A stretch of 64,000 nt of DNA from Taibaiella sp. (GTDB lineage: Bacteria > Bacteroidota > Bacteroidia > Chitinophagales > Chitinophagaceae): the NCBI GenBank assembly GCA_013815385.1, contig JACDGL010000002.1, positions 248,001 through 312,000 of the forward strand. Direction: 5' to 3'. The notes under the pieces are model-generated. The model did not search any database. It was not told the DNA's origin and worked only from the letters and a program-made list of their open reading frames with translations. Positions 1-64,000 of the stretch are shown here, one piece after another. Position 1 is the stretch's first letter; every line of letters starts with the position of its first letter. The position numbers were made by a program, and so were the translations under genes.

Positions 1-285
1 CAGATAGAAGTGGATGAAGCTAGCGGCCTGATAATGGATGCTAAATTCAAAACTTTTGGCTGCGGCTCGGCAATCGCTTCTTCCTCACTGGCTACTGAAT
101 GGCTGAAAGGCAAGACCGTAGACCAGGCGTTGGCCATAGACAATATGGATATAGTGGAAGAGCTGAATCTGCCACCGGTAAAGATACATTGCTCTGTACT
201 GGCCGAAGATGCTATAAAGGCAGCGATCAATGATTACCGAGTGAAAAACGGCATGCCTGAACTGGTAGAGGAAAAAGCACATTAA
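1..285 (+). CDS. iscU: Fe-S cluster scaffold IscU (C-terminal part; 5' end outside window)
   Basis: Scaffold protein on which [2Fe-2S] clusters are assembled from IscS-derived sulfur before transfer to apo-proteins. The 94 visible residues hold the second conserved cysteine in FKTFGCGSAIASS, the chaperone-binding LPPVK motif, and the third ligand region KIHCSVLAEDAIKAAI, all in the order of E. coli IscU. The reading frame is open at base 1, so the N-terminus with the first cysteine lies upstream of the window. It is followed after 70 bp by an IscA-like gene on the same strand, so the two probably form part of an isc operon. Identification is firm. Confidence 0.95.
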   Translation, partial: QIEVDEASGLIMDAKFKTFGCGSAIASSSLATEWLKGKTVDQALAIDNMDIVEELNLPPVKIHCSVLAEDAIKAAINDYRVKNGMPELVEEKAH

Positions 286-354
286 ACAGTATTGGTGGCT
301 AATGCTTATCAGGGTTTCCAGATGATGCTTTAGCCACTCTTTTATAGTTTCAGT

Positions 355-681
355 ATGATTTATATTAGTGATAAGGCGAAGTTGAAAGTAGATCAGTTGA
401 GGAAGGACGCATGTCTTGACGATACCTACTTTTTACGTGTGGGTGTAGTAGGTGGCGGATGTTCGGGCCTGTCTTATAAATTAGACTTTGATAATGAACC
501 CCAGCCTAAAGACCAGGTGTTTGAAGACCACGGCGTAAAGCTGGTTACCGACCTGAAAAGTTTTCTTTATCTCTGCGATACCACACTCGATTTTTCTGAT
601 GGCCTCAATGGCAAAGGGTTCCACTTCATCAACCCCAACGCCAGCAGGAGCTGCGGATGTGGCGAGAGCTTTGCGGTGTAG
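355..681 (+). CDS. iscA: A-type iron-sulfur carrier, HesB/IscA family
   Basis: A 108-residue A-type carrier that passes Fe-S clusters to target proteins. The three family cysteines are present: Cys36 in VGGGCSGLSY, and Cys100 and Cys102 in the C-terminal SCGCGESF motif. Length matches the family. It lies 70 bp downstream of iscU on the same strand, supporting an isc role, although the exact paralogue (IscA, SufA or ErpA type) cannot be settled by reading. It is convergent with serC, with only 3 bp between the two stop codons. Confidence 0.92.
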   Translation: MIYISDKAKLKVDQLRKDACLDDTYFLRVGVVGGGCSGLSYKLDFDNEPQPKDQVFEDHGVKLVTDLKSFLYLCDTTLDFSDGLNGKGFHFINPNASRSCGCGESFAV

Positions 682-684
682 GAA

Positions 685-1755
685 TCAATCCTTTTCATAC
701 TCCTGCATCACACTCACCAGCTTCTGTACATCTTTTAGCGGCATGGCGTTATAAATAGATACCCTGAAGCCCCCCGCTGAGCGGTGGCCTTTGATGCCGA
801 TTATATTCTGCATTTCGCAGAAATTAAGAAAGGCGCTTTCATCATCTTTATTTTTTGCGGTAAAGCACACATTCATTGTACTTCTGTCCTCTTTCCTTTT
901 TACATTGGCATGGAACAGGCTATTGCGTTCTACCTCACTATAAAGCAGCTCCGCTTTTTGGTTATTCTCTTTTTCTATAGCTGCTATTCCTTTAGCCTTT
1001 GTCCAGCGTAGCATTAATAAAGATGCGTAGATGGCAAATACAGGGGGCGTGTTCAGTACAGAGCCCTGCTCTGCATGTGCCTGGTAACGCAGCATCGGAG
1101 GCAGATCGCGCACTACGCGTTGCAGCATATCTTTACGTATCACTGCTACTGCACAGCCGGCTGGCCCTATGTTTTTTTGTGCTGCAGCATAAAACATAGC
1201 GTAGCTGGCATAGTCTCTTTTGCAAGAAAATATATCGCTGCTCATATCTGCTATAAGCGGCACTTTGCAATCAGGTACATTTTTGTATTGGGTACCGTAT
1301 ATAGTATTGTTGGTAGTGTAGTGCAGGTAAGCAAGGTCTTTAGAAATATGCTCCGGCCATTGAGGCAGGCGGTTGTAAGTGTGCTCTTTTGATGAAGCAA
1401 GTATCTGTACATCGCCATAATAGGTTGCATACTCCAGCGCTTCCTCGGCCCAATGGCCACTATCTATATATCCTGCTGACCCATTTTGTGCAAGGAAGTT
1501 CATAGGTATCATACTGAATTGCAAACGCCCACCACCATGCATCCATAACACTGTGTGGTCGTTATTCAGTCCGCACAGTTCGCTTATCAGCTCGCAACTT
1601 TCCTGTATTATGTTGTCAAAGGCCTTCCCCCTATGTGATATCTCCAGGATGGATAGGCCGCTGTTGTTATACTCAATTACTGCTTCTGCTGCATGCTTCA
1701 ATACTTCTTCAGGTAGTATAGCAGGACCTGCATTGAAATTGATCTTACGTTTCAT
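685..1755 (-). CDS. serC: Phosphoserine aminotransferase
   Basis: PLP-dependent class V aminotransferase converting 3-phosphohydroxypyruvate and glutamate to phosphoserine (serine pathway; also used in pyridoxal phosphate synthesis). The 356-residue product starts with FNAGPAILPEEVL, typical of SerC, has the substrate-loop segment SILEISHRGKAF, and carries the Schiff-base lysine at about residue 194 in AAQKNIGPAG. Full family length. It is the last gene of a leftward run DUF502, DUF4160, DUF2442, serC with short gaps; the small genes between may simply be inserted. Confidence 0.96.
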   Translation of the reverse strand: MKRKINFNAGPAILPEEVLKHAAEAVIEYNNSGLSILEISHRGKAFDNIIQESCELISELCGLNNDHTVLWMHGGGRLQFSMIPMNFLAQNGSAGYIDSGHWAEEALEYATYYGDVQILASSKEHTYNRLPQWPEHISKDLAYLHYTTNNTIYGTQYKNVPDCKVPLIADMSSDIFSCKRDYASYAMFYAAAQKNIGPAGCAVAVIRKDMLQRVVRDLPPMLRYQAHAEQGSVLNTPPVFAIYASLLMLRWTKAKGIAAIEKENNQKAELLYSEVERNSLFHANVKRKEDRSTMNVCFTAKNKDDESAFLNFCEMQNIIGIKGHRSAGGFRVSIYNAMPLKDVQKLVSVMQEYEKD

Positions 1756-1761
1756 TTATTT

Positions 1762-2001
1762 TTATGCAATCATTTTACTTTCCAGATATAAATTATCAGG
1801 TGACATATCAATCTCGCCATCCCATGATATAAATCCCATTGTGACCTTTGCACGTTTAAATACATCATAATTTTTCAATACCTGGTATACTGGGTATTGT
1901 AAATACGGTAAAACAGAAAAGTGGCCTTTTTCACCATTACTAAATTCTAATTCAAGAAGATAGTTCTCTAAAACGTTTACAGAAATTACTTGCGGACTCA
2001 T
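1762..2001 (-). CDS. DUF2442 domain protein
   Basis: A 79-residue protein with the DUF2442 pattern: an N-terminal strand-rich part followed by KRAKVTMGFISWDGEIDMSPDNLY, whose ending resembles the conserved W-x-x-x-I-D-L-x-P-E-x-L-Y signature. It is 4 bp downstream of a DUF4160 gene, the usual partner. Such pairs are often listed near toxin-antitoxin-like modules, but I know of no firm biochemical role. Start is the only ATG in frame at the 5' end. Confidence 0.8.
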   Translation of the reverse strand: MSPQVISVNVLENYLLELEFSNGEKGHFSVLPYLQYPVYQVLKNYDVFKRAKVTMGFISWDGEIDMSPDNLYLESKMIA

Positions 2002-2005
2002 ATAA

Positions 2006-2275
2006 CTATTTTAAAGGATCAATTTTAAATACCTGTTGTCCCGTTATAGCCAGTTGCCAATCTGCCATCAGATCTTCTTTACGCAATTCAATCCATGCTA
2101 ATATCAATTTCTCCTTGGCATTTGGTAATGCCCCCTCTAATAAATTCCCATCAGGGATGCTATAAACAGCAGTTTCTTCGTTGTATCGTACATGAATGTG
2201 AGGTAAATGATGCCTCTTATTATCAAGATAAAACATGTAAATAATCAAACCTTGAAATAGAGATATTACTGGCAT
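2006..2275 (-). CDS. DUF4160 domain protein
   Basis: An 89-residue protein with the DUF4160 hallmarks: start MPVISLFQGLIIYMFYLDN, the H-x-P-H-I-H-V segment HLPHIHVRY, and the ALPNAKEKLILAWIELRKED helix ending in a Trp. Followed after 4 bp by DUF2442, so the two are almost certainly co-transcribed. Function is unknown; a toxin-antitoxin-like unit is one guess. The gap to the upstream DUF502 gene is 12 bp. Confidence 0.82.
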   Translation of the reverse strand: MPVISLFQGLIIYMFYLDNKRHHLPHIHVRYNEETAVYSIPDGNLLEGALPNAKEKLILAWIELRKEDLMADWQLAITGQQVFKIDPLK

Positions 2276-2287
2276 AGAAATATGCTT

Positions 2288-2884
2288 TTACGTTTCATTA
2301 AGTATTTTTTCTTCTTCGGGATTAGTAATATTTGTTACCCCCCCACTTACTGCAAATTTCATGGCTTCTGCTGCTGTCATCCTGGTAACAGGTTTTATGT
2401 ATTTTGAATCTACAATTATTACCCAACCGGATATAGCGTAGGAATGTGGTAGATATACTGCTGCTTTGTTAGCCATACCGAGATAAGCCATATCGCGCTG
2501 AGTCATAAAGCCGATGCGCCATGTTTCAGGATCTTTATTCACACACACCCACACAGGCTTATTGAATTTTTTCTTGTCGCCAACAAACGAGCCTATCATA
2601 TCTCGGATAGAGCTGTAGATATATTTTACTCCTGGTGTACGTTCCAGCACATGGCCAAATGCATCAAACAGCCACCTGCCGAGGAATATACGCGTACCGA
2701 GATAGCCAATGAATGTGATAAATAATATAATGATCAGAAAGCCTATCCCACGCGGGAAAAAGGGTATCAGGTTATCTACCCTGTCGAAAACAGTATAGAG
2801 CAGATAACCAGTTAATACTATAGGGCTGAGTAATATAAGCCCCTGCAAAAATGATCTGAAAAGTATCGCTGCTAAACGGCGCAT
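2288..2884 (-). CDS. DUF502 family inner-membrane protein
   Basis: A 198-residue membrane protein of the DUF502 family. Two hydrophobic segments lie near residues 8-32 and 45-70, followed by the family-typical TPGVKYIYSSIRDMIGSFV and a soluble domain with the YLPHSYAISGWVIIVDSKYI region. Role in bacteria is unknown (plant homologues, COV-like proteins, affect vascular patterning). It begins divergently next to the PagL-like gene, so their promoters probably share the short region at 2885-2966. Confidence 0.85.
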   Translation of the reverse strand: MRRLAAILFRSFLQGLILLSPIVLTGYLLYTVFDRVDNLIPFFPRGIGFLIIILFITFIGYLGTRIFLGRWLFDAFGHVLERTPGVKYIYSSIRDMIGSFVGDKKKFNKPVWVCVNKDPETWRIGFMTQRDMAYLGMANKAAVYLPHSYAISGWVIIVDSKYIKPVTRMTAAEAMKFAVSGGVTNITNPEEEKILNET

Positions 2885-2966
2885 GTTAGTAAAGGTAATA
2901 AAAGCATCAATCTTAATATATAGCGCTTTGTTAAGTATCGGTATGTCCGCTTATATTTGTTCACCC

Positions 2967-4097
2967 ATGCGTGGCCGTTATCCTATATTATTACTGTTAT
3001 TATTGCTGCCATTACTTTCCGGTGCGCAGGACGAACCCGCATGGGCCGGCTTTGGGGTAGAGGTAAACGCAGTAGGAGGTAAAATATTCAAACATACACC
3101 CAAATTTAAGCCACCAATACCGGATGGCTTATCCAAAGCAATAGACATAAACTTTATTCGGCAAACCTACGGCACAAAGGACTGGCAACAACGGGTCCGG
3201 TATCCGATGGTTGGGTTTGGGGTAACCTATATCAATTATGGAATAGATTCTGTGTATGGTCACCTGATCGGGTTTTATCCAGATCTGCAGATACCCATAA
3301 TAAGAGGTAAAAAGCTGGAGTGGACGCTGCGCTTCGGCTTTGGAATTGGCTTCATCAGCAAGTATTATAGTCGCGGCCCCGTATGGGATACTATTAATAA
3401 TGCGATGAGCAGTAATATTAATAACTTCAGCACCTTCACCACCGACCTTCGCTACCGCATCAACAAGCATTGGGATGTGCAGATGGGAGCTAATTTTTTT
3501 CATGTATCCAACGCTACTTACCATACGCCCAACCTTGGTATTAATATGTATGGCGCTCATGTAGGACTGCGATATTTTCCTGTTACATCGCAACCACACC
3601 GCATAGTGCATGACCTACACCCCCTAAAGAGCAGGTGGCTGGTAGAGGGTAGATTCAGTATGGCTTTTACAGAGAGCGGTCCGGGGTATGGGCCTATGTA
3701 CCATGTTTACCTCGCTACACTCTATGCAAGCAAACGCTGGCATAGTAAGAATAAATTTTTCGGGGGAATAGATTATTCTTATCACCAGGATGTGTATGCC
3801 TTTCTGCGGAACAATGAGATATTACAAGGAAGGGAAGCACAAAATTCATGGAAGAGCGCTTTGTTTTTAGGTAACGAATTTGGCGTAGGGCGATTTGGCA
3901 TTATACTACAGGCGGGCTATTACCTGCGCGAAGCCTACTTAAAGGCAGACCAGCCTTTTTACGAGAAGATAGGAACCCATATTTATCTGATACAAAAAGA
4001 GCAGGGAATACTTAAGGAACTTTACTTCTCGGCACTACTAAAAACGCACACCACGGTAGCTGAACTGGCAGAATTTGGTATTGGCATTGGTTTTTGA
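2967..4097 (+). CDS. PagL-like lipid A 3-O-deacylase / acyloxyacyl hydrolase family outer-membrane protein
   Basis: Predicted outer-membrane beta-barrel hydrolase removing an acyl chain from lipid A. I start at the ATG at 2967, which gives a signal peptide (MRGRYPILLLLLLLPLLSGAQ) ending at the AQ/D junction; an open frame extends upstream to 2883 but would overlap the divergent DUF502 gene. The motif FFHVSNATYHTPNLGINMYG contains the His-x-Ser-Asn of the PagL catalytic site (His179, Ser181 from this start). Strand-rich sequence and many aromatic residues fit a barrel. At 376 residues it is about twice the size of Pseudomonas PagL; the C-terminal half is extra barrel-like sequence without a function I recognise. 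Confidence 0.75.
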   Translation: MRGRYPILLLLLLLPLLSGAQDEPAWAGFGVEVNAVGGKIFKHTPKFKPPIPDGLSKAIDINFIRQTYGTKDWQQRVRYPMVGFGVTYINYGIDSVYGHLIGFYPDLQIPIIRGKKLEWTLRFGFGIGFISKYYSRGPVWDTINNAMSSNINNFSTFTTDLRYRINKHWDVQMGANFFHVSNATYHTPNLGINMYGAHVGLRYFPVTSQPHRIVHDLHPLKSRWLVEGRFSMAFTESGPGYGPMYHVYLATLYASKRWHSKNKFFGGIDYSYHQDVYAFLRNNEILQGREAQNSWKSALFLGNEFGVGRFGIILQAGYYLREAYLKADQPFYEKIGTHIYLIQKEQGILKELYFSALLKTHTTVAELAEFGIGIGF

Positions 4098-4160
4098 TCT
4101 GTTCTCTGATTTTATATTCATCCTTTTTTTGTAGATTGAAATAAATTGCAGCGCCTCCCT

Positions 4161-6386
4161 ATGCGACAGATGCTTAAGCGCATTTATTATTTCCTGCCTG
4201 TTCAGCTGGTTCTGCTGCACTTCCGAAAATATCAGTTGCTGCTTGGCTTCTGGCTATTGCTGGTAAGTATAGTGCTGGGACATTTTGCATCACATTTTGG
4301 CGCATCGGCATTATTCCTGGCCCCTGAGTATCTCGGCAAGATCAACTTTCTGAGCATGATGATGCTTGGCGGCTGCATGGCTGTATTTGTAATGGGTTGG
4401 CACATTACTACATTCATCGTACATGGGCATCGCATACCATATATGAGCGTAGCACGGCAATCGTTCCTGGTATATTGCCATAATAATGCACTGATACCGC
4501 TGGCGTTTCTTATTTTCTATTCCATCTACACCATACACTACCAGTGGGCATATGAGCATGCTACTTTTGGAAAGGCATTGCTGCTGCAGCTTGGCTTTTA
4601 TATAGGCTTCCTTCTTATCATTGTGTTATCATTTTCGTACTTCTTTCGTGTGGGCCGGGACATAGTTAAGGTGGTCATCTCCAAGATCGCCAACCCCAGC
4701 CGTATACGCGATCTGATACCATATGATATGCTAGACTATGAAGTAGATGTGATACGCGCAGATAGCTTCATCTCGGTTAACTTCCATATAGAACAATGTG
4801 CGGAACTGGAGCACTATCATCCGCGGGTACTCAATACGGTATTACGCCGCCAGCACAGGAATGCTATCACCGCTACACTGGTATCCTATCTGGTACTGCT
4901 AGTGCTGGGTATCTTCATGAATGAGCCCCTGTTGCGTATACCGGCAGGTGGCAGCTTTCTGATACTCTTTTCTATAATGATAGTGATAGCGGGAGCATTA
5001 AAATATTTTCTGAAGAGCTGGGAGGTAATGGGTGTAGTACTCATCGGCATTATCCTATCCTGGATGGTCTTTCACCGCATATTCGATCTGCGCAGCATAG
5101 CTTATGGTATGGACTATACCACTACGGACAAAAATGAGCCCAAGTATGTTTACGATACCCTGGCCAAGATGTTCAATGCGGAGCGATACAAACAGGATAA
5201 GGCACAGGAGGAAACGCGCCTTGATCTGTGGCAGGGCAGAACGGGCAGGCAAGACCCACCACTGGTAGTAGTGATGATAAGCGGCGGAGGTTCACGATCG
5301 GCCTACTGGACCATGCGAACCTTGCAGTATGCGGATAGCTTATCGCAAGGCTTACTCTTCAGAAATACCGTTTTAATAAGCGGTGCATCGGGTGGCATGA
5401 TAGGGGCAGCCTATTGGCGCGAAATACACAACCAGTACCAGGATAAATGTATCAAGGATCAGTACAGCGATGAGTACCAGCAAAACATAGGCAAAGACCT
5501 TCTAAACTCTATCATATTCTCATTTGCCAGCGTAGACCTTATTTCTCCTTTCAATAAGATATCTATAGCGGGGTACTCCTACACCAAAGACCGGGGCTAT
5601 GCTATGGAGCAGGAGATGATCAGCAACACCCATGGCATGCTGGATAAAAAACTGGGCGACTACAAGACCAAAGAGGCTTCCGGCTCCATACCCATGATGG
5701 TGATCAACAACACCATTACCAATGATGGGCGTAAGCTGATGATCTGCGCGCAGCCTATCTGCTACCTTACCCGCGCGGAGCATACCCTGGAAGATACCGC
5801 AGAACCACCAATAGATGCGGTTGACTTCGCTACCTTTTTTGCGGGGCAGGATCCCTATAATATCCGCCTTACTTCTGCTTTGCGCATGAACGCCATCTTC
5901 CCGTATATACTGCCGGTGGTAAAGCTGCCCTCGCAGCCGCGGATGAATGTGATGGATGCGGGACTGAGGGACAACTTCGGGATGGAAGTAGTAAGCCGCT
6001 ACCTGTTTGTAATGCGCGACTGGATAGCACGCCACAACAGCAATGTAATTGTATTAGAGATACGCGATACACGTGAATCTGAAATACAATCACAGGCTTC
6101 GCAAATAGACCTGACCAGCATGCTATCTGACCCCCTGTTCGTGATACAGGAGGAATGGGAAACCTTCCAGTCGTATTACCATGAATATATAAAAGATTAC
6201 CTGCCTGCTACCCTGGGCAACAAGGTGCATTTTATAAGAATGCAGTACGTACCCACGGAACCACAGAAATCTGCCGCGCTCAACTTTCATCTAACACAAA
6301 AAGAGAAAGAAGATATCTCCGCATCCGTTTTTTACCCCGGCAACCAGAATAACCTGGATACCTTGCTAAAGCTGCTGCAACAGTAA
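4161..6386 (+). CDS. Membrane-anchored patatin-like phospholipase
   Basis: Predicted serine lipid acyl hydrolase. The first ~320 residues carry about seven hydrophobic segments in two groups (roughly 15-170 and 235-310). The cytosol-facing C-terminal half has patatin motifs: the oxyanion loop VVMISGGGSRSAYW, the nucleophile elbow ISGASGGMIGAAYW with Ser about residue 410, and the Asp of the dyad in MDAGLRDNFG at about 599. I prefer ATG 4161 to the upstream in-frame TTG at 4146. Neighbouring PagL-like and glycosyltransferase genes suggest an envelope lipid role. It ends inside the convergent glycosyltransferase gene (21 bp overlap). Confidence 0.85.
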   Translation: MRQMLKRIYYFLPVQLVLLHFRKYQLLLGFWLLLVSIVLGHFASHFGASALFLAPEYLGKINFLSMMMLGGCMAVFVMGWHITTFIVHGHRIPYMSVARQSFLVYCHNNALIPLAFLIFYSIYTIHYQWAYEHATFGKALLLQLGFYIGFLLIIVLSFSYFFRVGRDIVKVVISKIANPSRIRDLIPYDMLDYEVDVIRADSFISVNFHIEQCAELEHYHPRVLNTVLRRQHRNAITATLVSYLVLLVLGIFMNEPLLRIPAGGSFLILFSIMIVIAGALKYFLKSWEVMGVVLIGIILSWMVFHRIFDLRSIAYGMDYTTTDKNEPKYVYDTLAKMFNAERYKQDKAQEETRLDLWQGRTGRQDPPLVVVMISGGGSRSAYWTMRTLQYADSLSQGLLFRNTVLISGASGGMIGAAYWREIHNQYQDKCIKDQYSDEYQQNIGKDLLNSIIFSFASVDLISPFNKISIAGYSYTKDRGYAMEQEMISNTHGMLDKKLGDYKTKEASGSIPMMVINNTITNDGRKLMICAQPICYLTRAEHTLEDTAEPPIDAVDFATFFAGQDPYNIRLTSALRMNAIFPYILPVVKLPSQPRMNVMDAGLRDNFGMEVVSRYLFVMRDWIARHNSNVIVLEIRDTRESEIQSQASQIDLTSMLSDPLFVIQEEWETFQSYYHEYIKDYLPATLGNKVHFIRMQYVPTEPQKSAALNFHLTQKEKEDISASVFYPGNQNNLDTLLKLLQQ

Positions 6387-7280
6387 AGGCCACTCGGGTA
6401 TTACCGGCTCCCAGGTATCTTTTTTCAGCTTATCGAGTACTGTGCGATTGCTGAGGAAGCTTACCTTCTCCTGCATAATAACGTGTAGCTGCACCATACG
6501 GCTGTGCAGGGTCAGCTCATCCCAACTATCTGTTTTGAAATAGGAGAAGAAGGAGGCCAGCACCGAACGGAACTCCTTTACATTCCAGTAGTGCAGTAAC
6601 CAGGGGGAAGCCGCATGGATATTGGCAGCTACCTGGAAATATAATGATATGGCGAACTGCTCTACCACATGCTTCGGGAACTGCGGGTGTACCATGTCTG
6701 TAAAGAACAGCGCCTCATCGAGCACCACATGATACCGGGTATTGAACCCGATGACGCCCGCATTCCACATGGCTGTATCGTGCAGCACCTTGCCGGATAT
6801 TTTTATAGTCTGCTGGTCGCGGAGGTAGAAGGATAGTTTTTTCATGATGGGGTTGCCCTCGTTACTTACTATACCTTCCATTGTATGCATGTACACACGG
6901 CCAGACTCTATTGCCTGCAAAAGATTATCTATCCGATGCAGGAAAACCGTATCCGTATCGAGATATAAAATATTGCCTGCCCTGGTCTGCATCAGATCTC
7001 GCAGCAGCTCGATCTTGACCCTATGCACAAAATCGATCTCTCCCTTCCATTGCTTTATCAGCGCATCATCGAGCTTGCGATAGTGGAGGGGTAGCGGACA
7101 ATGCCGAAAAGCACGGAACCATTCGGGCTTATCGGTGTATATCCATATCTGCAGGTGCGCTAATTCTTCGGGCCTGTATAGTTGAGATAATGTAAGGAGC
7201 GAGTAAGCGCACTCATGAAAAATAGCCTCATCGCCGTAACACTGATAAACTATGTAAGAAGGTGTTGTCTGCTGCCCCAT
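6366..7280 (-). CDS. GT-A fold glycosyltransferase (GT8-like)
   Basis: A 304-residue cytosolic glycosyltransferase, no signal peptide. The core ILYLDTDTVFLH supplies the metal-binding D-x-D (residues 108-110) seen in nucleotide-sugar dependent GT-A enzymes, preceded by a conserved KIELLRDL helix and followed by VYMHTMEG and a MWNAGVIGFN segment typical of GT8-like enzymes. Donor and acceptor cannot be read from sequence. Its start is only 1 bp from the stop of hutH upstream, so they are probably co-transcribed, and its 3' end overlaps the patatin gene. Confidence 0.75.
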   Translation of the reverse strand: MGQQTTPSYIVYQCYGDEAIFHECAYSLLTLSQLYRPEELAHLQIWIYTDKPEWFRAFRHCPLPLHYRKLDDALIKQWKGEIDFVHRVKIELLRDLMQTRAGNILYLDTDTVFLHRIDNLLQAIESGRVYMHTMEGIVSNEGNPIMKKLSFYLRDQQTIKISGKVLHDTAMWNAGVIGFNTRYHVVLDEALFFTDMVHPQFPKHVVEQFAISLYFQVAANIHAASPWLLHYWNVKEFRSVLASFFSYFKTDSWDELTLHSRMVQLHVIMQEKVSFLSNRTVLDKLKKDTWEPVIPEWPLLLQQL

Positions 7281-7281
7281 G

Positions 7282-8757
7282 TTATTTATTTAGCCACTGC
7301 TGAGGATCGTTATCAAGAAATTTTTCTGCTGCCACCAAGTCATCGTGCAGTACCCTATCGTGCTGCATAAAAGGCACCTCTTTGCGCAATGCTTCCCATA
7401 TATCTTCCAGCACCGGCGATGAATGATGCGGGCGACGCATCTCCAGCCCCTGTGCTGCTGTAAGTAATTCTATAGCCAGCACGCGCTGCACATTCTGCAC
7501 TACGCGGCGCAGCTTGGTAGCTGCATTGGCCCCCATGCTCACATGGTCTTCCTGGCCGTTACTGCTCACTATACTATCTACCGATGCGGGCGTGCATAGC
7601 TGCTTGTTCTGGCTTACTATGGCAGCGGCTGTGTACTGTGCTATCATAAATCCACTATTCAAGCCTGCCTCGGGCGCCAGGAATGGGGGCAGACCACGCT
7701 GCCCGCTTACCAGCAGGTAGGTGCGGCGCTCAGAAATGCTGGCCAGCTCGGCCAATGCTATAGCCAGGAAATCAAGATGCAGCGCAAGCGGCTGGCCATG
7801 AAAATTGCCGCCGCTCATTATAGCATCCTCATCGTGAAATACTATGGGGTTATCCGTTACACTGTTTATCTCTATCTCTACCACATTTTTTACGGTAGCC
7901 ACCACATCTTTACTGGCACCATGCACCTGCGGCATGCAGCGGAAAGAATACGGATCCTGTACCTGCTCTTTGTGCAGCTTCTGTATGCCGCTACCCTTTA
8001 GCAATTCCCTTATACGCGCAGCGGTAGCTATCTGCCCGGGGTGCGGGCGTACCCTGTGTATAGGCGCCTGGAAGGGCTCGTCCTTGGCCATGAAAGCATC
8101 GGCAGACATGGCCCCAATTATATCGGCCCACAGCAGGAGACGGTCGGCAGCCAGCAGCGACCATGTAGCATAGCTGCTCATGAACTGCGTACCATTGAGC
8201 AATGCCAACCCTTCTTTTGCAGCAAGGGGTGTAGGCTGTAACCCGGTTTCGTGAAGCACTTCCGTGACAGGCCTTTTGTGCCCTTTGTAGGTGACCCAGC
8301 CCTTGCCGAACAATGGCAGGCTGAGGTGCGCGAGCGGGGCCAGATCGCCGCTGGCGCCGAGCGAGCCGAGCTCATATATTATGGGGCTGATGCCCAGGTT
8401 GTAAAAATCTACCAGGCGCTGCACTATCAGTGGACGTACACCACTATAGCCCTGGCTAAGGCCATGGATCTTTAGCAGCAACATAAGCCGCACTATATCT
8501 TCCGGCACCTCATCGCCCATACCGCAGGCGTGGCTGCATACCAGGTTTTCCTGTAGCTGCGATAATTCTTCGGGGGCTATGCGCACGTTGCATAGGGAGC
8601 CAAAGCCTGTGTTGATACCATAATAGGTATCGCCTTTGCTAAGTATATTATCAAGATACGCGCGGTTATCTGCTATCCGTTTTTTTGTGTTGGCATTAAG
8701 GGCCAGGTTATCTACCTGCGAGAGCTGACTGATGGTTATATGGTCGGGTAAGAGCAT
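7282..8757 (-). CDS. hutH: Histidine ammonia-lyase
   Basis: Deaminates L-histidine to urocanate, the first step of histidine catabolism. The MIO-forming Ala-Ser-Gly lies in GSLGASGDLAPLAHL (residues 135-137 from this start); YYGINTGFGSL near the N-terminus and the SSNGQEDHVSMG segment are further hallmarks. I start at the ATG at 8757 (491 residues); the frame runs upstream to 8856, but that stretch encodes a hydrophobic, non-homologous extension. No other hut genes are in the window. Confidence 0.93.
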   Translation of the reverse strand: MLLPDHITISQLSQVDNLALNANTKKRIADNRAYLDNILSKGDTYYGINTGFGSLCNVRIAPEELSQLQENLVCSHACGMGDEVPEDIVRLMLLLKIHGLSQGYSGVRPLIVQRLVDFYNLGISPIIYELGSLGASGDLAPLAHLSLPLFGKGWVTYKGHKRPVTEVLHETGLQPTPLAAKEGLALLNGTQFMSSYATWSLLAADRLLLWADIIGAMSADAFMAKDEPFQAPIHRVRPHPGQIATAARIRELLKGSGIQKLHKEQVQDPYSFRCMPQVHGASKDVVATVKNVVEIEINSVTDNPIVFHDEDAIMSGGNFHGQPLALHLDFLAIALAELASISERRTYLLVSGQRGLPPFLAPEAGLNSGFMIAQYTAAAIVSQNKQLCTPASVDSIVSSNGQEDHVSMGANAATKLRRVVQNVQRVLAIELLTAAQGLEMRRPHHSSPVLEDIWEALRKEVPFMQHDRVLHDDLVAAEKFLDNDPQQWLNK

Positions 8758-9023
8758 GTAGCGACAAAAGTAAAAAAAATGGTTTAATGAGGTGGAAGGG
8801 GTTATATATAGCCCAATGGGTATGATGAAGATGAAAAAGGTAAAGAACTCGTGCATTCTTAACCTTTTTGTGGATAGCGCAAGCCGTATGCATTTACTGT
8901 GGCTGTTATTAGTTTTAAAAATATGGTAATTTACTGCCGAAAAAGGTTAATAATGAGCGGATTTACTTCCATTTTGGGTTAATATTACTTCCATATGGGT
9001 GCAGAAAAGGTAAGTTTTTTTAA

Positions 9024-9056
9024 TTAGCTGATGTGCTAATTAGCTGATTAGCTGAT
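9024..9056. repeat. Short direct repeats TTAGCTGAT x3
   Basis: TTAGCTGAT occurs at 9024-9032, 9040-9048 and 9048-9056; the first two copies are preceded by AA and separated by GTGCTAA. I recall similar clusters of the type TGCTGAT in intergenic DNA of Chitinophagaceae, function unknown. Confidence 0.6.
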
Positions 9057-9154
9057 GGGTTACGGATAGGTGGTTAGCGTGTGCAATATTTCAAAGAAAT
9101 TGTGGAGCCTCCCCGAAAGGACATTATGTGTATATGTTTCGTGCTCGTGTTATC

Positions 9155-9188
9155 CTTACTTTTTGCTTGCCCAAAAAGTAAGCAAAAA
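9155..9188. repeat. Dispersed-type element with two competing hairpins
   Basis: CTTACTTTTT (9155-9164) pairs perfectly with AAAAAGTAAG (9173-9182). Alternatively TTTTTGCTT (9160-9168) pairs with AAGCAAAAA (9180-9188). The two stems share bases and cannot form together. I associate this sequence with a dispersed intergenic element of Bacteroidota, often mistranslated as a short protein with an LFACPKSKQKG-like string; that association is memory, not a search. Confidence 0.55.
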
Positions 9189-9484
9189 GGGCAGCAGGCC
9201 AGCGATTACCGCTTGCTGCCTGCGGGGTTCCCTGATGCGGCTGGGGTGCTGCTGTTGTGCCGGGCTTTTCTTGTGTTATGGCGAGATTGCTTCGCTACGC
9301 TCGCAAGGGGTGGTAGCGACAAACTACGCCGAACAGAGATTCACGATATTCTATTCGTGTACAATATGTCAAAGAACGTGAGGTGTGCAATATACTATTG
9401 CGGAGGAGGGGTTTCCAAATAAACATATCCACATTGTGAGGAGGCGGAAAGCATTTTATAGATGCAAAAAGACGAAGCTGCAAG

Positions 9485-9511
9485 CTACGCCGAACGGGGA
9501 CTATTGAGGTT
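9485..9511. repeat. Hairpin-tail repeat, copy related to 61695-61721
   Basis: CTACGCCGAACGGGGACTAT followed by TGAGGTT closely matches the copy at 61695-61721 (differences at two positions plus a one-base gap). An imperfect stem CGAAGCT/AGCTACG lies just upstream. A shorter third copy of the core (CTACGCCGAAC) is at 9324-9334. Looks like a REP-type element. Confidence 0.6.
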
Positions 9512-9516
9512 AAATG

Positions 9517-9714
9517 TCAAGCTAATTTTTTATACTCATGCAGCTTTGATAATATATTTTTTTCAATCAGTTCCCGATTTAACCCAACTTCAGAAATAAT
9601 GCAACTGACAACTTTCCGCAATATTCCAAACTTTCCTGCAAGATATCTTATCTCATACTCTTTATTACCGGGATGCCTCCATCTAGTGTTCAGTGAATGA
9701 TTAAGATGATTCAT
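9517..9714 (-). CDS. DUF3606 family small protein
   Basis: A 65-residue protein whose centre (GNKEYEIRYLAGKFGI, then VSCIISEVGLNRELIEKNI) follows the DUF3606 pattern: a charged E-x-R-Y-W/L-x-x-K-F-G helix and a second helix with a V-G turn before an Arg/Glu-rich end. Length fits the family. It is divergent from the NACHT-type gene and shares its AT-rich composition. Function unknown. Confidence 0.65.
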   Translation of the reverse strand: MNHLNHSLNTRWRHPGNKEYEIRYLAGKFGILRKVVSCIISEVGLNRELIEKNILSKLHEYKKLA

Positions 9715-9849
9715 TGTATAATTTTTTTATTTAAGTAAAATAATCGTTCCATTAAAATGCATAGAGTATAGTTCTATAGAAAGTCGAACATCTTTTGTAT
9801 ATTGATTTAGCAATATTGTTTAAAAAAAAAGCTTATATCCTCTAAAATT

Positions 9850-11979
9850 ATGAATACATCGCTGAAAGAAATAGAAAAAATTTATAAAACATACGGCTTT
9901 GAGATAGAACATGTAGGAGAAGAAATTTTATGTTTCTTATATAAGAAGGGACGATATTTTGGCGTAGATATAATACCATTAAAAGATTGCGAAAATACAA
10001 GAGAGAAGATTCAATCAATTCATAAGGATTACTCTGCTTCCGGCTATGCAGTAAACGTGAAAAGTTTTACTAAGCAGGATGAACTTGAAAAAGAATTATT
10101 TAAAAGTTTTTTCTCCTATGATGCAACTATAGAAAGATTAAAGAGAAAATATCAAGAATTTACTTCAAAGCAAACAAAAAGCTTACTTAGGAATCAGTAT
10201 GAATACATTAATACTCCTTATGAACTTTATGATAAAAATGAAATTCAACAACAGGAAAACTTATTAGAAAGCGTAACTAACGTCTTACGCAAAAAAACCC
10301 CTCAATTATTGATTATTGAAGCTGCAGCAGGTTATGGCAAAACATGTTCGGCATATGAAATTCTCCATAAGCTAATACAGCAGGATGTTGAAGTAGTCTG
10401 TCCGCTCTTTACAGAATTGTCCAAAAATAGAAGTGCGAAAATATTCAGATATATACTATTGGATGAAATTGATCAGGAGTTTTCATCTTTAAATTCTGAC
10501 TTAGTTATTTATGAAATAAAGAATGGTAGAATTCCACTTATTATTGATGGATTTGATGAATTACTAGATAAAGCCAATGCCTCTGACATCGATGTAACTA
10601 AATCTTTTGAGGAAATAGAAACAATGTTAGACACTATAGGAAATCTATTAGAAAGAAATGCTAAGATTATTTTAACCACCCGAAAAACCGCAATATTTAG
10701 TGGGGCTGAATTCGATAAATGGTATGAAAGATGGTCAACCAACTTTGAAGTTACGCGTTTTTCGCTGAAAGAGCCCCGTATTAAAGACTGGCTGGGCAAT
10801 GAAAGATTTGCAATTGTAAAAAATCAAAACCTACCTATACAAAACATTGCCAATCCGGTTCTTTTAACTTATTTAAAAAATATTTCCTTAATTGATTTCA
10901 AAACCCAGCTTGAAAACCCCAATCTTCTTGTAACACAATACTTCCATAGTATGCTGGAACGAGAAAGAGAAAGGCAAAATTTAATCCTTACCGCTGAACA
11001 ACAGTACCAGATATTTAAAAATGTCACCAAGATGCTATTGGAATTTGACATTACAGTGGAATCAAAAGAGTTTTTTAAAGAAATTATTAAAGAAGATAAT
11101 TTAAAATTGCTTGAGGCTACAAGGGCGCTATATACACACAATAAACCAACTATAGATAATTTAGTTGATACCTTAGCTACTCATGCACTTTTAGATAGAA
11201 AAGGTAGAGAGGGTACTGAAATTGGATTTATTAACGATTTTGTGTTAGGGATTTTCATAGGTGATATTTTATGTGAATCGACCACTGAAAAAATCGAAAA
11301 TGATTATTCATTTTACATGCTAGATTTAGCATGCACGGCATACAAAGTTCAAAACTTAGAAAATAAATCTTCTTTATGGGAAAAGGTTAACTGTGTTACG
11401 CATAAGCTTCAACCTATTTCAATTTTCAACTATGACATAACCCTTAAGGGAATGTTAATGAGAACCTATTTTGATTTAACAATCTCAAATATTACATATT
11501 TCAATATAATTTTTGATAATCACGTAATAGAAAATAGTGTATTTATTAATTGCTCATTCAGAAATTGCACTTTTAATGTAATCTACCTAAAAGGTGTGAG
11601 TTTTATTTCTTGCGTCTTTGAAAATTGTAGAGAGTTAAACAATATGTACTTAGATTCTACTTCAGAAATCTATGTACTAAATTGTACAATTAGGGATTGC
11701 CAAATATTAGAAAATTATAATTATCATAAACAAGAGCAACCTGCATTATTTACTGATTTAGAAAAGGAAATCCTAAAAAAAATTTATACTATATCTGCAA
11801 CTAAATCCCACCACATCAGCAAAATTGTGCAGTCGTTTGCAAAGAATCAATCGAAAATGATATATAACTCTCTTGATAACTTACAAAAAAGAGATTTTAT
11901 ACAAGTACACGGGTCACACATAAATTTCAATATAAATAAACTATCTACTATAAAATCACAAATTGGGATTTATGCATAA
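9850..11979 (+). CDS. NACHT/STAND-type NTPase with pentapeptide-like C-terminal segment
   Basis: A 709-residue predicted sensor NTPase. Residues 1-150 form an alpha/beta N-terminal domain I do not recognise. The P-loop is EAAAGYGKTCSAYE (Lys164, Thr165) and the Walker B-like acidic motif is PLIIDGFDELLD (229-240), the arrangement of NACHT proteins, with a further LTTRK sensor-like segment. Residues about 550-620 carry degenerate pentapeptide-like repeats (SVFINCSFRNCTF, GVSFISCVFENC), and the last 70 look like a winged helix. No membrane segments. Its stop overlaps the start of the RelA/SpoT gene, so the two are translationally coupled. Poor in G and C compared with the neighbours, suggesting transfer. 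Likely an anti-phage or stress sensor, by analogy with bacterial NLR-like proteins. Confidence 0.82.
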   Translation: MNTSLKEIEKIYKTYGFEIEHVGEEILCFLYKKGRYFGVDIIPLKDCENTREKIQSIHKDYSASGYAVNVKSFTKQDELEKELFKSFFSYDATIERLKRKYQEFTSKQTKSLLRNQYEYINTPYELYDKNEIQQQENLLESVTNVLRKKTPQLLIIEAAAGYGKTCSAYEILHKLIQQDVEVVCPLFTELSKNRSAKIFRYILLDEIDQEFSSLNSDLVIYEIKNGRIPLIIDGFDELLDKANASDIDVTKSFEEIETMLDTIGNLLERNAKIILTTRKTAIFSGAEFDKWYERWSTNFEVTRFSLKEPRIKDWLGNERFAIVKNQNLPIQNIANPVLLTYLKNISLIDFKTQLENPNLLVTQYFHSMLERERERQNLILTAEQQYQIFKNVTKMLLEFDITVESKEFFKEIIKEDNLKLLEATRALYTHNKPTIDNLVDTLATHALLDRKGREGTEIGFINDFVLGIFIGDILCESTTEKIENDYSFYMLDLACTAYKVQNLENKSSLWEKVNCVTHKLQPISIFNYDITLKGMLMRTYFDLTISNITYFNIIFDNHVIENSVFINCSFRNCTFNVIYLKGVSFISCVFENCRELNNMYLDSTSEIYVLNCTIRDCQILENYNYHKQEQPALFTDLEKEILKKIYTISATKSHHISKIVQSFAKNQSKMIYNSLDNLQKRDFIQVHGSHINFNINKLSTIKSQIGIYA

Positions 11980-12847
11980 AGAACGGGATCTTCAAAGAAT
12001 TTGTAAAGACATTTCAAGCTTAATCGAATCTGAACTGAACAGGATTGGAGCGTTTTATCGAATTTTCTCGAGAGTAAAAAGTTACGATTCGGTTCAATCT
12101 AAAATTGGAAAGAAAGGTCTAGGATATTATGATGGGATAAACAAATTTATACGAGACACAATAGGGATACGAGTTATTCTATATTTCCCCGATGACTTAT
12201 CCCTTTTATACAACTACTTAAAAAGTCGTTTTGTTTTTATTGAAGAAACTGTAGACGAGCTTTCCGAAACTCAATTTGCTCCAAGTAGGCGAAATTTAAT
12301 TTTTAAAATCCCACAAAATCTGATCAATGAGTTTCAGGTAGCCGTTAATGATAGAAATTTAGATGCAACTTTCGAACTTCAATTAAGGACAATATTAGCT
12401 GAAGGCTGGCATGAAATAGACCATGATTTGCGCTATAAGTGTACAGATGATTGGAATGAGAGTTCTGACCTAGCTCGCAATTTCAATGGAGTTCTTGCAT
12501 CTTTAGAGACAAGCGAGTATGCAATCTTAAGAATATTTGAACAGATAAGCCATAGACATTACAAACAGGAAAACATAGCAGCAATGCTCAGAACTAAATT
12601 TAGGATAAGATTTGCATCATATAATATGTCCGATGCAATTAAAAGTTATGTAAATAAAGATTTGATAAGGGAAATTTATAAAATTGATAGAATCCTTTTT
12701 TTACAGACTCTTTTAGAAAGAAATATACATATACCTCTCACTATTGACAACATAATTTTTTCGTTGAATACATTGTTTATCAAAAACGAAAACTTAATAA
12801 ATAATACCCCTACTCATTTAACAAAACAACTAACATACGAGCCCTAA
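11972..12847 (+). CDS. RelA/SpoT-domain nucleotide pyrophosphokinase-like protein (atypical G-loop)
   Basis: A 291-residue protein with a (p)ppGpp-synthetase fold. Residues 34-44 (RVKSYDSVQSK) match the ATP-binding R-x-K-S...S-x-x-x-K block, DTIGIRVI (62-69) supplies the metal Asp, and FELQLRT (134-140) with EGWHEIDHDLRYK (144-156) the Mg/active-site Glu region. The usual acceptor loop Y-x-S-x-H is absent: its expected place reads FAPSRRNLIF (102-111). No hydrolase or regulatory TGS/ACT domain; about 100 residues follow the synthetase core. Start ATG 11972 overlaps the NTPase stop by 8 bp. Likely the effector of the pair, either an alarmone synthetase or a toxSAS-like tRNA pyrophosphokinase. 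Confidence 0.82.
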   Translation: MHKERDLQRICKDISSLIESELNRIGAFYRIFSRVKSYDSVQSKIGKKGLGYYDGINKFIRDTIGIRVILYFPDDLSLLYNYLKSRFVFIEETVDELSETQFAPSRRNLIFKIPQNLINEFQVAVNDRNLDATFELQLRTILAEGWHEIDHDLRYKCTDDWNESSDLARNFNGVLASLETSEYAILRIFEQISHRHYKQENIAAMLRTKFRIRFASYNMSDAIKSYVNKDLIREIYKIDRILFLQTLLERNIHIPLTIDNIIFSLNTLFIKNENLINNTPTHLTKQLTYEP

Positions 12848-13120
12848 TCGCTCAGCTTAGCAGCATACAATTTGAAAAACAAAATCCGCTCGTGTTCTTA
12901 GATAGGAGCGACTAGCGAGTGGCTGGGTCTACTGGCTAAATTAATCCTCGATTGTCTTGATGACGTCTTGCTTTAATAACTTCCATGCTCCTTCATAGTA
13001 TTAAAGGCCTAGCGGTTCTATTATATAAATTTTGCTCCTACGCAGGACTGCGATTACCGTTCCTAAAAAAAAGGAGGGGAACCTATATAGACGAACGCTT
13101 TGCTAAAGATGTCAAGGTAT
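12848..13120. other. Right border of the accessory island, non-coding
   Basis: 273 bp between the RelA/SpoT gene and the convergent xylanase gene. A frame at 12985-13221 is open but runs into the xylanase gene antisense and shows no family features. Base composition moves from AT-rich to mixed across this stretch. I see no obvious terminator, tRNA or attachment-site duplication. Confidence 0.5.
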
Positions 13121-14143
13121 TTACTTTAAAGACTTACAGGCACAGTAGGCTGGCTTGGAGGTGTAGTTGTTATCGAACAATAAGGGTAGTCCCCGGACTA
13201 TCCAGCTATCGGCATCGCTAACGCCCCAAAGGGTGATGCCAAACTGCTGCGCTGGGCTTAGCTGGCTGTAAGCGGTAAATACTGCGGCATAGCGGCGGGC
13301 CTGCTGCTGCTGCTCGTCGGCAGATAAGAGCGTTCTGCTGTCAGGCTCTTTCATGTTCACGTCCAACTCAGAGAAATGGACGAGGAAGCCTGTATTGGCT
13401 ATCTTTTTAGCAGCATCGCCTGCCAGGCTAATATCGGGGTAGGAGGAACTGATGTGCATCTGCATGCCTATGCCATCTACCTGCACACCGGCTGCCCGTA
13501 ACTGCGTGAGGAGGCGTAATACTCCATCCAGCTTTTGCGGGTTCCACTCCAGGTTGTAATCGTTATAAAATAGCTTTGCCTGCGGGTTGGCAGCATGGGC
13601 ATCTTCAAAAGCCATCTGTATGTATCCTGTGCCCAGGTGGGTAAGCCATAGGGTGCTCCTGAGTGTGCCGTCTTCATTAAATGCTTCGTTCACCACATCC
13701 CACGAGTGGATAACATCCTTGTACCTGCCTACCTCCTGTGTTATATGATCGCGCAGCATAGACCGCCAGTCGCCCGTATAGCCTGGGACCCAGTCGGGCA
13801 ACTGACTGTGCCAAACAAGGGTATGCCCATGCAGCCGCTTGCCGTACTGCCTGGCAAAGTCGGCGATGTAGTCGGTTTCTGTCCAGTTGTACTGGCCCTC
13901 AGCGGGTTCTACAGATTCGAATTTAAAAGCGTTCTCACCGGTAAGGCTATTGAACTGTGCGATGACGATATTGCGGTACTGGTCGTTGGTTTGCAGTTTG
14001 TATGCATCTACGGCAACCCCTACCGGAAAGGAAGTATGGCTGTAGATGCTAGTCATATCGCATGTAGTATAAACCTGGGTAGCAGTTGGCTTGCCGCAAC
14101 CTGCAAGCAATAATAAACAGCAGATAATAATGGTATTCTTCAT
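13121..14143 (-). CDS. GH10 endo-1,4-beta-xylanase, lipoprotein
   Basis: Secreted xylan-cleaving enzyme of glycoside hydrolase family 10. The N-terminus is a lipoprotein signal with lipobox LLAGC (Cys16). Family motifs: GHTLVWHSQLPDW, the acid/base in SWDVVNEAFNED (Glu153) and the nucleophile in VHFSELDVNM (Glu259), plus WGVSDADSW near the C-terminus. 340 residues is a catalytic domain alone, with no carbohydrate-binding module. It stands singly, not in a polysaccharide-utilisation cluster with SusC/SusD genes. Confidence 0.93.
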   Translation of the reverse strand: MKNTIIICCLLLLAGCGKPTATQVYTTCDMTSIYSHTSFPVGVAVDAYKLQTNDQYRNIVIAQFNSLTGENAFKFESVEPAEGQYNWTETDYIADFARQYGKRLHGHTLVWHSQLPDWVPGYTGDWRSMLRDHITQEVGRYKDVIHSWDVVNEAFNEDGTLRSTLWLTHLGTGYIQMAFEDAHAANPQAKLFYNDYNLEWNPQKLDGVLRLLTQLRAAGVQVDGIGMQMHISSSYPDISLAGDAAKKIANTGFLVHFSELDVNMKEPDSRTLLSADEQQQQARRYAAVFTAYSQLSPAQQFGITLWGVSDADSWIVRGLPLLFDNNYTSKPAYCACKSLK

Positions 14144-14346
14144 GGATCAGTAATATATAAAGTGAGCGCTAGTATAAAGACGCAGATAAGCAAGGCAAGG
14201 TTAATGTAATGAATAGCGTAACAATAGGCCTGAACAGGGGCAGACCAACAATACCTGATACACAGACAAAAAACTGCTACTGCCGTACATACACCAACGC
14301 GTTTAAAATATTTGCCTAGTTTTAAAAACGTAAAAAAATCATTTTT

Positions 14347-14781
14347 ATGCGCGCACCCCGTAAATTCATCACTATAGTAGCACTGTGCCTGCCGGTACTG
14401 GCCATAAATACCTTTGCACAAAAGGAAAGGGGCCATGAGGAAATGCAGCCTAAGAACCTGCAGGTACTACCAAAGAATACTACCGGAGAAGACGTGCATA
14501 ATATAATGAAGGGCTATGCAAAATCGCTGGGGGTACGCTGCGGCTTTTGCCATGAGGCCAGGGAACAGAAAGGCGGAGGCAGGCCTATGATGGATTTTGC
14601 CGGGGACGCGAAGCCTGAAAAGGAAACCGCTCGGCAGATGATGCGCATGGTGGATGCGATAAATACCCAATACCTGAATAAAATGGGGGGCGGCCACCTG
14701 GAGCAGGTGACCTGCGTAACCTGCCACATGGGAAAAACAAAACCCATTATTAGCACCGACTCACTGGAGGAGGGTAAATAA
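14347..14781 (+). CDS. Diheme c-type cytochrome (photosynthetic reaction-centre cytochrome-like family)
   Basis: A 144-residue exported protein with signal peptide ending near NTFAQ and two haem-binding motifs, CGFCH (65-69) and CVTCH (123-127). The layout (KNLQVLPKNTTGEDVHNIMKG before the first haem, a Met-rich helix between) matches small proteins annotated as reaction-centre cytochrome c subunit-like in non-photosynthetic Bacteroidota. Likely periplasmic electron transfer; partner unknown. Nearest neighbours are unrelated, so it may be a one-gene unit. Confidence 0.8.
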   Translation: MRAPRKFITIVALCLPVLAINTFAQKERGHEEMQPKNLQVLPKNTTGEDVHNIMKGYAKSLGVRCGFCHEAREQKGGGRPMMDFAGDAKPEKETARQMMRMVDAINTQYLNKMGGGHLEQVTCVTCHMGKTKPIISTDSLEEGK

Positions 14782-14792
14782 ATACCGATGAC

Positions 14793-15320
14793 TTATTTTG
14801 AAGAGCCCCAGCTATCAAATACAAACTTCTGGCTGAAGGTTAGTTCCTTACCGTAGATGTTGGCATTGTGCAGATTCTTTTTGAGGTACGCGCGGACCTC
14901 CGCAGAGCTTTTCATGTTACAAAGGTTAGGGTCCATTACTACAGAAGCAGACAGGTCCCAGCTACCCGGTGTATAGTTATTTACCCGAAGCAGCATCCAG
15001 CCCCTGTGTTCATTATTCCAGTTGGGAAAGTGGATGAACTTGGTGCCATCAATATCAGAAAAATAAACAGTGCCATGCTCCCAGCCACGGTTGGTACCGC
15101 CGCGGTTCATATAGGTAGCTACAAATGAATTATCATTTTCTTTCTCCAGAATAAAGTAATCGTGCTTATTGGTATCCTGGTCCAGCATCCAGATACCCAG
15201 CATGTGATCATCGATACGCATTATGGGCTTTTCATCAATGCCAAAGCGCGTTACATTCTTGATACCGTTGATACCACTGATATCAAATAACGTAACGAAG
15301 AAAATAAGCAGGCGAAACAT
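14793..15320 (-). CDS. Hypothetical exported protein, beta-rich
   Basis: A 175-residue protein I do not recognise. The first ~18 residues are hydrophobic and may be a signal peptide. The rest alternates short strands (LGIWMLDQD, DYFILEKE, SFVATYMN) resembling small lipocalin-like sheets in other Bacteroidota exported proteins, but I cannot prove that. Convergent with the cytochrome gene (11 bp between stops). Confidence 0.6.
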   Translation of the reverse strand: MFRLLIFFVTLFDISGINGIKNVTRFGIDEKPIMRIDDHMLGIWMLDQDTNKHDYFILEKENDNSFVATYMNRGGTNRGWEHGTVYFSDIDGTKFIHFPNWNNEHRGWMLLRVNNYTPGSWDLSASVVMDPNLCNMKSSAEVRAYLKKNLHNANIYGKELTFSQKFVFDSWGSSK

Positions 15321-15373
15321 AGTGTGAGCGTTTGCACATAAAGATAATATTTTTATTATGCTATATCACAAGG

Positions 15374-15970
15374 TTACTCTGCTGTAAACTGCTCATATAT
15401 ACCCTGCAAGCGGCTGATAAGATCATCGAGCCCGGCCTGCTGTTTTTTAATGATGCGTGGCCTGATATAGAACCAATTGAACAGTACCCAGCAGGCTGTG
15501 CCGCCATAGGTAACCACTCTCCATAACATCGTCATGCGGGCGGCAAACTCAATGAAGTAAAGACACAGGCCGGCAGACAGTAAAATAAAATAAAGCGTGA
15601 GCATGGTACGGTACAGGAATTCCTGCCGTTGCCGGAGCCGTATAAGCTGCTGCAAATAGCTGTGCGTATCCTGGTCTATATTGCTTTTGTTACTGACGAG
15701 GGGTATAATGCGATTGTAGGCCAGCAGGTAGGTAGCCATGGCTATGACCATGAGCATGATGCCCAGCCGTGTGGTGACCATACGCGGATGATACAACCAG
15801 CCTATGGACACGATGAATATACAGGTAGCTACGAGCAGCACATTGGTAACTGCCAGCTTAGTGCGCGTTTTCTTTTTCAGCTTTGCCACACGGGCCAGCA
15901 ACTCTGCTACTGCCGGGGCGGGCATGGCGGGCTGCTGTTGCCACAATGCTTTTATATCTATATCACTCAT
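15374..15970 (-). CDS. Four-helix membrane protein in sigma-factor operon (putative anti-sigma partner)
   Basis: A 198-residue protein with a ~40-residue soluble N-terminus, four hydrophobic segments (about 40-60, 68-86, 117-137, 145-165) and a basic C-terminus. Its start overlaps the end of the ECF sigma gene by 8 bp, the place where an anti-sigma factor is usually encoded. I see no classical zinc anti-sigma motif (H-x3-C-x2-C), so a role in holding the sigma factor is inference from position only. Confidence 0.65.
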   Translation of the reverse strand: MSDIDIKALWQQQPAMPAPAVAELLARVAKLKKKTRTKLAVTNVLLVATCIFIVSIGWLYHPRMVTTRLGIMLMVIAMATYLLAYNRIIPLVSNKSNIDQDTHSYLQQLIRLRQRQEFLYRTMLTLYFILLSAGLCLYFIEFAARMTMLWRVVTYGGTACWVLFNWFYIRPRIIKKQQAGLDDLISRLQGIYEQFTAE

Positions 15971-16430
15971 TGCTCTTAAACTTTTGTGATAACTTTTCTT
16001 TGATGCGATAGATGCGTACGCGGGTATTACTTTCGGACAGGCCGAGAATACCGGCTATCTCTGCCTGCTTCACATTTTCCAGCTCCAGTAGTATTATGAG
16101 GCGGTCGGTCTCATTGAGTTCGCCTATGTATTTATAGAGCAGGCGGATGTTGCCTTCTATATCGGGCGCTATGGGCTCTGCCACCTGGTCGGGTATAGTA
16201 CCGGATGGTATGCGCCTGCTTTTTTCTATCTGCCGCAGGCAATGATTGGAAGCTATGCGGAATATCCAGGTGCCGACCGATGACTCATTGCGGAAGGCTG
16301 GCAACTGCTGCCATACGGTAATGAATGTTTCCTGCGCAATATCTTTCGCCCAGTCTGCATCGTTCACGTACCCCATACATATACGGTACACATTGCCCCA
16401 GTAAGTTTCATAAATGTTTTCGAAAGACAT
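15963..16430 (-). CDS. ECF-family RNA polymerase sigma factor
   Basis: A 155-residue sigma-70 factor of the ECF group. Region 2 holds WAKDIAQETFITVWQQ, for core binding and -10 recognition; region 4 holds AGILGLSESNTRVRIYRIK, the helix-turn-helix for the -35 element. It lies in a leftward unit: alpha/beta hydrolase, 8 bp gap, sigma factor, 8 bp overlap, membrane protein. It probably controls envelope or stress genes, and perhaps its own operon; the target genes cannot be inferred. Confidence 0.92.
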   Translation of the reverse strand: MSFENIYETYWGNVYRICMGYVNDADWAKDIAQETFITVWQQLPAFRNESSVGTWIFRIASNHCLRQIEKSRRIPSGTIPDQVAEPIAPDIEGNIRLLYKYIGELNETDRLIILLELENVKQAEIAGILGLSESNTRVRIYRIKEKLSQKFKSNE

Positions 16431-16438
16431 TGCTGCTA

Positions 16439-17284
16439 TTACTTTATAAATGCGGCCAGCTCGTTATTGTACCACTGCGGATCATCGTACATGATAAAAT
16501 GCAGGCCTTTGGTGGCAACGTGAATCTGAACACCTTTGAGATCCTTATACTGACCGGCAATGGCGGGCATGGCAGATGTAAATGTGGATTCGAGCAGGAT
16601 CAATGCAGGGCAATGAATGCTGGTCATCCGGCCCCGTGCATCGGTGTTGAGGAAATCGCAATAGATGCTGCCCAGCGTGGCACGATCGGAACTGACAGCC
16701 CACTGCGCTGCCTGCCTGAGGTGAGCAGTATCGGCCATAAGACTGGGTAATGTCTTTAGCTGCATCTGGAAGAACTGCTCATCGGTCATGCCCTTCATCA
16801 TAGATACCAGCATGCTGCAATCGTTGTTTTCCTTAGCTACAAATGATGGATCCTGCAAAGCAGAATAGCAAGGCACGGCATCGACCACTACTACCTTAGA
16901 TACCAGACCCGGATGATCTGCTGCCAGCATCAACGCCAGCACGCCACCCATGCTGTGCCCTATAACAATGGGCTTGTCTATTTTATTCTGCTGAATGTAG
17001 CGGACTATGATGGCTTCCCAATTGCTGATAGTAGCGGGAGTGACCATCGACAAGGGCGGCACACCTGCTACGCCGGGCATGGTAAGCGTATAGCACTTAT
17101 AGTTTTTCTGAAAAGAGGGCAGCGTCTCCTTCCATACATCGCCTGAACAGGAGAAGCCGGGAATAAAAATAATGGCCTGCGTGCCCTGACCGCTTACCCT
17201 GACCTGCAAGGGACTCTGCGCATACAGGTGACTGCCGGCAATTATAAATACCAGCGCCAATAATAAGGATAGTTTAGATCTCAT
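16439..17284 (-). CDS. Alpha/beta-fold hydrolase, exported
   Basis: A 281-residue esterase-like protein with a signal peptide (MRSKLSLLLALVFIIAG...). The oxyanion region is IIFIPGFSCSGDVW, the nucleophile elbow GHSMGG (Ser about residue 111 from this start), and a His near KGLHFIMYD is likely the catalytic base. I choose ATG 17284 over the upstream GTG-type start at 17308. Substrate unknown. It heads the leftward operon with the ECF sigma factor. Confidence 0.85.
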   Translation of the reverse strand: MRSKLSLLLALVFIIAGSHLYAQSPLQVRVSGQGTQAIIFIPGFSCSGDVWKETLPSFQKNYKCYTLTMPGVAGVPPLSMVTPATISNWEAIIVRYIQQNKIDKPIVIGHSMGGVLALMLAADHPGLVSKVVVVDAVPCYSALQDPSFVAKENNDCSMLVSMMKGMTDEQFFQMQLKTLPSLMADTAHLRQAAQWAVSSDRATLGSIYCDFLNTDARGRMTSIHCPALILLESTFTSAMPAIAGQYKDLKGVQIHVATKGLHFIMYDDPQWYNNELAAFIK

Positions 17285-17372
17285 AAAAAGAGTAGTTGTA
17301 TTTACCATTAGATACCGAAAAGAACAAAATGCTACAAAAGATAGAAAACTTTTTCAGGTACACATAAAAACA

Positions 17373-17400
17373 AAACAGGCTGCCTAAAGGCAGCCTGTTT
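17373..17400 (-). terminator. Rho-independent terminator after TPR gene
   Basis: Perfect 12-bp stem AAACAGGCTGCC / GGCAGCCTGTTT with loop TAAA. On the minus strand it is followed by TTGTTTTTATG. It closes the TPR transcript before the hydrolase operon begins. Confidence 0.88.
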
Positions 17401-17420
17401 ACTATCTATAAATATCCGGA

Positions 17421-19034
17421 TCATCTTGGCTTTGCAACAGGCTTTGTGTGAGCAGCAGGCTTAGGAGTGCCCGCTCGTTTTTCAATGCCCTCTATCTGCA
17501 GCATCAGTGCATCGCTGGGGTCTATTGCCCTTATTTTTTCTTCGTAATCCTTTATGTTCTCCTTATCGCTCTTGTTGTAGTAGTAGAGTAACAGGTACTC
17601 ATAGGCTATCTTCATATCGTTCTTCTTATCGTAGTTAGGGCCTACCTTATTGAGCCATTTAGTAAAGTAAGGAACCGCATCGCCTACTTTGGCTTCGTTA
17701 TCAATGGCTGCCTTTACGCGTGCATGCCAGTAGGTAGAGGAAGCCTCATCGGGGTACTTCTCCTCAAACTTTGCTGCTTTAGCATCGGCATTGACATAAT
17801 CCTTAGCGTAGAAATACATCACCACTCCCCAGAAATAATCAATAGCATGCGTTTCCGGATATTCGCTTATCAACCTGCTATACCACTCTGCGCTTTTTGA
17901 ATATTCCTTATTGTTCTTAAAGCTTTCCGCAATCTTCCGGTAAGCATCAGATTTATTGCGGCTTGTATCAATGACCACGCTTTTATTAAAGTAGTAGTTG
18001 GCAGAATCGTTCATGCCATTGGCGAGTAGAATATTAGCGTAGTTGAGGTAATCGAGCTGATATATCTTTTTAGGGTTCTGCTGTGCGAAATAAAGGCGCA
18101 CATTCTTCAACGCATTTACAGAATCGTGCGTTTCCAATTGACTATAAGCAAGTATGCCATTGAAACGTGGATTTTTCACACCCCTTGCCATCAACATATT
18201 AGCCTTATTAATCGCTTCTGAGTAGTGTTTGGACAGGAACAGGATATCCATGTAAGATGCCTCATCGTCCGGCGATTTATCAGACAGATCGTAGTATTTC
18301 TGGATGTTATTAAGCGCTGAATCGTAGTTGCCCACGAGCTCATATGCCAGCGCAAGATCGTGATAAGGAAGCGGATTAGCTGGATCAGTCATTTTTGCCT
18401 TGCTGTAATTTTCCAGTGCCAGGGGATAGTTCTTGGCTGCATACCACAAAGAGCCCATGTGTGTATAAGCAAATGTATTCTTCGGGTCTTTTGCTGCAAC
18501 GGCCTCGTAGCCATTTTCGGCATCGCCCCCATCCTGTATCTTTTCGTAGGCATCGCCCAGGCTCAGGCGCAGGTCTGCATTATCGTTGCCATCGAGCGCT
18601 TTTTTGTACCACTCAATAGCCTGCTGGATATTCTGCTGCGTATTGGCCTCATCAGAATAGGTGATGGCATCGGCTGCGTACTTCCATGGCTCCCATTCTT
18701 TCTTTTTGCCTTTGGCTGCCACTGCGGCGGCTATCTGTGTGCCCTGTGCCATATTTTTCTGCGCAAAAGCCACGCGCGCCAGCCCGGCCATATTTGCGAC
18801 ATCCTGGGGATACTTATTAAATGTAGCCTGTGCGCCATTAATATCGCCCTGCGCTAACTGAGACAGACCAAAATAATAATTAGCCAGCGCATTGCCGGGG
18901 GCAAGCGGCATCAATATTTTTTCAGCACTCTGGTAACGCTCGTACTTGTACATCTTCACCCCATCCTGGAGCGATTGCGCCTTTATGCCCAACGAAAGGA
19001 GTGAGGCGGCCATTATTAAGATCAGTTTTTTCAT
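17421..19034 (-). CDS. Exported tetratricopeptide-repeat protein
   Basis: A 537-residue protein with signal peptide (MKKLILIMAASLLSLGIKAQ) and many TPR-like helix pairs, e.g. AKNYPLALENYSKAKMTDPANPLPYHD and KEYSKSAEWYSRLISEYPETH, covering most of residues 20-510. It ends with a Pro/Lys-rich tail. A PstS-like protein gene lies 52 bp upstream; in many Bacteroidota such TPR and PstS-like genes follow tonB/exbD genes, but those are not here. It probably scaffolds a periplasmic complex. Confidence 0.8.
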   Translation of the reverse strand: MKKLILIMAASLLSLGIKAQSLQDGVKMYKYERYQSAEKILMPLAPGNALANYYFGLSQLAQGDINGAQATFNKYPQDVANMAGLARVAFAQKNMAQGTQIAAAVAAKGKKKEWEPWKYAADAITYSDEANTQQNIQQAIEWYKKALDGNDNADLRLSLGDAYEKIQDGGDAENGYEAVAAKDPKNTFAYTHMGSLWYAAKNYPLALENYSKAKMTDPANPLPYHDLALAYELVGNYDSALNNIQKYYDLSDKSPDDEASYMDILFLSKHYSEAINKANMLMARGVKNPRFNGILAYSQLETHDSVNALKNVRLYFAQQNPKKIYQLDYLNYANILLANGMNDSANYYFNKSVVIDTSRNKSDAYRKIAESFKNNKEYSKSAEWYSRLISEYPETHAIDYFWGVVMYFYAKDYVNADAKAAKFEEKYPDEASSTYWHARVKAAIDNEAKVGDAVPYFTKWLNKVGPNYDKKNDMKIAYEYLLLYYYNKSDKENIKDYEEKIRAIDPSDALMLQIEGIEKRAGTPKPAAHTKPVAKPR

Positions 19035-19086
19035 TTTGTTGTTTACCCTGTTTACGTAGAGTTTATATCTATACGATTATAATAGT

Positions 19087-19998
19087 TTACTGGTTGTTAA
19101 TAGAAGCATCCCTGATGATAATGCTCATCTTCAGCGGAAATAGCTGCGCATGGGCAAAAACCAACTGACCCCTGGGGCTTACCAAGAAATTGGCAAATCC
19201 CCGGCTGAGACCCAGGTAGCTATCGCGGTTTATGTAGTAGAGGTTCCGGGTGAGCGGGTACACCTTGAGCGCTATATATGCCTGGTAGGGCTGATAGAAC
19301 TGCTGTGCGCTATCGTTGCGAATAGAGACCACCTTTACCGTACGGATAAAAGCACCTGTGTTATTACTATCGGCAGCAGGATCACTTACATTGCTCATAC
19401 CTGTAAACCCGATAGCATCCGGATTCTTTGCTACATACTCCAATACTTCCTCATTACTCTTAGCTGCAAAAACATTGCCAGAAGGTTTTTGCCCACCCAT
19501 CAGCGAGTCCAATACATAGCGTACCGTACTGGAGCCCTGGTTATCGAACACTACTGTATATTTCTTTTTGTAGGTATTGCTGAGTATGCCCTTTAACTCA
19601 TTCATCCCCAAAAGGCTATCGGGCGATGCATTGTTAACAATAACGGCTATAGCATCCTTTGCCAGCGACTCAGAGCTAGGGGCTATCTGCTTCTGCTCAC
19701 AAAGCTGCTTCTCTGCCGCGGTCAACTGCCTTGTAACCAGGAGCAGATGCACTTTACCATCGAAGAAATCCCTGAAACAATCTGCTTCCGCCTCGTAACG
19801 TATGTGCACATGCGCATCGGGGAGGCTGCTATCGAACACCTTGAGTTGCTGCTCTATTACGGGCTTGTACGTTTCATCGGCAGCTATCTCTATAGTACCC
19901 GTACTTAAGGTATCAGCAGGATGATGTGTATCATCAGTGCACGATGCTAGGGACAGCATAATGAATGCAAGGAGCCATATGCCGTTTATCCGGTTCAT
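19087..19998 (-). CDS. PstS-like substrate-binding lipoprotein
   Basis: A periplasmic binding-fold lipoprotein of 303 residues from ATG 19998; the upstream in-frame TTG at 20019 is less likely. Lipobox LASC follows a short hydrophobic stretch. GTIEIAADETYKPVIEQQL and the segment YTVVFDNQGSSTVRYVLDSLM (phosphate-type S-S-T loop), then AIGFTGMSNV, follow PstS-family folds. It is separate from the true pst operon at 37-43 kb and pairs with a TPR gene downstream, so phosphate transport is not certain. Confidence 0.78.
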   Translation of the reverse strand: MNRINGIWLLAFIMLSLASCTDDTHHPADTLSTGTIEIAADETYKPVIEQQLKVFDSSLPDAHVHIRYEAEADCFRDFFDGKVHLLLVTRQLTAAEKQLCEQKQIAPSSESLAKDAIAVIVNNASPDSLLGMNELKGILSNTYKKKYTVVFDNQGSSTVRYVLDSLMGGQKPSGNVFAAKSNEEVLEYVAKNPDAIGFTGMSNVSDPAADSNNTGAFIRTVKVVSIRNDSAQQFYQPYQAYIALKVYPLTRNLYYINRDSYLGLSRGFANFLVSPRGQLVFAHAQLFPLKMSIIIRDASINNQ

Positions 19999-20072
19999 AA
20001 AGGAGTGCAATTTTACCAATTATTTGAAAAAAATGTAGTTTGTTCAGTTGGGTTGTAACAATAATTTAACAG

Positions 20073-20342
20073 CTAGTCGGCTGCAGTATCATCCGGATTA
20101 AGCGCTTCCAGACGTTTCCTTTTTATCTGGTTCCATGCGCGTACTATCCGGAAGAGCCCGTAAGCAATTAATATGCCCCCAAGCGTGTATGCCAATGAGC
20201 CTGACAATACTATTGTACCAAAGTACTTTACATAAATAGTGAGACAGCCGATAACTATATACAGCACACCCATTCCAATATCCACACCAGAGCGGATGTT
20301 ACCATAAGGGCGCTCGCCTGTGCGCCGGTTGTCTATACTCAT
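20073..20342 (-). CDS. Small membrane protein
   Basis: An 89-residue protein with a polar N-terminus, two hydrophobic segments (about 21-45 and 50-67) separated by a short turn, and a basic C-terminus (NQIKRKRLEAL). I recognise no family with certainty. It lies between the PstS-like lipoprotein and a lipoprotein gene, all leftward, and may be co-transcribed. Confidence 0.65.
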   Translation of the reverse strand: MSIDNRRTGERPYGNIRSGVDIGMGVLYIVIGCLTIYVKYFGTIVLSGSLAYTLGGILIAYGLFRIVRAWNQIKRKRLEALNPDDTAAD

Positions 20343-20412
20343 AGAAAACTGTTGTTATATAAAACGCAAAGGTGCAGAAAAAATTTTGTGGTTAGCACTG
20401 TAATTGCAGATA

Positions 20413-21294
20413 CTACACCGGCATATCCAGCCGTAGCTGTTTCTGGTAGGTTTTGCCATTAGGTGTTTTACCCTCTATCTTCCAGATGACGCTGCGCAGT
20501 ACCATAGTGAATGGTGGTTTGGTAATAGCATGAACCCGGTGAATGCTATTGAGCCACACCGCCTGGTGGCGCCTGCTGATGCGGTGGGTACGCATAGCCC
20601 GCTCTACCCCCCTGCGTATCTCGTTAGCAGAAGCCTGCGGACGCTGCAGGTGCTTACTATCGAGCCCGGTAATGGGATAATTATTGCCACTACCTTTTAT
20701 AGGTTGCCAGTCGGTAGTACTGCTAAGCGCATCGATCGGCATGGCATCCCCATCGTCGTTGGTAAGGACTACTGTGGTCTGGTAACGCTGTGATATCCTG
20801 GTAATGCTGCTGTTATTTACCTGTAGCTTATCGCCATTCAGGTACCCGCTGACCATCTGGTAGGTAGCGCCATTGTTTCTGATAGGGTTGCCCCTGGGCG
20901 CTTTGGTTACTATATCGGGAATGAAAACGGTTACTTCATTGAACGGAACTGTCAACCCTTTGCCAGAGGCTGGTGGGGCCGGCTGGGTAACTGCCGCTAT
21001 CTGTTTCGCCTTTTCGGTAGCAGCGGGTCCAGGCTCTGCTGTAGCCGGTTGCGGATTTTCTGCCTGTGCCTTGGCAGTGGTATCATCGGCCGCTTCGGGG
21101 TTGGCAGCAGGTATATTGGGGTTAAAGTCCTTTACAAGATCCCGGAGGTTATCGCTATCGCCCTCAGTAATAATAGATGCTGAATCGCCCAGCGAAATAG
21201 GATGCTTTGCCACGGTGCCCCCTGTATAATTGCACGCGCTGAATAATACAGCCAGTAGCGCAGGTATCAACAGGTAAGGAAAACGATTCTTCAT
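20413..21294 (-). CDS. Hypothetical lipoprotein with Ala/Pro-rich linker
   Basis: A 293-residue protein starting at ATG 21294 (an open frame continues to 21309). Lipobox FSAC at about Cys21. Residues ~50-105 are a low-complexity Ala/Pro/Glu/Thr linker, followed by a ~180-residue domain with FNEVTVFIPDIVTKAP and a basic end. No family recognised; the linker suggests a domain held away from the membrane. Confidence 0.65.
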   Translation of the reverse strand: MKNRFPYLLIPALLAVLFSACNYTGGTVAKHPISLGDSASIITEGDSDNLRDLVKDFNPNIPAANPEAADDTTAKAQAENPQPATAEPGPAATEKAKQIAAVTQPAPPASGKGLTVPFNEVTVFIPDIVTKAPRGNPIRNNGATYQMVSGYLNGDKLQVNNSSITRISQRYQTTVVLTNDDGDAMPIDALSSTTDWQPIKGSGNNYPITGLDSKHLQRPQASANEIRRGVERAMRTHRISRRHQAVWLNSIHRVHAITKPPFTMVLRSVIWKIEGKTPNGKTYQKQLRLDMPV

Positions 21295-21323
21295 AAATAT
21301 GGTTCGCACACGAAAATATAAAA

Positions 21324-23303
21324 TTAATAGCTTAATAACTGCTGTACCCTTTCGTGGAGCCTGCTTTTTGCCATAAAGTTTTGCTCCAGCTCTATAGCAA
21401 AGGGTATGGGGGTATCAAGCCCCGCGCACCGGAGTACCGGCGCATCGAGGCTGCTGAAGCAATGCTCACCAATCCATGCCGCCAGCTCACCGCCTATACC
21501 ACCGGTAAGGGTAGCCTCGTGCAGCAGCAGTACTTTGCCGGTGCGCTCCACGCATTGGCGTATGGATTCGTAGTCTAATGGCAGCAACGTTCTGAGGTCG
21601 AGTATGGTTATGCCGACATCTGTATGCTGTGCAGCATACTCCATAGCCCAGTGTACACCCATGCCGTAGGTAATAATGCTGATATCATCGCCATCCTGCA
21701 CCCAGCGTGCCTTGCCTATTTCTGTAGTATAATAGTCATCGGGCACGGGGCCGCTGATGCTGCGATAGAGCGCCTTATGCTCGAAGAAGAGCACGGGGTT
21801 GGGGTCTTCAATAGCCGCCAGCATAAGCCCCTTCGCATCCTCGGGGGTAGATGGGTACACCACCTTAAGGCCTGGCGTGTGGACAAACCACGCCTCGATG
21901 CTCTGAGAGTGGAAGGGCCCTGCGCCTACCCCACCGCCTGTAGGCATACGAATGACCACGTCGGCGTTCTGCCCCCAGCGGTAATGTATCTTGGCGAGGT
22001 TATTAATTATCTGGTTGAAGCCTACCGTTACAAAATCGGAGAACTGCATTTCCATCATGGCTTTATATCCCTTTATTGATAAGCCAAGTGCTGTACCTAC
22101 TATGGCGCTCTCGCAAAGCGGGGTATTGCGTACCCGCTCCTTACCAAACTGCTGCACAAAACCTTCTGTGACTTTAAAAGCGCCACCATACTCCGCTATA
22201 TCCTGCCCCATGAGCACCAGGTTAGGGTGGCGCTCCATAGCATTGCGCAGCCCATCGCTGATGGCATTAATAAGCTTTTTCTCCGTCTTCGATCTGCCTG
22301 AGGGTTTTACCGGCTTTGCGGCATAAGGGGCATATACATCGCCGACCTCCTCTTCTATATCGGGTATTATCGGCGGTGTGGCAAAGCCCTTTTCCAGCCC
22401 GGCTTCTATCTCCTTTTGTATCTTATTGCGTATCTCTTCTTTTTTATAGCTGGAAAGGATAAAGCTCTTTTCAAGAAAATCCTCATAATTGGCTAACGGG
22501 TCTTTGGTTGCCCATTCTTCAAACAACTCCTTAGGTATGTACTTTATCCCGCTCGCCTCCTCGTGGCCACGCATGCGGAAGGTCATACATTCTATGAGTA
22601 TCGGTTTCTGCTCGGTAATACAATATTCGCGTGCGGCTGATATGGTGCGGTAAACCTCCAGTATGTTATTGCCATCTATGGTCATGCCCTTCATACCATA
22701 GCCTTTGGCTTTGTCGGCCAGGTGCTCACAAACAAATTGCTCATTTACCGGTGTGCTGAGCCCGTAACCATTATTCTCTATCAGGAAGATGACCGGCAGG
22801 CCCCATACAGCAGCCACATTCAATGCCTCGTGGAAATCACCCTCACTGGTACCGCCGTCGCCACTAAATGCCAGTGCTACTTTTTGTTCGTTCTTCAGCC
22901 TGTGTGCCAGTGCTATGCCATCGGCAATAGCGAGCTGTGGCCCCAGGTGCGATATCATGCCGCATATATGGTATTCGTTAGCGCCAAAGTGAAAGGAACG
23001 TTCCCTGCCCTTGCTGAAACCTTCCTTACGGCCCTGCCATTGCATAAAGAGCTTATCGAAAGGCATTTTGCGGGCGGTAAATACACCAAGATTGCGGTGC
23101 AGGGGCATTATGTACTCGTCGCTATCCATAGCCATTGTAGCGCCTACTGCTATTGCCTCCTGACCTATGCCGCTGAACCACTTACTGATGCGGCCCTGGC
23201 GCAGCAGCACCAGCATCTTCTCCTCTATCATACGGGGGCGTACGAGCTCTGTGTACAGATCCATCAAAAGCTCATCAGAAAAACCACTCGCGTTAAATTG
23301 CAT
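21324..23303 (-). CDS. 2-oxoacid dehydrogenase E1, fused alpha and beta subunits
   Basis: Thiamine-diphosphate dependent decarboxylase of a branched-chain 2-oxoacid or pyruvate dehydrogenase complex. The alpha half (about 1-330 from this start) has GGTSEGDF preceded by GDG, and IENNGYGLST, the ThDP-binding G-D-G...N-N motif. The beta half (about 340-659) has MGQDIAEYGGAFKVTEGF, the EMQFSDF region and a transketolase C-domain (ILDLRTLLPLDYESI). I use ATG 23303; the frame runs on to a TTG at 23327. Such fusions are common in Bacteroidota. No E2 or E3 genes are nearby, so substrate is unassigned. Confidence 0.93.
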   Translation of the reverse strand: MQFNASGFSDELLMDLYTELVRPRMIEEKMLVLLRQGRISKWFSGIGQEAIAVGATMAMDSDEYIMPLHRNLGVFTARKMPFDKLFMQWQGRKEGFSKGRERSFHFGANEYHICGMISHLGPQLAIADGIALAHRLKNEQKVALAFSGDGGTSEGDFHEALNVAAVWGLPVIFLIENNGYGLSTPVNEQFVCEHLADKAKGYGMKGMTIDGNNILEVYRTISAAREYCITEQKPILIECMTFRMRGHEEASGIKYIPKELFEEWATKDPLANYEDFLEKSFILSSYKKEEIRNKIQKEIEAGLEKGFATPPIIPDIEEEVGDVYAPYAAKPVKPSGRSKTEKKLINAISDGLRNAMERHPNLVLMGQDIAEYGGAFKVTEGFVQQFGKERVRNTPLCESAIVGTALGLSIKGYKAMMEMQFSDFVTVGFNQIINNLAKIHYRWGQNADVVIRMPTGGGVGAGPFHSQSIEAWFVHTPGLKVVYPSTPEDAKGLMLAAIEDPNPVLFFEHKALYRSISGPVPDDYYTTEIGKARWVQDGDDISIITYGMGVHWAMEYAAQHTDVGITILDLRTLLPLDYESIRQCVERTGKVLLLHEATLTGGIGGELAAWIGEHCFSSLDAPVLRCAGLDTPIPFAIELEQNFMAKSRLHERVQQLLSY

Positions 23304-23468
23304 AGAGGAAATGATTTGGGAGGACAAAAGTAAACTTAATTGGCTAATGGGTTTATAGCCTATATCCTTAAAATCCGGCTACGTTATTGTATCAGACCAC
23401 TCATAAATTCTAATTTAATTAGAATACTTTAGCGATGCATTTTCTTACCTATCAAAAAAATAAACGCA

Positions 23469-23806
23469 ATGGACGCACAAAAAATAGATATGTACCTGAT
23501 GGCGAATGCCAAGTTTTTTGAAGGCCACAGATCCCTTACATTCACGACCAGCTAGCAAAAATGGATGAGTCAAAGCTGCCAACGCTATATTCTATGGAGC
23601 TGAAAGACCCAACAATCTTACTCATCATATCGGTGCTGGTTGGGAGCCTTGGCGTAGACCGCTTCATGCTAGGAGAAACCGGGCTGGGGATAGCCAAACT
23701 GCTTACCTGCGGTGGGTTCGGCATCTGGGCCATTGTAGATTGGTTTACTGTAATGACCCGCACACGGCAACAAAATATTCAGAAGCTGCAACGATACGTG
23801 TTTTAA
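23469..23806 (+). pseudogene. TM2-domain membrane protein, interrupted by a one-base frameshift
   Basis: The frame from ATG 23469 encodes MDAQKIDMYLMANAKFFEGH, a typical start of Bacteroidota TM2 proteins, but soon stops. The frame shifted by one base continues as PQIPYIHDQLAKMDESKLP and then the TM2 domain (ILLIISVLVGSLGVDRFMLG, GIAKLLTCGGFGIWAIVDW) to 23806. One base appears to be missing near 23523-23530 (for example a C in GGCCAC). An intact frame from ATG 23561 still encodes the two-helix TM2 part (81 residues). It could be a real lesion or an assembly error. Confidence 0.7.
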
Positions 23807-23809
23807 TAT

Positions 23810-24211
23810 ATGGGTTTCCGCAAGCCATATATGCTGTATTATGCTACCCCAGTTGGGTATATATGGCTACTGCTCAACAGGCTGGTACCCGATACGCATT
23901 GGGATGTGTGCCTCTTTCACCGTATTACCGGGCTACCATGCCCATCGTGCGGCATTACCCGCTCGGTGCTGGCAATAAGCACGGGGAACTTTGCCGATGC
24001 ATGGCTGTATAATCCCCTTGGCTACATTGTTGCTTTTTTACTAATAGCTATCCCTGTATGGGGATTCGCTGATGTTTTGCACAAGAGCCATACCCTGTAT
24101 GCCTGTTACAAACATACGGAAATATTGCTGTGCAAGCGTATTGTGGCTATCCCCTTAGTACTGCTTGCAGGTGCAAACTGGGCATGGAGCATCTATAAAT
24201 ATGCGGTATAA
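23810..24211 (+). CDS. DUF2752 family membrane protein
   Basis: A 133-residue membrane protein with the DUF2752 signature [14 protein letters not shown] followed by [18 protein letters not shown]; three hydrophobic segments. Starts 4 bp after the TM2 stop codon and is probably co-transcribed with it, a common pairing in Bacteroidota. Function unknown. Confidence 0.88.
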
Positions 24212-24254
24212 ATTACCCCTCACTTAGCTACGCAAGCAGTAGACCATGGTGCAG

Positions 24255-24545
24255 TTATTTGTGGTACATATTGCAGATAACCTCTGATAGTACATGCTCT
24301 ATTTCCATGAGCTCTATCGGTATCTCCTTTACGTACTTCTTTATCTTAAAAGTATCTGTATCACAGTCGAACCGCAACTCAATCTCGTGGATAGGCTGCT
24401 CTACATGACTACCCTTATCGCGCGCATGGGGCGAGAGGACATCTACATGATAGTAGGTCTCTTTATCTTCTTTTACTTGCCTCACCTTGCATTCGTATAT
24501 GCCCTGGCGGCCGGATACATTGAATGAAATCACCTTGTGGTTCAT
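24255..24545 (-). CDS. Hypothetical small protein
   Basis: A 96-residue acidic soluble protein, MNHKVISFNVSGRQGIYECKV..., with alternating strands and a C-terminal helix (EIPIELMEIEHVLSEVI). I do not recognise the family. Gene-like base use and an uninterrupted frame in an otherwise empty interval support it. Convergent with the DUF2752 gene. Confidence 0.6.
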   Translation of the reverse strand: MNHKVISFNVSGRQGIYECKVRQVKEDKETYYHVDVLSPHARDKGSHVEQPIHEIELRFDCDTDTFKIKKYVKEIPIELMEIEHVLSEVICNMYHK

Positions 24546-24679
24546 GGTACAAATTTATGTTATTGCCTATATAGCAACAGCTAATGTGGTTTGACAATAT
24601 AAAATATTTTGATCCTTATACTTACATTGCTTCAACATCTAAAAGCGTAAAAAATCGTACCCTTACGTAGGGCTGAAAA

Positions 24680-24709
24680 TTAACTGCCACCCGTTCGGGT
24701 GGCAGTTAA
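24680..24709 (-). terminator. Rho-independent terminator after SnoaL-like gene
   Basis: Perfect 13-bp stem TTAACTGCCACCC / GGGTGGCAGTTAA with loop GTTC. The minus strand continues TTTTC after the stem. It lies 26 bp downstream of the stop of the gene at 24735-25094. Confidence 0.9.
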
Positions 24710-24734
24710 TGCTTTTTATATTTACCCGGCTAGC

Positions 24735-25094
24735 CTACATAAAAAATTGCTCAGAAACAATTTTTCCATCCTTTACCTGGTACACACATAGTTCATTCAT
24801 TGATGAACGTTCCTTTCCTTTCATTGTCATATCCATATTCATTACAAACGCAATGGTATTGTTCACGATCAAAGGTTCGGACACCGAGCCTCCGTGCACT
24901 TCTTCTACCATTGAATTAAACTTTTTCCCTTTTTCAATGATCGCGTCGAGGCCTTTTGTTTCCTTATCAAAATCCGGACTGGCGTATGGCTCAAGACTAA
25001 CCACGTCGTTCGCGTATAGTTCTTTTTGCGCGTCTTCAAATTTGCCCTGGCGGCAAAGGTCTGCAAGACGATCGGCGATTTGCTGTGTTGTCAT
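24735..25094 (-). CDS. SnoaL/NTF2-like protein
   Basis: A 119-residue protein with the cone-shaped NTF2/SnoaL pattern: first helix MTTQQIADRLADLCRQGKFED, then ANDVVSLEPY, a helix with KGLDAIIEKGKKFNSMVEE, and strands SEPLIVNNTIAFVMNMDMT and LCVYQVKDGKIVSEQFF. Such proteins are often small enzymes or ligand binders; no specific activity can be read. Monocistronic between an empty upstream region and a strong terminator. Confidence 0.78.
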   Translation of the reverse strand: MTTQQIADRLADLCRQGKFEDAQKELYANDVVSLEPYASPDFDKETKGLDAIIEKGKKFNSMVEEVHGGSVSEPLIVNNTIAFVMNMDMTMKGKERSSMNELCVYQVKDGKIVSEQFFM

Positions 25095-27131
<2,037 letters not shown>

Positions 27132-27154
27132 CCGAGAGCGGGTTCTTTACCATT

Positions 27155-27670
27155 CTATTGCAACTCAAGATATTTTGATTGCAAGGCCAGGTTCATCATG
27201 CCTGCAAATAACTCCTTTCCGGTCTTTGTATCAAAGAAATGGATAAGGGCAAAGGTGTTGCGGTTATGGTCTTCGGCCGGCCCTGCTTCTGAGATTATCA
27301 CCTTTACCCTTTTATGCCGTTGTGTCTCTATATAGGCATGTCCCCGCATCAGCATAAATGCCCCTGCTTCCTTTTGCATAATGGGCTGCAGGCGGTTCAT
27401 GTATTCCATATCCCTCCCTTCTACCAGTTCCACCCCGTAAAGCTTGTTCTCATCAAGGCCGGAGGTGCTATCGGGATATAGAGTGGCATCTATCCGGTGC
27501 AGGTATTGCAGGGTGGTGTTAATATCTTTTATGGTAAAGAACAGATGAAACCCTTTGTAAACAAGATGCACCTGGGGCTTTTGCCACATATGCACCAGGT
27601 GTATAGTATGCTGCGCCCGGGCGGTGAAGGAAAATATAACCAGAAATAAAAAAGTGATGCGCTTTCTCAT
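27155..27670 (-). CDS. Hypothetical exported protein
   Basis: A 171-residue protein with signal peptide (MRKRITFLFLVIFSFTARAQ). The body contains HIHLVHMWQ-like and PGEEL-like short strands and a conserved-looking ALIHFFDTKTGKELFAGMMN segment. I recognise no family. Alone between pyrG and the divergent threonine aldolase gene. Confidence 0.6.
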   Translation of the reverse strand: MRKRITFLFLVIFSFTARAQHTIHLVHMWQKPQVHLVYKGFHLFFTIKDINTTLQYLHRIDATLYPDSTSGLDENKLYGVELVEGRDMEYMNRLQPIMQKEAGAFMLMRGHAYIETQRHKRVKVIISEAGPAEDHNRNTFALIHFFDTKTGKELFAGMMNLALQSKYLELQ

Positions 27671-27750
27671 ATAGGTTTGGCACTACTAAGCTAATAAGAA
27701 TAATGAACTGTTTTTGCCTAAAGCGGTTATAGCCTAATTTAGCTGCCGAT

Positions 27751-28776
27751 ATGAAAAGTTTTGCAAGTGATAACTACGCAGGTGTAATGCCTGAAATAAT
27801 GCAGGCTCTGCAAAAAGCCAATGACCAGCATGCCCGGTCTTACGGTGCTGATGAATTAACACAGAACACCATAAAGCTATTTAAAGAAGTGTTTGGCGCT
27901 GATGTAGCTGTGTACTTCGTTTTTAATGGCACGGGTGCCAATGTACTGAGCATCAGCAGTACCACGCAGTCTTACAACTCCGTACTGTGTGCTGATATAT
28001 CGCATATATACAATGATGAATCCTCTGCACCTGAAACATTTACCGGCTGCAGGTTTTTTCCCTTGCCCAGCAATATAAACGGGAAGCTGGATGTGGCTAC
28101 AGTAAAGGAGCGCCTGATAAGGAAGGGTGATATACACTACCCGCAAACAAAATTATTATCGCTGACGCAGACCACCGAATATGGCACTGTATATAGCGCT
28201 GACGAAATAAAAGCACTCACTGAGCTTGCGCATGATAACGGATTGTATGTGCATGTAGATGGTTCCAGATTCTTTAACGCCGCTGCCAGCCTTGGCTGTG
28301 GATTGAAAGAGATTAGCACCGATTGCGGTATAGATATACTATCGCTTGGGGGCACCAAGGCCGGGATGATGTTTGGAGAAGCTGTAGTAGTGTTTAATAA
28401 AGCGCTTAATGAACATATAGCCTACAAGCACAAACAAGTGATACAACTGGCATCTAAAACACGGTTCATAGCGGCACAGTTTGATGCCATGCTGCGCAAC
28501 GAACTATGGCAAAAGAGCGCGTTGCATAGCAATAAGATGGCGCAGCTGCTGTACCGGGAATTGCTGAAGCATGCTGAAGTAAAGATGACACGGCCTGTGC
28601 AGGCCAATGTTGTATTTGCAACAATACCTATTGAGTGGAATGAGCCACTGCAAGAGAAATTTCCCTTTTATGTATGGAAAGACCCTACCAATGAGGTGAG
28701 GCTGATGTGCGCCTTTGACACTACAGAAGAGGATATAGCGCTATTTGCAGGTGCCATAGAAAACATTAAGAAATAA
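27751..28776 (+). CDS. Low-specificity L-threonine aldolase
   Basis: PLP enzyme splitting threonine or allo-threonine to glycine and acetaldehyde. 341 residues with the fold-type I pattern: FASDNYAGVMPEIMQAL at the start, the VHVDGSRFFNAA aspartate, and the PLP lysine in LSLGGTKAGMMFGEAVV (Lys203). Close relatives include beta-eliminating amino-acid lyases, so the substrate is likely but not certain. Ends at a bidirectional terminator. Confidence 0.88.
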   Translation: MKSFASDNYAGVMPEIMQALQKANDQHARSYGADELTQNTIKLFKEVFGADVAVYFVFNGTGANVLSISSTTQSYNSVLCADISHIYNDESSAPETFTGCRFFPLPSNINGKLDVATVKERLIRKGDIHYPQTKLLSLTQTTEYGTVYSADEIKALTELAHDNGLYVHVDGSRFFNAAASLGCGLKEISTDCGIDILSLGGTKAGMMFGEAVVVFNKALNEHIAYKHKQVIQLASKTRFIAAQFDAMLRNELWQKSALHSNKMAQLLYRELLKHAEVKMTRPVQANVVFATIPIEWNEPLQEKFPFYVWKDPTNEVRLMCAFDTTEEDIALFAGAIENIKK

Positions 28777-28804
28777 AAAAGAGCTTCCCGAAAGAAGCTC
28801 TTTT
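28777..28804. terminator. Bidirectional terminator between convergent genes
   Basis: 11-bp perfect stem AAAAGAGCTTC / GAAGCTCTTTT, loop CCGAAA, with A-run on the left and T-run on the right. It overlaps the end of the aldolase gene and precedes the stop of the T9SS gene on the other strand. Confidence 0.88.
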
Positions 28805-28821
28805 AGTTCTATAATTTTCTA

Positions 28822-30123
28822 TTAATGCTGTATTACCAGCTTCTGCGTCAGCTGACTGGCTGTACCTTGTATGCGAATCGTGTAATTGCCTGATGGCAGA
28901 TCTGATATCGGTAACTGGCGGGTAAGTGAGTTAGTAGCCGCCTGGCCCCATTGTTTTACCAGCCTGCCCTGCATATCATATACAGCTATGGTAAACGGCT
29001 GCGCTACACTCCACTTCAGGTCTATATTTACATAGCCGGCAGCGGGCACAGGGAATAAGTGTACATAATTGCCTGTAGCAATGGTATTTCCTGCATCTAA
29101 ATGATGAGATGTATCGCGGTAATAATATCTTGTTTGTACGTCCTGACCATTCAGCGGCATATAAGCTCCCCCATTCCATGAGTTGCTTGTATATGTCTTT
29201 GCATCCTTATTCGCATTATACGTCCAGGTATATAATTTGTGGTTTATAAACTTATTGGTAGGCATATCAAATGACTGGCTGTAGATGGTAGTGACATTAT
29301 TATCACTATTATAATTGATAGAGTCTCTTTGTGAGGGTAATATTATTCCCGGCCCACCGGTAGCTACTGAGTAGATGTTAAGTATATCTCGTCCCGCGCC
29401 ATCGTACCGGTACGTAGTAATGGCAGCAGGTAAATAATTCATAACCATGGGGTCATATGTAAAAAGCATAGTAACAGTATCCTGATTAAGACTATTAAAG
29501 GCATAAATAATGCTGTCGGTATTATTATACCTGCGCAATACATTATCCCATGTTTTTGTAATTAGCTGAGTAAGGTTATTGTGTGTGTCGTATGTATAGA
29601 TGCTGTAGGAGAAGCTATCCCAAAACGACCCGCTCCACTTCCAAGTTCGCTGGTTTACCAGGTTATTACTGGCGTCGAAGATATTTTTGTATTCGTAAGT
29701 ATTTTGAAACGTTCCAGATATAATAACTTGCTTTATTATATCAGTATCTCTATGTATGGGAGCATCATAAAAAAAATTATCTTTTGAGGCCAGCACCCAT
29801 GTAGCCGTAGTATCATTCCAGGTAAAGCCCCTATTTATAAATACTGTATCGTCGCTATTAAAAGACTTGAGATTTAATGTATAAGGTGTGTACCCGCCAT
29901 TATAAGTGTAAACAATGGCGGAATCGTACTGAAGAGAGGGCGTTTTCAGATTACCGCCTCTGGCACCCTGGTATACATACACGGTAGAATCAGTAGGTGT
30001 AAATACAGAAAGTGCGTACAATGTATTGGTAACGCCTACGAGATCATGAACAGATTGTGCTATCGCGGAGGGCGCAGTAACAATTGCCAATAATAAAAAT
30101 GCAAGTAGATTTTTCGACTTCAT
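28822..30123 (-). CDS. Secreted protein with T9SS C-terminal sorting domain
   Basis: A 433-residue exported protein: signal peptide (MKSKNLLAFLLLAIVTAPSAIAQ), then a strand-rich repeat-like body with many Tyr/Trp/Asn residues (NSLNQDTVTMLFTYDP, YRYDGAGRDILNIYS) reminiscent of YD-type repeats, and a C-terminal T9SS type A domain (LFPVPAAGYVNIDLKW, YDMQGRLVKQW, LPSGNYTIRIQG). Probably surface-attached or released. Ligand unknown. Confidence 0.85.
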   Translation of the reverse strand: MKSKNLLAFLLLAIVTAPSAIAQSVHDLVGVTNTLYALSVFTPTDSTVYVYQGARGGNLKTPSLQYDSAIVYTYNGGYTPYTLNLKSFNSDDTVFINRGFTWNDTTATWVLASKDNFFYDAPIHRDTDIIKQVIISGTFQNTYEYKNIFDASNNLVNQRTWKWSGSFWDSFSYSIYTYDTHNNLTQLITKTWDNVLRRYNNTDSIIYAFNSLNQDTVTMLFTYDPMVMNYLPAAITTYRYDGAGRDILNIYSVATGGPGIILPSQRDSINYNSDNNVTTIYSQSFDMPTNKFINHKLYTWTYNANKDAKTYTSNSWNGGAYMPLNGQDVQTRYYYRDTSHHLDAGNTIATGNYVHLFPVPAAGYVNIDLKWSVAQPFTIAVYDMQGRLVKQWGQAATNSLTRQLPISDLPSGNYTIRIQGTASQLTQKLVIQH

Positions 30124-30308
30124 AATAGAGCCAGGGTTTTTGGTGTGTAAATATTCTCTAAGTTACATCATAAATAGATAATCTGATAGAAACAGGCCGA
30201 TTACCTATTGATACATTAACTTTTTTACTTGATTATAACACTGGATTATAATACTTTTGACAAACTATATAATGTGAATAAATTATATAGATAGTATCGC
30301 AAATTTTA

Positions 30309-32474
30309 ATGAATACCCGCAACGTAGTACTAATAGGAATACTGGGAGGAATTATACTGCCCTGCATGCTGCTTATAAACAGGGTGATGCTATACATGCA
30401 CCCGGAAATGAGCGCAAACAGAGCAGACCTGTTCTATTGCATAGGTGTATTTATCATTATTGTATTAATAGCCGGTGCTGCTACTTACCTGCTGGGACGC
30501 AGGGACGGGAATAAAAATAAGCCACGGACGGCAGTGCTTGTAGAGCGCAACTATAAAAGCCTGATGGAAGACTCGGGCATGACGGCGGTAACCTTAGATA
30601 AAGATGGTATAATACGGTTTGTAAGTGAAAACATACTGCACCTGACATATATGCATGCGAGCGAGTTCACCGGGCTGCCTATACAGACTTGCGTACCTGA
30701 GGAATACCACGCTACACTAAACGAAATAATAAGCAACATAGGGCGGCGGCTAGAGTATGTAGATAAACTGGACCTACAGGTATATACCAAGCAGCATGAG
30801 CGCAAATGGGTATCGTGCAAGCTGTACCCACTGCGTACGCACCGCAATAAATCGCCTGAGGTAGTGATGATGCTGCTGGATATAACAGAAGAAAAAAAGC
30901 TGCAGGCGGAACTGCATGAGCTGGAAAAAGCCAAAGACGCACAAAGGCAGCTGATGCAAACGGTTATAGATTTTTCGCCGGCCATGGTGTATATAAAACA
31001 GCTGGACGGGAACTATATACTTACCAACAGCAAAATGAAACGACTGGTAAATGCCCGGCATGACCATGGACTGAAGGAGATACTGGAAGAAAAATATCCG
31101 GCAATAATTGAACAGGACCGCCAGCAGGAACAGATACTCCTGAAGACGAGAAGGATGGTGACCTATGAATCGGAATTTGTACATGAAAATGGAAAGGTTA
31201 CCAACTTCCTGGTACAGAAATATCCTATATTCAATAACGAGGGGAATATAGAAAGCATTTGCGGCTTTTCTACAGATATCACCCTCTTTAAGCAATCAGA
31301 ACACCTGATACTTGGCGCAAAGAACGAAGCCGAGCAGGCAAAGGAAGGACAAGAAATATTTATGGCCAATATGAGCCATGAAATAAGGACCCCCCTGAAT
31401 GGTATTATAGGTATGGGCAACCTGCTATCCGGTACCGAAATGAGCCCCGAACAAACAGAGTACCTGGATTCGATACAGATATCAGCAAAAAACCTGCTGG
31501 CAATCATTAACGACATTCTGGATTTCTCAAAAATAAAATCCGGTAAGTTTAAACTGGACGAGGCTGATTTTAACCCAAGGGACGTGATCCGTAAATCGAT
31601 GTACCCGTTACTGCTTCGTGCAAAGGAAAAGGGTGTGGCCCTGAAATTCTTTATAGACACCGATGTGCCGGAAACACTGCATGGCGATCAATTACGTTTT
31701 TTACAAATGATCATCAACCTGGTGGGCAATGCAATTAAATTTACACCCAAAGGTTCTATAGAAGTAAAGGCACATCCCATAGCCAGAGACGAGCAAAAAG
31801 TAACGCTCTGCATAGAAGTGAAAGATACCGGGATAGGCATACCGGAAGATAAATTGCTAAACGTGTTTGAAAACTACGAACAAAGCGACAGCAATATAGC
31901 CCGTAACTATGGTGGTACCGGCCTGGGTCTTGCAATAGTAAAGCAACTGGCGGAAGTGCAGGGCGGAAGCATATCTGTAAAAAGCAAGCTGGGTAAGGGT
32001 TCGACCTTTACACTGGAAATACCTTACAAAATAGGCCAATCAAACCCAGATGAATTAATTGCGGATAAAGACACTAGCGGGCAGCAACCCCTTAGTGATA
32101 TACGCATACTGGTAGCGGAGGACAATACCATTAACCAGAGGATAGTGCAACAAACCCTTAGCAAGCAGGGAGCTACTGTAGATGTGGCCATAAACGGCGA
32201 AGCAGCTGTAGAAAAATTGCATGGTAATAAATATGATCTGATACTGATGGACCTGCAAATGCCGATAATGAATGGCTACGAGGCCACACTGCATATACGA
32301 GATGTAATGAAAATAGATACGCCCATAATGGCTATGACTGCTAATGCCCTAAAGGAAGAAGTGATGAAATGCTATGAAGCCGGCATGAACGACTACATAA
32401 GCAAGCCCTTTGAACCCTCTGATTTGCGTGATAAAATACTGCGGCTGGTACAGGAATATAAAGCGGCAGTATAA
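30309..32474 (+). CDS. Hybrid sensor histidine kinase / response regulator
   Basis: A 721-residue membrane kinase. Two hydrophobic segments (about 5-28 and 40-63), two PAS-type domains (about 75-200 and 215-340), HisKA with MANMSHEIRTPLNG (His357), a HATPase domain with NAIKFTPKG and GIGIPEDKLLNVFENYEQ, and a C-terminal receiver LILMDLQMPIMNGYEA with phospho-acceptor Asp648. No DNA-binding output in the protein and no separate regulator next door, so phosphate probably goes to a phosphotransfer protein elsewhere. Monocistronic by context. Confidence 0.95.
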   Translation: MNTRNVVLIGILGGIILPCMLLINRVMLYMHPEMSANRADLFYCIGVFIIIVLIAGAATYLLGRRDGNKNKPRTAVLVERNYKSLMEDSGMTAVTLDKDGIIRFVSENILHLTYMHASEFTGLPIQTCVPEEYHATLNEIISNIGRRLEYVDKLDLQVYTKQHERKWVSCKLYPLRTHRNKSPEVVMMLLDITEEKKLQAELHELEKAKDAQRQLMQTVIDFSPAMVYIKQLDGNYILTNSKMKRLVNARHDHGLKEILEEKYPAIIEQDRQQEQILLKTRRMVTYESEFVHENGKVTNFLVQKYPIFNNEGNIESICGFSTDITLFKQSEHLILGAKNEAEQAKEGQEIFMANMSHEIRTPLNGIIGMGNLLSGTEMSPEQTEYLDSIQISAKNLLAIINDILDFSKIKSGKFKLDEADFNPRDVIRKSMYPLLLRAKEKGVALKFFIDTDVPETLHGDQLRFLQMIINLVGNAIKFTPKGSIEVKAHPIARDEQKVTLCIEVKDTGIGIPEDKLLNVFENYEQSDSNIARNYGGTGLGLAIVKQLAEVQGGSISVKSKLGKGSTFTLEIPYKIGQSNPDELIADKDTSGQQPLSDIRILVAEDNTINQRIVQQTLSKQGATVDVAINGEAAVEKLHGNKYDLILMDLQMPIMNGYEATLHIRDVMKIDTPIMAMTANALKEEVMKCYEAGMNDYISKPFEPSDLRDKILRLVQEYKAAV

Positions 32475-32544
32475 ACAAAAATAATGGTGAGGGTTGGATA
32501 TAAAAAAAATTATTGTTATTTTTCGCCCTTAACAGTTACATAAT

Positions 32545-33267
32545 ATGAAAAAAGCCTTATTATTTGCTTCGCTATTTTTTATAGCCTTATCCTCGTGCAC
32601 AAAAGATAGCAATGAATCGAACGCACCTACTACCTACCGTGTAGATAATATTACTAACCTGGTAATTGGCTATAAGCCTACCTCCACCACTTCCTTAAAC
32701 CTGAACGTTGCGTATGTAGGCCCAATACAGGAAACAGTTACCATATCCTTATCAGGATTACCAACAGGAATACGCCTGGATAGTAATTCTATAACCACTG
32801 GCATACCCACCTTTACCAGCCAACTATTTCTGGTTAACGATAGCTTCAACACTACTCCAGGAAATTATAAGATAACTCTTAACTGCACCGGCTCACAGAC
32901 CGGGATAAAAAGCTATACCTTCATGCTAAAAGTACTTGCAGCACCTCCTATTCCACCCTGTGTCTCTACCGTTATCGGTGCATGGACCAATGCCGTTAAC
33001 TGTGCAGGCTCACCATTTGCTGATAACATAATTGTAGATCCATCCGGAGTTCCCAACCGTATCGTATTCAGGAATTTTGATGGTACCGGCAATTCCGTTT
33101 ATGCTGATCTGGACTGCACCAATAGTATTATGACCATACCTGCCCAAACAGTAGGTGGACATGCTTATAACGGCGGCGGCAATTTTAGTGCAACTACTAT
33201 AGTAATAGGTTTTTCTGATTCGTCAGCCGCAGGTTTTAATACCTGTTTTGATAACCTGGCGAGATAA
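32545..33267 (+). CDS. Hypothetical lipoprotein
   Basis: A 240-residue protein with lipoprotein signal (lipobox LSSC, Cys18). The middle looks like an Ig-like beta sandwich (QETVTISLSGLPTGI, YKITLNCTGSQTG); the C-terminal part (CVSTVIGAWTNAVNCAG...) is Gly/Asn-rich with four cysteines. No family recognised. Likely outer-membrane attached. Confidence 0.7.
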   Translation: MKKALLFASLFFIALSSCTKDSNESNAPTTYRVDNITNLVIGYKPTSTTSLNLNVAYVGPIQETVTISLSGLPTGIRLDSNSITTGIPTFTSQLFLVNDSFNTTPGNYKITLNCTGSQTGIKSYTFMLKVLAAPPIPPCVSTVIGAWTNAVNCAGSPFADNIIVDPSGVPNRIVFRNFDGTGNSVYADLDCTNSIMTIPAQTVGGHAYNGGGNFSATTIVIGFSDSSAAGFNTCFDNLAR

Positions 33268-33292
33268 TCTTTTTTTGGAATAAATAATTACA

Positions 33293-33315
33293 AACGGCCG
33301 CTGATAGCGGCCGTT
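33293..33315 (+). terminator. Rho-independent terminator
   Basis: 10-bp perfect stem AACGGCCGCT / AGCGGCCGTT, loop GAT, followed by CCTGTTTTTT. It lies 25 bp after the lipoprotein stop codon. Confidence 0.9.
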
Positions 33316-33383
33316 CCTGTTTTTTAGCTATGCCTGTGATATATTATAAAAATTAGCTAACTTCAATATACATCTTTACCTAT

Positions 33384-35681
33384 ATGAAACCTTCCTCAAC
33401 CCTTATCATTGCCACAGCAATCACCGCCTCTTTTATTACTGCAAATGCGCAAACACAAGGGCAAGTATACAGACGAGATACCAGCATTAAGGTATACGAT
33501 GGCGGTATGCATGAAAAAATGATGGCCTGGTGTGGCGGATTTGACAGCCCGCAGTTTGCAATGGGGGACCTGAATAAAGACGGGAAGAATGACATGGTGA
33601 TCTATGAGCGTTATAAAGGTATAAGGACCTTCCTGAATATGGGCGTGGCAGGAAATCCAAAATATGTATATGCGCCACAATACGAATTGAATTTTCCAGC
33701 TATAGATGGGTTTATGACACTGGTAGACTATAACCATGATGGCATACCTGACCTGGTAAGCGGTGGGGGCAATTTTTTTATCTGGAAGGGCTTTTATAAT
33801 AGCGCCAACCAATTATCATTTACTTTTTATAAGGGCCTTGAATACAATAATGACTCCTTTAGCTCAGGCAGTAACAATGCTTATGTGTCACCCACAGACA
33901 TACCTGCCGTAGTGGACGTAGATAATGATGGCGATCTTGATTTTATAGCATTTAATAGCCTGGGGGGCAATTTTGTGTATTGGTATAAAAATGTACAGGT
34001 AGAGGATACCTTACCAAGTGATTCCATACGGATAAAGCTCAGAGACCAGTGCTGGGGGAAATTTTACCAAACCGCAAGGCTATATCACCAATTGAATTGG
34101 AATTGCAGTAATGCGAATCTGGGCCTGAACGCACGGGAGATGCGGAAGACCCACTCGGGAAATGCCATATGCCTGATAGATATGGATGGGGATGGGGACT
34201 ATGATTACCTGGATGGGAGTGTAGGATACGATAATGTTGCCTACCTGGAAAATGGCAGGATCCCTTATGGCGTGCATGACCACGACAGCATGGTGTACCA
34301 GGATACTACGTGGCTGAAGACAGGGAAAATAATAACCCTGCCTATATGGCCTGCACTTTTTAATGTAAATATAGACGGAGACGGCAAAAAGGACCTAATG
34401 ATTGCTCCTAACAGCGCCGCGGAAAACTATAAATGCACCATATATATGAAGAATACGGGCACTGCCAGTGTACCCGTATTCACTTATCAGAACGATACCT
34501 TCTTTACATCACAAACTATTGATGTGGGAACCAACGCCTACCCCTTTTTCTTTGATTATAATAAAGACGGAAAGCCGGACTTATTTATTGGCTCCAGGGG
34601 ATATTATACCAGTGGGGGTACCTATAAAGCACAGATAGCTTATTACCTGAATACCAGCGTACCGGGGGCACCGTCGTTTACACTGCAAACAAGCGACTTT
34701 ATGGGGCTGAGTGCGCACAACTACGCGGGTGCGGCACCGGCTATTGGTGATATAGATAACGACGGGAAGGCAGATCTGGTAATAGGCCATTATGATGGCA
34801 CCATGTCTTACTTCACCAATATAGCGGGCTCTGACAGTGTGCAACCGCAGTGGCAACTGGTGCAGGCCACACTAAAAGACGCTGCCGGCCATACTGTTTA
34901 TACAGCCGGCAGTGCCACACCATTTATCTACGACCTTGACAAGGATGGCAAACCTGACCTGCTGAGCGGGAGCTTTAGCGGGTATGTGTATTATTACCAG
35001 AACACCGCAACAACGCCCGGGAACATCAGCCTGAAGTATATTACGAACAAAGTAGGCAATGCGCGGGCAGATAATGATATATATGGGCCAGGCACCAGCA
35101 CTGTTTTCATTGGCAAAATAGACAACTCCAATGTTGACTATATGATGCTGGGCAGCTCATCGGGTATGCTATACCGCTATGATGGCTTTCAGAGTGGCAA
35201 CACTACAGTACCCTATACACGCTTAGACAGCAATTATTCCTATATAGATACAGCGTATGCCCTATTGAACCGGCATGGCAATTATTATGGTCTGCAGTCT
35301 GCGCCTGCTATAGCAGATGTAGATGGTGATGGCAAATATGAAATGGTGGTAGGGTTAACATATGGGGGGCTGATGCTGTACAAGCAGGATACAAATGTAT
35401 ATGTATCGGCGTGCAGCTGCACGCCTGTAAGCAGTGATGCCCATGTATATCCTAATCCCGCAACCAATACGCTGAATATAGAATGGACTGCATCCTTTGG
35501 CACAGATGCGGTGCATATAAGCCTTATATCAGTAACCGGGCAAAGGGTCCTAGAAAAAACAGTGAGCGCCCAAATGCTGCATGCACAATTAAATACTATG
35601 GGGCTGAATGCAGGTGTGTATTACTGCATCATACAATCAGGGAGTGGCAGGAAAGCTGTACCCGTGACCATACTTAGATAA
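33384..35681 (+). CDS. FG-GAP/VCBS-repeat protein with T9SS sorting domain
   Basis: A 765-residue exported surface protein. After the signal peptide come about nine calcium-loop repeats of the D-x-D-x-D-G type (DLNKDGKNDMVIY, DYNHDGIPDLVSG, DVDNDGDLDFIAF, DMDGDGDYDYLDG, NIDGDGKKDLMIA, DYNKDGKPDLFIG, DIDNDGKADLVIG, DLDKDGKPDLLSG, DVDGDGKYEMVVG), as in integrin-like beta-propellers. The C-terminus is a T9SS domain (VYPNPATNTLNIEW, LNAGVYYCII). Likely calcium-stabilised adhesin or scaffold. Convergent with the next gene, 15 bp between. Confidence 0.9.
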   Translation: MKPSSTLIIATAITASFITANAQTQGQVYRRDTSIKVYDGGMHEKMMAWCGGFDSPQFAMGDLNKDGKNDMVIYERYKGIRTFLNMGVAGNPKYVYAPQYELNFPAIDGFMTLVDYNHDGIPDLVSGGGNFFIWKGFYNSANQLSFTFYKGLEYNNDSFSSGSNNAYVSPTDIPAVVDVDNDGDLDFIAFNSLGGNFVYWYKNVQVEDTLPSDSIRIKLRDQCWGKFYQTARLYHQLNWNCSNANLGLNAREMRKTHSGNAICLIDMDGDGDYDYLDGSVGYDNVAYLENGRIPYGVHDHDSMVYQDTTWLKTGKIITLPIWPALFNVNIDGDGKKDLMIAPNSAAENYKCTIYMKNTGTASVPVFTYQNDTFFTSQTIDVGTNAYPFFFDYNKDGKPDLFIGSRGYYTSGGTYKAQIAYYLNTSVPGAPSFTLQTSDFMGLSAHNYAGAAPAIGDIDNDGKADLVIGHYDGTMSYFTNIAGSDSVQPQWQLVQATLKDAAGHTVYTAGSATPFIYDLDKDGKPDLLSGSFSGYVYYYQNTATTPGNISLKYITNKVGNARADNDIYGPGTSTVFIGKIDNSNVDYMMLGSSSGMLYRYDGFQSGNTTVPYTRLDSNYSYIDTAYALLNRHGNYYGLQSAPAIADVDGDGKYEMVVGLTYGGLMLYKQDTNVYVSACSCTPVSSDAHVYPNPATNTLNIEWTASFGTDAVHISLISVTGQRVLEKTVSAQMLHAQLNTMGLNAGVYYCIIQSGSGRKAVPVTILR

Positions 35682-35696
35682 TAATATTATTGTTAT

Positions 35697-37334
35697 TTAT
35701 ATTTTAATAAACTGCCTATATTGCCTTTTAAAATTTTTATCTATTACGGAAAGATAATATATACCCGGTAGTAATAAACTTATATCTATTACGTTATTAC
35801 TATCACTTACTAACTTATTTATAAGCAACTTACCATTCACATCAGTTACGTTCAGTATTTTGTTACCTGCTGTTACAAATTTCACAGATATAATATCGTG
35901 AGCCGGATTAGGATAAATTGTGAAAAGGCTATTATTAGTTTCTAAATTTGTTGTTCCCAATACAGGATTATAAAGGCGACTTATAAATACATTTGAATAC
36001 ATATACGCAGGGGTAAACAGAGATAATCCTCCAAATTTTAAAGTATCCGTAAATGATCCCGAGATAGCAATGTTACCCCCGTTTTTATCAACTGATAATG
36101 CAGTAACAGCACTGAAATAAAGGCTTGAAGGATTTATTATCCATATAGCATTCCCAGTAAGTTTATCAAATTTTCCTATAAATGACCCGCCAGAATCACT
36201 TTTAGGAACAACTATACCCCCTACGTTTGCAGATAAATTATGTGTTACAGAAAGATATGGATAGCCATTAGCGTCAATGTCCAATGCATCTGCATCTTCC
36301 CCATCGGCAAATACATAATCATAATACCATAATCTGGTACCCGTAGTATTGTATCCCGAGAAAAAATATTTAGTTGTAGGAAATCCTGCTACCATAGCGC
36401 CATCCAAATAACCACTGGCAAAAACGTAACCCTTTTTATCTGCTACTACATGCCATGTATTGTCATAAGCATAATCGCTAGGGCTTCCTATAGCATTTGC
36501 CCATAACATATTACCAGCCGTATCCAATTTGGCTACCCAGCCATTCTTTATATTAGTCAAAGGGGTACCAAGTACCGTAGAGCCCCATACAAATCTGCTT
36601 GCAAAAAACCCACCTGTATAAATGTTCCCATTTTCATCACTTGCAATTGTACTACCGGAACATGTACATGTATCCGGGCGTTTAAGCCATTTTATATTAC
36701 CATCGCTCCCATATTTAGCAATAAACACACTTACATTACTAGCCACAGGCAATGTTATACTTTTCCCAGATAGGACGAGTGTATCATCGAAATAACCTGT
36801 AAGAAGTATGTTACTGTTAATATCAAGCGTAAGACCGGTAATATCTATATTATAAGCAGGCCCAGAAGTATTACTACTAGTATGCCATATTACCGAACCA
36901 CCTGATGTATATTTAATAAGAAAAATACATGCTGTTTTAGTAGGATTAGCAATGTAATCTGTAGCATTAATATAAAGGGTATCAGCAATAGACGTTCCTG
37001 CTACATAAATATTATCATCCTTATCGACACTTATTGATTTTATGAAGGCTGCTTTATTAGATATCTTCAGATCATTTATCCACACCAGTCTTCCTGAAGA
37101 ATCATATTTCATCAAATAAAGGTCCGGTATTAAACCATGGTGAGTAAGAAAAGTTGAACCAATATGGATATTATCTGTAGTAGTTATTGTGTGTAGGATA
37201 TTATGATGATTATCTGTAGCTATAGGCGAAGGGGAATATATTGTTTGTGTTGTATCTAATATTGTTTTAGCCCATTGAAGAGACTGGGACATTGCTGACA
37301 TGGAAAGGAAAAGGAAACAAGAAACAAGAAACAA
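35697..37334 (-). CDS. T9SS surface protein with SBBP-like repeats; start region holds a phase-variable repeat
   Basis: Secreted beta-propeller-like protein with repeats such as DIDANGYPYLSVTHN and GNIKWLKRPDTC, and a C-terminal T9SS domain (FTIYPNPAHDIISVKF, LLPGIYYLSVIDK). In this sequence the frame opens only with a TTG at 37334. The natural start, ATG 37347 (or 37362), lies just before four GAAACAA repeats and is out of frame by one base; translation from it would stop after ~26 codons. Deleting one repeat gives MKLFLVSCFLFLSMSAMSQ, a textbook signal peptide. I therefore read this allele as OFF, or expressed weakly from TTG. The gene is more AT-rich than its neighbours. Confidence 0.82.
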   Translation of the reverse strand: MFLVSCFLFLSMSAMSQSLQWAKTILDTTQTIYSPSPIATDNHHNILHTITTTDNIHIGSTFLTHHGLIPDLYLMKYDSSGRLVWINDLKISNKAAFIKSISVDKDDNIYVAGTSIADTLYINATDYIANPTKTACIFLIKYTSGGSVIWHTSSNTSGPAYNIDITGLTLDINSNILLTGYFDDTLVLSGKSITLPVASNVSVFIAKYGSDGNIKWLKRPDTCTCSGSTIASDENGNIYTGGFFASRFVWGSTVLGTPLTNIKNGWVAKLDTAGNMLWANAIGSPSDYAYDNTWHVVADKKGYVFASGYLDGAMVAGFPTTKYFFSGYNTTGTRLWYYDYVFADGEDADALDIDANGYPYLSVTHNLSANVGGIVVPKSDSGGSFIGKFDKLTGNAIWIINPSSLYFSAVTALSVDKNGGNIAISGSFTDTLKFGGLSLFTPAYMYSNVFISRLYNPVLGTTNLETNNSLFTIYPNPAHDIISVKFVTAGNKILNVTDVNGKLLINKLVSDSNNVIDISLLLPGIYYLSVIDKNFKRQYRQFIKI

Positions 37335-37341
37335 GAAACAA
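37314..37341. repeat. Heptanucleotide tandem repeat (GAAACAA)x4 in start region
   Basis: Four perfect GAAACAA units at 37314-37320, 37321-37327, 37328-37334 and 37335-37341 (TTGTTTC on the coding strand). They encode the signal-peptide core. Because the unit is 7 bp, each gain or loss changes the reading frame. Confidence 0.93.
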
Positions 37342-37415
37342 TTTCATAGAAAATAATTTCATAAATGGCAATTTGAGTGCTAATATAAATATAGTATTAC
37401 CAATTATAAAAGAGT

Positions 37416-38081
37416 CTATTTAGCCTCTTCCTGGTGCTTAAGGACCTTTGCTTCTACATAGAAGATGATCTCTTCAGCTATATTCTTAGACTGGTCGCCC
37501 ACACGCTCCAGCTTACGGATAATGGATAGTATATAAAGCGCCTCTCCTATTACGTTCATATCCTGCTTCACCAAAGCAGCTATGTTTGCATTGGCGTCCC
37601 TGTTAATATTGTCCAGTACCTCATCGCGCTTGAAGATGCTGCGCGCAAGGTTGGTATCTTCATTCTCGAAAGCTACCCGTGTATCCATTAGTATGTTCAC
37701 GGCATCCTGGTACATACGGAGCACCTGTGTTGTTTCCAGAAGAATGGTATCAAAGTTGGCAGCTGATTCTATTACATATTTTGCTATCCCCTCGGCTATA
37801 TCGCCGATACGCTCCAGGTTGTTATTGATCTTAAGGACAGCGAGCAGGAAACGGAGATCTACAGCTACGGGGCAATAGAGCGCGAATATATTTTCGCAAT
37901 CGCGGTCTATCTTCAGCTCATAGGCATTCACCCGCTTCTCTTTCATTATTACCTCGCGCGCCAGGTCTTTATCGTAGAGCAGCATTGATTGTTTGGCCTT
38001 GTTAAGCTGGCTCTGGACGAGTATCCACATGTTTACAACCTCTGTCTTAAGGGCTGCAATTTCATTTTCCAACTGTGTCAT
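37416..38081 (-). CDS. phoU: Phosphate signalling complex protein PhoU
   Basis: Regulator linking the Pst transporter to phosphate signalling. 221 residues, two three-helix PhoU repeats each with the metal-binding E-R-x-G-D pattern: NLERIGDIAEGIA and KLERVGDQSKNIAEEI. Last gene of the leftward pst operon, 26 bp after pstB. No phoB/phoR pair is in the window. Confidence 0.94.
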   Translation of the reverse strand: MTQLENEIAALKTEVVNMWILVQSQLNKAKQSMLLYDKDLAREVIMKEKRVNAYELKIDRDCENIFALYCPVAVDLRFLLAVLKINNNLERIGDIAEGIAKYVIESAANFDTILLETTQVLRMYQDAVNILMDTRVAFENEDTNLARSIFKRDEVLDNINRDANANIAALVKQDMNVIGEALYILSIIRKLERVGDQSKNIAEEIIFYVEAKVLKHQEEAK

Positions 38082-38107
38082 AGTGGTAAATTAATTAAAA
38101 TAAGCCG

Positions 38108-38866
38108 TTAACTGAAACGGCCTGTTATATAATTCTGTGTGCGTGTATCCTTAGGATTAGTAAACATCTTCTTGGTATCATCATACTCCACCAGCTCGCC
38201 CAGGTAAAAGAACGCAGTGCGGTCGCTGACGCGGGCCGCCTGCTGCATATTGTGTGTAACAATAATAAGCGTGTAGTTCTTTTTAAGATCGTGCAGCAAA
38301 GCTTCAATGCTGGAGGTAGATATAGGATCGAGGGCAGAAGTGGGCTCATCGAGCAGCAATACTTCCGGTTCCATAGCTATGGCACGTGCTATGCAGAGGC
38401 GCTGCTGTTGACCACCGGATAAGAAATTGCCTTTTTTATGCAGCGCATCCTTCACCTCGTTCCAAAGTGCTGACTTAGTGAGGGAGTGCTCTACTATGCG
38501 GTCTTTCTCCTCCTTTGGCAGCTTTATTCCATTCAGCTTGTAGCCTGCAATAACATTGTCGTATATGCTAAGGTTAGGAAAAGGGTTGGGCCGCTGGAAC
38601 ACCATACCTATCTTAAGCCTTACAAAGATGGGGTGCATATCATACACATTCTCATTGTGCAGCATTATAGTGCCATTTGCTGTAGCGCCGGGTATCAGCT
38701 CGTGCATCCGGTTTATGCAACGCAGGAAAGTGGTCTTACCGCAGCCGGAAGGACCCATTACGGCAACTACATTGTTTTGCGGTATATCTATGTTTACATC
38801 CTTCACCACATGGTTAGTGCCGAAATAGGCATTAAACCCTTTAGTGCTTACAATTGTACTTTCCAT
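38108..38866 (-). CDS. pstB: Phosphate ABC transporter ATPase PstB
   Basis: ATPase of the high-affinity phosphate importer. 252 residues with Walker [12 protein letters not shown], signature LSGGQQQRL, Walker [14 protein letters not shown] and the switch His in [11 protein letters not shown]-terminal [11 protein letters not shown] is typical of PstB. The start overlaps the end of pstA by 19 bp. Confidence 0.97.
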
Positions 38867-39693
38867 TTTCGTGTAGTGATCTTAGTAATAATATTAAGGA
38901 GTAATACCCATGCAAGCAACACCAGCGATGCGCCCCATGCCAGATCGTGCCAGTCGTTATACGGACTGGTAGCATAGTTGAAAATGAGAAGCGGAAGCGT
39001 TTGCATAGGTTTTGTAATGCTTACTGACAGGTAAGGGTTGCCAAATGCGGTAAAAAGCAACGGCGCTGTTTCGCCAGCTATACGGGCTACAGATAACATA
39101 ACACCTGACAGGATGCCACTGATGCCGCAGGGGACAATCACTTTTAATATAACCCTGTGGAAAGGCATACCTAGTGCGAATGCTGCTTCCTTAAGTGAAT
39201 CAGGCAATAATTTCAACGTTTCTTCGGTAGAGCGAATGACTATAGGCAGCATCATAATAGATAATGCTATACTACCCGATAAAGCAGAGAAACTGCCAAA
39301 TGGCTTCACCAGCCAGAAATAGGCTATGATACCAATAACTATAGAGGGCACTCCCTGCAGCACATCTACACATAGGCCGCACCAATAAGCGAGCTTTGTA
39401 GTCTTGTTCTCGCTGAGGTAGATACCACACAATATACCAACAGGGATAGCAATGAGTGAGGCAACAGATATAACAATAACACTGCCCAGCAATGCGTTAG
39501 CGATGCCACCGCCGGGTTCGCCCACGGGTTTGGGTACGTTGGTGAAAAAATGCCAGTTGATCTTAGTGATTCCTTCTTTGAATATATAGGCCAGGATGGC
39601 TATCAGCGGCACAACACAAGCACAGGCAAGAACGATCGTCAATGCCTGAAACCCCCTGCTTTTACCGATCCTGTATTTAATATGGGCGTTCAT
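38848..39693 (-). CDS. pstA: Phosphate ABC transporter permease PstA
   Basis: Inner-membrane permease subunit, 281 residues, about six transmembrane segments. The EAA-type loop is [27 protein letters not shown], contacting PstB. Lies 2 bp from pstC upstream and overlaps pstB downstream, so the subunits are translated together. Confidence 0.95.
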
Positions 39694-39695
39694 AG

Positions 39696-40685
39696 CTAAA
39701 CGGTCGTATATCTTTTAATAATTCTTTTGCCAATCATATTGATAACCACTGTTACCAAAAACAGCACCAGGCCAAGCTCTATTAATGCAGAGAGATACAC
39801 CGGATGGTCGGCCTCAGTAAATTCGTTGGCTATAACGCTGGCCATAGTATTGCCTGGCGAGAAAATGTTTTTTGGTATCAGGCTGGTATTGCCTATCACC
39901 ATGGTAACTGCCATTGTTTCGCCTAATGCCCTGCCCAAAGATAGGAGGATGCCCGCAAAAAGGCCCGACTTTGTATACGGTAATATTACACTCCTTATCA
40001 CCTCCCAGCGTGTAGCCCCTAATGCAGATGCTGCCTCCTTTAACTGAGAAGGAACCATCTGTATCATTGCCCTACCGAGTGAAGCGGCATAAGGTATTAT
40101 CATCACAGACAAAATCAATGAGGCTGAAAAAATGCCTATACCCACCGGCTGTACCCCAACCTTTGTTTCAAAGCTGCGTACTATGGGCACTAAAACTGCC
40201 AGCCCCCAAAAGCCATATATAACAGAAGGGACGGCAGCTATCAATTCAACTGTATTCTTTAATAGATTGGATAGCCAGCCTTTAGGGTAATATTCGCCAA
40301 GGACTATAGCGACTGCAAAAGAAAAGGGTACTGAAATTGCAAGCGCGAGAAAAGAAGTGAGCAGCGTACCTAATAAAAATGGATAGGCACCATATATATC
40401 CCTTACCGGATCCCATACCTTGCCCCACAAATAACCAATGCCTAAGCTTTTTATAGAAGGTACCGATTCTACAATAAGCGTAAGCATAATACCCAGTACC
40501 AGAAGTACCATGGCAACACCCATGAATATCAGTGTTCGCCTGAAGATTTTTTCCGTTCGTATCTGCCGATAGGAGTGTTTAATTCTCTTGCTCGTTCTCA
40601 CAATATCTGAGGTCTTTATAGAATTAATTACCCGCAGAACTGAGTTTCTGCGGGTAACAACACTATTATCTAAAGATGTTTTCAT
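39696..40685 (-). CDS. pstC: Phosphate ABC transporter permease PstC
   Basis: Second permease subunit, 329 residues, with the EAA loop MIQMVPSQLKEAASALGATRWEVI and six hydrophobic segments. It carries a ~50-residue basic cytosolic N-terminal extension (RRNSVLRVINSIKTSDIVRTSKRIKHS...) before the first helix, longer than in E. coli. 19 bp after pstS. Confidence 0.95.
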   Translation of the reverse strand: MKTSLDNSVVTRRNSVLRVINSIKTSDIVRTSKRIKHSYRQIRTEKIFRRTLIFMGVAMVLLVLGIMLTLIVESVPSIKSLGIGYLWGKVWDPVRDIYGAYPFLLGTLLTSFLALAISVPFSFAVAIVLGEYYPKGWLSNLLKNTVELIAAVPSVIYGFWGLAVLVPIVRSFETKVGVQPVGIGIFSASLILSVMIIPYAASLGRAMIQMVPSQLKEAASALGATRWEVIRSVILPYTKSGLFAGILLSLGRALGETMAVTMVIGNTSLIPKNIFSPGNTMASVIANEFTEADHPVYLSALIELGLVLFLVTVVINMIGKRIIKRYTTV

Positions 40686-40704
40686 TCAATCATAGTATTC
40701 TCGA

Positions 40705-41811
40705 TTACTGAAGTATCGGCTTACCATCGTAGGTAGCTGACTTCAATATAGCTTCGCCAACAGAAACAGCGGCAGGAGAAAGCGGCGCATAATTCAGCGC
40801 GCTGCTATACTGCTGTCCTTCGTGCGTAGCCCACCATATCAGCTTTACCATTTTAGAAGCACGATCCATAGAGCGGTTATTGTATTTCTGCTCTTTGTAG
40901 ATCAGCACCCATGAGAATCCTGATATAGGATAACCATCGGCAGCATCTGTATTTGTCAAAGATACTTTACCATCGGCTGGTATCTGTATGTCGGCAGCAG
41001 CAGTAACGCTGGCTATACTTGGGGTAATGAATTTGCCGGATTTATTCTGAACTTTAGCGAATGCCATGTTATTCTGCATAGCATAAGCAAGCTCTATATA
41101 ACCAATAGTACCGGGTGTCTGCTTGATGCTACCAGCAACGCCTTCGTTACCTTTGCCACCAAGACCCACAGGCCAATTGATCGAAGAACCCTTACCTACT
41201 TTAGTGCTCCACTCTTCGCTCACCTTAGAAAGGTAAGTAGTGAAGATATTGGTAGTACCGCTACCGTCAGACCGGTGAGCGATGATGATACCAGTAGCTG
41301 GAAGCTTAACGCCTTTGTTGATAGCTGCTATTTTAGCATCATTCCACTTAGTGATCTTGCCCAGGAATATATCGGCAAGTACTGATGGAGTGAGCATCAG
41401 TGTATCTTTCATTTCAGGCAGGTTATAACCTATAACCACAGCACCCGCAGTAACCGGAATGTGCACAACAGGAGCAGATAATGCTGAATCCTGTTTGCCA
41501 TTCAATGGCGCATCTGATGCACCAAAGTCAACGGTTTTATTTGTTAACTGCAGAATACCACCGCCTGAACCTATAGACTGATAATTTACCTTCAGACCAT
41601 TGGTCTTGTTGTACTCAGAGAACATTTTTGAGAACAGTGGGTTGTCGAATGAGCTACCCGCGCCCAGAATTGTGTTATCATCGCTATTGGTAGTAGCTGA
41701 TGTACTGTCTGTAGTAGAAGTAGAGCTAGATCCATTGCAGCTAACCAGAGCCATACTGCTGCTGATAGCTATTGCAAGACCTGCTACTGCTAAACCTTTA
41801 AATACTTTCAT
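40705..41811 (-). CDS. pstS: Phosphate-binding lipoprotein PstS
   Basis: Captures phosphate for PstCAB. 368 residues, lipoprotein signal with lipobox LVSC (about Cys26), a Ser/Thr-rich linker, then GAGSSFDNPLFSKMF, IGSGGGILQLTNKTVDFGASDAPL and HRSDGSGTTNIFTTYL, the phosphate-contact loops. Between a porin gene and pstC. Confidence 0.96.
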   Translation of the reverse strand: MKVFKGLAVAGLAIAISSSMALVSCNGSSSTSTTDSTSATTNSDDNTILGAGSSFDNPLFSKMFSEYNKTNGLKVNYQSIGSGGGILQLTNKTVDFGASDAPLNGKQDSALSAPVVHIPVTAGAVVIGYNLPEMKDTLMLTPSVLADIFLGKITKWNDAKIAAINKGVKLPATGIIIAHRSDGSGTTNIFTTYLSKVSEEWSTKVGKGSSINWPVGLGGKGNEGVAGSIKQTPGTIGYIELAYAMQNNMAFAKVQNKSGKFITPSIASVTAAADIQIPADGKVSLTNTDAADGYPISGFSWVLIYKEQKYNNRSMDRASKMVKLIWWATHEGQQYSSALNYAPLSPAAVSVGEAILKSATYDGKPILQ

Positions 41812-41847
41812 AACTATTATATTTTTTTAGTTTTTTTTATCAGATTA

Positions 41848-43206
41848 TTATTTACCGTAGATATAATAGAAGGTGAGGCGGTAAACCACATCAGTACCTT
41901 TAGAACCGTTACCGTTAGGGTTCAATGCATACTGGCTGCTTGAAAGTGTGCTTTCGTATGTATTGATCCACATGTTAGGCATTACGTGTACATTCTTTAT
42001 AGGAGTGAAATCCAGACCAAATGTGATGAACTGCTCTTTAGTAGTTGGCTCGTACTGAGAAGTTAAAGCAGAGTAAGAGGTAACATTTGCGCTACCGGTT
42101 ACTTCACTTAAGTTGCGGCTTGGATCATATACATCATAACGTGCGAAGAAGCCTAACTTGTCTTTGTATATTCTGCCTTTAACAAAGGTTGATATGCCAA
42201 AAGATTTTGAAGTACGGTAGTATACATTGTGGTCGGCGCCCACAACCTGTACATCGCCCATTAAAGTATTCATATACGCTTCTACACCTACTGTAAATTT
42301 CTTATCCTGCCATGCAACAAAAATTTTGCTCATGTTACGATCATGATGAAGGTTAGTAGGAGAAGGTATAGTATAAGTAGTAGTAGTACCAGTTACAGTT
42401 TTAGTTTCAGGAAGTGCATCGCCAGCGGGAGTCCAGTGAAGTTTTTCATAATCCTGGTATAGGTCTACTATCAGGCGCTTGTTGAAGAACTTGGCATATA
42501 CATCAGCATACAACCATTTGAAAGCATCATTTTCAGGCTTTGCGCTCTGGCCGTTACCAACCATAACATCATAACCAAAACAGCCTTTATTATCGAACCA
42601 GCCCTGTAAAGCAATACCCATATCAAAAGAAGGAGTTCTGCGGATATCCGTGATCGTCCTTTCTATAGAGCGGTAACCCCATACTTCTTCCGAAGTCTGT
42701 GTATTTTTTGCATATGCACCCAGAGCAGAGCCCTGTGCAAAAGCGGGAGTTGGAAGCTGACCTGCAACCAGATCAGTATTTTTCCAGATATTTCTCCAGC
42801 GGATGTTCGCCAGTTTCAGGTAAGGAGCAAATTTGTTGTTAACCAGTATGTCACCATTACCCTGGCCAAGAGAGCCTGATGCGAAATCATCTTCGGCAGC
42901 TAACAGAAATTCAGCAACGAATTTTTTGCTGATCTCGTAGTTGTAACCAAGATAAACACGACGGAGCTGGAATTCGTTTGTGTTGGCAGGAACTTTAGTA
43001 TATTGGTTGGAACCGCCGCGACCACCGCCATTGACAACATCACTGTTGGCCTTGTAAGCGAAGTCTCCAAAGGCATAGCCCCAAAGCTGGCCATGTGGTT
43101 TAAATACCTCTCCATTTGCTTCAGCGTTCTGTGCGCTGGCATTAACGGCACCAAAGGCCATTAATAAGAAGAAGCAGGAGCATACGTGTGTAGCTATTTT
43201 TTTCAT
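41848..43206 (-). CDS. Outer-membrane porin, probable phosphate uptake channel
   Basis: A 452-residue beta-barrel protein with signal peptide ending AVNASAQ. Many aromatic, amphipathic strands (FQLRRVYLGYNYEISKKFVAEFLLAAED, KFTVGVEAYMNTLM, YRLTFYYIYGK with aromatic C-terminus) fit the OprO/OprP-like porin group. It begins the leftward pst operon, 36 bp before pstS, so phosphate passage through the outer membrane is the likely job; the specificity itself is inference. Confidence 0.82.
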   Translation of the reverse strand: MKKIATHVCSCFFLLMAFGAVNASAQNAEANGEVFKPHGQLWGYAFGDFAYKANSDVVNGGGRGGSNQYTKVPANTNEFQLRRVYLGYNYEISKKFVAEFLLAAEDDFASGSLGQGNGDILVNNKFAPYLKLANIRWRNIWKNTDLVAGQLPTPAFAQGSALGAYAKNTQTSEEVWGYRSIERTITDIRRTPSFDMGIALQGWFDNKGCFGYDVMVGNGQSAKPENDAFKWLYADVYAKFFNKRLIVDLYQDYEKLHWTPAGDALPETKTVTGTTTTYTIPSPTNLHHDRNMSKIFVAWQDKKFTVGVEAYMNTLMGDVQVVGADHNVYYRTSKSFGISTFVKGRIYKDKLGFFARYDVYDPSRNLSEVTGSANVTSYSALTSQYEPTTKEQFITFGLDFTPIKNVHVMPNMWINTYESTLSSSQYALNPNGNGSKGTDVVYRLTFYYIYGK

Positions 43207-43373
43207 CAGTACGTGTGTTTTGATTTTGAATGCAAAAGAACTACCCAGATATTACGGCTATGTTACGCCCATATTAATTTAATGTTAACAACCACTACTT
43301 GTTAACAATGCAACAAATTGTAAATAAATCTATAGTCTGATATGTTTATTGTATAATTTTGCGCATCTGAAAA

Positions 43374-43727
43374 ATGCCTAAACAATTACATATAACGGTA
43401 TTGCTGCTGCTCTTTCTCGCAACAGGCTTACTTCAGCCCATAACGGGAAGCACTCCTTATGTAGCAAATGATACATGCGTTTCTAACGCATTAGCACCTA
43501 CCAATGCATCTCACCTATACCAGAAAGGAAAGCTACCAGTTAATACAAAGCTGACAATACGCATAAAGGCGCTGAATAATATTTCAGCTATGGTATTCCC
43601 GCAGTTATGGAGTAAAGTTTATGCTGCTGTTTTTCCCATAGTGGAGCATGCGGGTTATTACAGCTTGTGGCATGTAAGCTATACTAGCCATTCCTTTCAT
43701 CTGCGAGGGCCGCCACCAACAGCCTAA
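43374..43727 (+). CDS. Hypothetical small exported protein upstream of efflux operon
   Basis: A 117-residue frame with a plausible signal peptide (MPKQLHITVLLLLFLATGLLQPITG). The rest has no family I recognise, though HSFHLRGPPPT at the end is unusual. A TAATTTTG at 43354-43361 matches the -7 consensus and sits immediately upstream. It precedes tolC by 62 bp; could be a leader peptide gene or simply an open frame. Confidence 0.45.
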   Translation: MPKQLHITVLLLLFLATGLLQPITGSTPYVANDTCVSNALAPTNASHLYQKGKLPVNTKLTIRIKALNNISAMVFPQLWSKVYAAVFPIVEHAGYYSLWHVSYTSHSFHLRGPPPTA

Positions 43728-43789
43728 CAACTCCTCTCTGCCAATCAGCAGAGCCATTTCTATTTTCAAACTTCTATTTAATACATACT

Positions 43790-45205
43790 ATGAAACTACA
43801 TAGATATGTATATCCGAAAGAATGCCTGCGTTACCTGGCACTTCTTCTTCTGGTATACATGCCCGCCGGCACCCACTGCCAGCCACTATCCTTATATACT
43901 GCCGTACAATCAGGCATTGCCAACTACCCGCTACTACAGCAACGGCAGGCGGAGGTAGCGGAAAGCAAAGCGCATATTACCACAGTAAATGGCTACCGGC
44001 TCCCATCATTAAGGCTGGTAGGAGAGGTGAATACCGGTACCGCCAATAGTTTACCGGGTGCTTACTTCCCCTTAGGCCTGGTACCTTCTGTATCAGGATC
44101 GGTAAGGGCAGCAAACCGGAACGACCTGACTTCGGGCAATATAGCATTGTCTTACCTCGACTGGCCTTTTTACACATTTGGATACTATAATGCACAAAGA
44201 AAAAATGCACAGGCTGCGCTGATAACCACACAGGCTGCGCTAAACAGTGACAAATATGTGCTGACTGAAAATATAATATCGCTCTATCTGGACTGGCTGA
44301 ATAAATATCGGTTGCTCCTGATAGAGGCCCAAAACCTGCAACGCACTACTACCATACTGAATGCCATACGCGCCACCGTGCTTAGCGGGCTAAAACCCGG
44401 CGTGGACAGCACTACCGCCAATGCGCAGTACGCAGCCAGCCGCATCAGTTACCTGCAGGCTACCGATAATTATATGTATGATAAAATATCGCTTGCAGCC
44501 TATACGGGTTTAGATACAGGCGCCCTACTGCCCGATACATCTATTGCAGGGGCAGCAATGTTGCAAAAGGCGCTTCTCTTCCCGGTTACAGATAGTATTG
44601 TAAATGCGCATCCGCTACTGGAAGTATATGAACGCCGGTACCAGCAGCAGCTAACAAATAATTCGCTGATAGCGCACCAATACCTGCCACGCGTAGCGCT
44701 GGAAGGCGCCGGGTGGGCGCGTGGATCGAGCATATCGCCTACAGGCGATGTATATAACAGCGACCTGAGCAGCGGGCTGGCATACAGCCGTTACAATTAC
44801 CTGTTCGGGCTTACCTTATCTTATAACCTTACAGATATAAAACACCGGCACGACCAGATAGCAGAGGGGCGCTATGCCGCGCAGGCGAGCCAGCTTGCCT
44901 TACAAACGCAGCAGGTGAACCTGAACAGGATGCTACAGCAAACCAATGTATCGTACAACAGCACTTTAGAAAAACTAAAGGAGTTGCCCCTGCAATTACA
45001 ATCGGCCAGGGAGGCCTATGGACAGCAGGCAGCACTATACAAAGCAGGATTAAATACCCTGATAGATATAACCAACGCCCTCTATGTGCTGAAGCAAGCA
45101 GAAACCGCTTATGTAATGACACAGGATGAGCTGCTGCAACTACTGTACCTGCGCGCAGGACTTGACAATCAACTGGATGTTTTTTTGCAAACTTTTAAAC
45201 CATAG
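43790..45205 (+). CDS. TolC-family outer-membrane efflux protein
   Basis: Outer-membrane channel of a tripartite pump, 471 residues, signal peptide ending near THCQ, then the usual paired coiled-coil halves (VAESKAHITTVNGYRLPSLRL; LQLQSAREAYGQQAALYKAG with LNTLIDITNAL). First gene of a TolC, RND, adaptor order; 2 bp between its stop and the RND start. Confidence 0.92.
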   Translation: MKLHRYVYPKECLRYLALLLLVYMPAGTHCQPLSLYTAVQSGIANYPLLQQRQAEVAESKAHITTVNGYRLPSLRLVGEVNTGTANSLPGAYFPLGLVPSVSGSVRAANRNDLTSGNIALSYLDWPFYTFGYYNAQRKNAQAALITTQAALNSDKYVLTENIISLYLDWLNKYRLLLIEAQNLQRTTTILNAIRATVLSGLKPGVDSTTANAQYAASRISYLQATDNYMYDKISLAAYTGLDTGALLPDTSIAGAAMLQKALLFPVTDSIVNAHPLLEVYERRYQQQLTNNSLIAHQYLPRVALEGAGWARGSSISPTGDVYNSDLSSGLAYSRYNYLFGLTLSYNLTDIKHRHDQIAEGRYAAQASQLALQTQQVNLNRMLQQTNVSYNSTLEKLKELPLQLQSAREAYGQQAALYKAGLNTLIDITNALYVLKQAETAYVMTQDELLQLLYLRAGLDNQLDVFLQTFKP

Positions 45206-45207
45206 TT

Positions 45208-48200
45208 ATGAGCCTCGTATCCGCATCGCTCAGGAAGCCGGTAACTATACTCGTTATAGTGGCATCCGTGTTCCTGGGCTCGATCTTAGCAATAAGAACA
45301 ATACCAATAGATATATTTCCAAAGCTTAATCTCCCTACCATTTATGTAATAGAACCCTACGGCGGTATGACACCGCAACAGATGGAAGGCTTCTTCGCTA
45401 CGCGCTTACAAGATCAGTTTTTGTATGTAAGCGGAATAAAAAACATTTCGAGCCGAAGCATACAAGGGCTGACGATATTAAAACTTACATTCTTTGAAAG
45501 TACCAATATGGCTCAGGCATCCGCGGAGGTCGCGTTACAGGTCAATCGTGCCATGAAGTTCTTTCCGCCAGGCGCCTTGCCTCCTCAGGTAATACGATTT
45601 GACGCGTCATCGTTGCCCGTGGGTGAATTGGTATTTAGCAGCCCGGGTAGGACCCTTGAGGATATACATGATCTGGCGGTGACTCGGGTAAGGCCTCTTT
45701 TTTCCACTGTGCCAGGCTTATCAGCGCCGCCACCCGTTGGCTCTAACTCGCGAACTGTAGTGGTGAATGTAGACCCCAATAAAATGCGTAGTTATAACCT
45801 GACACCTGATGAAGTGGTAAGCGCCATAGCTAAAAATAATAGTATTACCCCTTCGGGCAATATACGCATAGGGAATATTATGTACATGACCACTCTTAAT
45901 TCATTAGAAAAAGAGATAGAAGATTTTAATAGTATCCCTGTAAAATCTGACCAGACAAATGCGGTATTTATAAAAGATATTGCTTCCGTACAAGATGCCG
46001 CCGACGTTACAGTGGGGTATGCGCTGGTAAATGGCAAACGCTCTGTTTATATACCGGTCGTAAAGACATCGGACGCATCTACCTGGGAGGTAGTGCAAAC
46101 GCTTAAATCTAAAATACCGGAGATGCAAAGCCTTTTGCCTGATGATATACATATTTCTTATGAATTTGATCAGTCCATATTTGTTATCAATGCAGTAAAA
46201 AGCCTTGTGACGGAAGGGATATTAGGGGCGATACTTACAGGGCTTGTGGTCTTATTATTTCTTCGCGACTGGCGAAGCTGTATCGTAGTAGTTATCACTA
46301 TTCCTGTATCTATACTTATAGCTGTGCTGTGCCTGAAACTTGCAGGGCAGACAATAAATTTAATGACGCTAAGCGGACTGGCACTGGCAATAGGTATATT
46401 AGTAGACCAGGCTACCGTAACCATAGAAAATATACACCAGCACCTGGAGATGGGCAAGAACAAGAGGCAGGCAATTTACGATGCCTGTACGGAAATAGCC
46501 TTTCCGCTATTGCTGATATTGCTTTGTATCATAGCCGTGTTCGCGCCTTCGTTTGTAATGCAAGGGGTCCCAAGAGCATTATTCCTTCCTTTATCATTAT
46601 CAATAGGTTTCGCGATGATCGTTTCATTTTTACTCGCCCAAAGCCTTGTACCCGTAATCTCTAACTGGTTGCTGAAAGAAGACTCCTATAAATATGAACA
46701 CGGTAAGCACCATGCCCATGCAGGAATGGCATTGAATATCACTGAAAGGAAAGAGATAGCAGACCACCTCGGTAAAGAAATAGAAGAACCGGAAAAAAAT
46801 GATTTTTTCGAACGGGTGAAGATCCGGTTTAAAAAAACATTGGATAAAATGCTTGTTCATAAAAAGCGCAATGTGAGCTTATATCTGGTAGGTGTGCTGC
46901 TGGCGGCCGGGATATGCTTTGTCTGGATCGGTAAGGATCTACTTCCAAAAACAAACAACGGGCAGTATCAGCTACGTTTACGATTACCCGATGGTACCCG
47001 TCTGGAGCGTTCTGAAGCTATGCTGCATGATGTATTAGGCATATTAGACAGCCTTACGGACAATCATGTGGCTATCAGTTCCGCCTACGTAGGTTTGGTT
47101 CCCAGCTCTTACGGCACATTGAATTTATATGTTTTTAACAGCGGCACTCATGAGGCAACCCTGCAAGTACAACTGGATGAGGATTTTAAAATGAACAAAG
47201 ACAAATTCCAGGATGAGGTTCGCGGCGCTATACATAATAAGTTGCCTAATGTGCGCGTATCTTTTGAGCCAATAGACCTTACTGAAAAAATAATGAGCCA
47301 GGGTGCCGCTACGCCTATAGAAGTGCGCGTAGCCGGTAAAGATATGGACCAGATAAAAAAATATTCTGCGAAACTAACTGAGGCCCTAAAAACAATTCCG
47401 TACCTGAGAGATGTACAAATACAACAGCCATTAAAATTTCCGGTCGTTAATATAACCATAGACAGGCAGAAGGCATCGCAAATGGGATTGAATATAGCAG
47501 CAATAGCGAGATCTATTACCGCTGTAACCTCTTCAAGCCGCTTTACGGAAAAGAATCAATGGCTGGATGAGAAAAGCGCCTATACATTCCAGGTGCAGGC
47601 GCAGGTGCCTGAATATATAATGAATAATCTGGAGGAGCTGAAGGAAACTCCCCTCATGGTTGGGCAATCGGGCCTGACACTGCAGGATGTAGCTACATTT
47701 AATATTGATACAATGGCAGGAGAATATGACCGAACCGGCCCCCGAAGGTATATAACCGTAAACGCCAACATTTATAAGAAGGATTTGCAGAGCGCAACAG
47801 ACGATGTAAATAAGATAATCAAGTCATTAGGTACCCCTCCTAAAGGTTTGGTAACGGATGTAAAAGGAATGTCCAGCTTATTAACGGACACCTTAGGCAG
47901 CCTTCAGAGCGGCTTGCTATTTGCCGTTATAATTATTTTCTTATTGCTTGCTGCTAATTATGAATCATTCAGGTTGTCATTAGCGGTTTTATCCGCTATA
48001 CCGGCGGTACTATTAGGCGCTTTGGCAATGCTGCTGCTTACCGGCGCCACGCTTAATTTGCAATCGTATATGGGTATCATAATGGCAACGGGAGTATCTG
48101 TGGCGAACGCGATACTTATAGTCACCAACGCGGAAAAGCTGCGCGTAGAGTATAATAATGATGTGGTGAAAGCTGCGTCGGTAAGCGCATCCATCCGGTT

Positions 48201-48426
48201 ACGGCCTATACTTATGACCAGCCTGGCCATGATAGCGGGTATGATACCTATGGCCAGTGGCATGGGCGAGGCAGGCGACCAGACCGCACCACTGGGCCGT
48301 GCCGTGATAGGTGGCCTGGCGGCATCTACCCTGGCGGCGCTATACATAGTGCCCCAATGCTACGCCGTACTGCAAAAGAAAGCGTCATTAAAAACATCCT
48401 CATTACTACCAGAACCAACTATTTAA
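45208..48426 (+). CDS. RND-superfamily efflux permease
   Basis: Inner-membrane pump, 1072 residues, with 12 transmembrane segments and two large periplasmic loops, as in AcrB. The TM4 segment is GILVDQATVTIENI: it keeps the first Asp (Asp400) of the AcrB Asp407/Asp408 pair but has Gln401 in place of the second. The TM10 segment is VSVANAILIVT, with Ala966 where AcrB has Lys940. The relay is therefore different from drug pumps and nearer to single-Asp RND groups. A ~40-residue His/Glu-rich insertion around KYEHGKHHAHAGMAL follows TM6. Substrate unknown. Confidence 0.93.
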   Translation: MSLVSASLRKPVTILVIVASVFLGSILAIRTIPIDIFPKLNLPTIYVIEPYGGMTPQQMEGFFATRLQDQFLYVSGIKNISSRSIQGLTILKLTFFESTNMAQASAEVALQVNRAMKFFPPGALPPQVIRFDASSLPVGELVFSSPGRTLEDIHDLAVTRVRPLFSTVPGLSAPPPVGSNSRTVVVNVDPNKMRSYNLTPDEVVSAIAKNNSITPSGNIRIGNIMYMTTLNSLEKEIEDFNSIPVKSDQTNAVFIKDIASVQDAADVTVGYALVNGKRSVYIPVVKTSDASTWEVVQTLKSKIPEMQSLLPDDIHISYEFDQSIFVINAVKSLVTEGILGAILTGLVVLLFLRDWRSCIVVVITIPVSILIAVLCLKLAGQTINLMTLSGLALAIGILVDQATVTIENIHQHLEMGKNKRQAIYDACTEIAFPLLLILLCIIAVFAPSFVMQGVPRALFLPLSLSIGFAMIVSFLLAQSLVPVISNWLLKEDSYKYEHGKHHAHAGMALNITERKEIADHLGKEIEEPEKNDFFERVKIRFKKTLDKMLVHKKRNVSLYLVGVLLAAGICFVWIGKDLLPKTNNGQYQLRLRLPDGTRLERSEAMLHDVLGILDSLTDNHVAISSAYVGLVPSSYGTLNLYVFNSGTHEATLQVQLDEDFKMNKDKFQDEVRGAIHNKLPNVRVSFEPIDLTEKIMSQGAATPIEVRVAGKDMDQIKKYSAKLTEALKTIPYLRDVQIQQPLKFPVVNITIDRQKASQMGLNIAAIARSITAVTSSSRFTEKNQWLDEKSAYTFQVQAQVPEYIMNNLEELKETPLMVGQSGLTLQDVATFNIDTMAGEYDRTGPRRYITVNANIYKKDLQSATDDVNKIIKSLGTPPKGLVTDVKGMSSLLTDTLGSLQSGLLFAVIIIFLLLAANYESFRLSLAVLSAIPAVLLGALAMLLLTGATLNLQSYMGIIMATGVSVANAILIVTNAEKLRVEYNNDVVKAASVSASIRLRPILMTSLAMIAGMIPMASGMGEAGDQTAPLGRAVIGGLAASTLAALYIVPQCYAVLQKKASLKTSSLLPEPTI

Positions 48427-48436
48427 AAACCTATTT

Positions 48437-49513
48437 ATGAAATATATTTTCCCAGTGGCAGCACTAACGGCTATAACAGCACTAAGCGCCTGCAGCCACA
48501 CCGAAAAGAAAACCGCAAAAGCGGTTGCCACCACGCATTATGACCTGATAACGCTGACACCTCACCAGGTAAATGGTAGCGTAAGGCTGCCGGGGGTGAT
48601 GCAACCCTTTCAGTTCGTGCAGCTATACCCCAAGGTAAGTGGCTTTGTAAAGGCCATTACCGTAGACCGTGGCAGCATAGTGCATAAAGGACAAGTGCTG
48701 CTGCGCCTGCAGGCCCCGGAAATAGAAGAGCAGGTATCGGCAGCTAAGCTGAAATACACAGAGGCGCACGCGCAGTATCTGATGAGCATGGACAGATACC
48801 AGCGACTGAAAGAAACAAGCAACACACCCGGCACCGTATCGCCCTACGACCTGTCATCGGCCCGATCTAAAATGATGGGGGACAGCGCTACTGCGCAAGG
48901 CCAGTACGCTAACTATAATGCTCAGCGGGATATGTATAGCTACCTGACCGTAACAGCACCATTTGATGGGGTGATAACTGAGCGTAATGTACACCCAGGC
49001 GCCCTTTTGGGGCCGGGGATGCAGAACGCGAAGCCCATGCTGGTATTGCAGCAACAATCGAAGCTGCGGCTGATAGTAAATATACCCGAGCAGTACAGTG
49101 CGCAGGTGAATAATGGCGATGCAGTGCACTATACAGTGAACGCGCTACCCGGAAGGGACTTTGGCGGAACAATAGCGCGCGCAGCGGGAGCGCTGAGTAA
49201 TAGCTTCCGATCAGAAACTATTGAGGTGGATGTACCTAATACAACCGGAATCTTGAAAGCAGGTATGTATGCAGAGGTGGTGCTACCCATAAAGGGAAGC
49301 GCTACTGCATTTGCCCTGCCCGCATCTACAGTTATTACAACTACAGAACGCAAATACGTAGTAGCCGTAAACAACGGGCAAGCTAAATATATGGATGTAA
49401 CTATAGGGAACCAGCAAGGCGATACCGTAGAGGTATTCGGTACGCTGGAGAAAAATACGCAGATCATCCGTAATCCCACTTATCAGATAAAGGACGGCAG
49501 CATCATAAAATAG
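48437..49513 (+). CDS. RND efflux periplasmic adaptor (membrane fusion protein)
   Basis: A 358-residue adaptor, lipoprotein signal with lipobox LSAC. Contains the biotinyl-lipoyl-like hairpin domain (KVSGFVKAITVDRGSIVHKGQVLLRLQAPE), a long coiled-coil (KLKYTEAHAQYLMSMDRYQRL) and barrel segment (VTAPFDGVITERNVHPGALLG). 10 bp after the RND gene and followed by a terminator; completes the operon. Confidence 0.93.
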   Translation: MKYIFPVAALTAITALSACSHTEKKTAKAVATTHYDLITLTPHQVNGSVRLPGVMQPFQFVQLYPKVSGFVKAITVDRGSIVHKGQVLLRLQAPEIEEQVSAAKLKYTEAHAQYLMSMDRYQRLKETSNTPGTVSPYDLSSARSKMMGDSATAQGQYANYNAQRDMYSYLTVTAPFDGVITERNVHPGALLGPGMQNAKPMLVLQQQSKLRLIVNIPEQYSAQVNNGDAVHYTVNALPGRDFGGTIARAAGALSNSFRSETIEVDVPNTTGILKAGMYAEVVLPIKGSATAFALPASTVITTTERKYVVAVNNGQAKYMDVTIGNQQGDTVEVFGTLEKNTQIIRNPTYQIKDGSIIK

Positions 49514-49532
49514 TTCGTGCTTTTTCTGAACC

Positions 49533-49557
49533 AAGCATCCGGCTCTGCCGGATGCTT
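49533..49557 (+). terminator. Rho-independent terminator of efflux operon
   Basis: Perfect 10-bp stem AAGCATCCGG / CCGGATGCTT with loop CTCTG, followed by TTTACTTTTT. Starts 19 bp after the adaptor stop codon. Confidence 0.92.
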
Positions 49558-49659
49558 TTTACTTTTTATTAACTTATGAATTTGCTAATGGCATAGTTGT
49601 TTCTGCTATAGTATTGAGGAGCGATGAACGCTCAATTATTCTGGCAGAAACCGTGCGAT

Positions 49660-50373
49660 ATGAAAAGTGTAATATTCTATTTATTGTTGATAGGCGCTAT
49701 CATTTATTCACTTACAGGATATTCGCAGGAACGTGAACTTCTGAAACCAGACTATATTTCCATTCAGCAGATAATAAATGACCCCAATTCGGCCTTTTAT
49801 TATCCTCAATTATTCAAACGGTACCAGACAAACGATACCACACTGTCTCCGCGCGAGTACCGAATGCTCTATTTTGGATATTTTTTTCAGGATAAATATT
49901 CTGCTATTCCCCGTAACGTGCAGGAAGACAGCCTTAAAATATTACTCGCTAAGGACGAACTGGAACCTGCCGAGTGGCAAAGTGTGATAAGAATGGATAA
50001 GAAAGCCCTGGTTACGCGCCCCTTTGACCTAAAGAAACTAAACCTGCTGTATGTGGGGTATAAAATGAGCGGAGATTCCACAAACGTAAGGTTGTACAGC
50101 GATAAGATACGCAAGATCGCATTTGCTATTTTATCCAGCGGCGACGGCCAGAGCGAAGAAACTGCCCTGCATGTGTTGCAGGTATCTGATGAATATGCAC
50201 TTATCAATATGCTTGGGTATGAATACAGCGGCCACCAGCAGCTTACAGGCGCTGAATGTGACTATTTGACCCTAAAGGATAATACAGATAATGTAAAGGG
50301 TTTATACTTTGATGTTAAACAAATATTTAATAGCTACAAGAGGATACTGGATGGCAGCATGTCAATAAAGTAA
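49660..50373 (+). CDS. DUF4919 family exported protein
   Basis: A 237-residue protein with signal peptide from ATG 49660 (upstream frame to 49624 is less likely). The DUF4919 pattern is clear: DPNSAFYYPQLFKRYQTNDTTLSPREYRMLYFGY near the N-terminus and EYALINMLGYEYSGHQQLTG later. Function unknown; restricted largely to Bacteroidota. Confidence 0.85.
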   Translation: MKSVIFYLLLIGAIIYSLTGYSQERELLKPDYISIQQIINDPNSAFYYPQLFKRYQTNDTTLSPREYRMLYFGYFFQDKYSAIPRNVQEDSLKILLAKDELEPAEWQSVIRMDKKALVTRPFDLKKLNLLYVGYKMSGDSTNVRLYSDKIRKIAFAILSSGDGQSEETALHVLQVSDEYALINMLGYEYSGHQQLTGAECDYLTLKDNTDNVKGLYFDVKQIFNSYKRILDGSMSIK

Positions 50374-50433
50374 AGAAAATTTAGAAATTGGCGTGAAATT
50401 TGTTAAACAATTAGTGATAAATGTCGGCATGTA

Positions 50434-50721
50434 ATGGTCTCCACTCAACGTATTATAAATAATAAAAGACTGTTTCGTTTTGAATTTCCTTTTGATGATG
50501 GTGAAATAGGTTACCTGGAATACAGATGGCTTAAAGGTAAAATGGTGCTGATGCATACCATAGTACCAGGAATGAAAAGTGGAAATGGCATTGGCGCAGA
50601 ACTGGTACGGCACACGCTGGAACATGCATATGCTGGCGGGCTGGAAGTAGTACTCTATTGCCCATTTGCACAGGGATATGTAGAAAAGCACCCCGAATAC
50701 AAAGCCCTGATCCACAAATAA
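50434..50721 (+). CDS. Short GNAT-like N-acetyltransferase (YjdJ type)
   Basis: A 95-residue GNAT fold: IGYLEYRWLKGKMVLMHTIV strands, acetyl-CoA pyrophosphate loop GMKSGNGIGAELVRHTLEHA, and the C-terminal CPFAQGYVEKHPEYKALI. This is the small single-domain group with a characteristic Cys and HPEY end. Substrate unknown. Confidence 0.85.
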   Translation: MVSTQRIINNKRLFRFEFPFDDGEIGYLEYRWLKGKMVLMHTIVPGMKSGNGIGAELVRHTLEHAYAGGLEVVLYCPFAQGYVEKHPEYKALIHK

Positions 50722-50796
50722 GGCCATTTACCCAACTAACAGTTAAAAAATACAGTCTATCTTATATCTGTATTTTTACCTACACTGCTGGTTTCT

Positions 50797-51816
50797 ATGA
50801 AATTTACCATTACTCCTATACTGGCGCTTATCTTTTTGCTATCTGCCACGCATGCCTATTCGCAGTCTCCGTATAGGCTTACTACACTGCAGGGTGCTTA
50901 TGAGCCGCTTACTGATGGGATAGTGCTGAATAATACCGTGTGGTTCAACAGTGATTTTTATGTGCTGCCTTTACCCTTCCCCTTCAAAATAGACACCATA
51001 CCCTGTACGGCGCCCTTTATAGAAGGAGGAACTACGTTGGTGACCGATACCGGAAAAGCAGTAATCTCTGCCTTCTTTCTGAACAATGCAGACCTGATAG
51101 ACAAGGGTTTCCTGGGTAGCGATCTTTTTAGCAAATCGCCTATAAGATATATTGTAAGCGGCGTGCCCGGCGCACAGATCTTTAAGCTGGAAATAGCTAA
51201 TGCCGGCTTTTTTAATGAGATAACCTTCGGTACAGACTTTGATTCTGTGTACATGCAGATATGGCTATATGAGGGTACCAATGTGATAGAGTTCCGGTAC
51301 GGCCCTTCCTATATTTCCCATCTTTATAATTATTTTCCAATACGTGGACTACCTTTCGCCGGGTATGTGTGTGATGTAGATTATTCGCTTGATGGCGTTT
51401 ATTACTCACTAACGGGCGACCCCGTGAACCCCAGTATCGATACAGTAACATCAGATAGCGGACGTTTTACACATACTCCTTTGTGCCTCGCTTCCTATCC
51501 TGCATCCGGTACAGTGTACCGCTTTACCCCCAACGCGCTGGATATAAAAAAGCCGGAAATAACCAATGCGGGAGTGATGGAAGGCGTGCATATATATCCT
51601 ACTGCCTGCCACGACCGGCTGATGATAGAATACGAAGGCAATGAAGATGCTACCTACAGCATTATATCAGTAACTGGTGCAGAAATGCATAGGAGCACCC
51701 ACCTTGCATACAAATTGAATACCATAGATGTAAGTATGCTACCGCCCGGTAGCTACATGATAGAATTGCGTAGCACCGGTGGTCTTACCACACACCAAAA
51801 ATTTACCCGTTTATAG
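50797..51816 (+). CDS. Exported protein with T9SS C-terminal sorting domain
   Basis: A 339-residue exported protein: signal peptide ending HAYSQ, a ~230-residue body with strands (IVLNNTVWFNSDFYVLPLPFPF, VIEFRYGP) and a C-terminal T9SS domain (HIYPTACHDRLMIEYEG, LPPGSYMIELRS). Body domain unrecognised. Probably surface or secreted. Confidence 0.82.
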   Translation: MKFTITPILALIFLLSATHAYSQSPYRLTTLQGAYEPLTDGIVLNNTVWFNSDFYVLPLPFPFKIDTIPCTAPFIEGGTTLVTDTGKAVISAFFLNNADLIDKGFLGSDLFSKSPIRYIVSGVPGAQIFKLEIANAGFFNEITFGTDFDSVYMQIWLYEGTNVIEFRYGPSYISHLYNYFPIRGLPFAGYVCDVDYSLDGVYYSLTGDPVNPSIDTVTSDSGRFTHTPLCLASYPASGTVYRFTPNALDIKKPEITNAGVMEGVHIYPTACHDRLMIEYEGNEDATYSIISVTGAEMHRSTHLAYKLNTIDVSMLPPGSYMIELRSTGGLTTHQKFTRL

Positions 51817-51873
51817 CGTGGCATATTTATAGCTGCAAAGAAGCATGGGTGCATAAAATGGTTATTTTTGTTT

Positions 51874-54864
51874 ATGACCGTTACCAAGCAGGGCCTTAGC
51901 TTCTTATTCCTTTTTTTATTGAGCGCCTTTACTTCTTTTGCACAGCAGCATACTCCCCGTCAATGGGTGGACAGCACCTATAATAAACTGACACAGGAAG
52001 AGCGGATAGGCCAGCTATTTATGGTAGCTGCCTACAGTGGTGGTAAAAATTACAACGAAGAAAAGATCACCGAACTCATAAACAGCCATAGCATAGGCGG
52101 ATTGATCTTTATGCAGGGCGGCGCAGGCAGGCAGGCTATACTGACCAATAGATACCAGGCAATGGCCCAGGTGCCACTGCTCATAAGCATGGATGCAGAA
52201 TGGGGATTAGGTATGCGCCTGGACAGCATCAAAAACTTTCCCAGGCAGATGATGCTGGGCGCTACGCGCGATACGGCACTGGCCTATAAGATGGGGGCTG
52301 CCATAGCTTACCAGTGCAGGCGCCTTGGTGTGCATATAGATTTTGCACCGGTGGTAGATGTAAATAATAATCCTGCAAACCCCGTTATCAATTTCCGGTC
52401 TTTTGGTGAAGATAAAACAAGGGTTGCCAATATGGGAATAGCCTACATGCGCGGGCTGCAGAATAATGGAGTAATGGCCTGTGCCAAACATTTTCCCGGG
52501 CACGGCGATACGAATGTAGATTCTCATAAAGACCTGCCGGAGATAGATAAATCATTGGCGCAGCTGGATACGCTGGAACTATACCCGTTTAAGCAATTGA
52601 TAAAGGCCGGGGTACAGAGTGTAATGGTAGCCCACCTGATGATACCCGCACTGGAAAGCGAGCCGCATGTAGCCACTACCCTTTCGAAGAATACAGTCAC
52701 CAACCTGCTGCGGGAGAATTTGGGATTTAAAGGATTGATATTTACTGATGCACTGAACATGCAGGGTGTTGCTAAATATTTTCCTTCGGGCGAGATAGAC
52801 CTCAGGGCTTTCCTTGCCGGCAACGATGTATTGCTTTTCTCCCAGGATGTACCTACTGCCATCGCTAAGATAAAAACTGCAATTGATAACCACCAGGTAA
52901 GCGAGGCAGACCTGGAGATGCGCGTGAAAAAAATATTGACTGCCAAGTACGATGCCGGGCTGGCACACTTTCATCCGATCAACCCAACCAATATAACAGC
53001 AGATATCAATAGCAGTACTGATGCGCTAAGTGAACAGATAGCGCGTGCAGCCATTACTGTAGTGCGTGATGAAAATGGTATCATCAATAAAATAAACAGG
53101 AATATGCATGTGGCCTATGTGGGCGTGAATGCAGATACCACTACCTATTTTTATCAGCGCCTGCGCGACTCGCTGGCCATTAACCTGCCGGCGTACTGGC
53201 TACCAAAAAAATCGGGCGCCGCAGCGGTTGAAGCGTTAGGACAAAAAATAGCCCGCTATGACGCTACAATAATCGCAGTGCATAACGCAGCCATGTACCC
53301 GGGCAGCAGCGGCAATTACGGACTGAGTGATGAGCAGCTCGGTTTTCTAAAGCAGGCGCAGGGAATGAATAATGTAATGATCGTAGTGCTTGGTAACCCT
53401 TATATGTTGCAGCACTTCTGCTATGCACGCTCGGCTGTGGTTGCTTATGAAGATGATACAGTAACGCAAAAAGTATGTGCCGACCTGCTACTAAGAAAAT
53501 TTCGCGCTAAGGGTAAGCTGCCTGTAACCCCCTGTATGGGCATACCTGTAGTAGCCACTGCCAGCACATTGTCGCCACCAGTAAAACCTGTACCCGTAAC
53601 ACTGAAGAAAACAGACTTCCTCGCGGACGCAGGCGTATCGGACCCGATGGCGCTGGACAAGCTGAATATGTTTTTACAACGGTGTATAATAGATCATGCA
53701 TTTCCGGGGTGCCGGGTGGTGGCATCAAAGAACGGAGTGGTATTCTATGATAAATCATTTGGCTATTATACTTATACTAAAGAAAAGGCTGTGGATAGCA
53801 ATACGCTGTATGATGTTGCCTCTATGACCAAGATACTGGCAACCACACTGGCCGTGATGCACCTCTATGAGACCGGAAAACTGGACCTGAATAAGACAGT
53901 GGGTGATTACCTGAAATGGACAGCTGGTACGGATAAAGCCAATCTGCGTATCAGGGACATGCTGCTGCACCAGGCCGGGTTGAAATCATGGATCCCCTTC
54001 TACAAAGAAACGCTGGACCCTACAGGCAACCTGAATAATGACCTGTACCGCGATAATGCAGATAAGAAATATAGCGTAACGGTAACTAAGAACCTGTACC
54101 TGCGCAATGACTACGCCGATACCATCTGGAACAGAATACTGGCCAGCCCGCTGGAGAATAAAGGCAAGTATGTATACAGCGATCTTGATTATTATTTTCT
54201 TGCTGCTATAGTACAGCAGATAACGGGCAAGCGAATAGACAAGTATGCTGATGAACAGTTTTATAAACCAATGGGATTGAAACATATTACTTACAACCCG
54301 TTGGAAAAATTCAGTGAAAAAAACATAGCACCCACAGAGAACGACATCGCCTTCCGGCACAGGCAGGTGCAGGGGTATGTGCATGACCAGGGTGCTGCCT
54401 TGTTTGGTGGCGTGCAGGGGCATGCGGGCCTGTTTGCTACCGGCGATGATGTAGCAGCCGTTATGCAGATGCTGCTGAACAAAGGCATATACAAGGGTAC
54501 GCGGTATTTTAAAAGCGAAACGGTCGATTACTTTACAGCGTATAACAGCCGCATCAGCCGGAGGGGCATCGGCTTTGATAAACCCAACGCAGACAGCAAT
54601 GATGGCGGCCCTTCGGGCGACAGGAGCACGGGCTATACCTTTGGCCACCAGGGCTTTACGGGTACGTGTGCGTGGGCCGATCCGGGCACCGGGGTAGTAT
54701 TCGTCTTCTTATCAAACAGGGTATATCCGGATGCAGAAAATGGCAAGATCAACCATCTGAGTGTGCGTACTGTGGCGCAGGATTATATTTATGAAGCACT
54801 CGGCTTACCTGTAGATCACAACAGGCCACAGGTGTACCACAATCAGACACAAAATATCAAATAA
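51874..54864 (+). CDS. GH3 glycosidase fused to beta-lactamase-type serine hydrolase
   Basis: A 996-residue exported two-enzyme protein. After the signal peptide (…TSFAQ) comes a NagZ-like GH3 domain: KHFPGHGDTNVDSHKDLP and nucleophile Asp292 in IFTDALNMQG, then the GH3 C-domain. From about residue 590 a class C/penicillin-binding-like domain: S-x-x-K in YDVASMTKIL (Ser650), the second motif YVYSDLDYY and HQGFTGTC near the end. Likely peptidoglycan recycling or trimming (beta-N-acetylglucosaminidase plus amidase/esterase). Both active sites look complete. Start ATG 51874; a TTG lies 6 bp upstream. Confidence 0.92.
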   Translation: MTVTKQGLSFLFLFLLSAFTSFAQQHTPRQWVDSTYNKLTQEERIGQLFMVAAYSGGKNYNEEKITELINSHSIGGLIFMQGGAGRQAILTNRYQAMAQVPLLISMDAEWGLGMRLDSIKNFPRQMMLGATRDTALAYKMGAAIAYQCRRLGVHIDFAPVVDVNNNPANPVINFRSFGEDKTRVANMGIAYMRGLQNNGVMACAKHFPGHGDTNVDSHKDLPEIDKSLAQLDTLELYPFKQLIKAGVQSVMVAHLMIPALESEPHVATTLSKNTVTNLLRENLGFKGLIFTDALNMQGVAKYFPSGEIDLRAFLAGNDVLLFSQDVPTAIAKIKTAIDNHQVSEADLEMRVKKILTAKYDAGLAHFHPINPTNITADINSSTDALSEQIARAAITVVRDENGIINKINRNMHVAYVGVNADTTTYFYQRLRDSLAINLPAYWLPKKSGAAAVEALGQKIARYDATIIAVHNAAMYPGSSGNYGLSDEQLGFLKQAQGMNNVMIVVLGNPYMLQHFCYARSAVVAYEDDTVTQKVCADLLLRKFRAKGKLPVTPCMGIPVVATASTLSPPVKPVPVTLKKTDFLADAGVSDPMALDKLNMFLQRCIIDHAFPGCRVVASKNGVVFYDKSFGYYTYTKEKAVDSNTLYDVASMTKILATTLAVMHLYETGKLDLNKTVGDYLKWTAGTDKANLRIRDMLLHQAGLKSWIPFYKETLDPTGNLNNDLYRDNADKKYSVTVTKNLYLRNDYADTIWNRILASPLENKGKYVYSDLDYYFLAAIVQQITGKRIDKYADEQFYKPMGLKHITYNPLEKFSEKNIAPTENDIAFRHRQVQGYVHDQGAALFGGVQGHAGLFATGDDVAAVMQMLLNKGIYKGTRYFKSETVDYFTAYNSRISRRGIGFDKPNADSNDGGPSGDRSTGYTFGHQGFTGTCAWADPGTGVVFVFLSNRVYPDAENGKINHLSVRTVAQDYIYEALGLPVDHNRPQVYHNQTQNIK

Positions 54865-54928
54865 GGGAACTCTATAAAAATTCCCCTTCTATATAACCTT
54901 TAGTGTGTAAACTTTAACAGTAAGTTCC

Positions 54929-54959
54929 TTTGACATTTCACACAATACTTACATTTTTG
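54929..54959 (+). promoter_or_regulatory. Candidate promoter of receptor gene
   Basis: TTTG (54929-54932) and TACATTTTTG (54950-54959) are spaced 17 bp, close to the Bacteroidota -33/-7 arrangement, 34 bp before the start codon. The -7 element has two extra T residues. Confidence 0.35.
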
Positions 54960-54993
54960 TGACGTTCTATTACCTCCTCACAAACTGTCAAGT

Positions 54994-57822
54994 ATGAAAC
55001 GCCTGATTTACCTCCTATCAATGGTGTTGTGCGCATCGGTCTGTAATGCACAGCAATTCACCATTAAGGGCACCATTGCAGACACGCTTAATAACTTAGG
55101 CCTTCCTTATTCATCCGTTACACTGATACGGGCATCGGACTCTATAATGGAGACGCATACCCGCGCCAATGAACAAGGTGCCTTTGCCCTGCATACAGAT
55201 AGTGCGGGGAAATACCTGATAATGGTCACCTTTCCAAACTTCGCAGACTATATAGATATCGTAAAGCTGAAAGATGAGAAAGTAGTAGATCTTGGCAACA
55301 TAACCATGCTATCGCGCAGCCACCTGCTGAAAGAATTTGTACTGACACAAAATGTGGCTGCAATAAAAATAAAAGGAGATACTACAGAGTACATGGCCGA
55401 CAGTTTTAAAGTAGGTGCCAATGCTACTGTAGAGCAGTTGCTGCGCAGGCTGCCGGGGCTGGAAGTAGATAAAAACGGGAATGTAGTAGCACAGGGGGAG
55501 AAGGTAGAAAAGATACTGGTAGATGGGGAAGAGTTCTTTAGTGACGACCCTGCTGTAGTTATAAAAGGATTGCAGGCCAAGGTAGTAGACAAGGTGCAGG
55601 TGTTTGATAAAAAAAGCGACCAGTCGGCTTTTACCGGCATAGATGACGGACAAAAAACAAAAACCATCAACCTGGAGCTGAAGGAAAATATGAAGCGCGG
55701 CTTCTTTGGCAAAGTGGACGCAGCAGGTGGTACAGATGGCTATTTCCAGAACCAGGGAATGATCAATGCATTTAAAGGCAAGCAGCAGATATCTGCCTTT
55801 GGTATAATGGCCAATACGGGTACGGTAGGGCTGGGCTGGGAAGACCGCGATAAATTTGGATCGGGCAGCGGAACAACTATGATCGGCGATGAGGGACAGA
55901 TATATACTACCTATACTTCTGATGGCAGCGACCCATTCCAGAGCTGGGATGGAAAATATAATGGACAGGGATTACCAAAAGTATGGACAGGTGGCATACA
56001 CTATGCTAACAAGTGGGACGAGGATAAGGAACACCTGAGCGGCAACTACCGCTATGCGATGCAAGACCTGGAAGCTACCACCAATACCCTTACACAATAC
56101 GTACTGCCACAAAACAAAGGCTACTTTACCCAGCAGAGCCAAGTGCAGATGAGCACCGGGCAACGGCACGGCATAGATGGCAGCTACGAATGGAAGATGG
56201 ATAGTTCCTCTTCTATAAAGCTGACTTTTGACGCAGGTACAAAAAACACGCAGACATCCTCTTTTTACACACAGCGTACTTTTCTTCCGGATAGCACCGA
56301 CCTGAATAATAACACGCGCACCATAACCGGTAACCTGGTTGCACAATCTGTGAATGCTGATCTTATCTACCGCAAAAAGTTTGCAAAAAAAGGGAGATCA
56401 CTATCAATAGACGTTAAAGAGAACTATAACGATTCTAAGAATAAAGGCTTCCTTTATTCTGTAAATAATCTTCGCATGCCTGATGCAGTATTGGGGTATC
56501 GGGATTCAACCTATAATGTAGACCAGCGCAAAGACAATAACTCGCACACAATAGCGCTGGCCGGAAAGATCAACTATACAGAGCCCTTATCAAAAGTTAC
56601 CTTCCTGGAGCTTAACTATGGCCTCAGCACCAATAACAGCACAGCCGAGAACAGCTCTTACAACAAGCCAACCGGTAGCACCATGTATAGCGTACTTGAC
56701 CCTTTATACAGCAGTAATTATTCATTCGATATATTGAATAATTCAGGCGGCGCTAACCTGCGTTGGGTATATAAGAAAGTGAATTTCTCTTTTGGCAGCG
56801 ATGTTGCAGATACGCGCTACAACCAGCACGACATATATAAGGACACCACTTATAAATACGACTACTTCAACCTGTACCCCAAGGCTTCATTCGTATATAA
56901 ATTTGCGAAGCAAACCTCTTTCAGCTTTCACTACTACGGCAATACCCACCAGCCTACCATAAACCAGATACAACCACTGAGGCAAAATACAGATCCGTTG
57001 AATATTGCAATCGGCAACCCGCACCTGAAACAACAATTCCAGAATAATTTTCAGTTACAGTTCAACGATTATAAAACACTCTCCGGCCGGTACCTGTGGG
57101 CAAGCAGCAACTTCGGCTTTATAAATGACGCCATCAGCCAGGCGGCCAATACGGATAGCTCTGGCAGGCGCACTTACCAATATGTGAATGTGAACGGCAA
57201 CTACAGCGCATGGAGCTACGTAGGCTACGGTTTCCGTATAAAGAAGCTGGACCTGCAAATGGGGGTGCATGCAAACACCAGCCTTAACCATGTGAACAGC
57301 TTTGTGAATAATATATTGAACACGAGCAACTACAATAGTTACTCCGGTGGTTTGCGATTCAATTATTATAAGGATAAGAAATACTCTATCTCCTTTGACC
57401 CGGGTGTTACCTACAATGATAACCATGCTACTATAAGTACCTATACTTCCAGCTACTGGTCCAGCAATGACGAACTGGACGCATCGGTACAGCTGCCATT
57501 GAAATTTGAGATAGGCACTAATGTAGATTGGAGATTACGCCAGAAGACCTCTGTATTCGACCAGAATAATAATGTGTTCATCTGGGATGCATATGTTAGC
57601 AAGAAATTCCTGAAGAATAATGAGCTGGAACTGCGGGTATATGCACATGATATACTGAACCAGAACCTGGGCTACAATCGCTCCGGGCAGGACAACTATG
57701 TAAGCCAGCAAACCTATAATACCATAACACGGTATGGGCTCATCAACCTGATATGGAACTTTACCAAAACAGCCACAGGCGCAGCGCCCGCACCTGAAGA
57801 AACCATTATTATCAAAAAATAG
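54994..57822 (+). CDS. TonB-dependent-receptor-like outer-membrane protein
   Basis: A 942-residue protein: signal peptide (MKRLIYLLSMVLCASVCNAQ), carboxypeptidase-regulatory-like domain (FTIKGTIADTLNNLGLPYSSVTLI), a plug-like region with VEQLLRRLPGLEVDKNGNVV and VEKILVDGEEFFSDDPAVV, then a long beta-barrel of the outer-membrane beta-barrel protein 3 type. No SusD gene follows; instead a GLPGLI-family gene starts 8 bp later, a pairing seen often in Bacteroidota. Substrate unknown. Confidence 0.9.
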   Translation: MKRLIYLLSMVLCASVCNAQQFTIKGTIADTLNNLGLPYSSVTLIRASDSIMETHTRANEQGAFALHTDSAGKYLIMVTFPNFADYIDIVKLKDEKVVDLGNITMLSRSHLLKEFVLTQNVAAIKIKGDTTEYMADSFKVGANATVEQLLRRLPGLEVDKNGNVVAQGEKVEKILVDGEEFFSDDPAVVIKGLQAKVVDKVQVFDKKSDQSAFTGIDDGQKTKTINLELKENMKRGFFGKVDAAGGTDGYFQNQGMINAFKGKQQISAFGIMANTGTVGLGWEDRDKFGSGSGTTMIGDEGQIYTTYTSDGSDPFQSWDGKYNGQGLPKVWTGGIHYANKWDEDKEHLSGNYRYAMQDLEATTNTLTQYVLPQNKGYFTQQSQVQMSTGQRHGIDGSYEWKMDSSSSIKLTFDAGTKNTQTSSFYTQRTFLPDSTDLNNNTRTITGNLVAQSVNADLIYRKKFAKKGRSLSIDVKENYNDSKNKGFLYSVNNLRMPDAVLGYRDSTYNVDQRKDNNSHTIALAGKINYTEPLSKVTFLELNYGLSTNNSTAENSSYNKPTGSTMYSVLDPLYSSNYSFDILNNSGGANLRWVYKKVNFSFGSDVADTRYNQHDIYKDTTYKYDYFNLYPKASFVYKFAKQTSFSFHYYGNTHQPTINQIQPLRQNTDPLNIAIGNPHLKQQFQNNFQLQFNDYKTLSGRYLWASSNFGFINDAISQAANTDSSGRRTYQYVNVNGNYSAWSYVGYGFRIKKLDLQMGVHANTSLNHVNSFVNNILNTSNYNSYSGGLRFNYYKDKKYSISFDPGVTYNDNHATISTYTSSYWSSNDELDASVQLPLKFEIGTNVDWRLRQKTSVFDQNNNVFIWDAYVSKKFLKNNELELRVYAHDILNQNLGYNRSGQDNYVSQQTYNTITRYGLINLIWNFTKTATGAAPAPEETIIIKK

Positions 57823-57830
57823 ACCTCGCT

Positions 57831-58565
57831 ATGAAACGCATAATATTAGCCCTGCTTACTGCACTGCCGCTGTGTACCAACGCACAATATGTGATGCAGG
57901 GAAAGATAGAATATGAACGCAAACTGAACATACACCGCCAGCTGGATGATATGGATGACAATGAATGGTATGCAAGGATAAAATCGCAGATACCAAAATT
58001 CACGGTTACTTACTTTGACCTGCTCTTTACTACCGATAAGTCCATATACAAGCCCGGTAAGGAAGGCGATAATGCGCTAAAGATGTTTGGCGGCTCACCG
58101 GCCAACGACAATGTAGTGGTGAGCAATTATAAAACCAAAGCCGTGATTGCGGAGAAGCAGGTCTTTGACCAGAAGTTTGCGGTAAAGGACTCTATGCGCG
58201 TAATGAGATGGAAGATAGAAGAAGAGATACGCACCATAGCAGGCCACAAGTGCAGAAAAGCAGTAGGCAGGATGTGTGACTCGGTAGTAGTAGTGGCCTT
58301 TTATACAGATGATATAATGGTAAGCGGCGGGCCGGAAATGTTCAGTGGCCTGCCGGGCATGATACTGGAATTAGCCATACCGCGCTTATATACTACATGG
58401 GTAGCTACCAAGGTAGACCCGGCCACACCTAAGGATGCTGATTTTGCAATAGCTGAAAAAGGAAAGAAAGTAAACCAAAAGCAATTGATAGAAACGCTAC
58501 AGGAAAGCAATCTGAAGAACTGGGGCAAAATAGCACAGCGCTACATGTGGTGGTGTATGTTGTAG
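57831..58565 (+). CDS. GLPGLI family protein
   Basis: A 244-residue exported protein with signal peptide (ending TNAQ) and the family motif read as GLPGMI (residues 173-178, in MFSGLPGMILELA), preceded by the conserved GHKCRKAVG. Follows the receptor gene by 8 bp, so the two form an operon. Function unknown; a partner of the receptor is a reasonable inference. Confidence 0.92.
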   Translation: MKRIILALLTALPLCTNAQYVMQGKIEYERKLNIHRQLDDMDDNEWYARIKSQIPKFTVTYFDLLFTTDKSIYKPGKEGDNALKMFGGSPANDNVVVSNYKTKAVIAEKQVFDQKFAVKDSMRVMRWKIEEEIRTIAGHKCRKAVGRMCDSVVVVAFYTDDIMVSGGPEMFSGLPGMILELAIPRLYTTWVATKVDPATPKDADFAIAEKGKKVNQKQLIETLQESNLKNWGKIAQRYMWWCML

Positions 58566-58582
58566 CGCTGCACAGAATATTT

Positions 58583-59737
58583 TTAGCCTATTGCCTGCTT
58601 CAGATCTTCTATAAGGTCGTCCTTATCTTCAATACCTACGCTAAGGCGGATGAGTGAATCAACCAGCCCGTTCTTTATACGGTCCTCGCGGGGGATAGCT
58701 GCATGCGTCATAGTAGCGGGGTGGCCTATAAGGGATTCTACTCCGCCTAATGATTCTGCCAATGAGAAGAGCTTTGTATTCTTCAACACAGATAGTGCAG
58801 CATCTATATTATCATCTTTCAGCGTAAAGGATATCATACCGCCAAAGCCCCGCATCTGCTTCCTGGCTATTGCGTGGTTAGGATGATCTTCGAACCCTAC
58901 CCATAATACCTTACCAACCTTATTGTTCCCGCGCAGGTAATTAGCTATAGCCTCTCCGTTCTCGCAATGGCGCTGCATGCGCACGTGCAGGGTCTTTATG
59001 CCGCGCAGCACCAGCCAACAATCGTGAGGGCCGGGTACCGCACCACATGTGTTTTGTATAAAGCGCAACTTTTCTTCCAGTGTAGCATCATTCATTACCA
59101 GCGCGCCATGCACCACATCGCTGTGTCCACCCAGGTACTTGGTGGCTGAGTGCAGCACTATATCAGCTCCCCAATCGAGCGGGTTTTGTAAATAAGGCGA
59201 GGCAAATGTATTATCTACTACCGTTATCAACCGGTGCTTACGGGCTATGTTGGCGCACGCCTGTATATCTATAATATTAAGCAGCGGGTTAGTAGGTGTT
59301 TCCACCCACAGCATTTTGGTACTGTCGTTTACATACTGTTCTATATTGGCAGCATCGGCCATGCTGATGAAATGAAATTTGATACCATAGGCCGCAAACA
59401 CCTTTGTAAAGATGCGGTAAGTGCCGCCATACAAGTCGTTTGATACGATCACTTCATCACCTGGCTCTAAAAGCTTAGCCACTGCGTCTGTAGCCGCCAT
59501 ACCGCTGCCGAAACACAAGCCATATTTCCCATTCTCTATATTGGCCAGCGCATTCTGCAACGCGGTGCGGGTAGGGTTTTGCGTGCGGGCATATTCGTAG
59601 CCCTTATGTTCGCCGGGTGCCGTTTGCACGTAGGTAGATGTCTGGTATATAGGCGTCATGATGGCGCCGGTCGTGGGGTCTGGTTCTACGCCTGCGTGTA
59701 TCAGCCTGGTAGCGAGTTTGTGTTTGTTGTTGGTCAT
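58583..59737 (-). CDS. Cystathionine gamma-synthase/lyase-type PLP enzyme
   Basis: Trans-sulfuration family PLP enzyme, 384 residues from ATG 59737. Conserved segments: TPIYQTSTYVQ, YEYARTQNPTRTALQ, FGSGMAAT, WVETPTNPLLNI and the PLP-lysine in LHSATKYLGGHSDV (Lys200). The group includes MetB (cystathionine synthesis) and CGL (cleavage); a single sequence does not separate them. Monocistronic, divergent from ruvB. Confidence 0.88.
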   Translation of the reverse strand: MTNNKHKLATRLIHAGVEPDPTTGAIMTPIYQTSTYVQTAPGEHKGYEYARTQNPTRTALQNALANIENGKYGLCFGSGMAATDAVAKLLEPGDEVIVSNDLYGGTYRIFTKVFAAYGIKFHFISMADAANIEQYVNDSTKMLWVETPTNPLLNIIDIQACANIARKHRLITVVDNTFASPYLQNPLDWGADIVLHSATKYLGGHSDVVHGALVMNDATLEEKLRFIQNTCGAVPGPHDCWLVLRGIKTLHVRMQRHCENGEAIANYLRGNNKVGKVLWVGFEDHPNHAIARKQMRGFGGMISFTLKDDNIDAALSVLKNTKLFSLAESLGGVESLIGHPATMTHAAIPREDRIKNGLVDSLIRLSVGIEDKDDLIEDLKQAIG

Positions 59738-59819
59738 GTAAAGCAATTTTCGGAATGTAAAGGTATTAGTTTGCCTGTGGATTTAAAGATTGGCAGTTTA
59801 ATCTTTACTTTGTATTGGT

Positions 59820-60842
59820 ATGGATAAATCTAATGTGCGCCCTGCAAGTGAACTTAGCCCGCAGGAAAGGGAATATGAAAATACCATAAGGCCGCAGACC
59901 ATAGAAGAGTTTTCGGGTCAGCCGCAGCTTATTGATAACCTGCGCATATTCATAAAGGCTGCCAACCTGCGAGGCGAAGCGCTGGACCATGTATTGTTCC
60001 ATGGCCCGCCGGGATTGGGCAAGACCACACTATCGCGCATAGTAGCCAATGAGCTGGGCGTAAATATAAAAGAGACCAGTGGGCCGGTAATAGAAAAGCC
60101 AGGCGACCTGGCCGGGCTGCTAACCAGCCTTGAGGCAAGAGATGTACTGTTCATAGATGAGATACATAGACTGAGCACTGTGGTAGAGGAATACCTCTAT
60201 GCAGCTATGGAGGATTTTAAGATAGATATAATGATAGACTCAGGCCCTGCGGCACGGTCTGTACAATTAAGCCTGCACCCATTTACCCTGGTAGGCGCTA
60301 CCACACGGTCGGGATTGCTGACTGCCCCGTTGCTATCGCGTTTTGGCATAAAATCGCGGCTGGAATATTATAATGCGGATGTGCTGCAGCGTATAGTAAT
60401 GCGCTCTGCCACATTGCTGAATGTACGCACCACATCAGAAGCGGCTATGCAGATAGCCGCGCGCAGCCGGGGCACGCCACGTATAGCCAACGGCTTGCTG
60501 CGCCGCATGCGCGATTTTGCACAGGTGCTGGGCAATGGCGTGATAGACCTGGCCATAGTAGAGCACGGGCTACGTGCATTGAACGTGGATGAGCATGGGC
60601 TGGATGATATGGATAACAAAATACTGACAACATTAATAGATAAATTTAAAGGTGGCCCAACGGGACTGAACAACATAGCTACCGCCGTGGGTGAAGAAGC
60701 AGGAACGATAGAAGAAGTGTATGAGCCTTTTTTGATACAGGAGGGTTTTATAATGCGCACACCACGTGGGCGCGAGGCTACTGATAAAGCGTACGCGCAT
60801 CTAAACCGAAGCAGGAAGGGTGGTGATGGGAGTTTGTTTTAA
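59820..60842 (+). CDS. ruvB: Holliday junction branch-migration ATPase RuvB
   Basis: AAA+ motor that drives branch migration of Holliday junctions with RuvA. 340 residues, Walker [12 protein letters not shown] (62-71), Walker [11 protein letters not shown], sensor 1 GATTRSGLL and the C-terminal winged helix with RTPRGREAT. Full length. ruvA and ruvC are not adjacent, as is usual in Bacteroidota. Confidence 0.98.
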
Positions 60843-60847
60843 TTCCC

Positions 60848-61519
60848 CTATCTGCGGTTTTTATGCTGCCTATGATGTGGGCATACCCTGCCTAATAGTA
60901 TCATGATATCCGTACCTACGAACACACCCTTATCATACACAAATGAATACATAGACAGGTTGACCCCGAACGCACCTGTAAATGGAAACTCCAGATCTGC
61001 ACGGTTTACAAGTCCTATGCTATAGCTGGTGTGCGTTTTAGAGTCGTAGTTATCTCCCCAGTAGCCGCTAAACCATCCTGTGCTTGTATCAATGTGCTTA
61101 GTGAAGTCTTTATTCTCTTGCATGTAGTAACCCAAACCTGCTTCCAGCACAAGCTTTACATGACGTTGCGACGACTTTTTTCTATACACCACATTGAACA
61201 TTTGCAGGCGATTGTATACTAATGGACCCGGGTCTGGGCCAACCCAGGAGTCGCCTATAAAATCAGCAGGGGTATTGTGCGCCTTATATTCCCACCCTCT
61301 GAATCCTATGTCTACCCCCCAACGGTTGTAAAACGTAAGCCAAATATTGAAACCCGGTGTGGTGGCATGTTCATTTTTTAGATCGCTTGCCTGCCCGGCA
61401 CCAAGGCTCACATACAATTGTTTGATCTCCCAGCCTCTATGTTCTGTGATTGGTGTGTCTTGCGCCCAGAGTTTGAATGAGGAGATGACGCACACTGCCA
61501 GCAATACTATTCTTCGCAT
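60848..61519 (-). CDS. Hypothetical outer-membrane beta-barrel-like protein
   Basis: A 223-residue exported protein with signal peptide ending LWAQ and strand-rich repeats (LYVSLGAGQASDLK, WLTFYNRWGVDIGFRGWEYK, VLEAGLGYYMQENKD) typical of small barrels. No enzymatic motif. Convergent with ruvB, 5 bp apart. Confidence 0.65.
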   Translation of the reverse strand: MRRIVLLAVCVISSFKLWAQDTPITEHRGWEIKQLYVSLGAGQASDLKNEHATTPGFNIWLTFYNRWGVDIGFRGWEYKAHNTPADFIGDSWVGPDPGPLVYNRLQMFNVVYRKKSSQRHVKLVLEAGLGYYMQENKDFTKHIDTSTGWFSGYWGDNYDSKTHTSYSIGLVNRADLEFPFTGAFGVNLSMYSFVYDKGVFVGTDIMILLGRVCPHHRQHKNRR

Positions 61520-61682
61520 ACAATCTTTTCAACAAAGCTATAGTGCTACTGCGTGGCGGCATTTGATATATGTCAATAAATTGGTGGAAGAATTGAATTA
61601 CTGCGAAGTCATTGTGTTGTGTATAGGAAAACAGGAGAGGATCTTTTTTATTTACAAATCAGGAGATTTGCATCCGGTACGA

Positions 61683-61721
61683 CGTAGTGAGACACTACGC
61701 CGAGCGAGGACTATGTGAGGT
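61683..61721. repeat. Hairpin repeat, related to the NACHT-island border copy
   Basis: Perfect stem CGTAGTG / CACTACG (61683-61689, 61693-61699, loop AGA), continued by CTACGCCGAGCGAGGACTAT then GTGAGGTT (to 61721). The tail matches 9485-9511. It overlaps the 3' end of the HNH gene: the stop codon is inside the tail. Confidence 0.7.
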
Positions 61722-62622
61722 TGTCTTTAATAATTTTTTGCAGCAATTCTAAATTACTTGGATCATCCAATCTATGTATCATGCTATGACAATTGCTGCA
61801 TAATACCGCAAAATCAGTTTCAATATTGACTTGAACATTACCAAGATTTAAGGTGCTTATCGGTATTAGATGATGCGCTTCAATAAATTCTTTCCCAAGT
61901 GAACCATACATACTTGAGAATGTAAACTTGCAACCTTCACATTTATACCCCTTATGTTGTTTCACCTTATTTGCAATATTTGAATTGCGCTCAATCCTGA
62001 AATGAAGTCTGTACTGTTTCTTTTCTAATGCAGTCAGATTTTTTGTCTCATCTATTTGTGTGTCATTAAAGATTAATTCTTCGTACAAGTTGAGAAAACG
62101 TCTCACGTCCTGTATTAATTCAGTTGTTGTTGGCAAATTATCAGCTGGGTAATATTTGGCAATTATATTACCCGCTTCATAGAGTTTAGCGTTATTATTC
62201 CTACTCGCAAGATCAATTTCAGTTAAATCCTCATTATCGATCTCTATTTTAGCTCTATAATCTTGTGCAATTACCCTAAGAACATTTTTAGCATTCCTTT
62301 TATAATATTCTTTTACCCTTGTTACTCCTTGATTTAAGGATAGATAAACTCCAGTCATATCCTCCTTAAAAATAAGTACTGGATAATAGCCGGATTGAGC
62401 CGTGTCTGTAATGAGGCTATCAAGTATTGCAATCCAAGGACAACTTGCCCAGTTTCCTTTGCCAGGAGAGCCAACAACGAGATATCTGTTTCTATCTGGC
62501 AATATCTCCTCTAAAAGCCGCTGGTATTCGCCTCTTAATTTATTTGCCAACGGATTTCCGACAAATTTCTGTGTTTTTTGTGTGCTATAAGTTTCAAGAG
62601 GCTCTCTTAGTATTCTTTCCAT
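61711..62622 (-). CDS. DUF3578 (MrcB-like N-terminal) + HNH nuclease
   Basis: A 303-residue protein with two parts. Residues ~40-125 match the DUF3578/McrB-type N-terminal module: VGSPGKGNWASCPWIAIL, GYYPVLIF and VYLSLNQGVT. Residues ~225-285 form an HNH nuclease: zinc pairs Cys228/Cys231 and Cys275/Cys278, active-site His250-His251 in FIEAHHLIPIS, and His283. This fits a modification-dependent or type IV-like restriction nuclease. It starts 11 bp after the priA stop, same strand, and its stop lies in a repeat tail. AT-rich compared with priA, so probably acquired. Confidence 0.88.
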   Translation of the reverse strand: MERILREPLETYSTQKTQKFVGNPLANKLRGEYQRLLEEILPDRNRYLVVGSPGKGNWASCPWIAILDSLITDTAQSGYYPVLIFKEDMTGVYLSLNQGVTRVKEYYKRNAKNVLRVIAQDYRAKIEIDNEDLTEIDLASRNNNAKLYEAGNIIAKYYPADNLPTTTELIQDVRRFLNLYEELIFNDTQIDETKNLTALEKKQYRLHFRIERNSNIANKVKQHKGYKCEGCKFTFSSMYGSLGKEFIEAHHLIPISTLNLGNVQVNIETDFAVLCSNCHSMIHRLDDPSNLELLQKIIKDNLT

Positions 62623-62633
62623 ATTTTAGTAGT

Positions 62634-64000
62634 TTACCCCACCGGATCCACATCAAACAATACCTGTAATGAGGTGTTGCCGCGCTGGGCGGTGATGGTG
62701 GAACGTTGGGCTTTGAGGAAGGTTTTTACTTTGTCGAGGAGGCGGGTGTCGCGGGGGCATTTGATCCATACTTCCTGGATGTATTGGTTGCGCACGCGGG
62801 CTACCAGTGCGGGTACGGGGCCTTGTACTTGTATACCTTCTATAGTGTTGAGCGCCTGCGCCATCTGCGCTGCGGCGTGTATGGCCTTCGGCTCATCGCG
62901 GTGGCGGAATATTATTTTTATCAACCGTGTATAGGGCGGATAGGCAAACTGCTCACGGTATTTTATCTCTGTTTCGTAGAATGCTTTTACATCGTGTGCC
63001 TGCACCCAGTGTAGTACGGGGTGGGTAAGATTGTATGCTTGTATAATGACGCGGCCCGCACCATCCATACGACCGGCACGGCCACTCACCTGTTCCATCA
63101 ACTGAAAGGCTCGTTCATTTACGCGGAAGTCGGGGTAGCTAAGCAGGCTATCGGCGCTGAGTATGCCTACCAGCGCTACCTGTGCAAAGTCGAGCCCCTT
63201 TACTACCATCTGCGTGCCTACAAGTACATCTATCTTTTGCTTATCCAGTTGCTCTAATAACTCGCTCAGGTTTTTCTTGCCGCGCATGCTATCCACATCC
63301 ATGCGGGCTACCCGTGCTTTGGGAAACAGCTGCTGCACTTCTTCCTCTATCTTTTCGGTGCCGTAGCTTTTACTTACCAGCCGGTTGCCCCCGCAGGCAG
63401 GGCATATGGTAATGACCGGCGAGCGCAGGCCGCAGTAATGGCAGTGCATTTTATCGGTGCTCTTGTGGTAGGTGAGCGATACAGCGCAGTTCTTGCAGTG
63501 GGGCACCCAGCCACATGCAGTGCATAGCTGGAAGGGTGCATAGCCACGACGGTTCTGAAACAGGATGATCTGTTTCTTTTTCGTGAGCGTATCTTGCATG
63601 GCCTGCTGCAACTCGGGGGTGAGCAACTTTATATTTTGCTGCCGCATTGTCTCCAGCGACTTCGCATTCACGATCTCTATGGAGGGCATGTTGACGCCGA
63701 GGTAGCGTTCCCGTAGCGACACCTGCGCATACTTGCCCTGCGCGGCATTGAACAACGTTTCTACCGATGGTGTGGCAGAGCCGAGTATCACTTTTGCATT
63801 GTGCAGCGATGCCAGATATACCGCCGCATCGCGCGCGTGGAAGCGGGGTGCGGGGTCGCGCTGCTTGTAAGATACATCGTGCTCTTCGTCCACTATTATC
63901 AGGCCCACCTCGTTATATGGCAGCCACAATGCGGAGCGCGGGCCAGCTATTATCTTATACTTGCCCTGCTGCACCTTCTGCCATATCTCTACCCGCTCAT
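62634..64000 (-). CDS. priA: Primosomal protein N' (PriA helicase), C-terminal part; 5' end outside window
   Basis: Replication-restart helicase. The frame stays open to base 64000, reading ERVEIWQKVQQGKYKIIAGPRSALWLPY, so the N-terminal part lies beyond the window. Visible: DEXH-type VDEEHDVSYKQ, LGSATPSVETL, QNRRGYAPF, four-Cys zinc pairs (CTACGWVPHCKNC, CHYCG, CPAC), VGTQMVVKGLDF, and SGRAGR. C-terminus VLFDVDPVG is typical. About 455 residues are seen. Confidence 0.96.
   Translation of the reverse strand, partial: ERVEIWQKVQQGKYKIIAGPRSALWLPYNEVGLIIVDEEHDVSYKQRDPAPRFHARDAAVYLASLHNAKVILGSATPSVETLFNAAQGKYAQVSLRERYLGVNMPSIEIVNAKSLETMRQQNIKLLTPELQQAMQDTLTKKKQIILFQNRRGYAPFQLCTACGWVPHCKNCAVSLTYHKSTDKMHCHYCGLRSPVITICPACGGNRLVSKSYGTEKIEEEVQQLFPKARVARMDVDSMRGKKNLSELLEQLDKQKIDVLVGTQMVVKGLDFAQVALVGILSADSLLSYPDFRVNERAFQLMEQVSGRAGRMDGAGRVIIQAYNLTHPVLHWVQAHDVKAFYETEIKYREQFAYPPYTRLIKIIFRHRDEPKAIHAAAQMAQALNTIEGIQVQGPVPALVARVRNQYIQEVWIKCPRDTRLLDKVKTFLKAQRSTITAQRGNTSLQVLFDVDPVG

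Follow-up and report, generated by a model that had tools for sequence, protein, structure and literature searches.

What an McrB-type reader does when it is fused directly to a nuclease is the question raised by a single gene of Taibaiella sp. In known systems the McrB reader belongs to a machine powered by GTP. In the 64,000-nt stretch of DNA analyzed here (the window), one minus-strand open reading frame (61711..62622; 303 aa, ATG start) carries an MrcB_N modified-base reader domain (DUF3578, "ADAM"; residues 9–183, 62074..62598, minus strand) and an HNH nuclease domain (residues 228–284, 61771..61941, minus strand). The first-pass annotation had described this gene as a DUF3578-HNH fusion with no AAA+ partner in the visible part and had proposed a possible single-protein modification-dependent restriction system. 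The description was borne out: only MrcB_N (PF12102, 172.3 bits vs. a cut-off of 25) and HNH (PF01844, 23.2 bits vs. 21.4) scored above the Pfam cut-offs. As for the proposal, we consider it likely that the fusion is a predicted NTP-independent, single-chain type IV enzyme acting against modified cytosine. This reading fits the McrB fold of the reader, the conservation of the nuclease residues in all 45 sequences compared, the lack of a recurrent neighbor, and the depletion of C5-methyltransferases in carrier genomes.

The gene starts 11 nt past the stop codon of priA and on the same strand (priA, 62634..64000, running on past the window edge; 818 aa, PriA domains), so its position behind priA had been given correctly. 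The adjacency is meaningless, and priA lies outside the system. A priA-linked role was rejected: in all 19 testable relatives, those with at least 1.4 kb visible behind priA, the fusion gene was missing from that place (at two further loci, L153 and L166, the sequence stops within 251 nt). The GC content of the fusion gene was 35.0%, compared with 54.1% in the adjoining part of priA and 44.6% in the whole window. This was the only MrcB_N copy found in the window's genome (3.25 Mb, rated 100% complete; window at G000:C30:248001-312000). The full-length fusion was present in 2 of 294 genomes of the window's family and in 3 of 395 genomes of the phylum sample, 7 of which had any MrcB_N. Taken together, the patchy occurrence, the absence behind priA of relatives, and the low GC content suggest a recent horizontal arrival of the gene. 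Some relatives are in prophages: L072/L132 are next to a phage methyltransferase fragment and a portal gene, and L074/L133 are next to an integrase. The patchiness, the GC contrast, and these prophage settings are counted in favor of the single-chain restriction reading. Past priA, just outside the window (L002:9375-10586), the region upstream of priA holds an HTH_3 and HigB toxin pair and also a small ORF with a TIR domain; the neighborhood therefore has further accessory genes. A hairpin just 3′ of the fusion-gene stop codon (61680..61702, minus strand; 10-bp stem, 3-nt loop, no T-run; RNAfold, −18.0 kcal/mol for minus strand 61661–61716) is a possible transcript end.

A scan of genome contigs with the single sequence returned no relatives. 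Relatives were collected with a seven-sequence alignment, and 80 of the 103 genome-contig loci and 18 viral-contig loci were fetched. All 98 contained a reader ORF, and reader and HNH were in one ORF in 76 (64/80 genome-contig and 12/18 viral-contig loci). Because the same reader-HNH fusion recurs in other contigs, a chance ORF or an assembly artefact was rejected. Three of the 76 entries were short, two being split (L069 and L096) and one cut at a contig end (L134). The 76 loci, the window, two plasmid copies, and L049 gave 78 distinct rows, which the tree divided into two well-supported clades (A, 31 rows; B, 47 rows). Clade A has a longer linker and is found chiefly in Bacillota and phage contigs; clade B is compact and is found in Bacteroidota, Pseudomonadota, Cyanobacteriota, and others. 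The window sequence belongs to clade B and adjoins Pontibacter (68–70% identity).

Other MrcB_N proteins were also seen. Among 10 scanned that had no HNH-profile match, 7 carried NOV_C (NO VEIN C-terminal; L119, L122, L130, L141, L143, L146, and L149, several on viral contigs) and 1 carried HNH_2. In Pedobacter soli (L098:5977-7005), MrcB_N occurs with HNH_2, which is outside the reach of the HNH profile, and this protein is possibly an independent reader-HNH fusion. A 152-aa ORF of Planktosalinus lacus L097 (G649; L051:7836-8294) has the first two thirds of MrcB_N only and overlaps a large ORF; it is probably a remnant, and the surrounding ORFs, labeled by eye, resemble a type I restriction set. 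A protein of 991 aa (L131:3047-6019) has a central MrcB_N and no further Pfam domain at E ≤ 0.01.

By its MrcB_N score and its fold, the N-terminal domain falls in a family with known readers of modified bases. An AlphaFold2 model of the fusion (mean pLDDT 87.4, pTM 0.75) was built from an alignment of the 45 clade-B sequences, and the top match in the fold search was the DNA-binding domain of E. coli McrB (Z 10.7–11.6). The best McrB structure was 3ssd (Z 11.6, rmsd 3.4, 143 residues, 19% identity to the N-terminus), and the family sequence profile found EcoKMcrB through the reader part (E 8e-5). The McrB-type identity previously given to the N-terminal module was thus supported by both profile and fold. 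Residues W49, Y64, and L68 of McrB are presumably those that hold the flipped base. The first two correspond to W63 and Y80 here, both invariant in all 45 clade-B sequences. The L68 position (I84 here) was Leu in 40 sequences, Phe in 3, and Ile in 2, the window having Ile. The Y41 position (K55 here) was variable, mostly Lys, Gln, or Asn. PDB titles name McrB mutants of both Y41 and L68, and according to citing papers the DNA-reading domain of McrB flips the modified base.

The nuclease domain was equally conserved. Residues C228, C231, E248, H250, H251, D270, C275, N277, C278, H279, and H283 were invariant (45/45), and the zinc and His residues (C228, C231, C275, C278, H250, H251, and H283) are therefore all intact. 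The canonical Asn of the HNH motif aligns with an invariant Phe (F271); the TagI authors assign this Asn no catalytic role (PMC6212794). The family sequence profile found EcoKMcrA (6ghc, E 4.7e-6). Structural comparison of the C-terminus with Cap5, EcoKMcrA, and TagI gave Z values of 5.3, 4.9, and 4.6, respectively, which may mean merely a common arrangement. The best Foldseek E-value was 2.3e-3, and the viral-protein structure library gave no match at E ≤ 0.001. PADLOC matches were confined to the HNH part (ZorE2, 1.7e-6, the best; mREase_IV, 1.5e-4). HNH domains with other N-termini were also seen, and 1 of 10 scanned was EVE. Because of the fold and profile matches to EcoKMcrA and EcoKMcrB, the protein is predicted to be, in effect, an McrB reader joined to an McrA-like nuclease.

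The C-terminus was also matched by PHROGs HNH families. This match and the fusion's presence in viral-contig relatives would be expected if the protein were a selfish or phage HNH of homing or packaging type, with a reader-like domain no longer reading modified bases. We regard this reading as highly improbable. The invariance of the pocket residues W63 and Y80 argues against it. In the loci surveyed, the fusion was a free-standing gene at varied chromosomal sites with varied neighbors, and a fixed insertion target was not seen. The depletion of C5-methyltransferases in carriers, described below, would be unexpected for a homing enzyme.

The neighbors of the gene bear on the single-protein reading. 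McrC (PF10117) was not found in the window's genome, and ruvB (59820-60842), considered as an AAA+ partner, was rejected as a housekeeping gene. The first-pass annotation had called for a survey of homologous neighborhoods, with a constant separate partner as the outcome that would count against it. In clade B, ORFs longer than 900 aa were excluded, and 8 of the 157 neighbors were dropped (7 short ones and the L096 reader fragment), leaving 149 ORFs from 45 loci. No recurrent neighbor was found in a tally covering the 25 commonest of 191 families; the commonest had at most 4 members, and the four Zn_peptidase neighbors fit local synteny in Mucilaginibacter. PADLOC detected scattered defense genes, with no family occurring more than twice. 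The survey thus showed that the window's clade lacks an obligate partner.

The sister clade gave a somewhat different picture. In clade A, 6 of 111 neighbors were SLFN-g3/DUF2075 helicases and 6 of 111 were MazG-like, and both also occur beside the fusion on a Priestia and a Paenibacillus plasmid. MazG-like and SLFN-g3/DUF2075 genes flank the fusion in L100, L103, L104, L113, and the plasmids L044 and L045, with MutT in some; the clade-A fusion and its flanking genes look like a larger defense cassette. These helicases are what could be cited for a fusion that acts with a separate helicase or translocase encoded elsewhere, as McrB does with McrC. This seems very unlikely for the window's gene, given the ceiling of 4 members in 149 for any neighbor family in its own clade and the missing McrC.

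If the fusion cuts 5-methylcytosine DNA, it should not coexist with C5-methyltransferases, and the methyltransferases of 45 clade-B and 5 clade-A carrier genomes (of 64 carrier loci) were therefore counted. No C5-methyltransferase was found in the window's own genome, compared with 10 of 14 control genomes having one. Among Bacteroidota clade-B carriers, PF00145 was found in 1 of 24, the single match being a 22.5-bit fragment in L082. Among phylum controls it was found in 173 of 372 (173 of 375 before the carriers G000, G464, and G613 were removed). The difference was significant when relatedness was ignored (Fisher test, P = 1.1e-5), carriers and controls being unmatched for completeness and phylogeny. 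It persisted when L096, with its split reader, was left out (1/23, P = 2e-5), with named isolates only (0/16, P = 6e-5), with one carrier per genus (1/14, P = 0.002), and with the 8 isolate genera (0/8, P = 0.006). Within the window's family, PF00145 was present in 68 of 135 genomes, and the comparison of carriers with the rest was not significant (0/3 vs. 68/133, P = 0.12). N6-methyltransferases (N6_Mtase, PF02384) were as frequent in carriers (23/24) as in the phylum (339/375; P = 0.7), with some weak matches in both groups. Beyond Bacteroidota, single PF00145 matches were seen in 2 of the 16 clade-B carriers that are not cyanobacteria, and PF00145 was present in 2 of 5 clade-A carriers; neither group has a matched control. 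The evidence that Bacteroidota carriers are depleted of C5- but not N6-methyltransferases is good but not final, because the comparison ignores relatedness. The depletion is consistent with an enzyme that would turn on the host's own DNA in a cell producing 5-methylcytosine.

Cyanobacteria were the exception. The five cyanobacterial carriers group in a single clade, and four of them (L087, L088, L090, and L092) had many PF00145 matches, the counts being 7, 11, 12, and 14; the nuclease residues of these four are intact. In three of these four the McrB L68 position is Phe. The fit is imperfect: L092 has Leu and 12 matches, and L091 has Leu and none. The cyanobacterial members may read another mark, may read a context that is unmethylated in the host, or may be inactive. 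A bolder proposal takes MrcB_N-HNH as the equivalent of McrBC without a motor, with hosts that reveal its specificity: it would be a nuclease acting on 5-methylcytosine in general and keeping C5-methyltransferases out of the genome. The cyanobacterial branch, with Phe at the L68 position in three of the four exceptions, would have shifted to a different mark or to a narrow context and could thus live alongside 7–14 host C5-methyltransferases. We put this forward as speculative and probably wrong in at least some part.

These exceptions also bear on whether the enzyme as a whole reads a different mark (4mC, 6mA, or hypermodified phage bases), the C5 depletion being a by-product of lineage. Besides the many C5-methyltransferases tolerated by the cyanobacterial carriers, the Y41 position is unlike that of E. 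coli McrB, and the titles of 6gcf and 6gce describe MrcB_N structures with N4-methylcytosine and 5fC DNA. Against a different mark, the W49, Y64, and mostly the L68 positions of the pocket are retained; N6-methyltransferases are undepleted in the same genomes, which speaks against 6mA in common contexts. On balance, a mark other than 5-methylcytosine and its kin is unlikely. For the preferred reading, a single-chain enzyme against modified cytosine, we count as adverse the weak HNH fold match, the unconserved Y41 position, the Phe in place of the motif Asn, the cyanobacterial exceptions, the PF00145 matches in two other clade-B carriers and two clade-A carriers, the comparison's lack of correction for phylogeny, and the family-only P of 0.12.

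Under this preferred reading, the N-terminal McrB-type domain would recognize modified cytosine, that is, 5mC and probably 5hmC. The reader would scan DNA and most likely flip the base into its pocket as E. coli McrB does, and the tethered HNH would most likely behave like those of EcoKMcrA and TagI, dimerizing and nicking or cutting near the modified site with no NTP. What we say of the exact modification and the sequence context of the target is likewise prediction. The role would be that of a guard against phage or plasmid DNA containing modified cytosine, and the enzyme would be tolerable only in hosts without C5 cytosine methylation in the contexts read.

Among known systems, the fusion shares the reader family and fold with EcoKMcrBC (3ssc/3ssd), including the W49 and Y64 positions, but it has no AAA+ GTPase on the reader, no McrC is found in its genome, and its nuclease is in cis and of HNH type, whereas that of McrBC is PD-(D/E)XK. 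With EcoKMcrA (NEco-HNH, 6ghc) it shares a single chain, an N-terminal modified-cytosine reader, and a C-terminal Cys4-HNH; it differs in the reader, which is NEco in EcoKMcrA, and in having Phe where EcoKMcrA has the HNH Asn. We know of no relation between the NEco reader and MrcB_N. VcaM4I (EVE-HNH) and TagI (SRA-HNH) combine a base-flipping reader with HNH, are NTP-independent, and have no methyltransferase partner (PMC7897488, PMC6212794), a plan predicted for the fusion as well; TagI acts as a dimer (PMC6212794). Their readers are of the PUA superfamily (EVE and SRA), unlike MrcB_N. The phosphorothioate-dependent SBD-HNH enzymes (EcoWI and SprMcrA) share the reader-HNH architecture and the logic of host avoidance, dnd clusters reportedly lying near fewer than 3.6% of SBD-HNH homologs (PMC7461809), but they read backbone sulfur rather than a modified cytosine. 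The fusion agrees with the single-chain reader-HNH enzymes in that neither an NTPase domain, nor a C5-methyltransferase in its genome, nor a recurrent neighbor was found. The reader-HNH plan is already known with EVE, SRA, NEco, and SBD readers (PMC7897488, PMC6212794, PMC12707154, PMC7461809). No description of an MrcB_N-HNH fusion was found in the parts accessible of the literature searched for McrB, DUF3578, and HNH; within that literature, what is new is the McrB reader in an otherwise known single-chain plan.

A natural reader-HNH fusion of this kind would show that the McrB reader can steer cleavage without a motor, and the few single-chain enzymes used for mapping 5mC and 5hmC would gain one with a further type of reader. 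The host-methyltransferase test is a cheap genomic predictor of the mark read by an uncharacterized modification-dependent nuclease. In the cyanobacterial exceptions, nature offers an experiment on how that specificity changes.
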